Below the pieces are notes generated by a model. That model searched no databases and was not told the origin of the DNA. It worked only from the letters and a program-made list of their open reading frames with translations. Shown here piece after piece: positions 1 to 45,441 of a stretch of 45,441 nt of DNA. The translations under genes and the position numbers were made by a program. Position 1 is the stretch's first letter; each line of letters begins with the position of its first letter. This DNA is from Prevotella sp. GTDB taxonomy: Bacteria > Bacteroidota > Bacteroidia > Bacteroidales > Bacteroidaceae. The stretch spans positions 1-45,441 of the forward strand of contig JAFWQE010000137.1 in assembly GCA_017509155.1 (NCBI GenBank). The letters are read 5' to 3'.

Positions 1-1
1 C

Positions 2-1426
2 GAAAAGAAAGGTGAGGGCATTATCGGCTTTATCAATCCTCATGGCTATCTCGATAATCCCACATTCAGAGGTATGCGCTGGAATCTGCTGAAGACCTTC
101 GATAAGATTTACACCATTGACCTTCACGGCAACAGTAAGAAGAAAGAGACGTGCCCAGATGGAAGCAAGGACGAGAATGTCTTTGATATTATGCAGGGTG
201 TCAGCATCAACCTGTTTGTCAAGACAGGAAAGAAAGGAAAAGACGAACTTGGAAAGGTGTACCATAAGGATTTATATGGACTGCGTCAGCAGAAATATGA
301 CTTCCTTGATGGGGCAACCTTAGGAAATGTAGGTTATGAAGAAATGAGTCCTAAGGCTCCAATGTATTTCTTTGTTCCTAAAGATTTTGGTTTAGAAGAA
401 GAGTACAATAAAGGTTTTAAAGTAAACGAATTATTCAACATCTTTAATGTAGGCGTAGTTACATCCAATGACGCAGCATTAGTCAATTCGGATGCGAATA
501 AATTGAGGAATAATGTAGAAAGAATTAGTACCAAAGATTACGATAAAGGTTTGGAATGCAAATTCGCATACAGGGCTTTGGATAATAGGATATTATATTA
601 TGATGAAGGGCTCATAGAACGCGCAAGAAAAGATATTATGGGGCATTTACTAACTCCAGGTAATATTGCAATGGTAGTTGGTAAACAATGTGTTGATGAT
701 TGGAAATATGCCTTCATTACGGATTCTGTTACGAATTTCAATTATATAGCTACAGCAGGCAGATTAGGTGCTGGTTATGTCTTTCCTCTCTACGTCTATA
801 AAGCGAACATGGGCCAAGAAGAGCGCGTCGTCAATTTCAACAAGGAATTGTATGACAGGATTGCCCAAGGCTTGAACTATCTTCCATGCTATGATGACAA
901 CATCTTGGTTGACCCGACGAGCGAGTATAATGGTGTGCTCTACCCCCAAGACCTCTTCGACTACATCTATGCAGTGCTGCATAGCCCCAGCTATCGCGAA
1001 CGCTACAAGGAGTTCCTGAAGATAGACTTCCCACGCATCCCTTACCCGACGGACTGGGAAAGGTTCCGTGATCTGGTGGAGAAGGGAGAAGAACTGCGGC
1101 AGCTGCATCTGATGGAAGACATGCCCTCGAAGACAGGCATCACCTTCCCTGTGGCAGGCTCGTTGCAGGTAGATTGCTACCGCTGGCAAGAGAATCGCGT
1201 CTATATCAACGCTGAGCAATACTTCGACGGTGTACCTGAATCCGCTTGGCAGTTCTTCATTGGCGGCTACCAGCCCGCCCAGAAATGGCTCAAAGACCGC
1301 AAAGGAATGACTCTGAGTTTCGAGGACGTAAAGCACTATGGCCGCATCATCTATGTCCTCCAGCAGACAGAACGCATCATGCAGGAAATAGATGATATTG
1401 TTATGAATAAAGCGTATAACTCATAA
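2..1426 (+). CDS. C-terminal part of a type ISP-like restriction-modification enzyme (5' end outside window)
   Basis: The reading frame is open from base 2, so the gene starts before the window; 474 codons are visible. The first residues (GFINPHGYLDNPTFRGMR) look like the end of an adenine-specific methyltransferase domain, just after where the catalytic NPPY would be. The rest resembles the specificity half of single-chain type ISP enzymes (LlaBIII/LlaGI kind): a variable middle, then a conserved tail with YIYAVLHSPSYRERY, FPRIPYPTD and YQPAQKWLKDRKG. Such enzymes modify and cut DNA at a sequence chosen by this half. About bases 330-775 are strikingly AT-rich (near 30% GC in sampled lines) between flanks above 50%, suggesting a swapped target-recognition segment. 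The gene is followed after 35 bases by an Mrr-type endonuclease gene. Family assignment is fairly sure; subtype is not, because the helicase/nuclease part is not visible. Confidence 0.75.
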   Translation, partial: EKKGEGIIGFINPHGYLDNPTFRGMRWNLLKTFDKIYTIDLHGNSKKKETCPDGSKDENVFDIMQGVSINLFVKTGKKGKDELGKVYHKDLYGLRQQKYDFLDGATLGNVGYEEMSPKAPMYFFVPKDFGLEEEYNKGFKVNELFNIFNVGVVTSNDAALVNSDANKLRNNVERISTKDYDKGLECKFAYRALDNRILYYDEGLIERARKDIMGHLLTPGNIAMVVGKQCVDDWKYAFITDSVTNFNYIATAGRLGAGYVFPLYVYKANMGQEERVVNFNKELYDRIAQGLNYLPCYDDNILVDPTSEYNGVLYPQDLFDYIYAVLHSPSYRERYKEFLKIDFPRIPYPTDWERFRDLVEKGEELRQLHLMEDMPSKTGITFPVAGSLQVDCYRWQENRVYINAEQYFDGVPESAWQFFIGGYQPAQKWLKDRKGMTLSFEDVKHYGRIIYVLQQTERIMQEIDDIVMNKAYNS

Positions 1427-1461
1427 TAGAGCAAAAGGGAATAGATAAAAACAGACGAGAT

Positions 1462-2361
1462 ATGGCAAAAGAACAGTTTAGCAGAACAAAAGCCTGTGCA
1501 ACCAAAACGTTGTATGCAGTAATGAAAGAAATGGTTCATCGTGGTGGAAGCATTCCTGCAAAAGAGATATATCCTTTCGTCAACGAAAATGTTGAACTTA
1601 CTGATTGGGAACGAGAACCTGCTGGAAAAATGCAATATATTCGTTGGACAAATAGTTTTCAGTTCTATTCTATAGACTATCAGAAGGCTGGCTTCATAGT
1701 GAAGAAAAATGGGACTTGGTATATTACACCAGAGGGAGAAAAAGTACTAAAGAAAAGCCCAGAAGATGTAATGAACCTGGCAAGAGCCGCCTACATAGAA
1801 TGGAAAAAACTGCGTGATATTGAAGTTGGACCAGATGATGAGCCTACGGATGAAACCGCAGAGAAAGACAACTCAATGAATCTTGATTTATTAGAGTCTG
1901 ATGCAAGAGAGGGTATTAAACGCTACATAGTTTCAAAAAGCCCCTACGAGTTTCAAGACTTAGTGGCAGCCTTGCTTCGTGCTATGGGTTATCACACTCC
2001 TTTTGTCGCTCCCAAAGGAAAAGATGGCGGCATTGATATTATTGCCTATTTAGACCCGCTGGGTGCACAAACGCCACGCATCAAAGTACAAGTAAAGCAT
2101 AAGCCCGACACGGCCATTGGAGCCTCAGAAGTTCGAGCATTGTCTGGAGTGTTAAAAGCTGGCGACATAGCTTTGTTCGTTACAAGTGGCACTTATTCTG
2201 CCGATGCTCGTAACGCAGCTTCTGGAAATGACAAGTTTCTTCGTCTGATTGATGGTGACGAGTTTATTGAAATGTGGCAGGAGTATTACGACAAGATGAC
2301 AGATGATGACAAGAATATGTTGCCACTAAAGCGGATTTCTTTTTTAGGTAATAATGAGTAA
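1462..2361 (+). CDS. mrr: Mrr-type restriction endonuclease
   Basis: 299 residues. Residues about 8-100 form a winged-helix Mrr_N-like domain (wing near GTWYITPEGEKVL). Residues about 155-275 form the Mrr catalytic domain of the PD-(D/E)xK nuclease fold: E163 in YEFQDLV, D192 in GGID, and Q210-V-K212 in KVQVKHK are the expected active-site residues, and all are present. The family cuts DNA carrying foreign methylation or acts as an ordinary restriction nuclease. An acidic linker (EVGPDDEPTDETAEKD) joins the two domains. The gene lies 35 bases after the restriction-modification gene and 38 bases before a membrane protein gene, so it is probably co-transcribed in the island. Whether it acts alone or with the neighbouring methyltransferase cannot be told. 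Confidence 0.88.
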   Translation: MAKEQFSRTKACATKTLYAVMKEMVHRGGSIPAKEIYPFVNENVELTDWEREPAGKMQYIRWTNSFQFYSIDYQKAGFIVKKNGTWYITPEGEKVLKKSPEDVMNLARAAYIEWKKLRDIEVGPDDEPTDETAEKDNSMNLDLLESDAREGIKRYIVSKSPYEFQDLVAALLRAMGYHTPFVAPKGKDGGIDIIAYLDPLGAQTPRIKVQVKHKPDTAIGASEVRALSGVLKAGDIALFVTSGTYSADARNAASGNDKFLRLIDGDEFIEMWQEYYDKMTDDDKNMLPLKRISFLGNNE

Positions 2362-2399
2362 AAACCAGATTGGTTAGAAAACATTTAATTGGTTATGAA

Positions 2400-3074
2400 A
2401 TGAATACGATATTATTTTGTTTTGACTGGAATGCATTAACTGCTATCGGGACATTGCTACTAGCAATAGTAACTGTTGTAACAGTTTGCCAGAACCGTTA
2501 TCAATTATCTGAACTTAAAAGACAAAGAGAAGAAGACACACGTGCAAGGATTGATTGCAGTATCATTGAATGGCATAATTGCTATTTCTTCAAAATACAA
2601 AATGTTGGAAGGAGTTTAGCCTATAACATACAACTAAAATTTGAGGGAAATCCGATTGTTACTAATCCATACCGATCTTTAACGGAATTATTGGTAGAGT
2701 TGCAAAACAAGAAACTTATGTTGAGTCCTGGAGCAAATATTTATTTCTTGTTGATCCCAAAAGAACAAAGCCAATTAGAATGGACTAATATAGATAAAAA
2801 GGAATGGCAATCGACAGAAAGCATAACGGGATGGATAAATAAGAATGAAAATGAGAAAATTGTATTAACAGGAACTTATAACGATAAGTATTCGATAGAT
2901 ATAAAAATGAGTATTAGAGAATTCTTGGCAAATGGTTCGGTAAACGTTATGGAGCCTCTTGCTGAGATAGCTGAATCTCTCAGTTCTAATGGTGAAGATG
3001 AACAGACAATACAAAAGTCTCTTTATAGAATAAGTTTGAATCAAAATCAGTCATCAAAGAATAATCCATCATAA
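2400..3074 (+). CDS. Membrane-anchored protein of unknown function in the restriction island
   Basis: I do not recognise a named family. From the ATG at 2400 the product is 224 residues. An upstream TTG at 2370 would add ten residues, but the ATG lies right before the hydrophobic segment and is the simpler start. Residues about 10-33 (ALTAIGTLLLAIVTVVTV) form one membrane helix, followed by a short charged helix (QLSELKRQREEDTRARI) and then a soluble domain that looks beta-rich (WHNCYFFKIQNVGRSLAYNIQLKFEG). This layout, one N-terminal helix, a short coiled coil and a sandwich-like domain, is common in uncharacterised proteins of mobile islands. The gene is AT-rich and in line with mrr upstream and DUF6794/DUF4238 genes downstream. 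Confidence 0.6.
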   Translation: MNTILFCFDWNALTAIGTLLLAIVTVVTVCQNRYQLSELKRQREEDTRARIDCSIIEWHNCYFFKIQNVGRSLAYNIQLKFEGNPIVTNPYRSLTELLVELQNKKLMLSPGANIYFLLIPKEQSQLEWTNIDKKEWQSTESITGWINKNENEKIVLTGTYNDKYSIDIKMSIREFLANGSVNVMEPLAEIAESLSSNGEDEQTIQKSLYRISLNQNQSSKNNPS

Positions 3075-3123
3075 TCTTTACAATATATCCGTTCGAAGAA
3101 TAAAGGTCTAATCATTGTGTATT

Positions 3124-3402
3124 ATGGAGAACAAACCAAAGACGAAGAAAGAATGTTTTGCTCTGTTGGACGAAATGCTAAGTGAGGCAGACAAAAAGGC
3201 TATCGTAGAAGCGGAAGACCTTTTCGAGTTTCATTTTACCCTCGGTTTATGGATTCGCAACAATTGGTTATATGACCGCAGCGAAGAATACTTGGAATCG
3301 CTCAGTAAGGCATTCGGCATAGATGTACCCTATTTTGCGGCTGATGATTTGTCATCGGAGATATTGGAAGCATATCAAAAGCATTTGAGAAAGAGTAAGT
3401 AA
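3124..3402 (+). CDS. DUF6794-like small protein
   Basis: 92 residues from the ATG at 3124; a TTG at 3115 in the same frame would add three residues and is less likely. The sequence is helical and acidic, with KKECFALLDEMLSEADK, FHFTLGLWIRNNW and a short C-terminal helix ending in KHLRKSK. The pattern resembles the DUF6794 family (short proteins with an LG.WIRNNW core), whose function is not known. It sits alone between the membrane protein and the DUF4238 gene, with about 45-50 bases on each side, on the same strand, so it probably belongs to the same transcription unit. The family name is given from memory of the motif and needs a profile search. Confidence 0.55.
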   Translation: MENKPKTKKECFALLDEMLSEADKKAIVEAEDLFEFHFTLGLWIRNNWLYDRSEEYLESLSKAFGIDVPYFAADDLSSEILEAYQKHLRKSK

Positions 3403-3445
3403 AATGTGAAAATCTTTTTAGAAAAGAGTTGGTTGTATAAAACGA

Positions 3446-4351
3446 ATGAATACAGAAGTCAAAAAACAGCATTATGTATGGCGGTATTATTTAAATCCTT
3501 GGAAGAAGAATCCTAAGGAGAAGAAAATTTGGACTTACATCTTTGAAGCCAACAAAGTAGATTATGTTAGTCTCATGGATGTTGCTCAAGAAAGTTATTT
3601 CTATAAGATGTACGCATTGTCTCCTGTTGAAATTCTTACCTGTTGGAATTTTGCTAAACAATTTCCGCCTTTTATGTGGTCTATTGCTGAAAGTCTTCTT
3701 AAAGGTTATGAAGCAATTTCTTATAATATGATGTCAGAAACTGACAAAAGAGATTTTTCGCTTCACATCTTAGATAATATGCAGACCAATATCGAAAAAA
3801 TGGGTAGACCTCTTTTGTCTTGCCATAGTTTAGAAGATTTAAGGAACATTCCAGATAAATATCAGGCAGTTTATTATCTTTGTACTCAATACAGTAGGAC
3901 AAAGAAAATGAGAGAAAACGGAATAAATGGATATCTACAACTAAACAAACCTCTTTTGAGTGAACTTTACAGAAAAGCATTTCCGTACATTTCCATTATA
4001 ATGGCGACTAAACTGGGACATAGTATCGCCGTGGCCAATCCTAATACCAGATATATCTTTGTTAAGAATGAGTCTTCAATACCATTTATCACTTGTGACC
4101 AACCAGCGATAAATCTAAGGATAGATGAATTGGATGATAATGGAGATATTAAAGACTTTGAGTTGTTTTATCCGACCTCACCAACTACAGCAATAATGAT
4201 TGTTTTTAATCCGCAATTGGAAGAATACAGTGAAATAATTGCAGATGACAACTTCGTAGACGACAAGAACAAAAAGATGTGTAAAAATGCCCTATCATTT
4301 GTTTTTGCAAACAAGAAGGATATATTGAATAGATATTGTTCACCCTATTAA
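3446..4351 (+). CDS. DUF4238 domain protein
   Basis: 301 residues beginning KKQHYVWRYYLNPW, the typical opening of DUF4238 proteins (KQHYVP..YL..F), followed by KIWTYIFEANK and, near residue 225, SSIPFITCDQPAINL and FYPTSPTTAIMIVFNP, which match the family's later blocks (a F.TSD.P.....P.SP.......L layout). The function of DUF4238 is not established, and its members are scattered among mobile and defence loci. No signal peptide or membrane segment is evident, so a cytosolic protein is expected. GC content is low, unlike the core genome to the right. It is the largest unknown gene of the island and ends 20 bases before a tiny ORF. Confidence 0.75.
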   Translation: MNTEVKKQHYVWRYYLNPWKKNPKEKKIWTYIFEANKVDYVSLMDVAQESYFYKMYALSPVEILTCWNFAKQFPPFMWSIAESLLKGYEAISYNMMSETDKRDFSLHILDNMQTNIEKMGRPLLSCHSLEDLRNIPDKYQAVYYLCTQYSRTKKMRENGINGYLQLNKPLLSELYRKAFPYISIIMATKLGHSIAVANPNTRYIFVKNESSIPFITCDQPAINLRIDELDDNGDIKDFELFYPTSPTTAIMIVFNPQLEEYSEIIADDNFVDDKNKKMCKNALSFVFANKKDILNRYCSPY

Positions 4352-4371
4352 TCGAGAAATACAACTTAAAT

Positions 4372-4482
4372 ATGTTTGGCGCAACAGAAATATACTTTGG
4401 TACTAAGGTAAAAATAGATAAGAGGCTTAGGGATGAAATCCTTAAAGAGTTCTCTGGTGATACTATCCGCTATCATTATTAG
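4372..4482 (+). CDS. Very small ORF (36 residues), unknown
   Basis: The frame starts at ATG 4372 and ends at TAG 4480-4482, giving MFGATEIYFGTKVKIDKRLR and a tail ending in RYHY. It is followed after three bases by the ATG of the next small gene, a spacing that suggests translational coupling. The composition is protein-like (alternating hydrophobic and charged residues, no low complexity), but the ORF is short and I know no family. It could be a true small protein or the remnant of a longer one. Confidence 0.35.
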   Translation: MFGATEIYFGTKVKIDKRLRDEILKEFSGDTIRYHY

Positions 4483-4485
4483 GTA

Positions 4486-4725
4486 ATGAACGAGGTTTGG
4501 CTGACTGCAGAGGAGTTATCTAAACAAATACAATTCTTTAGCAAGTCATGGTTAAAGGATTACGGGCATTATCTTCCAAGAGAGCATGTCGTATATGAGG
4601 ATAAAAAAGGCGTAGAACATAAAACAAGTTGGTGCTATCCGCTGCATACAATCCAACGAATGGTGGCTGAGGGACGAATACATTTTCACGTGAAAAGTGA
4701 TAAAGAAGAAACTACGAATATCTAA
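4486..4725 (+). CDS. Small helix-turn-helix-like protein
   Basis: 79 residues. The start of the protein (WLTAEELSKQIQFFSKSWLK, then LPREHV) resembles the MerR/excisionase-type helix-turn-helix in which an acidic LT..EL helix is followed by a turn and a recognition helix. The second half (WCYPLHTIQRMVAEGRIHF) could be the companion wing or helix. Such small proteins act as excisionases (recombination directionality factors) or as local repressors on integrated elements. The gene begins three bases after the 36-residue ORF and stops 78 bases before the AlbA_2 regulator. The similarity is weak; I give it as a likely DNA-binding protein, not a proven excisionase. Confidence 0.5.
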   Translation: MNEVWLTAEELSKQIQFFSKSWLKDYGHYLPREHVVYEDKKGVEHKTSWCYPLHTIQRMVAEGRIHFHVKSDKEETTNI

Positions 4726-4803
4726 CAATCGGTTGTAACATGGTGCTTGCGAACAATGATAGGATAGAAAAAATCATGGGGACAGGTACTTGATTTCTAA
4801 TCA

Positions 4804-6342
4804 ATGAGTAATAAAAACTATAAAGAATTGATTAACTTTGCAGACGATATGGACTCAGAAACAATAAAAGAAGCATTGCTCAAAGGTGAGCGAGTAACAC
4901 TGGAATGCAAGAAAGCGAAGGCTGAGGTGCCGAAGTCTATTTGGCAGACGTATTCGGCTTTTGCCAATACCATTGGCGGACTGATTCTGCTTGGCGTGGA
5001 TGAAAACTTGCAAGAGAAGGACGTTAGTAAGCGATTCCAGATAATTGGCGTTAACGAACCAAGTAAGATTATTACAGACTTCTGGAATACCCTCAACAGT
5101 GACAAGGTGAATGAGAACATTCTTCTTGACAGCGATGTGGAGGTGGTGAATGTGAATGGAGCACAGATTGTTTGCGTCCATGTTCCCCAGGCAGACTGGA
5201 TGGCAAAGCCTATCTATCTGAACGGCAATGTATATAAAGGTACGTATAGGCGCAACAACGAAGGTGACTATCATTGTACAGAGGCTCAGGTAAAGGCGAT
5301 GATACGTGATTCTAATGCAGATGGAAACGACAGCATTCTGATAGAGTATTATGGCATGGATGATATTGATCCCGATTCCTTGCGCCAGTATCGCACAGAG
5401 TTCAGACTGGAGAATAACACCCATGTCTGGAATAGGGTTGATGATAAGACTTTCCTCAGAAATCTGGGTGGATATACAGAGGATAGACAGACTGGCAGAG
5501 AGGGCTTGACATTGGCAGGGCTAATGATGTTTGGCAAAGGACTCGCCATAAGGGACAGATTTGCCAACTTCCGCATGGACTATCTGGATATGAGTCATCT
5601 GGTGGGTGATGAGCGTTATCACGACCGACTGACATACGATGGACTTTGGGAAAACAACCTATATCAGTTCTTCCGCATTGTCTCGCCAAAGATCCAATTT
5701 GATCTGCCAAAGCCGTTTAAACTGGAGAAAGGGTGGAAGAGAAAAGATGATACGCCACAACGTGAAGCAGTGCGTGAAGCCTTTACGAATGCCATTATCC
5801 ACTGCGACCTGATGATGGATGCGGGTATTCTGAGGATAGAGAAACATGATGACCGTCTTTGCTTCCGTAATCCGGGACTGCTTAAGTTGCCTGTAGAGAC
5901 CATCTATCGAGGTGGCAACTCCAAGGCCCGCAATCCGAAGATTCAGAATATGCTCCGCATGATTGGCTTTGGTGAGAATGTCGGTTCCGGATTCCCAAAG
6001 ATAATCGCTGCATGGAAGGAAACCAGTTGGGGTGAACCGCAACTGCTGAACAAACTGGATGTAGACGAGGTGGAATTGGTGCTACCTGTGCCATCAACGG
6101 AATCAAGCGGTGCAGGGGTGTCCGAAGGGGTGTCTAATAGGGTGCCTAATGGGGTGTCTGATACTGCAAAGGCTATATATTCTCATATTAAGGACAATCC
6201 TAATATCAGTAGAAGCGAGTTGGTTAACTTGACAGGCATTTCGCTCAAGAACGTTCAGAAGCATATCAATAGGCTCAAAGAATTAGGGTTCATACGGCGC
6301 ATTGGTTCAACTAGGTTAGGCTATTGGGAGATAATCAAGTGA
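4804..6342 (+). CDS. AlbA_2 / divergent-ATPase / winged-helix regulator
   Basis: 512 residues with three parts. Residues about 15-165 are an AlbA_2 (Schlafen-like) domain, with LECKKAKAEVPKSIWQTYSA, FANTIGGLILLGVDE and an end at YKGTYRRNNEGDYHC. Residues about 315-405 are the HATPase_c_4 domain seen after AlbA_2 in many bacterial regulators, with REAFTNAIIHCD and GFGENVGSG. Residues 454-510 form a winged helix (SRSELVNLTGISLKNVQKHI). Proteins of this build are thought to be ATP-dependent DNA-binding regulators; they are frequent on mobile and defence islands and are often misnamed RecG-like. Between ATPase and winged helix lies a linker of four 4-residue units (GVSE GVSN RVPN GVSD). It is the last island gene before tRNA-Lys. 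Confidence 0.85.
   Translation: MSNKNYKELINFADDMDSETIKEALLKGERVTLECKKAKAEVPKSIWQTYSAFANTIGGLILLGVDENLQEKDVSKRFQIIGVNEPSKIITDFWNTLNSDKVNENILLDSDVEVVNVNGAQIVCVHVPQADWMAKPIYLNGNVYKGTYRRNNEGDYHCTEAQVKAMIRDSNADGNDSILIEYYGMDDIDPDSLRQYRTEFRLENNTHVWNRVDDKTFLRNLGGYTEDRQTGREGLTLAGLMMFGKGLAIRDRFANFRMDYLDMSHLVGDERYHDRLTYDGLWENNLYQFFRIVSPKIQFDLPKPFKLEKGWKRKDDTPQREAVREAFTNAIIHCDLMMDAGILRIEKHDDRLCFRNPGLLKLPVETIYRGGNSKARNPKIQNMLRMIGFGENVGSGFPKIIAAWKETSWGEPQLLNKLDVDEVELVLPVPSTESSGAGVSEGVSNRVPNGVSDTAKAIYSHIKDNPNISRSELVNLTGISLKNVQKHINRLKELGFIRRIGSTRLGYWEIIK
6115..6162 (+). repeat. 12-bp coding tandem repeat, four copies, in the AlbA_2 regulator linker
   Basis: Codons 438-453 of the regulator are four successive 12-base units of the form (G/A)GGGTG(T/C)C(C/T)(G/A)A(A/T). 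Each unit encodes four residues (GVSE, GVSN, RVPN, GVSD). Because a unit is a whole number of codons, copy number can change without breaking the frame. Confidence 0.85.
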
Positions 6343-6444
6343 ATTATAGATTGCCAAAAGAGTTATCTGTAAGGTCATCTAAAGAGTTCGCTTCTTGCTT
6401 GTGATAACAAGTGTTAATATGCCTTTTCTTGACGTTTAGGGCGA

Positions 6445-6489
6445 TTGTAATGCTTTACAACTGAAGCTTAGTGGTGCAAAAGTGGTGCA
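6445..6489. repeat. Inverted and direct repeats next to tRNA-Lys, possible recombinase-binding site
   Basis: TTGTAA at 6445-6450 and TTACAA at 6455-6460 form an inverted repeat with a four-base spacer. The 9-mer AGTGGTGCA occurs at 6470-6478 and again at 6481-6489. They lie between the last island gene and the tRNA terminator hairpin. Paired short repeats of this kind are typical of tyrosine-recombinase arm and core sites at tRNA-integrated elements. No integrase gene is visible, so the role is inferred from place and form only. Confidence 0.4.
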
Positions 6490-6505
6490 TTTGGAGTAAA
6501 AGAAA

Positions 6506-6540
6506 ATCAGCAAGTAATTGATATTCAATTGCTTGCTGAT
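6506..6540 (-). terminator. Terminator hairpin of tRNA-Lys
   Basis: A 16-bp arm (6506-6521) pairs with 6525-6540 around a three-base loop, with one G-T type mismatch. Read on the minus strand, the hairpin begins ten bases after the tRNA 3' end and is followed by a T-rich run (TTTTCTTTT), as in a Rho-independent terminator. Confidence 0.65.
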
Positions 6541-6549
6541 TTCTTAAAG

Positions 6550-6622
6550 TGATCCGCTTGGGGTTCGAACCCAAGACCCCATCCTTAAAAGGGATGTGCT
6601 CTACCAGCTGAGCTAGCGGATC
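6550..6622 (-). tRNA. tRNA-Lys (anticodon TTT)
   Basis: The minus strand folds as a full cloverleaf of 73 nt. The acceptor stem is GATCCGC/GCGGATC with discriminator A (complement of 6550). The D arm is GCTC-AGCTGGTA-GAGC. The anticodon stem is CATCC/GGATG with loop CTTTTAA, hence anticodon TTT. The T arm is TTGGG-TTCGAAC-CCCAA. The CCA end is not encoded. A full promoter lies just upstream (6644-6674) and a hairpin terminator just downstream. The island genes abut the 3' end of this gene, the usual integration side. Confidence 0.96.
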
Positions 6623-6643
6623 TCCGTTGCTTAAAAGCGGGTG

Positions 6644-6674
6644 CAAAGTTACGATGTTTTTTTGAGACAGCAAA
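6644..6674 (-). promoter_or_regulatory. Promoter of tRNA-Lys
   Basis: On the minus strand a -33 TTTG (complement of 6671-6674) is separated by 19 bases from the -7 box TAACTTTG (complement of 6644-6651). This matches the Bacteroidetes consensus and would start transcription about 17 bases before the mature tRNA 5' end. Confidence 0.7.
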
Positions 6675-6675
6675 A

Positions 6676-7890
6676 TTATTCGTGACTTTTTTGCTGTTTT
6701 TCTTCGTTTCCCGTGGATTCTTGAGCACTGGCGGTCGTTTCATCGTGCTTTTTCGTCTGTGCTTTCACGGGGATGATGGAAGTGGAGGATGTCTTGGGTG
6801 GGGCCTTGGAGGGCTCGGGGTAGGGTAGGGTGTCGCGAGTCACGTAGCGCTGGTAATAGGCGATGAGCAGCGTGGTGAGTGGCAGGGCTACGATGAGTCC
6901 GATGAATCCCAGCAGCGCGCCCCACACCGAGAGCGAGAGCAGCAGGATGGCTGGGTTGAGGCCCATGGCGCTTCCCATGATCTTGGGCGTAATGACCATG
7001 TCAATGATTATCTGTACAATGATGAAAATCGCGACGGCCGATGCCAGAATTACCCAGAAGTTCTGTCCGGTGTCAGCAGCCTTGAGCAGTGCCAGGAATG
7101 CTGTCGGTATGAGGGCGAAGGTGTGCAGATAGGGCACGAGGTCCATGATTCCGATGAGGATTCCCAGACCGATGGCCATGGGGAAGTCTATGATGGTGAA
7201 GCCGATGCAGAAGAGAATGCCCATGGAGAGGGCCACCAGTCCCTGACCGCGGATGTAGGCGTTGAGCGCATTCTCTACGTCTTTCATGAGTTCCTGCCAG
7301 AACGGACGGGTCTTCTTAGGGAAGATTCTGATCCAGTTGTCGGTGAGGTATTCGTAGTCGAGCAGGATGAAGAACATATATAATAAGGTAATCATGGAGC
7401 CCACGATGCTGATGATGATGTTGGCTGTCTGTCCTACGAAGGCGAACAGCTGTGGAACGGCGGCCTTCAGCGCGTCGGTCATGTCGGGGCTTTTCAGTAC
7501 TTTCTGTATCTGGTCGCGGTGCTCGTTCACCCAGTCCTTGACGAGGGCTGTGAGGTCGTTTGAGTTCGTCTGTTGCTGCAGGTATTGTGTAACGAGGTGG
7601 CTGAGCTTTCCAAACTGCTCGACCATGGGCGGAATGATGAGCCAGACGATGCCTGTGATGACGGCAATGACCACGATGAGCGTCACAATGATGCTCAATG
7701 CCCGTGTCGGTACGTGCATCTTGTATTGCACGAACTTCACAATGGGATAGAGCAGGTAGGCCAGCAGCCAGGCCACGAAGAATGGCAGGAGCACGCCACT
7801 CAGGTAGTTGATGGCGTAAAGAACAGCCACCACCAGCAGTGCGATGCCAGCGATGCGGATGAATCGGTCGAAGGTTATTTCTTTTTGCAT
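6676..7890 (-). CDS. AI-2E family transporter (PerM/YdiK-type membrane protein)
   Basis: 404 residues. Two membrane helices near the start (IAGIALLVVAVLYAINYL and VAWLLAYLLYPIVKFVQ) are followed by a soluble loop (about 100-150), then clustered helices to about residue 345. These carry the family's late blocks, including GILIGIMDLVPYLH and PKIMGSAMGLNPAILLLSL. Members of this UPF0118/AI-2E exporter family sit in the inner membrane and have been linked to autoinducer-2 export or ion transport; the substrate here is unknown. The last 55 residues are a polar Pro/Ser/Lys-rich tail outside the fold. The gene starts 31 bases after tdk on the same strand and is likely expressed with it. Confidence 0.88.
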   Translation of the reverse strand: MQKEITFDRFIRIAGIALLVVAVLYAINYLSGVLLPFFVAWLLAYLLYPIVKFVQYKMHVPTRALSIIVTLIVVIAVITGIVWLIIPPMVEQFGKLSHLVTQYLQQQTNSNDLTALVKDWVNEHRDQIQKVLKSPDMTDALKAAVPQLFAFVGQTANIIISIVGSMITLLYMFFILLDYEYLTDNWIRIFPKKTRPFWQELMKDVENALNAYIRGQGLVALSMGILFCIGFTIIDFPMAIGLGILIGIMDLVPYLHTFALIPTAFLALLKAADTGQNFWVILASAVAIFIIVQIIIDMVITPKIMGSAMGLNPAILLLSLSVWGALLGFIGLIVALPLTTLLIAYYQRYVTRDTLPYPEPSKAPPKTSSTSIIPVKAQTKKHDETTASAQESTGNEEKQQKSHE

Positions 7891-7921
7891 GGCTATGGTT
7901 GTTGATGGGTGGTTGCGATGA

Positions 7922-8503
7922 CTAATCCTCGTTCTTGAGAGCGCGCTGGTAGCACTCGCGGCAGAGGGGCTCGTATTCCTGCGTTTCGCCGAGCAGCACG
8001 CGGCGGTCGTTTTTCACCAGTCTGTGGCTGACATAGGCCAACGCCCCACATTTCACGCAGATGGCATGTACCTTGGTCACTTCGTCGGCGATGGCGCACA
8101 GCCCTGGCATGGGTCCGAAGGGAACTCCTTTGAAGTCCATGTCGAGCCCCGCCACAATGACACGCACGCCGCGGTTGGCCAGTTCGTTGCACACGCGGAT
8201 GAGTCCCTCGTCGAGGAACTGAGCCTCGTCGATGCCGATTACTTCATTGTCGCCAGCCAGCAACAGAATGCTTGACGACGAGTCAATGGGCGTAGACGGA
8301 ATGCTGTTCTGGTCGTGGCTGACCACATCCTGCTCACTGTATCGCACATCGATGGACGGCTTGAAAATCTCCACCCGCTGCTTGGCAAATTTGGCGCGCT
8401 TGAGACGCCTGATGAGTTCCTCGGTCTTGCCCGAGAACATTGAACCACACACCACTTCGATACGTCCGGGACGGTGTGTCTCCCCTGTGAATGTTTCAGT
8501 CAT
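7922..8503 (-). CDS. tdk: Thymidine kinase
   Basis: 193 residues of the type II (TK1-like) thymidine kinase family, which phosphorylates thymidine to dTMP in the nucleotide salvage pathway. The P-loop is GSMFSGKT at residues 20-27, the Walker B-like block is IGIDEAQF, the lasso region contains [12 protein letters not shown], and the structural zinc site uses two cysteine pairs, CVKC and CREC. The ATG at 8503 lies only about seven bases from a promoter-like -7 box, so the message would be nearly leaderless. It is the first gene of a short operon with the AI-2E family gene. Length and motifs are standard, so the call is firm. Confidence 0.96.
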
Positions 8504-8509
8504 AGGCTA

Positions 8510-8540
8510 CAAAGTTACGCAGATTAGGTGAAACGAGCAA
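8510..8540 (-). promoter_or_regulatory. Promoter of tdk
   Basis: On the minus strand TTG (complement of 8538-8540) stands 20 bases from TAACTTTG (complement of 8510-8517). The -7 box is identical to that of tRNA-Lys. The very short distance to the start codon at 8503 implies an almost leaderless mRNA. Confidence 0.5.
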
Positions 8541-8728
8541 GCGATTTGGGAACATTAACACATGGAAACAGCAAAAAGGAAACAAGAGGCGGCAGGTGGT
8601 CTCCGTGTGTCGGCGGCAAAATGGATAATGCGACTCACTAAGTAGCTGGCAACCCGTGTTTCCTGCTAAAAATTGTCAAGAAAGCGAGGTTTTCTTGTCA
8701 AAAAGTAAGAAGTAAGCAATATTTGAAG

Positions 8729-8736
8729 TAACTTTG
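8729..8736 (+). promoter_or_regulatory. -7 box of the rsmI promoter
   Basis: TAACTTTG fits the Bacteroidetes -7 consensus and ends eight bases before the rsmI ATG. No good -33 element is seen at the right distance, so the call is moderate. The preceding 190 bases (8541-8728) show no gene. Confidence 0.4.
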
Positions 8737-8744
8737 TCGCCAGA

Positions 8745-9455
8745 ATGGGCATGTTATTTGTAGTTCCGACTCCCGTGGGCAACATGGAGGACATGACGAT
8801 GCGGGCCGTTCGTGTGCTGAAGGAAGCCGACCTTATCTTGGCTGAGGACACACGCACGAGCAGTGTGTTGCTGAAGCATTTCGACATCAAGAACCACCTG
8901 CTGTCGCACCATAAGTTCAACGAGCATGGCACCAGTGCAGCTGTTGTTGATCGTCTTCGTGCCGGCCAGACGGTGGCGCTCATCAGCGACGCAGGCACGC
9001 CCGGCATCAGCGACCCAGGCTTTTTCCTGGTGCGCGAGGCCATTCGTGCGGGTCAGGAGGTGCAATGTCTGCCAGGTGCTACGGCATTCGTACCGGCACT
9101 TGTTAGCAGTGGGCTTCCCTGCGACCGCTTCTGTTTCGAGGGTTTCCTGCCGCAGAAGAAAGGGCGGCAGACGCGTCTGGAGAGTCTGAAGGACGAGTCG
9201 CGCACCATGGTCTTCTACGAGTCGCCCTACCGCGTGATAAAGACATTGCAGCAGTTTGCCGAGGTTTTCGGCGAAGACCGTCAGGTGAGCTGTTGCCGCG
9301 AAATATCGAAGATTCATGAGGAGAGCGTGCGTGGTACGCTGGCTGAGGTGATTGCCCATTTCAAGGAAACGGAGCCGCGTGGCGAGTTCGTCATCGTGCT
9401 GGCCGGTTCAGAACCGAAGAAGGAAAAGAAACAACATAACAAGGAAACAGTATGA
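8745..9455 (+). CDS. rsmI: 16S rRNA (cytidine1402-2'-O)-methyltransferase RsmI
   Basis: 236 residues of the tetrapyrrole-methylase superfamily. The start MGMLFVVPTPVGNMEDMTMR is the family's typical opening. AEDTRTSSVLL, ALISDAGTPGISDPG, CLPGATAFVPAL, FEGFLPQKKGRQ and FYESPYRV are all present. RsmI adds the 2'-O-methyl group to C1402 in the ribosomal P site using S-adenosylmethionine. The first of the two nearby ATGs (8745 and 8751) is taken because family members start there. The stop TGA overlaps the ATG of the next gene by four bases, so the lipoprotein downstream is probably translationally coupled. A promoter -7 box sits directly upstream. Confidence 0.96.
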   Translation: MGMLFVVPTPVGNMEDMTMRAVRVLKEADLILAEDTRTSSVLLKHFDIKNHLLSHHKFNEHGTSAAVVDRLRAGQTVALISDAGTPGISDPGFFLVREAIRAGQEVQCLPGATAFVPALVSSGLPCDRFCFEGFLPQKKGRQTRLESLKDESRTMVFYESPYRVIKTLQQFAEVFGEDRQVSCCREISKIHEESVRGTLAEVIAHFKETEPRGEFVIVLAGSEPKKEKKQHNKETV

Positions 9456-10300
9456 AAAAGCTATTGTTTGTAGCGATGTGCCTCATGGCCGTCGTGGCTT
9501 GTAAGCAAGAGGTGCAGCAGCCCGTGGTTCCCGATGGTGGACAGAACGACTCGCTGCAGCGCATCATTGAGCAGAAAGACAATGAAATCAACGATCTCGT
9601 GGGTACGCTCTATGAGATTCAGGAGGGATTCCGCGAGATCAACGAGGCCGAGAAACGAGTGAGCGTGGCCAAGAGCGGTGAGCGTGCCGACCAGGCGCAG
9701 CAGATTCGCGAGAACATCCAGTTCATAGCCGACCGCATGGCCAAGAACCGCGAGCTCATCCAGAAACTGCAGAAGCAGCTCAGTGAAGGCACCGTGAAGA
9801 GCGACCAGCTGCAGAAAACCATCGAGGGACTGATGGAACAGCTGGAGTCGAAGAACCTTGAGCTGCAGCAGCCGCGCGCCGATCTTGACGCCAAGGACAT
9901 ACACATCAGTGCGCTCGACGAGACCATTGCCGACCTGAACACCGACGTGAAGCAGCTAAAAGAGGAGAGTTCGCAGAAGTCGGAGGTCATCAGCGACCAG
10001 GACGCCCAGCTGAACACCGCCTGGTATGTGTTCGGAACGAAGAAGGAACTCAAGGACCAGGGCATCCTGATTGACAACAAGGTGCTGCAGGGCAACTTCA
10101 ACAAGAACTACTTCACGAAGATTGACATTCGCAACACCAAGGAGGTGAAGCTCTATTCCAAGTCGGTTCGCATGCTCACCATGCACCCCTCGAGCAGCTA
10201 CACCCTCACACAGGACAGCAACAAGCAGTATGTGCTGCGCATCACCAATCCGCAGATCTTCTGGAGCACCAGCAAATATCTGGTGGTGCTTGTGAAGTGA
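9452..10300 (+). CDS. Coiled-coil lipoprotein of unknown function
   Basis: 282 residues. The N-terminus is a lipoprotein signal (MKKLLFVAMCLMAVVAC, lipidated Cys at 17). Residues about 30-195 are almost unbroken heptad-rich coiled coil. The last 80 residues (GTKKELKDQGILI to LVVLVK) form a compact, probably beta-rich domain. This architecture is common in Bacteroidales cell-envelope lipoproteins; I know no defined role. It shares ATGA with the rsmI stop codon. It is followed head-to-head by tadA, whose stop lies ten bases away on the other strand, with no obvious strong terminator between them. Confidence 0.8.
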   Translation: MKKLLFVAMCLMAVVACKQEVQQPVVPDGGQNDSLQRIIEQKDNEINDLVGTLYEIQEGFREINEAEKRVSVAKSGERADQAQQIRENIQFIADRMAKNRELIQKLQKQLSEGTVKSDQLQKTIEGLMEQLESKNLELQQPRADLDAKDIHISALDETIADLNTDVKQLKEESSQKSEVISDQDAQLNTAWYVFGTKKELKDQGILIDNKVLQGNFNKNYFTKIDIRNTKEVKLYSKSVRMLTMHPSSSYTLTQDSNKQYVLRITNPQIFWSTSKYLVVLVK

Positions 10301-10309
10301 TGGCTGTGC

Positions 10310-10765
10310 CTATCTTAGCTTTCTGAAAAACTCCTGCATCAGCTGGCGGCATTCTTCTTCGAGGATGCCGCCAGTTGTTGTTGAGCGCGGGTGCATGGCC
10401 TGCGGCGCATAGCGGTGGTATCCACGCTTGTCGTCGTCGCATCCATACACAATGCGCTTGATCTGTGCCCACCCGATGGCGCCGGCGCACATGGTGCAAG
10501 GCTCCACGGTAACATAGAGCGTGCAGTCGGTCAGATACTTGCCGCCGAGCGCGTTTGCCGCCGCCGTGATGGCCTGCATCTCGGCGTGTGCCGTCACGTC
10601 GGTGAGCGTCTCGGTGAGGTTGTGCGCCCTCGACACAATGCGGTCTCTGCACACAATGACCGCCCCGATGGGCACCTCGCCGGCATCGAGCGCCATGTGG
10701 GCTTCATCAATGGCGCGCCGCATGTAGTATTCGTCTTTTTTCTGCTGTTCCTCGGTCTTTGTCAT
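10310..10765 (-). CDS. tadA: tRNA-specific adenosine deaminase TadA
   Basis: 151 residues from the ATG at 10765. The frame runs further upstream to 10834, but the promoter box at 10774-10781 lies inside that extension and the family starts close to the chosen Met. Zinc-binding and catalytic residues of the cytidine-deaminase fold are intact: H60-A-E62 and P-C90-T-M-C93. TadA converts A34 to inosine in tRNA-Arg(ACG). VTAHAEMQAI and PCTMCAGAI are typical of TadA. It is transcribed divergently from birA, with the two promoters within 50 bases. The call is firm; a guanine deaminase is unlikely given the length and motifs. Confidence 0.93.
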   Translation of the reverse strand: MTKTEEQQKKDEYYMRRAIDEAHMALDAGEVPIGAVIVCRDRIVSRAHNLTETLTDVTAHAEMQAITAAANALGGKYLTDCTLYVTVEPCTMCAGAIGWAQIKRIVYGCDDDKRGYHRYAPQAMHPRSTTTGGILEEECRQLMQEFFRKLR

Positions 10766-10773
10766 AACAGATG

Positions 10774-10781
10774 CAAAATTA
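10774..10781 (-). promoter_or_regulatory. -7 box of the tadA promoter
   Basis: The minus strand reads TAATTTTG here, nine bases before the tadA ATG. No clear -33 partner is seen. It helps to decide the tadA start, since the longer frame would run through it. Confidence 0.4.
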
Positions 10782-10792
10782 CGCATTTTTAT

Positions 10793-10823
10793 TTTGATAA
10801 TTGCAGAATTATCGCTATTTTTG
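10793..10823 (+). promoter_or_regulatory. Promoter of birA
   Basis: TTTG (10793-10796), 19 bases, TATTTTTG (10816-10823) matches the Bacteroidetes promoter consensus well. Transcription would start about ten bases before the birA ATG. Confidence 0.6.
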
Positions 10824-10837
10824 CAAATGAACAATTC

Positions 10838-11572
10838 ATGAAGGCACGCGTATTATATATTAAAGAGGTGGACTCCACGAACAACTACCTGCGCCATTGC
10901 ACGGCGGAGGCAGGCGAGATGGTGGTGGCGTGGACCGATTTCCAGACAGCAGGTCGCGGCTGCGGCACCAACACCTGGGAGAGCGAGGCTGGCAAGAACC
11001 TCACTTTCAGCATGCTGTTTTGTCCCGAAGGCGTGGCGGCGCGTGAGCAGTTCATCCTGTCGATGGCCAGTGCCGTGGCGCTGAAGCGTGTGCTCGACCG
11101 ATATACGGCGGAGATTTGCATCAAGTGGCCCAACGACATCTACTGGGCCGACCGCAAGATCTGTGGCACGCTCATAGAGACCACACTCTCGGGAAAGAGC
11201 GTGAAGACCTGCATTGTGGGCACCGGCCTGAACGTGAACCAGCAGTTGTTCCGCAGCGATGCGCCCAACCCCGTGTCGCTCTGCCAGATACTGGGCCACG
11301 AGACCGACCGTGAGCACCTGCTCAGTGAACTGGTAGACGAGACCATACTCACCCTGGAAGACGTCTACGCCGGACATTACGACGACCTTCGCTCGGAGTA
11401 TCGTGCGGCCCTCTACCGCAAGGGCGAGGTGCACGGATACAGGCTACCCGACGGCAGTGAGGTGCAGCTGATGCTCATGGACGTTGAAGACGACGGCCAC
11501 CTGCTGCTCACCCAGCCCGACGGCACCGGCGAACAGCGCTTTGGATTCAAGGAAATACAATTCATCATATAG
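10838..11572 (+). CDS. birA: Biotin--[acetyl-CoA-carboxylase] ligase BirA (no regulatory domain)
   Basis: 244 residues from the ATG at 10838. The same frame is open far upstream, antisense to tadA, but this is the first ATG after the promoter. Biotin ligase motifs are in order: DSTN at 12-15, AGRGCGTNTW at 38-47 (the biotinyl-AMP loop, usually GRGRxG; here Cys replaces the second Arg), KWPNDI at 96-101 and KICGTLIE just after. The enzyme attaches biotin to the carboxyl carrier protein. The N-terminal helix-turn-helix of E. coli BirA is missing, so it is a ligase and not a repressor. pyrH follows after nine bases. Confidence 0.92.
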   Translation: MKARVLYIKEVDSTNNYLRHCTAEAGEMVVAWTDFQTAGRGCGTNTWESEAGKNLTFSMLFCPEGVAAREQFILSMASAVALKRVLDRYTAEICIKWPNDIYWADRKICGTLIETTLSGKSVKTCIVGTGLNVNQQLFRSDAPNPVSLCQILGHETDREHLLSELVDETILTLEDVYAGHYDDLRSEYRAALYRKGEVHGYRLPDGSEVQLMLMDVEDDGHLLLTQPDGTGEQRFGFKEIQFII

Positions 11573-11581
11573 ACAACAATT

Positions 11582-12292
11582 ATGGCAAGATTCAAGAGAA
11601 TTCTTCTCAAGCTCAGCGGCGAGAGTCTCGCAGCTGGCGGAAAAACGGGCATCGACGAGCAGCGTCTGGCTGAGTATGCCCAGCAAATCAAGGAAGTGCA
11701 CGACATGGGTGTGCAGATTGGCATCGTCATTGGTGGCGGCAACATCTTCCGCGGCCTGAGCGGCGCCAAGAAAGGCTTCGACCGCGTGAAGGGCGACCAG
11801 ATGGGCATGATGGCAACGGTCATCAACTCTCTGGCCCTGAGTTCGGCCCTCGATGCCGCCGGTGTGAAGAACAAGGTGCTCACGGCCATCCGCATGGAAC
11901 CTGTGGGCGAGTTCTACACCAAGTGGAAAGCCATCGACGCAATGAACGACGGCTACGTCTGCATCTTCTCGGCTGGCACGGGCTCACCCTATTTCACCAC
12001 CGACACGGGCTCGAGCCTTCGCGGCGTAGAGATTGAGGCCGACGTAATGCTGAAGGGCACACGCGTGGACGGTATCTACACCGCCGACCCCGAGAAAGAC
12101 CCAACGGCCACCAAGTTCCACGACATCAGCTACAGCGAAGTGCTGGAGCGCAACTTGAAGGTGATGGACCTTTCGGCCGTCGTTATGTGCAACGACAACA
12201 ACCTGCCCATCTATGTCTTCAACATGGATGTGGTCGGAAATCTGAAGAAGGTAATGGAAGGTGAGGAGATCGGCACTTTGGTGCACAGTTGA
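11582..12292 (+). CDS. pyrH: Uridylate kinase
   Basis: 236 residues of the amino-acid-kinase fold. The typical pyrH blocks are present: KRILLKLSGESLAAG at the start, GIVIGGGNIFRGL for phosphate binding, GDQMGMMATVINSLAL, and GTGSPYFTTDTGSSLRG near residue 140. PyrH makes UDP from UMP and feeds pyrimidine nucleotide, cell-wall and nucleic-acid synthesis. It begins nine bases after birA, so the two are likely one operon from the birA promoter. A strong inverted repeat directly after the stop can end transcription. Length and motifs are standard. Confidence 0.97.
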   Translation: MARFKRILLKLSGESLAAGGKTGIDEQRLAEYAQQIKEVHDMGVQIGIVIGGGNIFRGLSGAKKGFDRVKGDQMGMMATVINSLALSSALDAAGVKNKVLTAIRMEPVGEFYTKWKAIDAMNDGYVCIFSAGTGSPYFTTDTGSSLRGVEIEADVMLKGTRVDGIYTADPEKDPTATKFHDISYSEVLERNLKVMDLSAVVMCNDNNLPIYVFNMDVVGNLKKVMEGEEIGTLVHS

Positions 12293-12301
12293 GAATCAAA
12301 A

Positions 12302-12332
12302 AAATACAGAGCCGTCATCCGGCTCTGTATTT
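12302..12332. terminator. Terminator hairpin shared by convergent genes
   Basis: A perfect 13-bp stem (12302-12314 with 12320-12332) closes a five-base loop. On the minus strand it is followed by seven T residues, a good Rho-independent terminator for the leftward gene. On the plus strand it lies ten bases after pyrH with a weaker T run. The stem overlaps the last codons of the leftward gene (stop at 12315-12317). Confidence 0.75.
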
Positions 12333-12800
12333 GTCTATGTCTGCGGCTACCTGCGCGGCCCATTCCTCATCATAGCCTACGTTGAAACGAATATAGCGGT
12401 AGTCTTTGTTACTGCACGTGATGATTACCTGATATTCAGCAACCGTATAGGGCGTTGCCATGTTCTTGGCCACCACGCTCTCTATGTCGGAAAGGGGAAT
12501 CTTGGCACCGGCCGCAATCATAAATCCCTGTTGTTGATAGACCAAAATGGCACCCCCGAGTTCATTGGCCAACACGGCATTTGTGACGATTACTTCATCG
12601 GGGTTACCGTATTTTGCAGTCATTTCATCTACTGTTGTCAGCATGTCCATACGTTCTGCATCTGGCGATTCCTTACGCTCCTTGAGATGGAGCAAATAAT
12701 AGGCCAGCAAAAGAACGGGTATGATAAGAGCGAAGGCAAGCCCTGCAAATAAAGCCAGTGCCAAAATGGCCACGGCGCTCAGGATGGCAGTTCTTTTCAT
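12315..12800 (-). CDS. Small membrane protein, unknown
   Basis: 161 residues, not assigned to a family. The N-terminus has a long hydrophobic stretch (ILSAVAILALALFAGLAFAL and IIPVLLLAYYLL), probably two close membrane helices. A soluble domain of about 110 residues follows, with alternating strands (GGAILVYQQQGFMIAAGAKI, YQVIITCSNKDYRYIRFNVG) that look like a small beta-barrel or PH-like fold. It is the last gene of the leftward unit psd-pssA-DUF4834-this gene; it begins 16 bases after DUF4834. Its final codons form part of the terminator hairpin facing pyrH. A role in the envelope is likely from context only. Confidence 0.65.
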   Translation of the reverse strand: MKRTAILSAVAILALALFAGLAFALIIPVLLLAYYLLHLKERKESPDAERMDMLTTVDEMTAKYGNPDEVIVTNAVLANELGGAILVYQQQGFMIAAGAKIPLSDIESVVAKNMATPYTVAEYQVIITCSNKDYRYIRFNVGYDEEWAAQVAADIDKYRAG

Positions 12801-12816
12801 TTTTGTACACAGACGT

Positions 12817-13053
12817 TTAGGCGTCTTCGTAATCCACGTATTCCCCTTCGTTGTCGGGAATGATTTTTCGGTTGACCTCTTCGGGCGAGCGAGTGTCTGT
12901 CACCGCTTGCCCGTTCACGTTTCTGGGGCGGGTAGCGTTTTCGCGAAACTGCTTGCGCGCGTTGTTGACCTTGCTGAACACGGTGAAGAAGAGGATGCCC
13001 ATGAGAATCAGGGCAACCAGGAAGACAATCAATATGAACTTGATGATGAACAA
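12817..13053 (-). CDS. DUF4834-like small membrane protein
   Basis: 78 residues: one N-terminal membrane helix (FILIVFLVALILMGILFFTV) and a polar, partly disordered tail ending in a cluster of acidic residues and tyrosine (EGEYVDYEDA). That is the form of the DUF4834 family, which I recall next to pssA and psd in Bacteroidales. Function unknown. It lies 75 bases after pssA and 16 bases before the next membrane protein on the same strand. The GNNARKQFREN-like segment after the helix is basic, so the tail is probably cytosolic. Confidence 0.7.
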   Translation of the reverse strand: MFIIKFILIVFLVALILMGILFFTVFSKVNNARKQFRENATRPRNVNGQAVTDTRSPEEVNRKIIPDNEGEYVDYEDA

Positions 13054-13128
13054 GGCGATGGGCGGCCTGAGGCCTGATGATTAAATAGTTGAAAACAAAG
13101 ACTTAACGGAACGCAACTTGTGAGACGC

Positions 13129-13833
13129 TCACTGCTGTTCAGGTCGACGGGCAGTGAACAGCGAGAGCACCACATACCACGCGATGACGAGGGCAAATCC
13201 CGACAGACGGAAGAGCAGCAGCATGATTGCGGAGATGATGACAAAGAGGTATTTCACCTCGTTTCCGCGCCATCCCCACTGTTTGAACTTCAGTGCGAAC
13301 ATGGGAATCTCGCTCACCAGCAGGTAACAGCTGACGAGCAGCATGACAATCAGCACAAGCACCGACCACTGCGACTTCTCGATGACGTTGCTGCTTCCCA
13401 CGAGCAGCGAGGCCCAGAACAGTGCATTGGCTGGCGTAGGCAGTCCGATGAACCCCATGGTCTGGCGCTCGTCGAGGTTGAACTTGGCCAGACGGAGGGC
13501 CGAGAAGGCCGCCATGATGAATGCGAAATAGGGCAGGGCAGGGCGCAACAGCTCCAGCTGTGCGGGATAGTCGAGCACGCCTAGTTCATAGAACACCATG
13601 GCCGAGGGAGCCACGCCGAAGGTGACGACGTCGGCCAGTGAGTCGAGTTCCTTGCCAATGGGCGAGGACACGCCGAGCAGACGGGCCGTCATGCCGTCGA
13701 AGAAGTCGAACACGGCGCCGCCGATAATCCAGAACAGCGCCATCGGCAGGTTGCCAAACAAGGCAAAGGTGGTGGCGATGCATCCTGAGATGAGGTTGCA
13801 GCAGGTGATGGCGTTGGGTATGTGCTTTTTCAT
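13129..13833 (-). CDS. pssA: CDP-diacylglycerol--serine O-phosphatidyltransferase
   Basis: 234 residues. The CDP-alcohol phosphatidyltransferase signature D-G-x2-A-R-x8-G-x3-D-x3-D is complete in DGMTARLLGVSSPIGKELDS followed by LAD (about residues 45-67). Several membrane helices surround it, and the start KKHIPNAITCCNLISGC is typical of PssA. The enzyme makes phosphatidylserine from CDP-diacylglycerol and serine in the inner membrane. The product is the substrate of Psd, encoded 65 bases upstream on the same strand, so the two catalyse successive steps towards phosphatidylethanolamine. The call is firm. Confidence 0.96.
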   Translation of the reverse strand: MKKHIPNAITCCNLISGCIATTFALFGNLPMALFWIIGGAVFDFFDGMTARLLGVSSPIGKELDSLADVVTFGVAPSAMVFYELGVLDYPAQLELLRPALPYFAFIMAAFSALRLAKFNLDERQTMGFIGLPTPANALFWASLLVGSSNVIEKSQWSVLVLIVMLLVSCYLLVSEIPMFALKFKQWGWRGNEVKYLFVIISAIMLLLFRLSGFALVIAWYVVLSLFTARRPEQQ

Positions 13834-13898
13834 TTCTTCCAGGGGGTTGTGTCAGAAGTGGAGCCTCTGTTTACGGGAAACCTATTGGGGAACAGGTG

Positions 13899-14594
13899 CT
13901 ATGAGCGGGGCAGGCGGGCAATGACGGTCTGGTCGCCGGTGGTGCTTTGTCCCATGGTGACACAGACCTCCGCGCCGAGGGGCAGGTAGACGTCGACGCG
14001 CGAGCCGAACTTGATGAAGCCCAGGTGCTCATCAATGTAGCAGTCTTCGTCGTCCTTGGCGTAGGTGACGATGCGCCTTGCCACGGCACCGGCAATCTGG
14101 CGGCAGAGAATCTCCTCGCCTTCGTCGGTTTCGAGCATGATGTCGGCATGTTCGTTCTCCTCGCTGGCCTTGGGCAGCCATGCTTTGTGGAAGTTTCCGT
14201 TGAAGTGCTTCACAAACTTCACCCGTCCGTCCACGGGAAACCAGTTGGCATGGACGTTGAACAAACTCATGAAAATAGAGACCATCAGTCGGCGGTCGTG
14301 GAAGTATTCGGTCTCCTCCACCTCTTCAATCACCACCACGCGTCCGTCGGCAGGCGCCACGACAATGCCGTCGGTCTCGCCCTGGAAATAGCGGATGGGG
14401 CAGCGGAAGAAGTTGATGAGGATGAGGTAGACCACAGCCATGACGAGGCAGAAGCCCTTGAAGACGAGGCTGTTGCCGGTGAGATACCACAGCAAAAAGG
14501 CAATGGCAACGATGGCAATGCCCACGTAGATCAAAGTGTTTGTCCCCTCTCGGTGTAGTCGTATGTTCTTTATTTTCTTGATTCTCTTTCCCAT
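13899..14594 (-). CDS. psd: Phosphatidylserine decarboxylase (short PSD-A type)
   Basis: 231 residues from the ATG at 14594 ([17 protein letters not shown]). An in-frame ATG at 14639 would add 15 residues, but the basic start plus HREG is typical of the Bacteroidetes protein. Two membrane segments lie at about 19-65. The block [16 protein letters not shown] contains the conserved His region, and FIKFGSRVD near the end holds the Gly-Ser self-cleavage site that gives the pyruvoyl group on the alpha subunit. The enzyme makes phosphatidylethanolamine. It is the first gene of the operon psd-pssA-DUF4834-membrane protein, with a promoter about 155 bases upstream. Confidence 0.94.
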
Positions 14595-14749
14595 AGGATG
14601 GCCTTTAGCAGCAGATTCGCAGCCTTTGTGCCCACTCAAGTCAACCTTTCACTTGCAGCCTGCCGTTTGCGAAGTGGCCAGTGGCGCTGGGTGTAAAAGT
14701 ATCTGCTTTTAAATGGGCGTATAACTGCGTACCTTGTCAAAATCGGATG

Positions 14750-14781
14750 CAAAGTTACAAAAAATATATTTTATAGCACAA
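14750..14781 (-). promoter_or_regulatory. Promoter of the psd operon
   Basis: The minus strand carries TAACTTTG (complement of 14750-14757), with TTG about 21 bases upstream (complement of 14779-14781). The leader to the chosen psd start would be about 150 bases and holds no clear gene or riboswitch. Confidence 0.45.
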
Positions 14782-14868
14782 TGATGTCAAGTTTTTTTTC
14801 GTAATCTGGCCTTTTTTCGTGCGCAGGTACGATTCTAATGTGATGATGGTGGTTGGTTTCGTCGACAA

Positions 14869-14887
14869 ATCGACAAGACATGTCGAT
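14869..14887. repeat. Short inverted repeat in the psd-dnaE gap
   Basis: ATCGACA (14869-14875) and TGTCGAT (14881-14887) form a 7-bp inverted repeat around five bases; GTCGACA just upstream repeats the half-site. It could be an operator, but no linked regulator is visible. Confidence 0.3.
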
Positions 14888-14960
14888 AAAAAGAAGAAGA
14901 GAAGATTGAGTGAAATGTTAAAATGATTCATGAATGTTGACAAAACCATTTTCGGGTTTT

Positions 14961-15020
14961 GGAGGTCTGAGGGAAGGGTTTGGGGGGTGCTTGGAGGTGT
15001 TTTGGGGGGTGGAGGAGGCG
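14961..15020 (+). repeat. G-rich repeat with G-quadruplex potential
   Basis: The plus strand has GGGAAGGG, then TTTGGGGGGTG twice about 22 bases apart (near 14979 and 15001), then GGAGGAGG. Several G runs of three or more could stack into a quadruplex with one long loop. It lies in the roughly 690-base gene-free part (14758-15444) between the psd promoter and the dnaE promoter. Confidence 0.5.
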
Positions 15021-15043
15021 TCTATACGTGTTCTATGACAAAA

Positions 15044-15120
15044 ACTGGCGGTTTTCATCAAAAAAACTGCCAAATAAATGCATCAAAATTGGCAGTTTTC
15101 TTTATGAAAAACGGCAGATT
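15044..15120. repeat. Cluster of alternating hairpin arms
   Basis: AAAACTGCCAA (15062-15072) and TTGGCAGTTTT (15088-15098) form a perfect 11-bp inverted repeat. Related arms flank it: CTGGCGGTTTTC upstream and GAAAAACGGCAG downstream. Each arm can pair with a neighbour, so alternative hairpins are possible. The core CTGCCAAATAAAT is found again at 37299-37311. Nothing coding is evident from 14640 to 15566; the rest of the stretch to 15444 shows only AT-rich sequence and a CTGTAAC microrepeat near 15350. Confidence 0.5.
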
Positions 15121-15444
15121 TGAGAGGAAAAAACCTGGTTTTTTTCGTCAAAAATGCCAATTTTCGTTTGCTGGTTTTACGGCTTTTCCCCTAACCATCT
15201 GACAATCACCGCCTTGCAAAAACAGGTCATTTTTGCGTTATATTGCTCCTCGGGTCACCTTGGTCGATAATTCTTCAGCCACAGAGACATGTAAATGTTA
15301 AAAAGCGACTGCAGCGTTTGTGAGAGGCTTCCTTTACAACCCATCCTGTCTGTAACCCCTGTAACTTCTGAAACTACTGCAACATCTTCCACAGAGCGCA
15401 TGCGGAACCTATAAACCTAGAATAATTAATAAACGCTAATTTAT

Positions 15445-15475
15445 TTTGCGCTTCCCGTTTTTTAATGTATCTTTG
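15445..15475 (+). promoter_or_regulatory. Promoter of dnaE
   Basis: TTTG (15445-15448), 19 bases, TATCTTTG (15468-15475) is a near-ideal Bacteroidetes promoter. It overlaps an in-frame ATG at 15465, which rules that ATG out as the dnaE start. Confidence 0.65.
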
Positions 15476-15566
15476 CCATCAAATCAAGAATAACCGCGCT
15501 GGCAAGAAAGAGGAATGCCTGCTAAGCCCCTCAGCGTCAGCTCATCTACACTTTCGGAAAGCATCA

Positions 15567-18500
15567 ATGGAAGAGTTCGTTCATCTACACGTACATACTT
15601 ATTATTCTATCCTCGACGGCCAGTCGAGCATACAGAAACTCGTTGACAAGGCCGTGGCCGACGGCATGCGCGGCATGGCCATTACCGACCATGGCGACAT
15701 GTTCGGCATCAAGGAGTTCTTCGACATCTGCAATGCCACCAACCGCAAGCTGCAGGATGAGGGCAAGGAGCCCTTCAAACCCATCTTCGGCTGCGAGATG
15801 TATGTGGCCCATCATCGGTTGCAAGACCGCGACCGCGAGCGTGGCGACATGAGTGGATACCACCTCATTGTGCTGGCCAAGAACTACAACGGCTACAAGA
15901 ACCTCATCAAACTGGTGAGCCGTTCGTGGACCGATGGCTTCTACATGCGCCCAAGAACCGACCGTGTAGACCTGGAGAAATACCACGAGGATCTGATTGT
16001 GTGCTCGGCGTGCATTGCCGGTGAGGTGCCCCACAAGATACTGAAAGGCGACATCGAGGGTGCCCGCGAGGCCATCGAGTGGTACAAACGTGTCTTCGGC
16101 GAAGACTACTATCTCGAGCTTCAGCGCCACGAGGTGAAAGACCCCACGCTGCGCGCCAATCGCGAGACCTTCCCGCTTCAGCAGCGGGCCAACAAGGTGC
16201 TCATCGAGCTGGCCCGCGAATATGGCATCAAGCTGGTGTGTACCAACGACTGCCACTTCGTCGACGAGGACAACGCTGAGGCCCACGACCACCTGCTCTG
16301 CCTGTCGACAGGCAAGGAGCTCGACGACCCTTCGCGCATGCTTTATACGAAGCAGGAATGGTTTAAGACGAAGGCCGAGATGAACGAAGTCTTCGCCGAC
16401 ATTCCCGAGGCGCTGTCCAACACGCTCGAGATTTTGGACAAGGTGGAGCCATATAACATCGAGCACGCCCCCATCATGCCCTTCTTCCCCATCCCAGAGG
16501 AGTTCGGCACCGAGGAGCAGTATCGCACGAGAATCACGCCCGAAGAGTTGTTCCGCGAGTTCACAACCGACGAAAACGGCGAGAATCCGCTGCCCGCTGA
16601 AGAGGCCAAGAAGAAAGTGGACAAGCTAGGAGGCGTGGACAAACTCTACCGCATCAAGTTTGAAGCCGACTATCTGGCAAAGCTTGCCTACGACGGAGCC
16701 AGAGATCGCTACCCGGAACTCTCGCTCTGCCAGAACGACGAAAACGGCATTCCCATGCTCTGCGGAGCCAGCGACCCGTCGGCACAGACGGAAGAAGAGA
16801 GAAAGGCCAACGAGGTGGTAGAGCGCATCAAGTTCGAGCTTCACATCATGAAGACGATGGGTTTCCCCGGCTACTTCCTCATTGTGCAGGACTTCATCAA
16901 CTCCGCCCAGAAAGAGCTCGGCGTGATGGTAGGTCCCGGACGTGGCTCGGCCGCCGGCAGCGTGGTGGCCTATTGTCTGGGCATTACGAAGATCGACCCC
17001 ATCAAGTACGACCTGCTGTTCGAGCGATTCCTCAATCCCGACCGCATCTCGTTGCCCGATATCGACACCGACTTCGACGACGACGGCCGAGGTCGCGTGC
17101 TGGAATGGGTGGAAGACAAATACGGACACGACAACTGTGCCCACATCATCACCTACGGCACCATGGCAACCAAGAACAGCATCAAGGATGTGGCGCGCGT
17201 GGAACGAGTGCCCCTCGACGAGGTGAACAAGCTGTGCAAGGCCATCCCCGACCGTCTGCCCGACGGACTGAAGATGAACCTGACAAACGCCATCAAGTGC
17301 GTGCCCGAGCTGCGCGACGCCGAGGCTTCGCCTGACGTCAAGCTGAGCAACACCATGCGATACGCCAAGATGCTGGAGGGAACGGTGCGTGGAACCGGTA
17401 TTCATGCGTGTGGATTCATCATCTGTCGCGACCCCATCAGCGACTGGGTTCCCGTGAGTGTGGTGGAAGACAAGAGCGATCCGGGCCACAAGTTGCACTG
17501 CACACAGTACGACGGGCACGTCATCGAGTCCACCGGACTCATCAAGATGGACTTCCTCGGCCTGAAGACGCTCTCCATTCTGAAAGAAGCCGTGGAGAAC
17601 GTGCGCATCACAACAGGGCAGGTCATCGACCTGGACAACATTCCCATCGACGACCCGCTCACCTACGAGCTCTACCAGAAGGGCAAGACCATCGGTACGT
17701 TCCAGTTCGAGTCTACCGGCATGCAGAAGTATCTGAAAGAGCTTCATCCCACCGTGTTTGAAGACCTCATCGCCATGAATGCCCTCTATCGACCGGGGCC
17801 AATGGACTACATTCCCGACTTCATTGCCCGCAAGAAAGACCCGTCGCTCATCAAATACGACATCCCCTGCATGGAGAAATACCTGAAGGACACCTACGGA
17901 ATCACCGTCTATCAGGAGCAGGTGATGTTGCTCTCCCGACAGCTTGCCAACTTCACACGCGGCCAGAGCGACTCGCTCAGAAAGGCCATGGGAAAGAAGA
18001 AAATCAAGGAAATGGAGAAGCTGGAGACGCTGTTCTACGAGGGCGGAGTGAAGAACGGGTACGACAAAAACGTGCTCAACAAGATATGGGAAGACTGGAA
18101 GAAGTTCGCCTCGTATGCCTTTAACAAGAGCCATGCCACGTGCTATTCGTGGGTGGCCTATCAGACAGCCTACCTGAAGGCCCACTATCCGGCCGAGTAC
18201 ATGGCAGCAGTCATGAGTCGCAACCTCAACAACATCACCGAGGTGACCAAACTGATGGACGAGTGCCGTTCGATGGGAATACCCACGCTCGGTCCCGATA
18301 TCAACGAGAGCCGACAGAAGTTCTCGGCCAGCAAAAAAGGCGTCATACGCTTTGGTCTGGCGGCAATCAAGGGCATGGGAACTGCCGCGGCAGATGCCAT
18401 AATAGAGGAAAGAGAGAAGAACGGACCTTTCAAAAACATCTTCGATGTTGTGCAGCGCGTCAACCTGCAGGCGTTCAATCGCAAGGCGCTGGAAAGCATG

Positions 18501-19358
18501 GCGCTGAGTGGTGGATTCGATAGTTTCGGTATTCGTCGCGAGCAGTATTTCGGCATCGATGCGAAGGGAAACTCGTTCATAGAGGCTCTGCTGAAATACG
18601 GATGGCTCTATCAGAACGAGCAGCAACAGTCAACGCAGTCGTTGTTCGGTGCTTTCGACAGCATCGAGATTGCCACACCGCCCCTGCCAACGCAGTATGA
18701 GGAGTGGAGCAGCATTGAGCGACTGAACCGCGAGCGCGACCTGGTGGGCATCTATGTGTCGGCACATCCGCTCGACGACTACAGTCTGGTGTTGCGCGGC
18801 ATGTGCAACACACGTTGTAAGGAACTGGAGGACAAGGGCAAGCTGAGCGAGAAAGACGAGGTCACCATCGGAGGAATCGTCACCGGCGTGCGCTCCAAGT
18901 TCACCAAGACGGGAAAGCCCTGCGGATTCGTCACCATTGAGGATTTCAGCGGTCAGGGTGAGCTCGCATTCTGGGGAGAAGACTGGGGCCGATGGCAGGG
19001 TATGCTCATCGAGAACAGCTCGGTCTTCATCAAGGCCAAGATGATGCAGCGATTCCGCGACAGCAATCAGAAAGAACTGCGCGTGCAGGACATACAATAC
19101 TTGCAGACGGTGAAGGACCAGCGCATAGAGAAACTCACCATTTCCATCGACTCCGACAGTCTCAAGGAGACCTTGGTGAACGATCTTGATGCCGTGCTGA
19201 ACGAAAACCGGGGCAACGTGCAGCTCTATTTCCAGATACGCGACAACGAGACCAACCGTCCCATCACACTCCATGCCAAGTCGTTTGGCGTCAATGCCAG
19301 CCATGCCCTCATCTCATTCATCGAAGGACAGCCTAACATGGAGTACCGCATCAACTGA
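15567..19358 (+). CDS. dnaE: DNA polymerase III alpha subunit
   Basis: 1263 residues from the ATG at 15567 (MEEFVHLHVHTYYSILDG). The frame is open to an ATG at 15465, but that lies inside the promoter. Domains in order: N-terminal PHP (HLHVH, AITDHGDMFG, CTNDCHFVD), the polymerase palm with GPGRGSAAGS and the catalytic aspartates in PDIDTDF (about residues 475-520), fingers with FQFESTGMQKYLKELHP, tandem helix-hairpin-helix (AIKGMGTAAADAI), and an OB fold near the end (GGIVTGVRSKFTKTGK). This is the replicative polymerase. trxA follows after 42 bases. Size and motifs are standard for DnaE1, and the call is firm. Confidence 0.98.
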   Translation: MEEFVHLHVHTYYSILDGQSSIQKLVDKAVADGMRGMAITDHGDMFGIKEFFDICNATNRKLQDEGKEPFKPIFGCEMYVAHHRLQDRDRERGDMSGYHLIVLAKNYNGYKNLIKLVSRSWTDGFYMRPRTDRVDLEKYHEDLIVCSACIAGEVPHKILKGDIEGAREAIEWYKRVFGEDYYLELQRHEVKDPTLRANRETFPLQQRANKVLIELAREYGIKLVCTNDCHFVDEDNAEAHDHLLCLSTGKELDDPSRMLYTKQEWFKTKAEMNEVFADIPEALSNTLEILDKVEPYNIEHAPIMPFFPIPEEFGTEEQYRTRITPEELFREFTTDENGENPLPAEEAKKKVDKLGGVDKLYRIKFEADYLAKLAYDGARDRYPELSLCQNDENGIPMLCGASDPSAQTEEERKANEVVERIKFELHIMKTMGFPGYFLIVQDFINSAQKELGVMVGPGRGSAAGSVVAYCLGITKIDPIKYDLLFERFLNPDRISLPDIDTDFDDDGRGRVLEWVEDKYGHDNCAHIITYGTMATKNSIKDVARVERVPLDEVNKLCKAIPDRLPDGLKMNLTNAIKCVPELRDAEASPDVKLSNTMRYAKMLEGTVRGTGIHACGFIICRDPISDWVPVSVVEDKSDPGHKLHCTQYDGHVIESTGLIKMDFLGLKTLSILKEAVENVRITTGQVIDLDNIPIDDPLTYELYQKGKTIGTFQFESTGMQKYLKELHPTVFEDLIAMNALYRPGPMDYIPDFIARKKDPSLIKYDIPCMEKYLKDTYGITVYQEQVMLLSRQLANFTRGQSDSLRKAMGKKKIKEMEKLETLFYEGGVKNGYDKNVLNKIWEDWKKFASYAFNKSHATCYSWVAYQTAYLKAHYPAEYMAAVMSRNLNNITEVTKLMDECRSMGIPTLGPDINESRQKFSASKKGVIRFGLAAIKGMGTAAADAIIEEREKNGPFKNIFDVVQRVNLQAFNRKALESMALSGGFDSFGIRREQYFGIDAKGNSFIEALLKYGWLYQNEQQQSTQSLFGAFDSIEIATPPLPTQYEEWSSIERLNRERDLVGIYVSAHPLDDYSLVLRGMCNTRCKELEDKGKLSEKDEVTIGGIVTGVRSKFTKTGKPCGFVTIEDFSGQGELAFWGEDWGRWQGMLIENSSVFIKAKMMQRFRDSNQKELRVQDIQYLQTVKDQRIEKLTISIDSDSLKETLVNDLDAVLNENRGNVQLYFQIRDNETNRPITLHAKSFGVNASHALISFIEGQPNMEYRIN

Positions 19359-19400
19359 CAACAATCGTCACTTATTTATTAACCATAAAAACAGAAGAAA

Positions 19401-19715
19401 ATGGAAGTACAGATCACAACAGAGAACTTTGAAGCCCTGAAAAACGGCAGTCTGCCTATGGTAGTCGACTTCTGGGCCACCTGGTGCGGACCATGTCGCA
19501 TGGTTGCACCTGTCATTGCCCAGCTGGCAGAAGAGTATGATGGCCGCATCGTCGTTGGCAAGTGCGACGTGGAAGAAAACGACGATATCGCCATGGAATA
19601 TGGCATTCGCAGCATCCCCACCATCCTCTTCTTCAAGGGTGGAGAGGTGGTCGACAAGATGGTTGGTGCCGCTCCCAAGGCAAAGTTACAAGAAAAATTC
19701 GAGGCATTATTATGA
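19401..19715 (+). CDS. trxA: Thioredoxin
   Basis: 104 residues with no signal peptide. The active site is WCGPC in VDFWATWCGPCRMVAPV at about residues 23-39, and the cis-proline is in RSIPTILFF. It reduces protein disulfides in the cytosol, using thioredoxin reductase. It lies 42 bases after dnaE and its stop overlaps the ATG of the next gene by four bases (ATGA), so dnaE, trxA and the SH3-domain gene form one transcription unit. Nothing unusual is seen. Confidence 0.96.
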   Translation: MEVQITTENFEALKNGSLPMVVDFWATWCGPCRMVAPVIAQLAEEYDGRIVVGKCDVEENDDIAMEYGIRSIPTILFFKGGEVVDKMVGAAPKAKLQEKFEALL

Positions 19716-20209
19716 AGACAATCAGGCTTTCTTTGCTCCTTATGGGGCTGATGGTAGCCATGATGGCATCGGCACAGGGCCGTTGCCGCGGCTTCGTGTT
19801 TGACACGGACGGCTACGTGAATGTGCGCAAGGCAGCCAGCACCAGCTCAGCTATCGTGCGCCAAGTGAAGAACAACACCACGCTCTTCTATTCGCCCACT
19901 GGCGGAAACTGGTATCAGGTGAGTCTCACAGCCGGCGGAGCAGCCATCGGTTATGTGTACTGGAACCGCATCGCTATGTCGAGCGACGACCTCGGCAACT
20001 ATGTGGTGACCGACCCAGATGGCTACACCAATGTGCGTCAGGGAACAAGTACCAGCACCGCCGTTGTGAAACGCATGAACCGAGGAAATCAGTTCCGTGG
20101 CACACCGGTTTACGTGAACGGTAAGGCAAGCAAGTGGATTGGCGTGCTCGATGCGTCGGAAAAGCTCATCGGCTTTGTCTATGCAACCAAGGTGAGAAAC
20201 ATCGATTAA
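19712..20209 (+). CDS. Secreted protein with two SH3-like domains
   Basis: 165 residues from the ATG at 19712, which overlaps the trxA stop. The frame is open further upstream inside trxA, but this Met starts a clean signal peptide (MKTIRLSLLLMGLMVAMMAS, cut near ASA-QG). Two bacterial SH3 (SH3_3) repeats follow: DTDGYVNVRKAASTSSAIV at about 32-50 and DPDGYTNVRQGTSTSTAVV at about 107-125, each with the YVNVR-type signature. Such domains bind peptidoglycan or other surface ligands. There is no catalytic domain, so it is probably an envelope binding protein; its partner is unknown. Confidence 0.82.
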   Translation: MKTIRLSLLLMGLMVAMMASAQGRCRGFVFDTDGYVNVRKAASTSSAIVRQVKNNTTLFYSPTGGNWYQVSLTAGGAAIGYVYWNRIAMSSDDLGNYVVTDPDGYTNVRQGTSTSTAVVKRMNRGNQFRGTPVYVNGKASKWIGVLDASEKLIGFVYATKVRNID

Positions 20210-20230
20210 CACCCGATTCCACAAACGAAC

Positions 20231-20301
20231 AAAAAAGAATCTCCAGAGATCTTTCTCCTGAATAGTCATTTCAGGCAGAATTTCTCTGGAGATTCTTTTT
20301 T
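20231..20301. terminator. Strong bidirectional terminator
   Basis: A nearly perfect 19-bp stem (20231-20249 with 20283-20301) has poly-A on the left and poly-T on the right, so it can stop transcription both ways. The loop holds a second small hairpin (CCTGAA/TTCAGG). It separates the dnaE-trxA-SH3 unit from the convergent tsaE gene. Confidence 0.8.
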
Positions 20302-20358
20302 TTTGTACTTACTGTTGGTATCGTCAAAGATGAGAGACCTGCGGGACAAACCCCATCC

Positions 20359-20418
20359 TTTCATCCATCATCCTTCAATAATAGTCATAATCCTTCATCT
20401 TTCATCCATCACCCTTCA
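20359..20418. repeat. Direct repeat in intergenic DNA
   Basis: A 19-base sequence starting TTTCATCCATCA occurs at 20359-20377 and, with one mismatch, at 20400-20418. Shorter CCTTCAT copies lie between and after. It fills the gap between the terminator and the tsaE stop. Confidence 0.6.
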
Positions 20419-20469
20419 TCCATAAAACAACAGCGGATTTGACAGAACGTGGCGGCAATGTTGTCGCCG

Positions 20470-20889
20470 TCAGAAACTGACGATGCGGCTTCCGTCCTCC
20501 TGCTCCACGATGTCTACGCGTGTCGTGTCGTCGGGCAGCAGATCCTCAATCAGCTCGGGCCATTCGATGAAGCATAGGTTTCCGCTGTCAACGTAGTCGT
20601 CGAAGCCGATGTCGTAGGCTTCTTCAAGGCGTTTGATGCGGTAGAAGTCGAAGTGGTAGATGAGTGGAGTGGGGCAGTTGTCGCCTGCCTGATACTCGTT
20701 GACAATGGCAAAGGTGGGCGACGTCACTTCCTCTTCCACGCCCAGCTGCTGACAGAGGGCCTTGATGAAAGTGGTCTTTCCCGCACCCATTTTCCCGTAG
20801 AATGCAAACACATTGCCGGCGGGCAGGTGGTCGGTGAACTGGCGTGCGGCTTCGCCAATATTGTCGATGTGGTCTATTCTGATGTCCAT
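20470..20889 (-). CDS. tsaE: tRNA threonylcarbamoyladenosine biosynthesis ATPase TsaE
   Basis: 139 residues. The P-loop is GKMGAGKTT at 32-40, followed by EEVTSPTFAIVNEYQ and HFDFYRIKRLEEAYDIGFDD, all TsaE hallmarks, and FIEWPE near the end. TsaE works with TsaB and TsaD to make t6A37 in ANN-decoding tRNAs and is essential in many bacteria. It begins 38 bases after porX on the same strand, so it is probably the last gene of the porW-porX-tsaE unit. The call is firm. Confidence 0.95.
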   Translation of the reverse strand: MDIRIDHIDNIGEAARQFTDHLPAGNVFAFYGKMGAGKTTFIKALCQQLGVEEEVTSPTFAIVNEYQAGDNCPTPLIYHFDFYRIKRLEEAYDIGFDDYVDSGNLCFIEWPELIEDLLPDDTTRVDIVEQEDGSRIVSF

Positions 20890-20927
20890 TTCTTTGTTTT
20901 CTCTTGTTATCGTTGCGTGTCTGATGC

Positions 20928-22499
20928 CTACCGTTTTCTCGGGCGGAGTGTCACCAGCGGCACGAGCATCTCTTCCATTGAAATGCCTCCGTGCTGGAAT
21001 GTGTCCTTGTAGTAGGACACGTAGTAGTTGTAGTTGTTAGGGTAGGCGAAGAACGAATTGCCCGTGGCGAAGACATAGCTGGTCGAAAGGTTGGGCGCAG
21101 GCAGCTGTGCCTGCCTCGGGTCTTTGATGACAAACACCTCCTTGGGATTGTAGCTGAGGTTGCGTCCCAGCTTGTATCTGAGGTTGGTATTGGTGTTTCG
21201 GTCTCCGATGATCTTCACCGGCTTGTCGGCACGTATGCTTCCGTGGTCGGTGGTGATGACCACGGTGTAGTCGCTCTGCGCCAGCTGCCTGAACAGTTCG
21301 CTGAGCACCGAGTGGCGGAACCAGCTGAGCGTGATGCTTCGGTATGCACTCTCGTTGTTGGCCAGTTCGCGCACCATGCGGCTCTCAGTTCGTGCATGAC
21401 TGAGCATATCTATGAAGTTGACCACGAGCACATTGAGGTCATACTGCCTCAGATTGCGGAACTGCTGCATGAAGCGGTCGCCACCCGACGAGTCGTTCAC
21501 CTTGTGATAGGAGAACGTGTTCTTCCGGCGGAAGCGGTCCAGCTGTGTCTTTATGAGTGGCTCCTCGTTGAGGTTCTTGCCTTCCTCTTCGTCCTCGTCG
21601 ACCCACAGGTCGGGAAACATCTCGGCTATCTTGTTCGGCATCAGTCCGCTGAAGATGGCGTTTCTCGCATACTGGGTTGCCGTGGGCAGGATGCTGGTGT
21701 AGAGCTGTTCCTCGATGTCGAACATGTCACCGATTTCCTGAGCCATCAGTCGCCACTGGTCGAACCTGAAGTTGTCGATGACGATGAAGAAGACCTTCTC
21801 GCCTTTGTCGAGCAGCGGGAAGATGTTTTTCTTGAACACGTCGGTCGAGAGCAGTGGAATGTCGGTGGCGGGTCTTGCCCCCGGCTGTAATGGTTTCACC
21901 CAGTCCATGTAGTTGTTCTTGATGAACTTGGCGAACCCGTTGTTGGCTTCTTCCTTCTGCATGCGCAGCATGTCGGTCATGGAACTGTCCGTGCTGCTCA
22001 GCTCCAGTTCCCACCTGACCAGCCGTCGGTAAACGTCCATCCAGTCGGAAAGCGACTTGCAACCGTCTATCTGCATGCTGATTTGCTGGAAGTCCTGCTG
22101 ATAGCTGCTCTGCATGACTTCAGTAACAATCTCGCGCTGGTGTATGTTTTTCTTCAGCGTGAGCAGTATCTGGCTGGGGTTGACGGGCTTGATGAGGTAG
22201 TCGGCAATCTTCGAACCGATGGCCTGGTTCATGATGTCTTCCTCCTCGCTCTTGGTGACCATCACGACGGGCGTGGCAGGTTGTATCTCCTTGATGTGCT
22301 GCAGCGTTTCCAGACCACTGATGCCTGGCATCATCTCGTCGAGCAGCACCAGGTCGAAGGTCTTCTGCCGGCACTGGTCGATGGCGTCGGTGCCGTTGCT
22401 CACGGTCGTCACCTCGTAGCCTTTCTTCTCAAGAAACATGATGTGTGCCTTGAGGAGTTCAATCTCGTCGTCTACCCACAATAAAAGTCCGTTGCTCAT
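20928..22499 (-). CDS. porX: PorX-type response regulator with PglZ domain (type IX secretion regulator)
   Basis: 523 residues. Residues 1-120 are a CheY-like receiver with the acidic pair D10-D11, phospho-acceptor D54 (LVLLDEMMPG), T82 and K104 (DYLIKPV), all intact. A helical linker follows, then from about residue 200 a PglZ domain of the alkaline-phosphatase superfamily (FFIVIDNFRFDQW, PTATQYARNAIFSGLMP, VVITTDHGS). PorX is the response regulator that, with PorY and a sigma factor, controls the type IX secretion system; its PglZ domain has been described as a zinc-dependent phosphodiesterase. No histidine kinase lies nearby. It starts 51 bases after porW, which fits a secretion-linked operon. 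Confidence 0.93.
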   Translation of the reverse strand: MSNGLLLWVDDEIELLKAHIMFLEKKGYEVTTVSNGTDAIDQCRQKTFDLVLLDEMMPGISGLETLQHIKEIQPATPVVMVTKSEEEDIMNQAIGSKIADYLIKPVNPSQILLTLKKNIHQREIVTEVMQSSYQQDFQQISMQIDGCKSLSDWMDVYRRLVRWELELSSTDSSMTDMLRMQKEEANNGFAKFIKNNYMDWVKPLQPGARPATDIPLLSTDVFKKNIFPLLDKGEKVFFIVIDNFRFDQWRLMAQEIGDMFDIEEQLYTSILPTATQYARNAIFSGLMPNKIAEMFPDLWVDEDEEEGKNLNEEPLIKTQLDRFRRKNTFSYHKVNDSSGGDRFMQQFRNLRQYDLNVLVVNFIDMLSHARTESRMVRELANNESAYRSITLSWFRHSVLSELFRQLAQSDYTVVITTDHGSIRADKPVKIIGDRNTNTNLRYKLGRNLSYNPKEVFVIKDPRQAQLPAPNLSTSYVFATGNSFFAYPNNYNYYVSYYKDTFQHGGISMEEMLVPLVTLRPRKR

Positions 22500-22550
22500 A
22501 ATCTTCTGCTTTGTTGCCTGAAATCGGTGTGCCCTATTGGGCCATATCGC

Positions 22551-25500
22551 TTAGAATCCGTCGAAGTCGATGTATTCGTCATCGTCCACACTGCCGTTGC
22601 CATCGTCCACGATGATGTCGTCGTCGGTTGAGGCCGGCTTGTCGCTGGATGTCGGCGTGTCGTCCATGTCTATGATGTCGAAGTCGTCCGATTCTTCCGT
22701 CGTGTCTTCGATGATGAATCCGTCGTCGTCTTCCTGTGTAGCGGGCGCTGGTTCCTGCGGAGCGGGAACAGGCTGCTGGACGTCGGGCGCAGGTTGTGGC
22801 CGTTCGTCTACAACGGTTTCCTCTTCCGGTTCCTCTGCCACGGGCACAGGCTCTTCTACTGTCGGCCGCTGGATGGCGGGTGCCGGCTGCTGTGGCGTCT
22901 CCACGGGTTGAGGCTGGTCGTCCGTCACCTCGGTGTCGGTGTCCGTCTCGTCGACATCCTCTCCGATGTCCATGATGGTGGTGTCTTCCACGTCGTTGCC
23001 GTTGAACATGTCGTCGCCCTCTTCCTCTTCCTGAGCCGGCGGTTCGGGCTGCTTTTCATATTCTATGGTGGCGGGTTCGGTGAGCAGCTGCACGGTGCTT
23101 ATCTTCAGCGGGATGAAGTTCTCCTTGTAGAATTCCTCGTAGTCGTTGTAGCTGAACTGCGTGCCGAGCAGCTCCAGGTTCTTGGTGCTGATGAGCACAA
23201 TGCGGCCTTTGCGCGCCAGTCTTGCCACGGCCTCGTTCTGTAGCAGCTGCCTTGCGTATTGCAGCACCTCGTCGTAGCTGCCGAAGCCGCTGATGCGCAT
23301 GCGGCGCAGCTGGTCGGCATCCTCAATCTCTATGTCGAAGTTGCGCACCAGGAAGCTCGTGAAGTTGAACCGGGCCATCTCAAAGAGCAGCTGGTTTTCG
23401 CCTGCTGAGGGATTCAGCGGCGACGAGCCTTCGTTGAGAGAGTCGGGCTGATAGACAATCATGAACACGAAGTCGGTGTTTCTCTCCACTTCAAACTTCC
23501 GCGCGGCAATGGAGTCGCTGTCGCTCATGACGACAGACCGTCGGGCCCAGACATCCCCCATGTCGAACTTTCCGCCGTGCAACTTGCGACCGCCTTTCAC
23601 GCCATTGATAATCATACCTGCCATGGCGCTCACCTCACTCTGGCCATATTTGTCCACTACGGTCTGCATGTCCTTGAGGCATCCTTCGCCGTCTCCGGCG
23701 TTCAGTTTGCTCAGTCCGCTGATGAAGATAAACTTAGGTCGGTGGTTGCCCATGGGGAAACGCGACTCCGACAACTGGCTGTTGAACTGCACCATTTCGA
23801 AGCGGTCGGTCTTGAAGGCATCGTAGGTGGCGGCGTAGAGAGAGTCCTCGAGGTGCTCGCCAAACCTGGCATTCTCTTCGAAATAGGGGTCGCTGAGCAC
23901 CCTCGTCCAGTCGCTTTCGGGCCATTTCGCCTTCATGTTGTTGAGGTATATGTCGGCGGTCTGGGGCTGTTTCTTGCGCTGATAGAGCAGCCACAGGTGG
24001 TAGTAGGCCTCGTCCATCTTCTCAAAGTCGGGATAGTTGTCTGCCAGACGACGCAGATGCTGTTCGCTAAGGGCGAGCATGTCGAGCTTGTCCTTGAAGA
24101 TGACGCCGCTGTTGAACAGTCCGTCCATGATGATGAGGTTGCTGGCCTCCACCTGCTCTTCGGTGAAGGGTATCTGTGCGAGATAGTATTCGCGCTTGTG
24201 CGGATCGTTCTGTGCGCTGTCGGTCGTCTGCTTCAGCGAGTCCTCAATCTCCACGGCCCTGGCCAGTGAGTCGCGCATCTCGTCGGTCATTTCCTCGGCT
24301 CCCATGGCTGACGCCACCACGGTCTTGTTCACGCGTTGCCAGTCGTCCACGTTCTCGCGTTTGCCCCATAATCTCTGGAACTCCTGCTTACCTTGGTTGA
24401 CGGCCATCTGGTTGTAGAAGTACCACAAACCCCTTTCCTGTGGGTTTTGTGTCTGCTGCTGACGCGACGTTGTCTGCGTCCTTCCGTTGCGTCCCTCCTG
24501 CTGTTGCAGCTGTTGTTCGGCCTCGGCTTCCTGTTGCTTCTTTTTCTCCTCCTTTTCCTTCTTCTTCAGTTCCTCTATCACCCTGTCGATGGCAGCAAAC
24601 CGTTCTTTCTCGGGCAGTTTGGCCAGCCATTGGAGCGAATCCTGCAGATGCACGGCCTCGGTGTAGGGCACCAGCTCGTCGAGCACTTTCGACCTTTGCG
24701 ACAGCTGTTCGTAGTCGTCGCGTTCCTTGTCGAGCAATCCGATGGCCTCACCATAGCAGCGGCGGGCGTCGCTGAACTTCTCCATCTGCCAGTAGAGGTC
24801 GCCCAGATGGAGCAGCAGCACACCCTTCTCAATGCCCGAGCGCGTAGCCTTCTCGTTGCCACGTTCGTAGGCCCAGATGGCGTGCGTGGTGTCTTTCTGT
24901 GCCAGGTATATGTTTCCCATGGCGTAGTACACCTGGTCGAGGTATTCGGCGTTCTTGTCGGAGGCGGCCATGCGCTTCAGTCTCGATATCATTTTCTTGG
25001 GACTTCCGCCGGCCATCACCTCACTCATGGCGATGCGCGCGTTGAACTCCAGCTCGTATGGCGGGTTCATGGTTGCCACATGATGGAAAGCCTTGTAGGC
25101 CTGTTTCTTGTCGCCGAGTGCTGCCTGCACCTGTCCGAGCAGATACCACTCGCGTGCGCGCTGCGTCTTTCTCATTTCGTGCTTGATGACCTTCTTCAGG
25201 TAGGGCACGGCCTCCTGCAGCCTTCCGGTGTGCAGGTAGTAGTCGGCAAAGGTGTAGTCCCATTCCTTCTTGGCCCGCCAGTCGAGCGAATCGCGGTTCA
25301 TCTTGTTGATGACGTCCTCGGCATCGTACAGCCAGTCCTGCTCTATGTAGCATTTGGCCAGCCATGCGCGCGCCTTTCCGTAGATGGCGGGCTGCGTCTG
25401 GTAGATGCGGCTCATGTAGGCAAAGGTGGACGCAGCCTCGTCGAAGGCGCCCTTGTAGAACTGCGAGCGTCCCATCAGCATCCACGCTTTCCACAGGAAG

Positions 25501-25919
25501 GGGTTGTATTCGCGGCGGTTGAGCCACTCAATGTCGCGGGCGGTCTTCTTGCGGTTCTTGGTCCATTCGGGCCGTTTGCGTATGCTGTGCTGCTTAATCG
25601 CCTTCTGGCTCTTCTCGATGGCGCGGTCGAAGTTGCTCTTTCCCACCTCGCGTGTCTTCTTGTTGCCCACGGTGTAGAGGGGAATCATCTCGGTGAAGTT
25701 GTCCACGTTGCCCTTCTCCTTTGCCAGCGAACCCTCGATGTAGGCCTGCGCTCCGTTGTAGTAGGTGTTGTAGTTGGCGGTGAACGAGTGCCAGAATCGC
25801 GTCTGTGCCGTGTTCTTCTCGGTGGAGCAACCACTCAGCAAGAGCATCGGCACCTGCACAATCAGTGCAGCCACCACCAGCCATAGCAGCACCCTGGCGC
25901 CATCTTCGCGGTGGCCCAT
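22551..25919 (-). CDS. porW: PorW/SprE-like lipoprotein of the type IX secretion system
   Basis: 1122 residues from the ATG at 25919; another ATG at 25973 would add 18 charged residues before the signal. The signal peptide ends in a lipobox (MLLLSGC). The mature start (TRFWHSFTANYNTYYNGAQA) is the hallmark of PorW/SprE proteins, and tetratricopeptide repeats follow (about 60-420). A Gln/Lys/Glu-rich segment lies near 460-520, with a second helical part after it. PorW is a lipoprotein needed for type IX secretion. The last 168 residues (22554-23057) are an acidic, Pro/Gln-rich, disordered tail, which seems unusual. porX is 51 bases downstream. Family recognition is good; the length is within the large range. 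Confidence 0.88.
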   Translation of the reverse strand: MGHREDGARVLLWLVVAALIVQVPMLLLSGCSTEKNTAQTRFWHSFTANYNTYYNGAQAYIEGSLAKEKGNVDNFTEMIPLYTVGNKKTREVGKSNFDRAIEKSQKAIKQHSIRKRPEWTKNRKKTARDIEWLNRREYNPFLWKAWMLMGRSQFYKGAFDEAASTFAYMSRIYQTQPAIYGKARAWLAKCYIEQDWLYDAEDVINKMNRDSLDWRAKKEWDYTFADYYLHTGRLQEAVPYLKKVIKHEMRKTQRAREWYLLGQVQAALGDKKQAYKAFHHVATMNPPYELEFNARIAMSEVMAGGSPKKMISRLKRMAASDKNAEYLDQVYYAMGNIYLAQKDTTHAIWAYERGNEKATRSGIEKGVLLLHLGDLYWQMEKFSDARRCYGEAIGLLDKERDDYEQLSQRSKVLDELVPYTEAVHLQDSLQWLAKLPEKERFAAIDRVIEELKKKEKEEKKKQQEAEAEQQLQQQEGRNGRTQTTSRQQQTQNPQERGLWYFYNQMAVNQGKQEFQRLWGKRENVDDWQRVNKTVVASAMGAEEMTDEMRDSLARAVEIEDSLKQTTDSAQNDPHKREYYLAQIPFTEEQVEASNLIIMDGLFNSGVIFKDKLDMLALSEQHLRRLADNYPDFEKMDEAYYHLWLLYQRKKQPQTADIYLNNMKAKWPESDWTRVLSDPYFEENARFGEHLEDSLYAATYDAFKTDRFEMVQFNSQLSESRFPMGNHRPKFIFISGLSKLNAGDGEGCLKDMQTVVDKYGQSEVSAMAGMIINGVKGGRKLHGGKFDMGDVWARRSVVMSDSDSIAARKFEVERNTDFVFMIVYQPDSLNEGSSPLNPSAGENQLLFEMARFNFTSFLVRNFDIEIEDADQLRRMRISGFGSYDEVLQYARQLLQNEAVARLARKGRIVLISTKNLELLGTQFSYNDYEEFYKENFIPLKISTVQLLTEPATIEYEKQPEPPAQEEEEGDDMFNGNDVEDTTIMDIGEDVDETDTDTEVTDDQPQPVETPQQPAPAIQRPTVEEPVPVAEEPEEETVVDERPQPAPDVQQPVPAPQEPAPATQEDDDGFIIEDTTEESDDFDIIDMDDTPTSSDKPASTDDDIIVDDGNGSVDDDEYIDFDGF

Positions 25920-26009
25920 GCTGTTGTCTTTCTGGCCTTCACATGCCCTTTTCAGGCGTGGTTCTGTCTCCATCTTCTGTTTCCTTCTGTGGTATAAGTA
26001 TAGAGGTGT

Positions 26010-26188
26010 GAGGTGAGTGTTGAGAGGTGAGTGGTGAGAGGATAGTTTTTCACGCTTCTTTCCCCAATCTCTTCTCTTCCCTGCCTCTCTTCCTTTCTCA
26101 GCTTCCCTCCCTCCTTTATTGTAAACTCTCTTCCTTTCGCCTCTCTGAAGCCCCTCCCTTGGGGAGGGGTCGGGGTGGGTTTTGGGGG
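26010..26188. repeat. Intergenic element: 14-bp repeat, pyrimidine tract, hairpin and G-quadruplex motif
   Basis: GAGGTGAGTG(T/G)TGA occurs twice in tandem (26010-26037). Bases about 26050-26150 are a long C/T-rich tract on the plus strand. CCCCTCCC (26151-26158) can pair with GGGAGGGG (26162-26169). The same G strand reads G4-A-G4-TC-G4-T-G3-TTTT-G5 (26161-26188), a textbook quadruplex motif. The element fills the gap between porW and the small membrane protein gene. No gene is evident in it. Confidence 0.7.
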
Positions 26189-26201
26189 CGTTGTTTTTTC
26201 T

Positions 26202-26585
26202 TTATTCTATCAGCATAAACGCCTCATCTTTCACCTGATCCGGCAGTTCAATGCCGCGCAGGGTGAGGCTGCGTGTCCAGTCCCTCACCTCGTTCTGCCT
26301 CATGGTGTAGAGCACCTCGCGAAACGCCTCGGCCTCCTCGTCAGAGAATTGGTCCGAAGATCGTCCCTTGAAGCGGTCGAGTTCCTCGTCGTCGAAGTAC
26401 TCAACGGGTCGTGTGGCCGCCTCCATCATGCAGGTCTGCTCGCATTTCTCGTTGGTTCCCGTGCACGAGGCGCAGTCCCCCTCATCTACAATAACGTCGT
26501 TACCCCCCTCTTTATTGTGTGAGAGGAGCCCGAATATTGCAGAAATGATGCCGAGAGCGGCCAGTGCGATGATCAGATAGACCAT
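26202..26585 (-). CDS. Small membrane protein with Cys-rich segment
   Basis: 127 residues. One N-terminal membrane helix (YLIIALAALGIISAIFGLL) is followed by a Cys-rich stretch, CASCTGTNEKCEQTC, at about residues 38-52, in which four cysteines could bind a metal or form disulfides. The rest is an acidic helical domain (FSDEEAEAFREVLYTMRQNE, LTLRGIELPDQVKDE). I recall conserved Bacteroidales proteins of this form, sometimes listed as phospholipase without clear grounds; I see no lipase motif. It is the gene upstream of porW on the same strand, about 280 bases away. A promoter box lies 44 bases upstream. Confidence 0.7.
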   Translation of the reverse strand: MVYLIIALAALGIISAIFGLLSHNKEGGNDVIVDEGDCASCTGTNEKCEQTCMMEAATRPVEYFDDEELDRFKGRSSDQFSDEEAEAFREVLYTMRQNEVRDWTRSLTLRGIELPDQVKDEAFMLIE

Positions 26586-26628
26586 GTTTGCGGGTGTGGA
26601 AATGGCGTGAAGCCTGTTGTTGCGGCTG

Positions 26629-26636
26629 CAAAAATA
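26629..26636 (-). promoter_or_regulatory. -7 box upstream of the Cys-rich membrane protein
   Basis: The minus strand reads TATTTTTG, identical to the birA -7 box, about 44 bases before the start codon. No -33 partner was found. Confidence 0.35.
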
Positions 26637-26858
26637 GGCTTTTTTGGCGAAGAATGAGGGGTGCGGAAAGGAGAATTTTCGTTTCCTGTGCCTTGTTTTT
26701 GCGATTTTTAACTTCTTGTCCTGTTCGCGCCATCTGCTCAGTTGCCGTGGCTGAGGTGCTTGTCATGGCTGGAAGCGTGTGCGTTCTTACTGCATTAAAA
26801 TGCTAATTTAGCGGAGCAAGAACGGTAAATAGATGTGCGTAAACTGTCGTTTTCAAGA

Positions 26859-26946
26859 AACAAATCCATTGATTTCGTTCAACGATTCCATTGATTTTGT
26901 TGAACGATTCCAATGGATTTGTTGAACGATTCCATTGGATTTGTTT
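26859..26946. repeat. 22-bp tandem repeat, four copies
   Basis: Units of 22 bp start at 26859, 26881, 26903 and 26925. The last three are AACGATTCCAtTGattttgttg-like with few changes, and the first matches at about 18 of 22 positions. Units 3 and 4 carry TCCAATGGA and TCCATTGGA, which are reverse complements of each other, so the array can also fold into hairpins. It lies in a 536-base gene-free gap (26586-27121); besides this and the promoter box I see nothing else in the gap. Confidence 0.85.
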
Positions 26947-27121
26947 CGTCCATCTGCCGCTTTTCCTCCACCTATCTGACGTTTTCGCTGATTCATTTCG
27001 GCAGTTTTGGCTGGGAAAACGGGCGACCTCGCCTGCTATGGCTATCGTGTAGGCATGTCGCTTTCGGCTTCTCGACGTGTAGGAATCCTCAGAACGCATA
27101 GAGAGCGCTGGCCAGTAACTC

Positions 27122-27685
27122 CTACGCGTGTGCCGACGTGAACGAGTCGAACCACGATTGATAGAGTCTGGTGTCGTCGTCGAGCTCGGGGTGGAAGGCC
27201 GTGGCGAACTGCCGCCCCTGGCGCACGGCCACGATGCGGTCGTCAACGCGGGCCAGCTCCTGCGCATCGTCGGCCAGCACCTCTTCGACAAATGGCGCGC
27301 GGATGAACGTCATGGGTACGTCGTCGCCGATGCCTTTCACTCGGCCAATGGTGTGGAAACTGCCCAGCTGACGTCCGTAGGCATTGCGCCTGACGCGTAT
27401 GTCCATGGTGCCGAGATAGCCCTTCGAGAGCAGAATCATGCCCGCACAGGTGCCGAAGACCGGCAGTCCACCGGCGATGGCGCTGCGGATGGGCTCCAGC
27501 AGGCCGAGGCGGCTGAGCAGCCGCATCTGCACCGTGCTCTCGCCACCCGGCAGGACGAGCGCGTCGGGACGGCCCTGCTGCCAGTCGCTGAGCTGGCGCA
27601 CCTGGAATGTCTCGGCACCCATCCGGCGCAGTGCCTCTTCATGTTCGGCAAAGGCCCCTTGCAAGGCCAGTACAGCAATCCTCAT
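27122..27685 (-). CDS. pdxT: Pyridoxal 5'-phosphate synthase glutaminase subunit PdxT
   Basis: 187 residues of the class I glutamine amidotransferase type. [14 protein letters not shown] opens the protein, [13 protein letters not shown] follows, the catalytic cysteine is C80 in VFGTCAGMI, and the His-Glu pair is in ATAFHPEL. PdxT frees ammonia from glutamine and passes it to PdxS. The ATG overlaps the pdxS stop by four bases (27682-27685), so the two are translationally coupled. It is the last gene of the leftward B6 unit. Sequence and length are standard. Confidence 0.97.
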
Positions 27686-28587
27686 ACGCCCCGCTCTGCC
27701 ATCAAGAGTTCAATCTCATGTTCGTTGATGCCCACCATGGCCTCGCCCAGGTCTTCGCTGAGGGTGGCCAGCATGTGTGCGTCCTGATAGTTGCTGACGG
27801 CCTGCACGATGGCTGCCGCACGCTTCTGCGGATTGCCGCTTTTGAAGATGCCGCTGCCAACGAACACACCCTCGGCGCCCAGCATCATCATGAGTGCAGC
27901 GTCGGCAGGCGTGGCCACGCCTCCTGCGGCGAAGTTCACCACGGGCAGCTTTCCGGTCGCGTGGACGTAGCGCACCAGGTCGAGCGGAGCCTGCAGTTGC
28001 TTGGCCGCCTCGAAGAGTTCGTCGTCGCTGATGGACACCAGTCGCCTGATTTCGCTCTGCATCAGTCTCATGTGACTGACGGCCTGCACCACGTCGCCTG
28101 TTCCGGGCTCGCCCTTGGTGCGTATCATCGTGGCGCCCTCGGCGATGCGTCGCAGGGCCTCGCCCAGGTTGCGCGCACCGCAGACGAACGGCACGGCAAA
28201 CTGCGTCTTGTCGATGTGGTAGATGTTGTCGGCGGGACTGAGCACCTCGCTCTCATCGATATAGTCGATGTCGATGGCCTGCAGGATGAGCGCCTCGGCC
28301 GTGTGGCCTATGCGGCATTTCGCCATGACGGGAATGCTGACGGCCTCCTGAATGCCCCGAATCATCTTCGGGTCGCTCATGCGGCTGACGCCACCCGCAG
28401 CGCGGATGTCGGCAGGAATGCGCTCCAGGGCCATCACGGCGCAGGCTCCGGCCTCTTCGGCGATGCGTGCCTGCTCAGGTGTGGTCACGTCCATGATAAC
28501 TCCGCCTTTCAGCATCTGCGCCAGCTGGCGGTTCAGGGCAGCGCGGTCGCCGCCGTTCACGATGTTCTTCTGTGTTTCTGTTGACAT
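27682..28587 (-). CDS. pdxS: Pyridoxal 5'-phosphate synthase lyase subunit PdxS
   Basis: 301 residues. The (beta/alpha)8 barrel of PdxS is clear: [10 protein letters not shown] with D33, VMAKCRIGH with catalytic K90, RTKGEPGTG with K158, and [18 protein letters not shown] near the end. PdxS makes PLP from ribose 5-phosphate, glyceraldehyde 3-phosphate and ammonia from PdxT. The usual GntR/MocR-type regulator PdxR is not next to it; instead a ThiD-like/AraC fusion lies 177 bases upstream on the same strand. I found no good -7 box in that gap, so pdxS may be transcribed from the upstream gene. Confidence 0.98.
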
Positions 28588-28627
28588 AGTTGTATTCTGG
28601 GTTTATGTTTTTTTCTGTTTCGGGAAG

Positions 28628-28734
28628 TTACAGGAGTCACAGGGGTCACAGGAGTTTCAGACGAGACATAAAGAGCAAAAAAACAAAATGAGTACTGACA
28701 GAGCTATTGTCTGTCACTCCTGCGACTCCTGTAA
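28628..28734. repeat. Imperfect inverted repeat between the AraC fusion and pdxS
   Basis: Bases 28628-28647 (TTACAGGAGTCACAGG...) pair with 28715-28734 at 17 of 20 positions. The loop holds a second hairpin, TGACAGA/TCTGTCA, at 28696-28716. The arms are made of short repeats of CAGGAGT/ACTCCTG. If transcribed from the regulator gene it would fold in the pdxS leader. Confidence 0.65.
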
Positions 28735-28764
28735 GTCCTGAACTACACTCAATCGAAGGTCGTC

Positions 28765-29670
28765 TTACAATCGGTGCTTTTGTTGATATTCAGTGGGTGA
28801 AAGTCCTTTCCGCTGCTTGAAAAAACGCGAGAGATGGGCCTGCGACGAGAAACCCAGACTGCCGGCAATATCCTTCAGCGGGCGGTTGGTGGTCGTGAGC
28901 AGTGAGGCTATCTCCGTTGTGATGCGCCCGTCGATGATGGCCTTGGGCGACCGGTCGGCAATGCGCCGCGTGACTTGTCCCAGATAGCGCGGACTGACAT
29001 TGAGCTGCTCGGCATAGAACGACACGTCGGCATAGCGGTTGAAGTATCGCTCCACGGCATCGAGGAACTGGTTGTAGAGCTCCTTGCTGCGGTTGTTTCC
29101 GTCGGTATAGTCGGCGGGCAGCTGGCGCAGGAACGTCCGTGCGTGGAGCAGTGCCTGCTCGGTGGTCTCGCCCAGACTGAGGTAGTAGGCCACGGCCGAG
29201 GCCAGCTGGTTGGCGTGGCCATGGCGACGCGGCGTCGTGGGCAGGTCGGAAGGCTCGAGCACCACCGTACACAAGGGGACAAGCAGGCGCTGGATGGCCT
29301 CGTAGACCGTGGGCGACACCAGCTGCTCGCCCTTCGTAGACTGCAGCACCGGAGCATAGATGATGTGGTGCGGACGGTGTTTCTGAAGCAGTTCGGCCAG
29401 TGTCTCCACGACATCGGTGCGGCGCACCAGGCCGATTTTCACCACCTGTGGCTGCAGGTCGTTCACAATGGCCTCCATCTGCTGGCGCACCACCGCGGCC
29501 GGCAGGTCGTGGAACAGCTGAATGCCAAGCGTATTCTGGACGGTGATGGACGTCACCACCGAGGCCGCCGTTCCGCCAAGCTTGCCAATGAAGCGAATGT
29601 CGGCCTGCACGCCGCTGCCGCCGCTCCCGTCGCTGCCAGTAATGGTCAATATGGTCTTGTTCATGTTCAT
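28765..29670 (-). CDS. ThiD-like (degenerate kinase) domain fused to an AraC DNA-binding domain; candidate B6 regulator
   Basis: 301 residues from the ATG at 29670. The frame is open to 29754, but a promoter lies inside that extension. Residues 3-142 match the front of hydroxymethylpyrimidine/pyridoxal kinases: ILTITGSDGSGGSGVQADIR, SITVQNTLGIQ, KIGLV, then LVPLCTVVLEPSDLP. The part that should follow, about 70 residues with the nucleotide site, is missing, and the catalytic GTGC/GTGD loop reads HGHANQ before LASAVAYYLSLG. Residues about 205-301 are an AraC domain with both helix-turn-helix motifs (FYAEQLNVSPRYLGQVTR; IAGSLGFSSQAHLSRFFKQR). Next to pdxS-pdxT it is most simply a transcription regulator sensing a B6 or HMP compound. 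Sensing and target are inferred. Confidence 0.85.
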   Translation of the reverse strand: MNMNKTILTITGSDGSGGSGVQADIRFIGKLGGTAASVVTSITVQNTLGIQLFHDLPAAVVRQQMEAIVNDLQPQVVKIGLVRRTDVVETLAELLQKHRPHHIIYAPVLQSTKGEQLVSPTVYEAIQRLLVPLCTVVLEPSDLPTTPRRHGHANQLASAVAYYLSLGETTEQALLHARTFLRQLPADYTDGNNRSKELYNQFLDAVERYFNRYADVSFYAEQLNVSPRYLGQVTRRIADRSPKAIIDGRITTEIASLLTTTNRPLKDIAGSLGFSSQAHLSRFFKQRKGLSPTEYQQKHRL

Positions 29671-29690
29671 TCGGAATAGAAATTCGGATG

Positions 29691-29722
29691 CAAAGGAACA
29701 CGAAAAAACACAAACAGCCAAA
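29691..29722 (-). promoter_or_regulatory. Promoter of the ThiD-like/AraC gene
   Basis: On the minus strand TTTG (complement of 29719-29722) is followed after 20 bases by TTCCTTTG (complement of 29691-29698), one mismatch from the -7 consensus. It fixes the start at 29670 or 29664 rather than 29754. Confidence 0.45.
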
Positions 29723-29788
29723 AAATATTCCCGTAATGATAAAAGAAAGTTCATTTTTGCAAAACCGATGACGATGAGATGGGCGGGT

Positions 29789-29840
29789 AGGTATGAGGAG
29801 TTTCAGGAGTGCAGGAGTTCTCTGCAACTCCTCAATACCT
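29789..29840. repeat. Imperfect inverted repeat upstream of the AraC fusion
   Basis: AGGTATGAGGAGTT (29789-29802) pairs with AACTCCTCAATACCT (29826-29840) with one bulge. The loop again contains CAGGAGT repeats, as in the element at 28628-28734. Confidence 0.6.
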
Positions 29841-29887
29841 CGCCGAGGAAACAAGAGCCTGCCTGTCCTGCGTGCAAAAGATAGTTA

Positions 29888-29902
29888 ATAATTCGGAATT
29901 AT
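29888..29902. promoter_or_regulatory. Palindrome upstream of the efflux operon promoter
   Basis: ATAATTC-G-GAATTAT is a perfect 15-base palindrome about 36 bases upstream of the efflux -7 box. The place suits an operator or activator site, but no regulator gene of the pump is adjacent. Together with the elements at 29691-29840 and 29938 it accounts for the gap 29671-30016. Confidence 0.4.
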
Positions 29903-29937
29903 AATGTACACCTGCGTGTTTATTCAATAATAATTAG

Positions 29938-29945
29938 TAATTTTG
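29938..29945 (+). promoter_or_regulatory. -7 box of the RND efflux operon
   Basis: TAATTTTG lies about 70 bases before the adaptor gene start. A -33 TTTG is not clear, which fits a promoter that needs activation. Confidence 0.45.
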
Positions 29946-30016
29946 CAGGTCATAAAACCCAGAACGAAGAAAAAGTTTTCAGAATACGAAATCACTAATA
30001 AATAATAAAAATAGGT

Positions 30017-31219
30017 ATGAAAAGTAAGAAAATTCTGATGATTGCGGCCATGTCTGCCCTTTTGGTCTCTTGTGAAGGAAAAGGCGGAGGCATGCCAGAT
30101 TTCGGTGACAACGAGTTCCCCGTGCAGCAGGTCTCGAGCCAGAGTGCCTCGATGCAAACCACCTATCCTGCCACTATCAAGGGTGTACAGGACGTGGAAA
30201 TCCGTCCCAAGGTGGCTGGATTCATCACGCGGGTATGCGTGAGGGAAGGCCAGACGGTGGGAGCTGGGCAGCTGTTGTTTGTCATCGACAACGAGACTTA
30301 TCAGGCACAGGTGCGCCAGGCACAGGCAGCCGTGAACACTGCAACGGCTCAGTGCAACACCGCCAAGCTCACCTACGACAACAACCAGAAACTGTTTGAA
30401 CAGAACGTGATTGGCCAGTACGAGCTCGAATCGGCCAGGAATACCTATGCCAGTGCGCAGGCCCAGCTGGCTCAGGCACGTGCAGCGCTGGCCTCGGCCA
30501 AGGAGTCGCTGAGCTTCTGCTACGTGAAGAGTCCTTCGGCAGGCGTCATCGGCTCGCTGCCTTACAAGGTGGGAGCCATGGTGAGTGCATCGAGCACGCC
30601 CGCACTGACCACCGTGTCGAACAACTCGGCCATGGAAGTATACTTCAGCGTGTCGGAGAAAGACATGCTCGACCTGACGAAGACCGCCGGCAGCGCACAG
30701 GCCGCCATCAACGCCTATCCGCCGGTGAAGCTGATGCTGGCCGACGGCACCACCTACGGACATGAGGGAAAGGTGACCAAGGCCAGTGGTATCATCGACG
30801 CTGCAACAGGCTCGGTGCAGCTCATTGCCAACTTCCCCAACCCCGAACGACTGCTCAAGAGCGGTGGCTCAGGCAGTATCGTGGTGCCCCGTAGCGACAA
30901 CTCGGCGCTCATCATCCCGCAGTCGTGCGTCATGGAGGTGCAGGACAAGAAGTTCGTCTATGTCCTGGGCAAGGACAACAAGGTGAAATACACCGAGATT
31001 ACTGTTGACCCGCACAACGACGGCAACACCTTTATCGTGCGCAGCGGACTGACCGCCGGCGACAAGTATGTGACCAACGGCATCACCAAGCTCACCGATG
31101 GCATGCAGATTGTGCCCATTACGCCTGAGCGCTATCAGCAGAAGATAGACGAGGCTGCCAAGGTGGGCACCGACGGATCAGCCAAAGGCTTTGTCGATGC
31201 CATGCAGGGAAAGAAATGA
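30017..31219 (+). CDS. RND efflux periplasmic adaptor lipoprotein (AcrA/MexA family)
   Basis: 400 residues. A lipoprotein signal ends at LLVSC (Cys about 19). The membrane-fusion-protein layout follows: a lipoyl half with VEIRPKVAGFITRVCVREGQ, a coiled-coil hairpin (about 95-165; QVRQAQAAVNTATAQ, SAQAQLAQARAALASAK), the second lipoyl half (KSPSAGVIGS), then beta-barrel and membrane-proximal domains. It links the inner-membrane pump to the outer-membrane channel. It is the first gene of the three-gene operon, with the pump gene 253 bases downstream across an inverted-repeat element. The substrate cannot be told from sequence. Confidence 0.94.
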   Translation: MKSKKILMIAAMSALLVSCEGKGGGMPDFGDNEFPVQQVSSQSASMQTTYPATIKGVQDVEIRPKVAGFITRVCVREGQTVGAGQLLFVIDNETYQAQVRQAQAAVNTATAQCNTAKLTYDNNQKLFEQNVIGQYELESARNTYASAQAQLAQARAALASAKESLSFCYVKSPSAGVIGSLPYKVGAMVSASSTPALTTVSNNSAMEVYFSVSEKDMLDLTKTAGSAQAAINAYPPVKLMLADGTTYGHEGKVTKASGIIDAATGSVQLIANFPNPERLLKSGGSGSIVVPRSDNSALIIPQSCVMEVQDKKFVYVLGKDNKVKYTEITVDPHNDGNTFIVRSGLTAGDKYVTNGITKLTDGMQIVPITPERYQQKIDEAAKVGTDGSAKGFVDAMQGKK

Positions 31220-31238
31220 CATAATTCAACTTTCGCAT

Positions 31239-31360
31239 GTCTAAGGAGTTTTGAGGTTTAGGCGTTTTCTCGGCTTACAGCCGCTGGTGTTTAGCCGTTG
31301 TTTTTTAGCAAAAGGCACTACGACTATCGTCCAGCCTCATAAACTCATAAACTCCCAGAC
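31239..31360. repeat. Imperfect inverted repeat between efflux adaptor and pump genes
   Basis: Bases 31239-31260 (GTCTAAGGAGTTTTGAGGTTTA) pair imperfectly with 31340-31360. A small perfect hairpin, CGGCT-tac-AGCCG (31271-31283), lies inside. The right arm is built of TAAACTCA repeats. Nothing coding is seen in 31220-31472. Confidence 0.6.
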
Positions 31361-31472
31361 TCCAAAAGACAAGCAGAACTTGAGAAACTTGAGTGATATA
31401 AATAAAATAAGGTAGGAGAGAAGCTCCGTTTCCGCAGGTTCTCCTCTCCACAACTCCTTAAAAAGAACAGAT

Positions 31473-34400
31473 ATGACATTTACGAATTTCATCAAACGCC
31501 CGGTGCTCTCGACGGTGATTTCCATCGTCATCGTGCTGCTGGGCTTCATTGGACTGGCCACGCTGCCTATTGAGCAGTATCCAGATATAGCACCGCCTAC
31601 GGTGGTTGTGTTCACCAGCTATCCTGGTGCCGACGCCGAGACGGTGAAGAACTCCGTGCTGGTGCCGCTGGAAGAGAGCATCAACGGTGTGGAAGGCATG
31701 GACTATCTTTCGTCGTCGGCATCGTCGGGTTCGGCGAGCATACAGGTGCTCTTCCGACAGGGCATGAACGCCGACATGTGTGCCGTCAACGTGCAGAACC
31801 GCGTGCAGCAGGCACTGGCATTGCTGCCTGCCGAGGTGACGCGCATCGGTGTGACGGTGATGAAGCGTCAGACCTCGCAGGTGATGATGTTCACCCTGAC
31901 GAGCGACGGTCGCTATGACGACAAGTTCCTGACCAACTATTCGAACATCAACATCGTGCCGGCCATCAAGCGTATTCAGGGCGTCGGCGACGTGCAGAGC
32001 CCAGGTGTGAAGACCTATTCGATGCGCATCTGGCTCAAGCCCGAGGTGATGAAGCAGTACAACCTGATGCCTTCCGACATCAGCGGCGTGCTTGCCGAGC
32101 AGAACATTGAGGCTGCGCCCGGTACATTTGGCGAACAGTCGAACGTGGCCTACGAGTATGCCATGCGCTACACAGGACGCCTGAAGACCGAAGAGGAGTT
32201 TGGCAACATCGTCATCTCGAGCGATGCCGACGGCAACACCCTGAAGCTGAAGGACGTGGCCAAGATAGAACTCGGCGGACTGCAGTATTCGGTGTCGATG
32301 AAGAACAACAACATCCCGTCGGTGATGGGCATGGTGCAGCAGATTGCCGGCTCAAACGCCAATGAGATTGCCGTGAACGTGAAGAAGGAACTCGAGGAGC
32401 AGGCCAAGCTGTTCCCGCCGGGAATGACCTACAAGATCAACTACGACGTGACCGAATTCCTGTACGCCTCCATCGAGGAGGTGGTGTTCACGCTCATCAT
32501 GACCCTCATTCTGGTGTTCCTCGTGGTGTACATCTTCCTGCAGGATTTCCGCTCTACGCTCATCCCGCTGATTGCAGTGCCCGTGTCGCTGATTGGTACT
32601 TTCTTCTTCCTGAAAGTGTTCGGGTTCTCCATCAACCTGCTGGTTCTGTCGGCCTTGCTCCTTGCCATCGCCATCGTGGTTGACGATGCCATCGTGGTGG
32701 TCGAGGCCGTTCATGCCAAGCTCGACCAGGGCTACAAGAGCTCGCTGACAGCATCCATCGACGCCATGAATGAAATCTCTGGCGCCATCATCTCCATTAC
32801 GCTCGTCATGGCCTCGGTGTTCATTCCCGTGTCGTTCATCGGCGGCACGAGCGGAACGTTCTATCGAGAGTTCGGTGTGACGATGGCTGTGAGCATCTTC
32901 ATCTCCGCCCTGAACGCCTTGACCTTGTCGCCCGCCCTGTGTGCCATCTTCCTGAAGCCGCACGACGAGAACGGAAATGAAGTGAAGATGTCGCGCATCG
33001 ACCGCTTCCACAAGTCGTTCAACGCAGCCTACGACAAAATTCTCGGCCGCTATAAGAAGGGTGTGGAGAAACTGGTGCGTAAGCCCATCGCCATCGGCAT
33101 AGCCGTCATCATCGGCATAGCCGTGCTTGCAGGAACCATGCTCACGACGAAGACCGGACTGGTGCCCAGCGAAGACACCGGTACGCTCTTCTGCACCATC
33201 AGCATGCCGCCGGCAACATCGGTGGCACGCACCACACAGGTCATCAATCAGGTGGACTCCATCCTGGGAGCCAATCCGGCCATCCAGAGCCGTGAGCAGA
33301 TACAGGGCTACAACTTCATAGCCGGAGCCGGATCAGACCAGGCTACGTTTATCATCAAGCTGAAGCCCTTCGAGGAGCGCCAGAAAGGCTTCTGGTGGAA
33401 GCTCTCCGGGCTGTGGCAGGGCGACGGTATCTACCGTTTCCTGGTCAATCCCTACGACGCCAACTCGGTGCTCGGGCTCATCTACAAGCAGACGGCCGCC
33501 ATCAAGGACGCCCAGATCCTGGCCTTCTCGCCGCCTATGATTCCGGGCTTCTCGGCCAACAGCGGCGTGTCGCTCGTGATGCAGGACCGAACCGGAGGTA
33601 GCCTGAGCCGCTTCTTTGAGATTACAAAGGATTATCTGGCTGAGCTCAACAAGCGGCCGGAGATACAGATGGCCCAGACATCCTACAACCCGAACTACCC
33701 GCAGTACATGATCCATGTTGACGTGGCCAAGTGTAAGCAGTCGGGCATTTCCCCGCAAACGATACTGACCACCCTTCAGGGATACTACGGCGGACTCTAC
33801 GCCTCCAACTTCAATGCCTACGGTAAACTCTACCGTGTGATGGTGCAGGGCGACCCCTCTACGCGCATGACGCCGGAGTCGCTCAACAGCGTCTACGTGA
33901 GAACGCCCCACGGCATGTCGCCTATTCAGGAATACTGCAAGCTGGAACGCGTGTACGGTCCTTCGAACATCAACCGCTTCAACCTGTTCACCTCTATCAA
34001 CGTGACCGCCACCGTGGCCGACGGCTATTCGTCGGGTGAGGCCATCAAGGCGTGCGAAGAGGTGGCGTCGCAGGTGCTGCCTGCGGGCTACACCTACGAC
34101 TATTCAGGTCTGACACGTTCGGAGGCAGCGTCGAGCAACTCCACGGCCCTCATCTTCGTGCTCTGCTTCATCTTCATCTACCTCATCCTTTCTGCACAGT
34201 ATGAGAGCTACATCCTGCCGCTGGCCGTTGTGCTCTCCGTGCCGTTCGGACTGGCAGGTGCCTTCCTCTTTACGATACTCTTCGGCCACTCCAACGACAT
34301 CTACATGCAGATTTCGCTCATCATGCTGATTGGTCTGCTGGCAAAGAACGCCATCCTGATTGTGCAGTTCGCCCTGGAGCGCCGACAGACGGGTATGGCC

Positions 34401-34727
34401 ATCTCGTGGTCGGCCGTGCTCGGTGCTGCCGCCCGTCTGCGTCCTATCCTCATGACGTCGCTGGCCATGATTATCGGTCTGCTGCCCATGATGTTCGCTT
34501 CGGGTGTGGGAAAGAACGGAAACCAGACGCTCGGCGCAGCTGCCGTGGGCGGCATGCTCATCGGAACGCTGCTGCAGATCTTCGTGGTGCCCACGCTGTT
34601 TGTCATCTTCCAGTCGCTTCAGGAGAAGATCAGTCCGATGAAGTTCGAGGACGAAGACAACCAGGATGTGGCAGCCGAACTGGCCCAGTATGCTCATCGT
34701 CCCGTGGAATATAAAGTGGAACAATGA
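31473..34727 (+). CDS. RND multidrug efflux permease (HAE1, AcrB-like)
   Basis: 1084 residues. The start MTFTNFIKRPVLSTVISIVI is typical of the HAE1 family. Twelve membrane helices in the 1+5 / 1+5 pattern are evident, with two large periplasmic loops. The proton-relay pair is in IAIVVDDAIVVVEAVH (about residue 405), and the second half has GLLAKNAILIVQFALE. Drug/proton antiport of the AcrB type is expected, with the adaptor upstream and the channel 59 bases downstream. Length is slightly over the usual 1030-1050 because of a polar C-terminal tail. The call is firm; substrates are unknown. Confidence 0.96.
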   Translation: MTFTNFIKRPVLSTVISIVIVLLGFIGLATLPIEQYPDIAPPTVVVFTSYPGADAETVKNSVLVPLEESINGVEGMDYLSSSASSGSASIQVLFRQGMNADMCAVNVQNRVQQALALLPAEVTRIGVTVMKRQTSQVMMFTLTSDGRYDDKFLTNYSNINIVPAIKRIQGVGDVQSPGVKTYSMRIWLKPEVMKQYNLMPSDISGVLAEQNIEAAPGTFGEQSNVAYEYAMRYTGRLKTEEEFGNIVISSDADGNTLKLKDVAKIELGGLQYSVSMKNNNIPSVMGMVQQIAGSNANEIAVNVKKELEEQAKLFPPGMTYKINYDVTEFLYASIEEVVFTLIMTLILVFLVVYIFLQDFRSTLIPLIAVPVSLIGTFFFLKVFGFSINLLVLSALLLAIAIVVDDAIVVVEAVHAKLDQGYKSSLTASIDAMNEISGAIISITLVMASVFIPVSFIGGTSGTFYREFGVTMAVSIFISALNALTLSPALCAIFLKPHDENGNEVKMSRIDRFHKSFNAAYDKILGRYKKGVEKLVRKPIAIGIAVIIGIAVLAGTMLTTKTGLVPSEDTGTLFCTISMPPATSVARTTQVINQVDSILGANPAIQSREQIQGYNFIAGAGSDQATFIIKLKPFEERQKGFWWKLSGLWQGDGIYRFLVNPYDANSVLGLIYKQTAAIKDAQILAFSPPMIPGFSANSGVSLVMQDRTGGSLSRFFEITKDYLAELNKRPEIQMAQTSYNPNYPQYMIHVDVAKCKQSGISPQTILTTLQGYYGGLYASNFNAYGKLYRVMVQGDPSTRMTPESLNSVYVRTPHGMSPIQEYCKLERVYGPSNINRFNLFTSINVTATVADGYSSGEAIKACEEVASQVLPAGYTYDYSGLTRSEAASSNSTALIFVLCFIFIYLILSAQYESYILPLAVVLSVPFGLAGAFLFTILFGHSNDIYMQISLIMLIGLLAKNAILIVQFALERRQTGMAISWSAVLGAAARLRPILMTSLAMIIGLLPMMFASGVGKNGNQTLGAAAVGGMLIGTLLQIFVVPTLFVIFQSLQEKISPMKFEDEDNQDVAAELAQYAHRPVEYKVEQ

Positions 34728-34786
34728 CCTGTCGTGGTTCATGGTTCATGATTCATCGTTAACAGTTGAATGAAGCATTAAGCAAT

Positions 34787-36169
34787 ATGAAAAAGAACAT
34801 CATCATTCTGGCGCTTGCACTGCTCACCCTGAGCAGTTGCAAGACGCTGTACACGAAATACGAACGTCCCGACGTGAACACCAAGGGTCTGGTGCGTGAT
34901 CCGCTGAGCCTTACAGACACGCTGGCCGTAAGAGACACCGCCAGCTTCGGCAATCTGCCCTGGCGACAGGTGTTCACCGACCCGCAGCTGCAGTCGCTCA
35001 TTGAGACCGGACTGAGGCAGAACGCAGACCTGCTGAACGCCGCCCTCAGCGTGAAGATGGTTGAAGAGCAGCTGCGCGTAGCCAAGCTGGCCTTCCTGCC
35101 CGGCATCACCTTCACTCCGCAGGGAACCATTTCCTCGTGGGACTACGGCAAGGCAACGAAATCATACTCGCTGCCCGTCACCGCCAGCTGGAACGCCGAC
35201 CTCTTTGGCAACCTGCTCAACCAGAAACGCAGTGCTCAGATGGCACTCCTCGCCACGAAAGACTATCAGGTGGTGGTGAAGACCAACATCGTTTGCAACG
35301 TGGCCAACCTCTACTATACGCTCCTCATGCTCGACCGTCAGCTTGAGATTCTCGGCGACATGGGCAACCTGACCAAGGACACCTGGGAGAAGATGCAGAT
35401 CATGAAGGAGTCGCGCATCGGCTATCGCTCGACAGCTGTGCAGAGCGCCGAGGCCAACTACCTGAGTGTGGAGGCGCAGAAAGCCGACCTGAAGCGCCAG
35501 ATACGCGAAGTGGAGAACTCGCTGAGCCTGCTCATCGGTCAGCCTGCGCAGACCATTGCCCGCGGCAAACTTGAGAACCAGTCGCTGCCGCAGTCATTCT
35601 CTGCAGGCGTACCCCTGCAGTTGCTCAACAACCGCGCCGACGTGCACGCTGCAGAAATGCAGCTGGCCCAGTGTTTCTATGACATCAACACCGCCCGCAG
35701 CCGCTTCTATCCCAGCATCACTATATCGGGCACCGGCGCCTTCACCAACAACAATGGCCTGGTGAATCCCGGCAAGATGCTATGGAGCGCAGTGGGAAGT
35801 CTCGTGCAGCCGATCTTCCAGCACGGACAGATAACGGCAGGACTGCGTGTGGCCGAGATGCAGTATCAGCAGGCCTTCAACAGTTGGCAGAACGCCGTTC
35901 TGAAGGCTGGCAGCGAGGTGAGCAACGCCCTCGTGCTCTACAATTCCAGCGCTGAGAAAAGCGAAATTGAGGGCCAGCAGATAGAAGTCCTCAAACGCAA
36001 CGTGGAAGATACCAAGTCGCTCATGGCCAGTTCGGGCAGCACCTACCTTGAAGTTATCCAGGCACAGAGCTCGCTGCTCAGCACGCAGCTCTCAAAGGTT
36101 GCCGACGATTTCTACAAGATGCAGGCCGTGGTCAACCTCTATCAGGCACTTGGCGGAGGAGCAAAATAA
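34787..36169 (+). CDS. Outer-membrane efflux channel lipoprotein (OprM/NodT family)
   Basis: 460 residues from the ATG at 34787; an upstream ATG at 34766 would add seven residues before the signal. The lipobox is LLTLSSC (Cys about 18), followed by KYERPDVNTKG. Two repeated TolC-type halves follow, with the first at about 60-250 (LPWRQVFTDPQLQSLIETGL, DYGKATKSYSLPVTASWNAD) and the second at about 270-455 (LLNNRADVHAAEMQLAQCFY, RSRFYPSITISGTGAF). As a trimer it forms the outer-membrane duct of the pump. It closes the operon; repeated TTCATG and GAGAAATG microrepeats flank it at 34736-34760 and 36173-36196. Confidence 0.94.
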   Translation: MKKNIIILALALLTLSSCKTLYTKYERPDVNTKGLVRDPLSLTDTLAVRDTASFGNLPWRQVFTDPQLQSLIETGLRQNADLLNAALSVKMVEEQLRVAKLAFLPGITFTPQGTISSWDYGKATKSYSLPVTASWNADLFGNLLNQKRSAQMALLATKDYQVVVKTNIVCNVANLYYTLLMLDRQLEILGDMGNLTKDTWEKMQIMKESRIGYRSTAVQSAEANYLSVEAQKADLKRQIREVENSLSLLIGQPAQTIARGKLENQSLPQSFSAGVPLQLLNNRADVHAAEMQLAQCFYDINTARSRFYPSITISGTGAFTNNNGLVNPGKMLWSAVGSLVQPIFQHGQITAGLRVAEMQYQQAFNSWQNAVLKAGSEVSNALVLYNSSAEKSEIEGQQIEVLKRNVEDTKSLMASSGSTYLEVIQAQSSLLSTQLSKVADDFYKMQAVVNLYQALGGGAK

Positions 36170-36311
36170 CGGGAATGAGAAATGAGCAATGAGAAATGCC
36201 GATGTTTCCTGTGTGCATCACTGTAGGACTTTTGTCCTCACATACAGATTGATGCAGCGGGCTCATCGTGAATCATTGCAAATTACAAATATCTAATAAA
36301 AAGAAAGAGTT

Positions 36312-37094
36312 ATGGCAAGCGAAATAAGTCCAAGAGCCGAAATCAGCCCCAGGGCGAAAATAGGCAACAACTGCAAGATCTTCCCCTTCGTCTATATCGA
36401 GGACGATGTGGAGATTGGCGACAACTGCATCATCTTCCCCTTCGTCAGCATCCTCAGCGGAACGCGCATGGGCGGACACAACAAGATTCACCAGGGTTCG
36501 GTCATCGGTGCGCTGCCACAGGACTTTGACTTCACTGGAGAAAAGTCGGAGTGCATCATTGGCCACAATAACATCATCCGCGAGAACGTGGTCATCAACC
36601 GTGCCACCCACAACGGCGGGAAGACCATCATCGGAAACGACAACTTCCTGATGGAAGGCTCCCACATCTCCCACGACACCCATGTGGGCGACCAGTGTGT
36701 GTTTGGCTATGGCACCAAGATTGCAGGCGACTGCGAGATTGGCAACGGTGTCATCTTCTCGAGCAGTGTCATCGAGAATGCCGGAACGCGTGTGGGCGAG
36801 GGGGCCATGATTCAGGCCGGCACCGCCTTCTCGAAAGACGTTCCGCCCTACATCATCGCTGGTGGCTCGCCAGTGTGCTATGGTGGCGTGAACACCACGA
36901 TGTGCCGCGCATACGGCATTGATGAGAAGGTGCTCAAGCACATCGCCAATGCCTATCGTCTGGTATTCCATGGGCAGACGAGCGTCTTCGATGCCGTCAA
37001 CCAGATAAAAGACCAGGTGCCCGACAGCGTGGAAATACGCAACATCACCTCGTTTATTGAGGCCACTAAGAAAGGCATCATCAGCAAACTCTGA
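36312..37094 (+). CDS. lpxA: LpxA-like acyl-ACP--UDP-N-acetylglucosamine O-acyltransferase paralogue
   Basis: 260 residues of left-handed beta-helix hexapeptide repeats (residues about 5-185) and the LpxA C-terminal helical part (IANAYRLVFHGQTSVFDAV). LpxA adds the first acyl chain in lipid A synthesis. The catalytic-base His is kept (H121 in SHISHD, E. coli H125). By hand alignment the following His and His-Gln positions of E. coli LpxA (H144, H160-Q161) read Asp and Asn-Ala here (IAGD, VIENAG). The gene stands alone, not with lpxC/fabZ, so it may be a second copy with changed specificity. A long hairpin follows the stop. Confidence 0.82.
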   Translation: MASEISPRAEISPRAKIGNNCKIFPFVYIEDDVEIGDNCIIFPFVSILSGTRMGGHNKIHQGSVIGALPQDFDFTGEKSECIIGHNNIIRENVVINRATHNGGKTIIGNDNFLMEGSHISHDTHVGDQCVFGYGTKIAGDCEIGNGVIFSSSVIENAGTRVGEGAMIQAGTAFSKDVPPYIIAGGSPVCYGGVNTTMCRAYGIDEKVLKHIANAYRLVFHGQTSVFDAVNQIKDQVPDSVEIRNITSFIEATKKGIISKL

Positions 37095-37141
37095 ACCATA
37101 CGTCGTGAGCCTTTCCGAAGCATCCAGACGAATAGGCACAC

Positions 37142-37195
37142 AAGACGAAGACATCCCGCCGGAGAAATGGTCTCACAGCGGGATGTCTTCGTCTT
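37142..37195. terminator. Hairpin after lpxA
   Basis: A perfect 18-bp stem (37142-37159 with 37178-37195) closes an 18-base loop. It has no long T run, so it may act as a weak terminator or an mRNA-stabilising 3' hairpin. Confidence 0.6.
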
Positions 37196-37255
37196 CATAT
37201 ATGAGTCTGTATAGGCGGCCATTGTCGGTCATCCGACATCCAACTCATATTTCTG

Positions 37256-37311
37256 CGCCAAATAAAATGAGTTTATTTGGCGAGAAAACTCAGTTTTTCT
37301 GCCAAATAAAT
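37256..37311. repeat. Inverted repeat and CTGCCAAATAAAT copy
   Basis: CGCCAAATAAA (37256-37266) and TTTATTTGGCG (37272-37282) form a perfect 11-bp hairpin with a five-base loop. CTGCCAAATAAAT follows at 37299-37311 and is the same 13-mer found at 15066-15078. It lies near the 3' end of the leftward Lys/Thr-rich gene and could serve as its terminator. Confidence 0.55.
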
Positions 37312-37381
37312 TCAGTGGGCTTTTCTTTCAAATGCGAGATGCATCGTTTACAAGACTCCAGAATGGATGGAAAGAGCGCAT

Positions 37382-37729
37382 TTACTTCTTGCCAAATCCC
37401 AGTTTCTCCTTCAGCCAGTCAGTAATCGACTTGCCCACTTTTCGCTCAATGCCCGCCTCGGTGGTTGGGATTCCCGTCTTCTTTGTAAACTTCCGTTTCA
37501 GTTTTGTAATACCGAGGAACTCCTTCCAGCTGAAACGCACCGAGAGGCCGGGAATGCCTGTCTTGGTATATTTCTTGGAAGAGGAACGGCTTGTTGACGA
37601 GGTCTTGCGCGTGGTGCTCTTCTTGGTGGTCGACTTCTTTGTCGTCGACTTCTTGGTGGCAGATCTTGTCGTCGACTTCGCGGCGTCAAACTGCTCTTCT
37701 GGAATGTTTGTAGTGTCGAGAATTGACAT
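37382..37729 (-). CDS. Small basic protein with Lys-Ser-Thr repeats
   Basis: 115 residues, unrecognised. After a short acidic start (MSILDTTNIPEEQFDAAK) comes a repeat region (TKKSTTKKSTTKKSTTRK at about 25-42) and a Ser-rich stretch, then a folded-looking basic C-terminal part (TGIPGLSVRFSWKEFLGITK, WLKEKLGFGKK). The repeat resembles the Lys-rich tails of histone H1-like bacterial proteins, so nucleic-acid binding is possible but unproven. It is divergent from aroA, and their promoters overlap. The gene is bounded on its 3' side by hairpins at 37256-37282. Confidence 0.65.
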   Translation of the reverse strand: MSILDTTNIPEEQFDAAKSTTRSATKKSTTKKSTTKKSTTRKTSSTSRSSSKKYTKTGIPGLSVRFSWKEFLGITKLKRKFTKKTGIPTTEAGIERKVGKSITDWLKEKLGFGKK

Positions 37730-37756
37730 ATCTAAATCTTAAATTATGCTATTTGG

Positions 37757-37790
37757 TTGCGAAGTTAAGAAATAATTCGTACATTTGCAA
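37757..37790. promoter_or_regulatory. Overlapping divergent promoters of aroA and the basic protein gene
   Basis: Plus strand: TTG (37757-37759), 20 bases, TACATTTG (37780-37787) for aroA. Minus strand: TTG (complement of 37788-37790), 20 bases, TAACTTCG (complement of 37760-37767), one mismatch, for the basic protein gene. The two share the same 34 bases, so RNA polymerase could use only one at a time. Confidence 0.5.
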
Positions 37791-37840
37791 TATAATTGAC
37801 AAAAAATCACGTAGAACACGATTTGTCGTATTCAAAAAAG

Positions 37841-39103
37841 ATGGAAAACAACCTACAATATAGGCTCTTTGCGCCAGAAAAACTCGACTGCGTGGTGGAG
37901 CTTCCGGCCTCCAAGAGCATCAGCAATCGTGCACTCATCATTAATGCCCTGCTCACAGGGCGTCAGCCAGGCGACGAATTGCAGAACCTAAGCGACTGCG
38001 ACGACACCGAGGTCATTGTGCGTGCGCTGACAGACATGCCCGAAGTCATCGACATAGGTGCCGCCGGAACCGCCATGCGTTTCATGACTGCCTACTTGAG
38101 CACACGCGACGGCGAGACCCACATTCTCACCGGCAGTGAGCGAATGAAGCACCGACCCATCGGCGTGCTGGTGGACGCGCTGCGCCGACTGGGTGCAGAG
38201 ATAGAATATGAAGGACAGGAAGGCTTCCCCCCGCTGCGCATCACAGGCCATCACCTCGAAGGCGGCACCATCGAGATGAGGGGCGATGTCAGCTCACAGT
38301 TCATCTCGGCACTGCTGCTCATCGGTCCCATGCTGAAGCAGGGACTCAAGCTTGTGCTCACCGACCGCATCATCTCGCGGCCCTATATCGACCTGACCAT
38401 CCATACCATGCACGATTTTGGCGGACGAGTGGAGTGGACTGATGTAGACACCATCACCGCAGAGCCAAGCGGCTATCAACCACGCAACTACCTCATTGAG
38501 AACGACTGGAGCGCCTCCAGCTACTGGTACGAAATGCTGGCCCTGATGAAAGACACTGGACTGGGATTGCAACTCACTGGTCTGGCCAATGCGTCGCGGC
38601 AAGGTGATTCTGTCGTGCGCTACATGTTCACCATGTTGGGTGTGCGCACTGTGTTCGGCACTACCGAGCAGGGCGTTCCAACGCTGGTGACGCTGAAGAA
38701 GACGCCTCTGCTGCCGCCACGCCTCGACTATGACTTCATCGACCAGCCCGATCTGGCGCAGACGTTGGTGGTGAGCTGTGCTCTGCTCAACATTCCGTTC
38801 CGCTTCACTGGGCTCGGTTCGCTGCGCATCAAAGAGACCGACCGCATAGAGGCCCTCAAGCATGAGATGCAGAAACTGGGCTTTGTGCTTGAAGACGAGG
38901 AGGCTGCGCTCAGCTGGAACGGTGAGCGTTGCGAGCCGACGCTTCAGCCCATCGACACCTATCAGGACCACCGCATGGCCATGGCCTTTGCTCCCGCTTG
39001 CATCCGTTTCCCGGGACTGCGCATCAATGACCCGCAAGTGGTGAGCAAGTCGTATCCCCGTTTCTGGGACGATTTGAGGGCAGCAGGCTTCACCATCGAG
39101 TAG
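37841..39103 (+). CDS. aroA: 3-phosphoshikimate 1-carboxyvinyltransferase (EPSP synthase)
   Basis: 420 residues from the ATG at 37841; a TTG at 37796 in frame is too close to the promoter. The start carries LPASKSISNRALI with the substrate-binding Lys-Ser; then IDIGAAGTAMRFMTAYLS, GSERMKHRPIGVLVDALR, DVSSQFISALLL, and near the end LRIKETDRIEAL and DTYQDHRMAMAFA, all EPSP synthase signatures. The enzyme joins phosphoenolpyruvate to shikimate 3-phosphate on the way to chorismate. The glycine-rich loop has GAAGTAMR (Ala where many enzymes have Asn), as in other Bacteroidetes forms I recall. It appears monocistronic. Confidence 0.94.
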   Translation: MENNLQYRLFAPEKLDCVVELPASKSISNRALIINALLTGRQPGDELQNLSDCDDTEVIVRALTDMPEVIDIGAAGTAMRFMTAYLSTRDGETHILTGSERMKHRPIGVLVDALRRLGAEIEYEGQEGFPPLRITGHHLEGGTIEMRGDVSSQFISALLLIGPMLKQGLKLVLTDRIISRPYIDLTIHTMHDFGGRVEWTDVDTITAEPSGYQPRNYLIENDWSASSYWYEMLALMKDTGLGLQLTGLANASRQGDSVVRYMFTMLGVRTVFGTTEQGVPTLVTLKKTPLLPPRLDYDFIDQPDLAQTLVVSCALLNIPFRFTGLGSLRIKETDRIEALKHEMQKLGFVLEDEEAALSWNGERCEPTLQPIDTYQDHRMAMAFAPACIRFPGLRINDPQVVSKSYPRFWDDLRAAGFTIE

Positions 39104-39142
39104 TTTTTGCGGAAAAAATGCCGCTTTCTCGCGCTTTTTCCG

Positions 39143-39150
39143 TAATTTTG
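39143..39150 (+). promoter_or_regulatory. -7 box of the CCA-adding enzyme gene
   Basis: TAATTTTG lies about 107 bases before the start codon. The leader just after it can form a hairpin (CCCCA at 39154-39158 region with TGGGG near 39176). No clear -33 box. Confidence 0.4.
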
Positions 39151-39257
39151 CAGCCCCAACGGCAGCTATGCAGCCATGGGGTTGCGACAAAGGTGCACCT
39201 ACATCCCAGAAAACCAAGGGAAAACGATGCACGAATGAAACATGAAACAAGGAAACA

Positions 39258-40769
39258 ATGGTGTTATATTCAGATAGCGAACTGGCCCAGATACTCGACA
39301 AGGAAGTCTTCCACCTGGTGGGCGACGCTGCCGATGCGCTCGGCGTGGAGTGCTATGTAGTGGGCGGCTATGTGCGCGACATCTTCTTGCAGAGGCCTTC
39401 CAACGACATCGACGTTGTGGTTGTGGGCAGTGGCATCGAGGTGGCCAAGGAGGTAAAAAGGCGTCTGGGACGAAAGGCACACCTGAGCGTGTTCAAGAAC
39501 TTCGGCACGGCTCAGGTGAAACAAGGCGACATGGAACTGGAATTCGTGGGAGCGCGCCGCGAGAGCTACAGCCACGACTCACGGAAACCCATCGTGGAAG
39601 ACGGCACTTTGGAAGACGACCAGAATCGCCGCGACTTCACCATCAACGCCTGCGCCATCTGCCTGAACCGCCAGCGCTTCGGTGAACTGGTGGACCCCTT
39701 CGACGGCATCTACGACATGGAAGACGGCATCATCCGCACCCCGCTCGACCCCGATGTCACCTTCTCTGACGACCCGTTGCGCATGTTGCGCTGCGTGAGG
39801 TTCGCCACCCAGCTGCGTTTTGACATAGAGCCCGAGACCTTTGACGCACTGGGACGCAACGCAGAGCGGCTCCGCATCATCAGCGGGGAGCGCATCAGTG
39901 AGGAATTGAACAAAATCATGCGTTGCTCGCATCCCAGTATCGGCTTCGACTATCTGTACCGTTCAGGCCTGCTGGCCATCATTCTTCCCGAGCTCGTGGC
40001 ACTCGACAATGTGGCCACGCAGAACGGACGAGCCCACAAAAACAATTACTACCACACGATGGAAGTGCTCGAAAACGTGTGCCGTGCCACTGCCAATCCC
40101 GCTCCCGAAGACCAGGAGCGCGTGCTTTGGCTGCGCTGGGCCGCCCTGCTCCATGACATCGGCAAGATGAAAGTGCGACGCTGGGACCCGGCCATCGGGT
40201 GGACTTTCCACAACCACAACTATGTAGGCGCGAAGATGGTGCCGCAGATTTTCCGGCGACTGAAACAGCCGCTCGACATGAAAATGAAGTATGTGCAGAA
40301 GCTCGTTGACCTGCACATGCGGCCCATTGTGATAGCCGATGAGGTGGTCACCGACAGTGCCGTGCGCCGTCTGCTCAACGATGCCGGCGACGATATTGAC
40401 GACCTGATGACGCTTTGTGAGGCTGACATCACCAGCAAAAACGAAGGGAGAAAGAAGCATTTTCTGGAAAACTTCCGCGTGGTGCGTGAAAAACTGGCGG
40501 ACCTGAAGGAGAAAGACTACAAGCGGTTGCTGCAGCCTGTGATTGATGGCAACGAAATCATGCAGCTCTTCAACCTGCAGCCGTCGCGCGAGGTTGGCGA
40601 ACTGAAAAAGGCACTCAAGGACGCTGTGCTTGACAATCTGGTGGCCAACGAGCGCGAGCCCCTCATGCAGCTGCTCATAGAAAAAGCCTCAATGATGGGA
40701 CTCTCGCCTGTAGATGGCGGGGCAAAGAACAGCCAGCCTGCCGAAGCTATTCCTTCTGACGCTTCCTGA
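39258..40769 (+). CDS. cca: CCA tRNA nucleotidyltransferase with HD domain
   Basis: 503 residues. The class II nucleotidyltransferase head has YVVGGYVRDIFL (GG at 36-37) and the metal-binding D50-I-D52 in NDIDVVVVG, then RRDFTINA, DPLRMLRCVRFATQL and ISGERISEELNKI. An HD phosphohydrolase-type domain follows (H299-D300 in LLHDIGK, plus HNHNYVGAK). The enzyme adds or repairs the 3' CCA of tRNA, which fits the tRNA-Lys gene here lacking an encoded CCA. A poly(A) polymerase role is less likely in this phylum. Its last 23 bases overlap the 3' end of the opposite-strand lipoprotein gene. Confidence 0.93.
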   Translation: MVLYSDSELAQILDKEVFHLVGDAADALGVECYVVGGYVRDIFLQRPSNDIDVVVVGSGIEVAKEVKRRLGRKAHLSVFKNFGTAQVKQGDMELEFVGARRESYSHDSRKPIVEDGTLEDDQNRRDFTINACAICLNRQRFGELVDPFDGIYDMEDGIIRTPLDPDVTFSDDPLRMLRCVRFATQLRFDIEPETFDALGRNAERLRIISGERISEELNKIMRCSHPSIGFDYLYRSGLLAIILPELVALDNVATQNGRAHKNNYYHTMEVLENVCRATANPAPEDQERVLWLRWAALLHDIGKMKVRRWDPAIGWTFHNHNYVGAKMVPQIFRRLKQPLDMKMKYVQKLVDLHMRPIVIADEVVTDSAVRRLLNDAGDDIDDLMTLCEADITSKNEGRKKHFLENFRVVREKLADLKEKDYKRLLQPVIDGNEIMQLFNLQPSREVGELKKALKDAVLDNLVANEREPLMQLLIEKASMMGLSPVDGGAKNSQPAEAIPSDAS

Positions 40770-41118
40770 TGTATTTGATTTTAGCGCATTCAGCGTCGAA
40801 CTGTGCCTGCAACGAATCCCTGTGCAGCCGCATCTGTGTGGTGGCTGTCAGCTGTTCGGCTGTGGCCGTACCGTTGGCATGAGCCGCATCAGCCTCACGT
40901 TTCATTCTCTCATAGTCAGCCTTTGCCTGCTGCAGTTGTTCGTCGAGTTGCTGAACCGTGCGCTGTGCTGCCGTGAGGGCTGAGTCCTGATGATGCTTTA
41001 GCGCCTCCTTGCGCTGCTCAATCTGCTGTTGCAGCTGTTCGTGCTTGCTCTGGCAGGCCGTCAGCGCGAGCAATGCCGCCATCATACATACGGCGTATTT
41101 TGTCTTTTTTCTTTCCAT
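40747..41118 (-). CDS. Small coiled-coil lipoprotein
   Basis: 123 residues. The signal peptide ends in a lipobox (LLALTAC, Cys about 22). The mature part is almost wholly alpha-helical coiled coil rich in Gln, Glu and Lys (HEQLQQQIEQRKEAL, TVQQLDEQLQQAKADYERM). This resembles other small Bacteroidales lipoproteins of unknown function, probably facing the periplasm. The 3' end overlaps the 3' end of cca on the other strand by 23 bases (40747-40769). A full promoter lies about 100 bases upstream of the start. Confidence 0.75.
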   Translation of the reverse strand: MERKKTKYAVCMMAALLALTACQSKHEQLQQQIEQRKEALKHHQDSALTAAQRTVQQLDEQLQQAKADYERMKREADAAHANGTATAEQLTATTQMRLHRDSLQAQFDAECAKIKYIRKRQKE

Positions 41119-41220
41119 TCCTGTTGTAGCTTTTCATCGGGGAAGTTCCGTCTTCACGATGCTTGTCGTGCCTGCAATCACCAGAATGACGTGCGCTTCA
41201 GCCCGTTTTCCTTTCAGTTG

Positions 41221-41252
41221 CAAAGGTAAAGAAAAACCGCCATATAGCCAAA
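41221..41252 (-). promoter_or_regulatory. Promoter of the small lipoprotein gene
   Basis: On the minus strand TTTG (complement of 41249-41252), 20 bases, TACCTTTG (complement of 41221-41228) matches the Bacteroidetes consensus. Confidence 0.55.
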
Positions 41253-41290
41253 TTAATTGGAAAAGATGATATCGATTCAGTATTTTTTTG

Positions 41291-41298
41291 TACCTTTG
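41291..41298 (+). promoter_or_regulatory. -7 box of the DUF1599 operon
   Basis: TACCTTTG, the same box as on the opposite strand 63 bases away, lies about 43 bases before the DUF1599 start. It may drive DUF1599, the DoxX-like gene and tpiA. Confidence 0.45.
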
Positions 41299-41340
41299 CA
41301 GCGATTTATATACCTATGCGCACGCGCGCTATAATAAATA

Positions 41341-41898
41341 ATGTGTAATCAGACAGATAAGACGGAACGTCAGTTTCGCGATGTAATGGCGGAATGCCGG
41401 TTGCTGTTCAGTCAGAAACTCCACGACTACGGAGCCTCGTGGCGCATTCTGCGCCCGTCGTCGCTCACTGACCAGCTCTTCATAAAGGCCCGTCGCATCC
41501 GCTCGCTTGAAATCAAGAAAGAGGCAATGGTGGACGAAGGAATCCGGCCTGAGTTCATCGGCATCATCAACTACGGCATAGTAGGACTCATACAGCTGGA
41601 ACGAGGATTTGCCGATGAGGTGGACGTGACTCCCGACGAAGCCCTGGCCCTCTACGACAAACATGCGGGCGAGGCACTGGCACTGATGCTTCGCAAGAAT
41701 CACGACTATGATGAGGCTTGGCGTGGCATGCGCGTCAGCTCCTACACCGACTTTATTCTGACGAAGCTGCAGCGTGTCAAGGAGATTGAGGAACTGCAGC
41801 TCAAGGGAGAAGGCCTGAAGGCCAGCGAGGGCATTGACTCCAATTATATGGACATGATCAACTACGCCGTCTTCGGTGCCATCAAGCTGAAGGAGTAG
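41341..41898 (+). CDS. DUF1599 protein with internal duplication
   Basis: 185 residues made of two related halves. Half one has KLHDYGASWRILRPSSLTDQ then FIGIINYGIVGLIQLE; half two has KNHDYDEAWRGMRVSSYTDF then YMDMINYAVFGAIKLKE. Each half carries the (K)xHDYxxxWR...SS.TD...K..R..E pattern of DUF1599, an all-helical domain linked to nucleotide or base modification in some phage contexts (from memory). The enzyme activity in Bacteroidales is unknown. It leads the conserved run DUF1599 - DoxX-like - tpiA - SPOR - folE, which suggests a housekeeping role. Confidence 0.8.
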   Translation: MCNQTDKTERQFRDVMAECRLLFSQKLHDYGASWRILRPSSLTDQLFIKARRIRSLEIKKEAMVDEGIRPEFIGIINYGIVGLIQLERGFADEVDVTPDEALALYDKHAGEALALMLRKNHDYDEAWRGMRVSSYTDFILTKLQRVKEIEELQLKGEGLKASEGIDSNYMDMINYAVFGAIKLKE

Positions 41899-41948
41899 GC
41901 GAGTGGCGGCGCTAGCCCTGTGCGACGCCGACAAAGAATGATAGACAA

Positions 41949-43265
41949 GTGAAGGTATTGGTCAATATATGTCGTTTCCTGCTGGCCGTGGCCCTGGTCT
42001 TTTCGGGCTATGTAAAGGCCATCGACCCGCTGGGTACGCAATACAAGATAGGCGACTATCTCGGAGCGCTGGGACTGCGCGATGCCGTCAACGACTGGCT
42101 GACGCTGGGCGCATCGGTAGGAGTTTCTGCCCTGGAGTTTTGTCTGGGCATCTTCCTGCTCTTCGCCATTCACCGGCGCGTAGTGTCGCGCATTTCGGTG
42201 GTTTTCATGGCCATCATGACCATCATCACGCTTTGGCTTTGGGTGGCCAATCCCATCAGCGACTGTGGATGTTTCGGCGATGCCATCATCCTGACCAACG
42301 GGCAGACGCTGCTCAAGAACATCGTCCTGCTGGCCTGCGCGGTCGTCGTGGCATGGAAACCGCTCAACATGGTGCGGTTCATCTCGAAGACCAACCAGTG
42401 GATTGTCATCAACTACACGATAGTGTTTGTGCTGTTGTCGAGTCTGTGGAGCCTCTACGCACTGCCTGTGTTCGACTTCCGCCCCTACCACGTCGGTGCC
42501 GACATTGCAAAGGGAATGGAGATTCCCGAGGGTGAGAAAGGTCCTGAGTACGTCACGACTTTCATCCTGGAGAAGAACGGAGAGCGCCGCGAGTTCACGC
42601 TCGATGACTATCCCGACTCCACGTGGACTTTCATCGACAGCCGGACAGAGCAGGTGAGCGAGGGCTACGTGCCACCCATCCACGACTTCTCGGTTGAACG
42701 CATCGACGATGGAGAGGACATCACACAGCAGGTGCTGGACAAGGGCTACACCTTCCTGCTCATCTCACCATGGCTGGAAAAGGCGAGCGACACGAACTTC
42801 GGCGAGATAGATCTGCTCTACGAATACGCCCACGAGCACGGCTATCCGTTCTATTGTCTCACGTCGAGCAACGAGCAGGCCATTGAGCGGTGGCGGGAAC
42901 TGACAGGAGCGGAATATGACTTCTGCTTCACTGACGCCACCACGCTGAAGACCATCGTGCGAAGCAATCCTGGACTGTTGCTGCTCAAGGATGGCACCGT
43001 CATCAGAAAATGGAGCCACAACCGTCTGCCCTCGCTCGATCAGGAGATGATGGACAAGCCCCTCGAGCGTCTTGAGATGGGTCAGATGCCCAACGACTCA
43101 GTGCCCCAGAAACTGGGAATACTGCTGATGTGCTTTGTGCTGCCCCTCTTCTTGCTCACCCTGGCCGACCGCCTGTGGGCCTGGACCAAGTGGATTAGGC
43201 GCAGCAAGCCCGAAAGGGCAGAAGCGGAGACAGAAACCCAGAAAGAAGAAAAAGAAGAAACCTAA
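41949..43265 (+). CDS. DoxX/MauE-like membrane protein (BT_3928 type)
   Basis: 438 residues with a GTG start at 41949; the ATG at 41938 is out of frame. Four N-terminal helices form a DoxX/MauE-like unit ([20 protein letters not shown], then [13 protein letters not shown], a Cys-x-Cys motif near residue 105). A fifth helix follows at about 150-170, then a periplasmic domain of about 200 residues with a thioredoxin-like look ([25 protein letters not shown]) but no CxxC, and a last helix near 390. MauE relatives support disulfide chemistry. The sequence matches what I recall as the BT_3928 family next to tpiA. Redox function is inferred. Confidence 0.8.
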
Positions 43266-43285
43266 CGTTAAATAAACAGGAAAAA

Positions 43286-44044
43286 ATGAGAAAGAACATT
43301 GTAGCAGGTAACTGGAAAATGAACATGAACCTGCAAGACGGAATTGCTCTTGCCAAAGAGCTGAACGAAACACTGACGGCTGAGAAGCCCAACTGCGGCG
43401 TCGTAATCTGCACGCCGTTCATCCACCTGGCCAGCATCGCACAGTTCCTCAATCAGGACGTGGTTGGCCTCGGTGCCGAGAACTGCGCCGACAAAGAGAA
43501 GGGCGCCTTCACCGGCGAGGTAAGTGCAGAGATGGTGAAGTCGACGGGTGCTCAGTATGTCATCCTCGGCCACTCGGAGCGTCGCGAATACTATAAGGAG
43601 ACTCCTGAGATCCTGAAGGAGAAGGTGCTCCTGGCTCAGAAGAACGACCTGAAGGTCATCTTCTGCATCGGCGAGAGCCTGGAAGAGCGCGAGGCCGGCA
43701 AGCAGAACGAGGTGGTGAAGGCAGAGCTCGAGGGATCGGTGTTCAACCTCTCTGAGGAAGACTTCCGCAAGATTGTCATCGCCTACGAACCCATCTGGGC
43801 TATTGGCACCGGAAAGACCGCCACTGCCGACCAGGCAGAGGAAATCCACGCCTACATCCGCTCAATCATTGCTGAGAAGTATGGTCAGGCCGTGGCCGAC
43901 GACACCACGATTCTCTATGGTGGCTCGTGCAAGGCTTCCAACGCTCCCGAGCTGTTCGCAAAGCCCGACATCGACGGTGGACTCATCGGCGGTGCCAGCC
44001 TGAAGGCAGCCGACTTCAAGGGCATCATCGACGCCTTTAAGTAA
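43286..44044 (+). CDS. tpiA: Triosephosphate isomerase
   Basis: 252 residues. All active-site parts are present: K11 in GNWKMN, H96 in ILGHSERR, E168 in [14 protein letters not shown], and the phosphate-binding [10 protein letters not shown] and GGLIGGASL near the end. The enzyme interconverts dihydroxyacetone phosphate and glyceraldehyde 3-phosphate in glycolysis. It starts 20 bases after the DoxX-like gene, so it is in the same operon. Glyceraldehyde 3-phosphate is also a PdxS substrate, but nothing beyond that links the loci. Confidence 0.98.
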
Positions 44045-44154
44045 TAAGAACGGAATAAGACAGCGCCGCTGCAGGCCGTGCCTCCATGGCAACTGGCTGG
44101 CAGCTGGCGCTTTCTCACCTTTCAATCATTCATCAACCCAACCATTTTCATGTC

Positions 44155-44859
44155 ATGAAGCAAATCGTCGCAACATTATTGATTCTCGTCTGTGCCAGCA
44201 CCACTGCCAGCGCACAGTACACCGAGCATCTGCAACAGAACAAGCAGGGACAGGGCACCGTGACCGTCACACAGAGTAAGGAAATCGACGACTTGGTGAA
44301 TGGCAAGCAGAACAAACCTGCAACGACCAGCACACCCCGCCCCGCCACGTCTACCTCGACACCGCGCACCAGTACCACCACAACGCCCTCGACGCCGCGC
44401 ACCAGCACTACCGCAACGCCCTCGACGCCGCGCACCTCTGCTTCGTCGTCAGCCTCTTCGTCGGCTACCACCGAGCACAGGTCATCGTCTACGACGTCAG
44501 AGCGTGATGAACGTGCCACCAGACGCGAGTCTACCCAGCGCACCACCACAACAACGGCAGCAGAGCCCGCCGGACGAAAAGTCATGCGAGGTGCCAAGCG
44601 CACCACAGGCTACAGGGTGCAGGTGTATAGTGGAGGCAGTAAGCGCGAAGACCGCGTGAAGGCCGAGCAGACAGCCAACCGCATGAAGTCGGCTTTCCCC
44701 GAACAGCCTATCTACACCCATTTCTATTCGCCCCGATGGGTGTGCCGAATGGGTAACTTCAAGACCTACGAAGAGGCCATGGCCATCTGCAGGAAAGTGC
44801 GCGCCATGGGCTATAAGCAGGCCAGTGTGGTCAAAGGCTCCATCTCGGTTGCACGATAG
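44155..44859 (+). CDS. SPOR-domain periplasmic protein with Thr/Ser/Pro repeats
   Basis: 234 residues from the ATG at 44155, which starts a clean signal peptide (MKQIVATLLILVCASTTASA); the ATG at 44086 gives an unlikely extension. Residues about 60-150 are a low-complexity Thr/Ser/Pro linker built in part from an 11-residue repeat (TPSTPRTSTTA). The last 75 residues form a SPOR domain (GYRVQVYSGGSKREDRVKAE, WVCRMGNFKTYEEAM), which binds denuded peptidoglycan at division sites. The long linker would let the domain reach the wall. It lies between tpiA and folE in a conserved order. Confidence 0.88.
   Translation: MKQIVATLLILVCASTTASAQYTEHLQQNKQGQGTVTVTQSKEIDDLVNGKQNKPATTSTPRPATSTSTPRTSTTTTPSTPRTSTTATPSTPRTSASSSASSSATTEHRSSSTTSERDERATRRESTQRTTTTTAAEPAGRKVMRGAKRTTGYRVQVYSGGSKREDRVKAEQTANRMKSAFPEQPIYTHFYSPRWVCRMGNFKTYEEAMAICRKVRAMGYKQASVVKGSISVAR
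44350..44437 (+). repeat. 33-bp coding tandem repeat in the SPOR protein
   Basis: Units of 33 bp begin at about 44350 (degenerate), 44383 and 44416 (partial), each encoding an 11-residue TPSTPRTSTT(A/T)-like block. The unit keeps the reading frame, so copy number may vary between strains. Confidence 0.75.
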
Positions 44860-44896
44860 GGCGGTGACCGCAATAAGTTATACTTGAAACGAAAGA

Positions 44897-45441
44897 ATGA
44901 ATCCCGAAACAGAATACAGAGAGGGCCTCGACGAACTCACGGCCCACTATAAGGATATTATCAGGCTGCTTGGCGAAGACACCGAGCGCGATGGTCTGCT
45001 GAAAACACCCATGCGCGTGGCAAAGGCCATGCAGATACTGACGCGCGGATACTCGCAGGACGCCCACAAGGTGCTCACCGATGCGCTCTTCCGCGAAGAC
45101 TACAACCAGATGGTCATCGTCAAGGACATCGACTTCTTCTCACTCTGCGAGCACCACATGCTGCCTTTTTACGGTAAGGTGCACGTGGCCTATATTCCCA
45201 GCGGCTACATCACCGGTCTGTCAAAGGTGGCGCGCGTTGTCGACATCTTCAGCCATCGCCTGCAGGTGCAGGAGAGGCTCACACAGCAGATCAAGGACTG
45301 CATCGACGAGACACTGCACCCACTCGGCACCATGGTGGTCATCGAGGCTAAGCACATGTGTATGCAGATGAGGGGCGTGGAGAAGCAGAACAGCATCACC
45401 ACCACCAGCGAGGTGAGCGGCGTCTTCCATCAGGCTAAGAC
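44897..45441 (+). CDS. folE: GTP cyclohydrolase I (3' end outside window)
   Basis: 181 codons are visible before the window ends; the family is about 190-200 residues, so little is missing. The start is ATG 44897 ([20 protein letters not shown]). The zinc ligands C84, H87 ([10 protein letters not shown]) and C155 ([10 protein letters not shown]) are all present, as is [20 protein letters not shown]. The enzyme turns GTP into 7,8-dihydroneopterin triphosphate, the first step of folate synthesis. It follows the SPOR gene after 37 bases, in the order conserved in Bacteroidales. The call is firm. Confidence 0.97.

Follow-up and report, generated by a model that had tools for sequence, protein, structure and literature searches.

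A ThiD-like pseudokinase joined to an AraC domain as a candidate vitamin B6-sensing regulator of pdxST in Bacteroidales

Architecture of the locus

The window, which is the whole 45,441-nucleotide stretch of a Prevotella sp. contig that we analysed, carries a reverse-strand gene in which part of a ThiD-family kinase is joined to an AraC-type DNA-binding domain, upstream of the genes for PLP synthase:

28765..29664, minus strand: fusion gene, predicted ThiD-family pseudokinase plus AraC DNA-binding domain (open reading frame of 299 amino acids)
29260..29655, minus strand: substrate-side half of the ThiD fold, residues 4–135 (GSDGSGGSGVQAD, ITVQNTLG, KIGL), placed by Pfam, solved ThiDs and conservation
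29206..29223, minus strand: HGHANQ, residues 148–153, apparent remnant of the HGTGCT loop with Cys changed to Asn, placed by loop comparison with ThiDs
28780..29016, minus strand: AraC-type helix–turn–helix domain, residues 217–295 (HTH_18, E 1e-18)
27682..28587, minus strand: pdxS, PLP synthase subunit (SOR_SNZ, E 1e-105)
27122..27685, minus strand: pdxT, glutaminase subunit (SNO, E 6e-50)

The likely start of the fusion is the ATG at 29664 (MNKTIL...), and the stop is at 28765. As an initial annotation had described, the gene lies upstream of pdxS–pdxT on the same strand; pdxS begins 177 nt downstream and overlaps pdxT. The first half of the Pfam domain Phos_pyr_kin covers residues 12–135 (E 6e-39; 134 bits against a cut-off of 27), the ThiD-fold motifs quoted in that annotation are present in this N-terminal part, and its top solved relatives are phosphomethylpyrimidine kinases, aligned over approximately residues 4–139. 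The C-terminal AraC domain is complete, as had been claimed, with 67.8 bits for HTH_18 (cut-off 33.6) and 47.9 for HTH_AraC (cut-off 26.6). TIGR00097, the best-scoring ThiD model, gives the whole protein 120 bits, below its curated cut-off of 204.95, and in place of the HGTGC active-site loop the protein has HGHANQ, a region that aligns weakly with the HGTGC loop of the solved phosphomethylpyrimidine kinases. Judged by score and loop, the protein is not a ThiD. GntR and aminotransferase-like domains, which characterize PdxR and MocR proteins, are absent from its Pfam matches at E ≤ 0.1. Because the same architecture occurs in 73 fusions, that of the window included, the fusion is a real gene and chance is excluded.

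A dispersed inverted-repeat element with the 9-bp unit CAGGAGTTA lies at about 28625–28745 of the window and again at about 29795–29830. The sequence CAGGAGTNNCAGGAGT (at most one mismatch) has 326 matches in the genome of the window, compared with 1 for a reversed control, and several of the listed matches form facing pairs approximately 78 nt apart. By eye, one inverted-repeat copy separates the fusion from pdxS, in a stretch that folds at −51.6 kcal/mol (z −4.3). These features suggest a REP- or MITE-like element.

Distribution and linkage to pdxST

We searched 150 genomes of the genus, many of them incomplete, with the window protein and obtained some match at E ≤ 1e-20 in 87. Where kinase-type and AraC-type matches coincided, fusions were identified in 66 genomes, that of the window included; with genome G295, added later through its pdxS locus, the fusion is detected in 67 of the 150. 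Because G295 was recovered only by that route, divergent fusions may have been missed. PdxS is encoded in 71 of the same genomes, and all 67 fusion genomes are among them (Fisher p 4e-37 for co-occurrence before the addition of G295 and with kinship ignored; 66/66 fusion genomes have pdxS and 66/71 the reverse). The four pdxS genomes without a detected fusion are G387, G403, G431 and G441. The PdxS of G403 is 92% identical to that of the window, yet no fusion was detected there.

The initial annotation had named the same fusion beside pdxST in other Bacteroidales as a check, and this is what we found. Among 65 loci fetched from the genus, pdxS is downstream on the same strand in 57, convergent in one (L133) and outside the fetched stretch in seven, for which pdxS is located elsewhere in the same genomes. 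The gap to pdxS is at most 30 nt, or the genes overlap, in 29 of the 57 same-strand loci, judged by longest-frame starts; three pdxS frames that extended too far upstream were read with a genus-wide PdxS search. In G295 the two genes are convergent. A sample of 295 genomes from the order contains fusions in the genome of the window and in five others, with at least six fusions outside the genus, since long frames matching the kinase alone were checked in part. Five of these six adjoin pdxS, three of them divergently (L038, L040 and L041), and L039 is a second copy of the fusion with no pdxS nearby. Across the phylum, 129 of 395 genomes have matches at E ≤ 1e-45, and only the match in the window's own genome extends into the AraC domain.

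Named records yielded 47 fusion loci that partly overlap with the genus genomes, and 37 of these include pdxS. The carriers include Prevotella ruminicola KHT3, Xylanibacter ruminicola D31d, P. denticola, P. veroralis, P. multiformis, Hoylesella marshii and P. koreensis. In the other ten loci, pdxS is missing from the fetched stretch, which in some cases ended early at a contig end; among them are Palleniella muris and a group whose loops resemble HGRCNE. Fusions of this loop type (L039, L188, L190 and L192) come from Paludibacteraceae and other Bacteroidales, and none has pdxS in the fetched stretch, which in L192 leaves 33 nt of room downstream; L187 and L194 have similar loops. Other neighbours of the fusion are not conserved: the commonest family occurs in 4 of 94 neighbour proteins, a set that leaves out L116, eight near-duplicate loci and neighbours longer than 700 amino acids.

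A kinase fold without its catalytic residues

We compared residues whose catalytic and substrate-binding roles we take as known from ThiD structures. At the position of the ThiD active-site Cys, the 73 fusions have Asn (50), Gly (17) or Ser (6), and none has Cys. No fusion has KGGH anywhere or TPN within residues 110–175, and an R/Q-GG-H/K variant of KGGH is present in nine. All 18 hand-picked stand-alone ThiDs from Bacteroidales have TPN, KGGH and the Cys, with one loop reading HGPGC. On the substrate side, the Asp of QAD and the Gly and Asp of GSD are retained in 73/73 fusions, as are the His and Gly that precede the Cys position, and the Gln of VQN is retained in 71. The annotated replacement of the catalytic loop thus applies to TGCT, which has become HANQ, but not to the whole loop, since the HG of HGTGCT is still there.

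By these residues, the kinase is catalytically dead in every fusion examined. A working kinase that also regulates, as a trigger enzyme would, could explain the high scores of full-length forms against the kinase family (L139, E 2e-57), but with the catalytic Cys absent from all 73 fusions and KGGH from every one, and a separate pyridoxamine kinase in the genome of the window, we regard this as extremely unlikely.

The segment on the ATP side, measured from LLPLC to HG, comprises 70–77 residues in 21 fusions, 23–44 in 21 and 9–16 in 31, compared with 72–75 in eight ThiDs. In the window protein (LVPLCT to HG) it has shrunk to 14 residues, so that the loss of an ATP-side stretch proposed at the outset stands, at approximately 60 residues instead of 70. 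In a tree of the 73 fusions and the eight ThiDs, a clade of 16 long-form fusions groups with ThiD (98/89). On a second, quick tree, which was rooted with ThiD, built without the ATP-side segment and without L116 (258 amino acids, with an internal stretch missing) and in which 27 of 76 inner branches are weakly supported, the loss of the Cys requires one change and the length classes require six, of which well-supported branches force only one per class. A full-length dead kinase was thus likely the ancestor, from which the short forms would derive.

Four pairs have dS between 0.1 and 1, and in these the kinase-derived part shows dN/dS ratios of 0.055, 0.072, 0.077 and 0.097. Thirteen pairs were compared; L117/L119 was dropped because its start was misaligned, L121/L122 is almost unchanged, and the remaining pairs have dS above 1 or undefined, including the two pairs with the window protein, whose ratios are 0.11 and 0.16. 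Such strong purifying selection indicates that this part is no decaying relic. The kinase part could instead be a mere scaffold for dimerization or protein interaction, for example one that senses PdxK or PdxT and binds no small ligand, and the absence of most of the ATP-side segment from the short forms and of the catalytic Cys from all forms would suit such a role. However, substrate-side residues are among the invariant positions of an alignment of 44 sequences (that of the window and 43 relatives), and we consider a scaffold very unlikely.

A candidate operator at a fixed distance from the promoter

The upstream regions of the nearest relatives of the window share one element, which in the window lies beside a putative promoter:

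29713..29765, minus strand: predicted operator, two half-sites approximately 21 bp apart (matrix and profile; this site is in the training set)
29719..29722, minus strand: TTTG at −33, adjoining the proximal half-site, 20 nt before the −7 box (read from the sequence)
29691..29698, minus strand: −7 box TTCCTTTG (match to the Bacteroidetes consensus)

A matrix built from nine upstream sites was applied to 48 held-out loci of the same clade, some of which are near-copies of each other. In 41 of these, compared with 1.3 expected, the best match of the whole locus precedes the fusion or pdxS by at most 250 nt. The seven misses are L039, L081, L092, L104, L111, L112 and L126. Two of them, L081 and L126, carry an operator-like site at their unlinked pdxS (L148 and L147; G411 and G336), the site in L092 is the second-best match, and that in L112 is 0.47 kb upstream; L039, L104 and L111 are misses without an explanation. 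The best site stands in front of pdxS, not of the fusion, in L086, L087, L088, L114, L116 and L123, the last of which has the two genes apart, and L084 has one site at each gene. Within this clade, therefore, the site tends to stay with pdxS. A window-type site occurs at only two of the seven unlinked pdxS loci, and none of the four pdxS-only genomes has its best matrix match at pdxS.

In the long-form clade the matrix fails (3/16 loci, binomial p 0.1). With one mismatch allowed, a related motif, GGAAY-N15–17-GGAAY, precedes pdxS at 8 of 14 loci, six of which match exactly with N16, compared with 0.11 expected per locus; the motif was defined post hoc on the same sequences.

A profile from 30 sites, 29 of them from the 150 genus genomes, finds one significant site in the genome of the window, the window's own training-set site (E 9.6e-10; next 0.14). 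The profile has 52 matches at E ≤ 1e-3 across the 150 genus genomes, and 48 of them precede the fusion or pdxS by no more than 700 nt; the regulator therefore looks local. The other four comprise a second copy in G423, a site before a dehydrogenase gene in G406 and single sites in G421 and G321. The G406 site (L244:798–847, E 9.7e-7) precedes a short-chain dehydrogenase gene and is a possible second target in one genome.

Some of the operator sequences have inverted-repeat symmetry by eye. In G423 the operator flanks an insert on both sides (L092:5926–5978 and 9039–9091). By eye, this insert seems to hold genes for a DNA methylase and an HNH-type protein along with another ORF, and a cassette may have inserted into the promoter and duplicated the operator site. 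The fusion in L247 (G317:C43:18200–19200) is preceded by three consecutive operator-like matches, and G394 has the same arrangement.

The promoter consensus of Bacteroidetes is TAnnTTTG at −7 with TTTG at −33. Counted from the GGAAC column, 49 of the 51 sites have a TAnnTTTG box (at most one mismatch) that begins 28–29 nt further on, compared with 0.5 per other offset. We infer from this fixed spacing the geometry of an activator that touches the polymerase near −33. Support for regulation of pdxST by the fusion is good but indirect.

Ligand and proposed mechanism

The context of the fusion points to vitamin B6. In one locus (L106), the order is fusion, pdxS, pdxT, pdxK, with the pyridoxamine kinase gene on the same strand. 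The genome of the window, which is 82% complete, encodes a separate pyridoxamine kinase (248.9 against a curated cut-off of 231), and B6 salvage is therefore probably possible. No MocR-type regulator was seen in this genome, in which the sole GntR match lies in a 132-amino-acid frame, and no stand-alone ThiD was recognized; at this completeness, such absences are soft. Given the pdxST context, the lack of thiamine signals in the material examined and the lack of a MocR regulator in the window's genome, the ligand is probably a B6 vitamer, pyridoxal or PLP.

HMP, which the initial annotation had offered as another ligand, is disfavoured. A pdxST regulator that senses HMP or HMP phosphate, and so ties thiamine to B6 synthesis, would accord with the conserved motifs, which are those of ThiD, and with the sensor being closest to ThiD models, although the TIGR00097 score is under the cut-off. 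Against this, a TPP riboswitch was found in none of ten sources searched, no thiamine family is among the 25 commonest of 102 Pfam families in the 94 neighbour proteins, and only 22 of the 67 fusion genomes, a lower bound, have a separate ThiD-like place among the matches listed (E ≤ 1e-20, at most 15 candidates scored per genome). Sensing of HMP is thus quite unlikely.

Palleniella-type loci (L197:3526–10070; L135, L136 and L137) have a FucP-family transporter gene before the fusion, and in L197, L135 and L136 a pyridoxamine kinase is encoded a few kilobases away; L197 and L135 look like one and the same contig. The transporter might carry a B6 vitamer. In the accessible part of an RNA-seq study of Prevotella bivia (PMC11410844), pdxT, pdxS and a ‘bifunctional HMP kinase’ (PREBIDRAFT_RS05120) are upregulated; we do not count this as evidence here.

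We think it likely that the fusion activates pdxST locally and that its dead-kinase domain is a sensor of a B6 vitamer. The protein would be a one-component transcription factor for pdxST, derived from a ThiD-family kinase in which the catalytic Cys appears to have been lost a single time, at the root of the fusion family. Most of the ATP-side segment would have been lost later in many lineages, with the substrate side kept under strong selection, and a B6 vitamer (pyridoxal or PLP) would most likely bind in the former substrate or product site. The AraC domain is predicted to bind the two half-sites approximately 21 bp apart. Because the proximal half-site abuts the −33 element, the fusion would most likely act at low ligand levels to activate both its own gene and pdxST, and would cease to do so once the ligand is bound. 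A point against this model is that the REP-like hairpin between the fusion and pdxS could weaken read-through.

The sign of regulation is unreadable from sequence and the site abuts the promoter, and the same protein could act as a repressor or as an activator that requires its ligand. Repression sits poorly with the constant spacing between the site and the downstream −7 box in 49 of 51 cases, which is the usual activator layout, and a requirement for ligand runs counter to feedback logic, which favours activity at scarce B6, as for PdxR in the available part of PMC5320631; together we rate these two variants as unlikely. We infer the binding of the fusion to the element, the identity of the ligand, activation as opposed to repression and the direction of the ligand effect from genome sequences. 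The original idea of a kinase turned sensor in control of pdxST withstood the tests that could be run, namely linkage, co-occurrence, Cys loss in 73/73 fusions, constraint and a candidate operator at pdxS in loci that have the two genes apart.

Relation to known regulators

The fusion shares with ThiD (HMP-P kinase; PF08543, TIGR00097) an N-terminal half with GSD..GG.G.QAD and ITVQN, and common descent is indicated by sequence. The fusions differ from ThiD in having no active-site Cys, TPN or KGGH, and the window protein is approximately 60 residues short and fused to an AraC domain. AraC/XylS activators have the same type of DNA-binding domain, and the candidate tandem half-sites beside the promoter resemble theirs. 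The sensor of AraC itself is a cupin-like domain, whereas that of the fusion would be a pseudokinase. An archaeal ThiN-fused regulator, reportedly named ThiR and studied in 2017, similarly places a vitamin-pathway enzyme domain inside a transcriptional regulator of the same pathway, but with another enzyme, another vitamin and an archaeal host. The fusion would thus be an enzyme-derived sensor on a one-component regulator.

PdxR, of the MocR subfamily, controls pdxST, with the apo form as activator and PLP as anti-activator in several species; MocR factors are described in three Bacteroidetes lineages, and PdxR mostly in Proteobacteria, Firmicutes and Actinobacteria (PMC5320631, in the part available). 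A reconstruction of B-vitamin pathways in the gut microbiome, in its accessible portion, names PdxR as the B6 regulator (PMC6593275). The fusion shares the target pdxST, as predicted from linkage and the candidate operator, but combines AraC and kinase-like domains, where PdxR has GntR and aminotransferase-like domains. It may therefore work like PdxR without belonging to the PdxR family. We recognized no description of a ThiD–AraC fusion in the literature searched, a scope outside which most subscription papers fall, and the accessible part of PMC10434189 contains nothing on such a fusion.

Implications

Because they score well with ThiD families, the fusions may be mistaken in annotation for kinases of the thiamine pathway, an error that would mislead attempts to reconstruct the metabolism of gut and rumen communities. 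Bacteroidales that use pdxST would gain a regulator and an operator, neither of which we found described in the literature searched. On balance we favour the view that Bacteroidales possess a distinct family of B6-feedback regulators with no relation to PdxR. In these proteins a dead ThiD kinase would sense PLP or pyridoxal and the AraC domain would activate pdxST, and living species would represent successive stages from kinase to sensor as the ATP-binding half was shed. Members of the family range by degrees from a complete kinase fold to a sensor that mostly lacks the ATP side, and the family may serve as a model for the evolution of enzymes into sensors.
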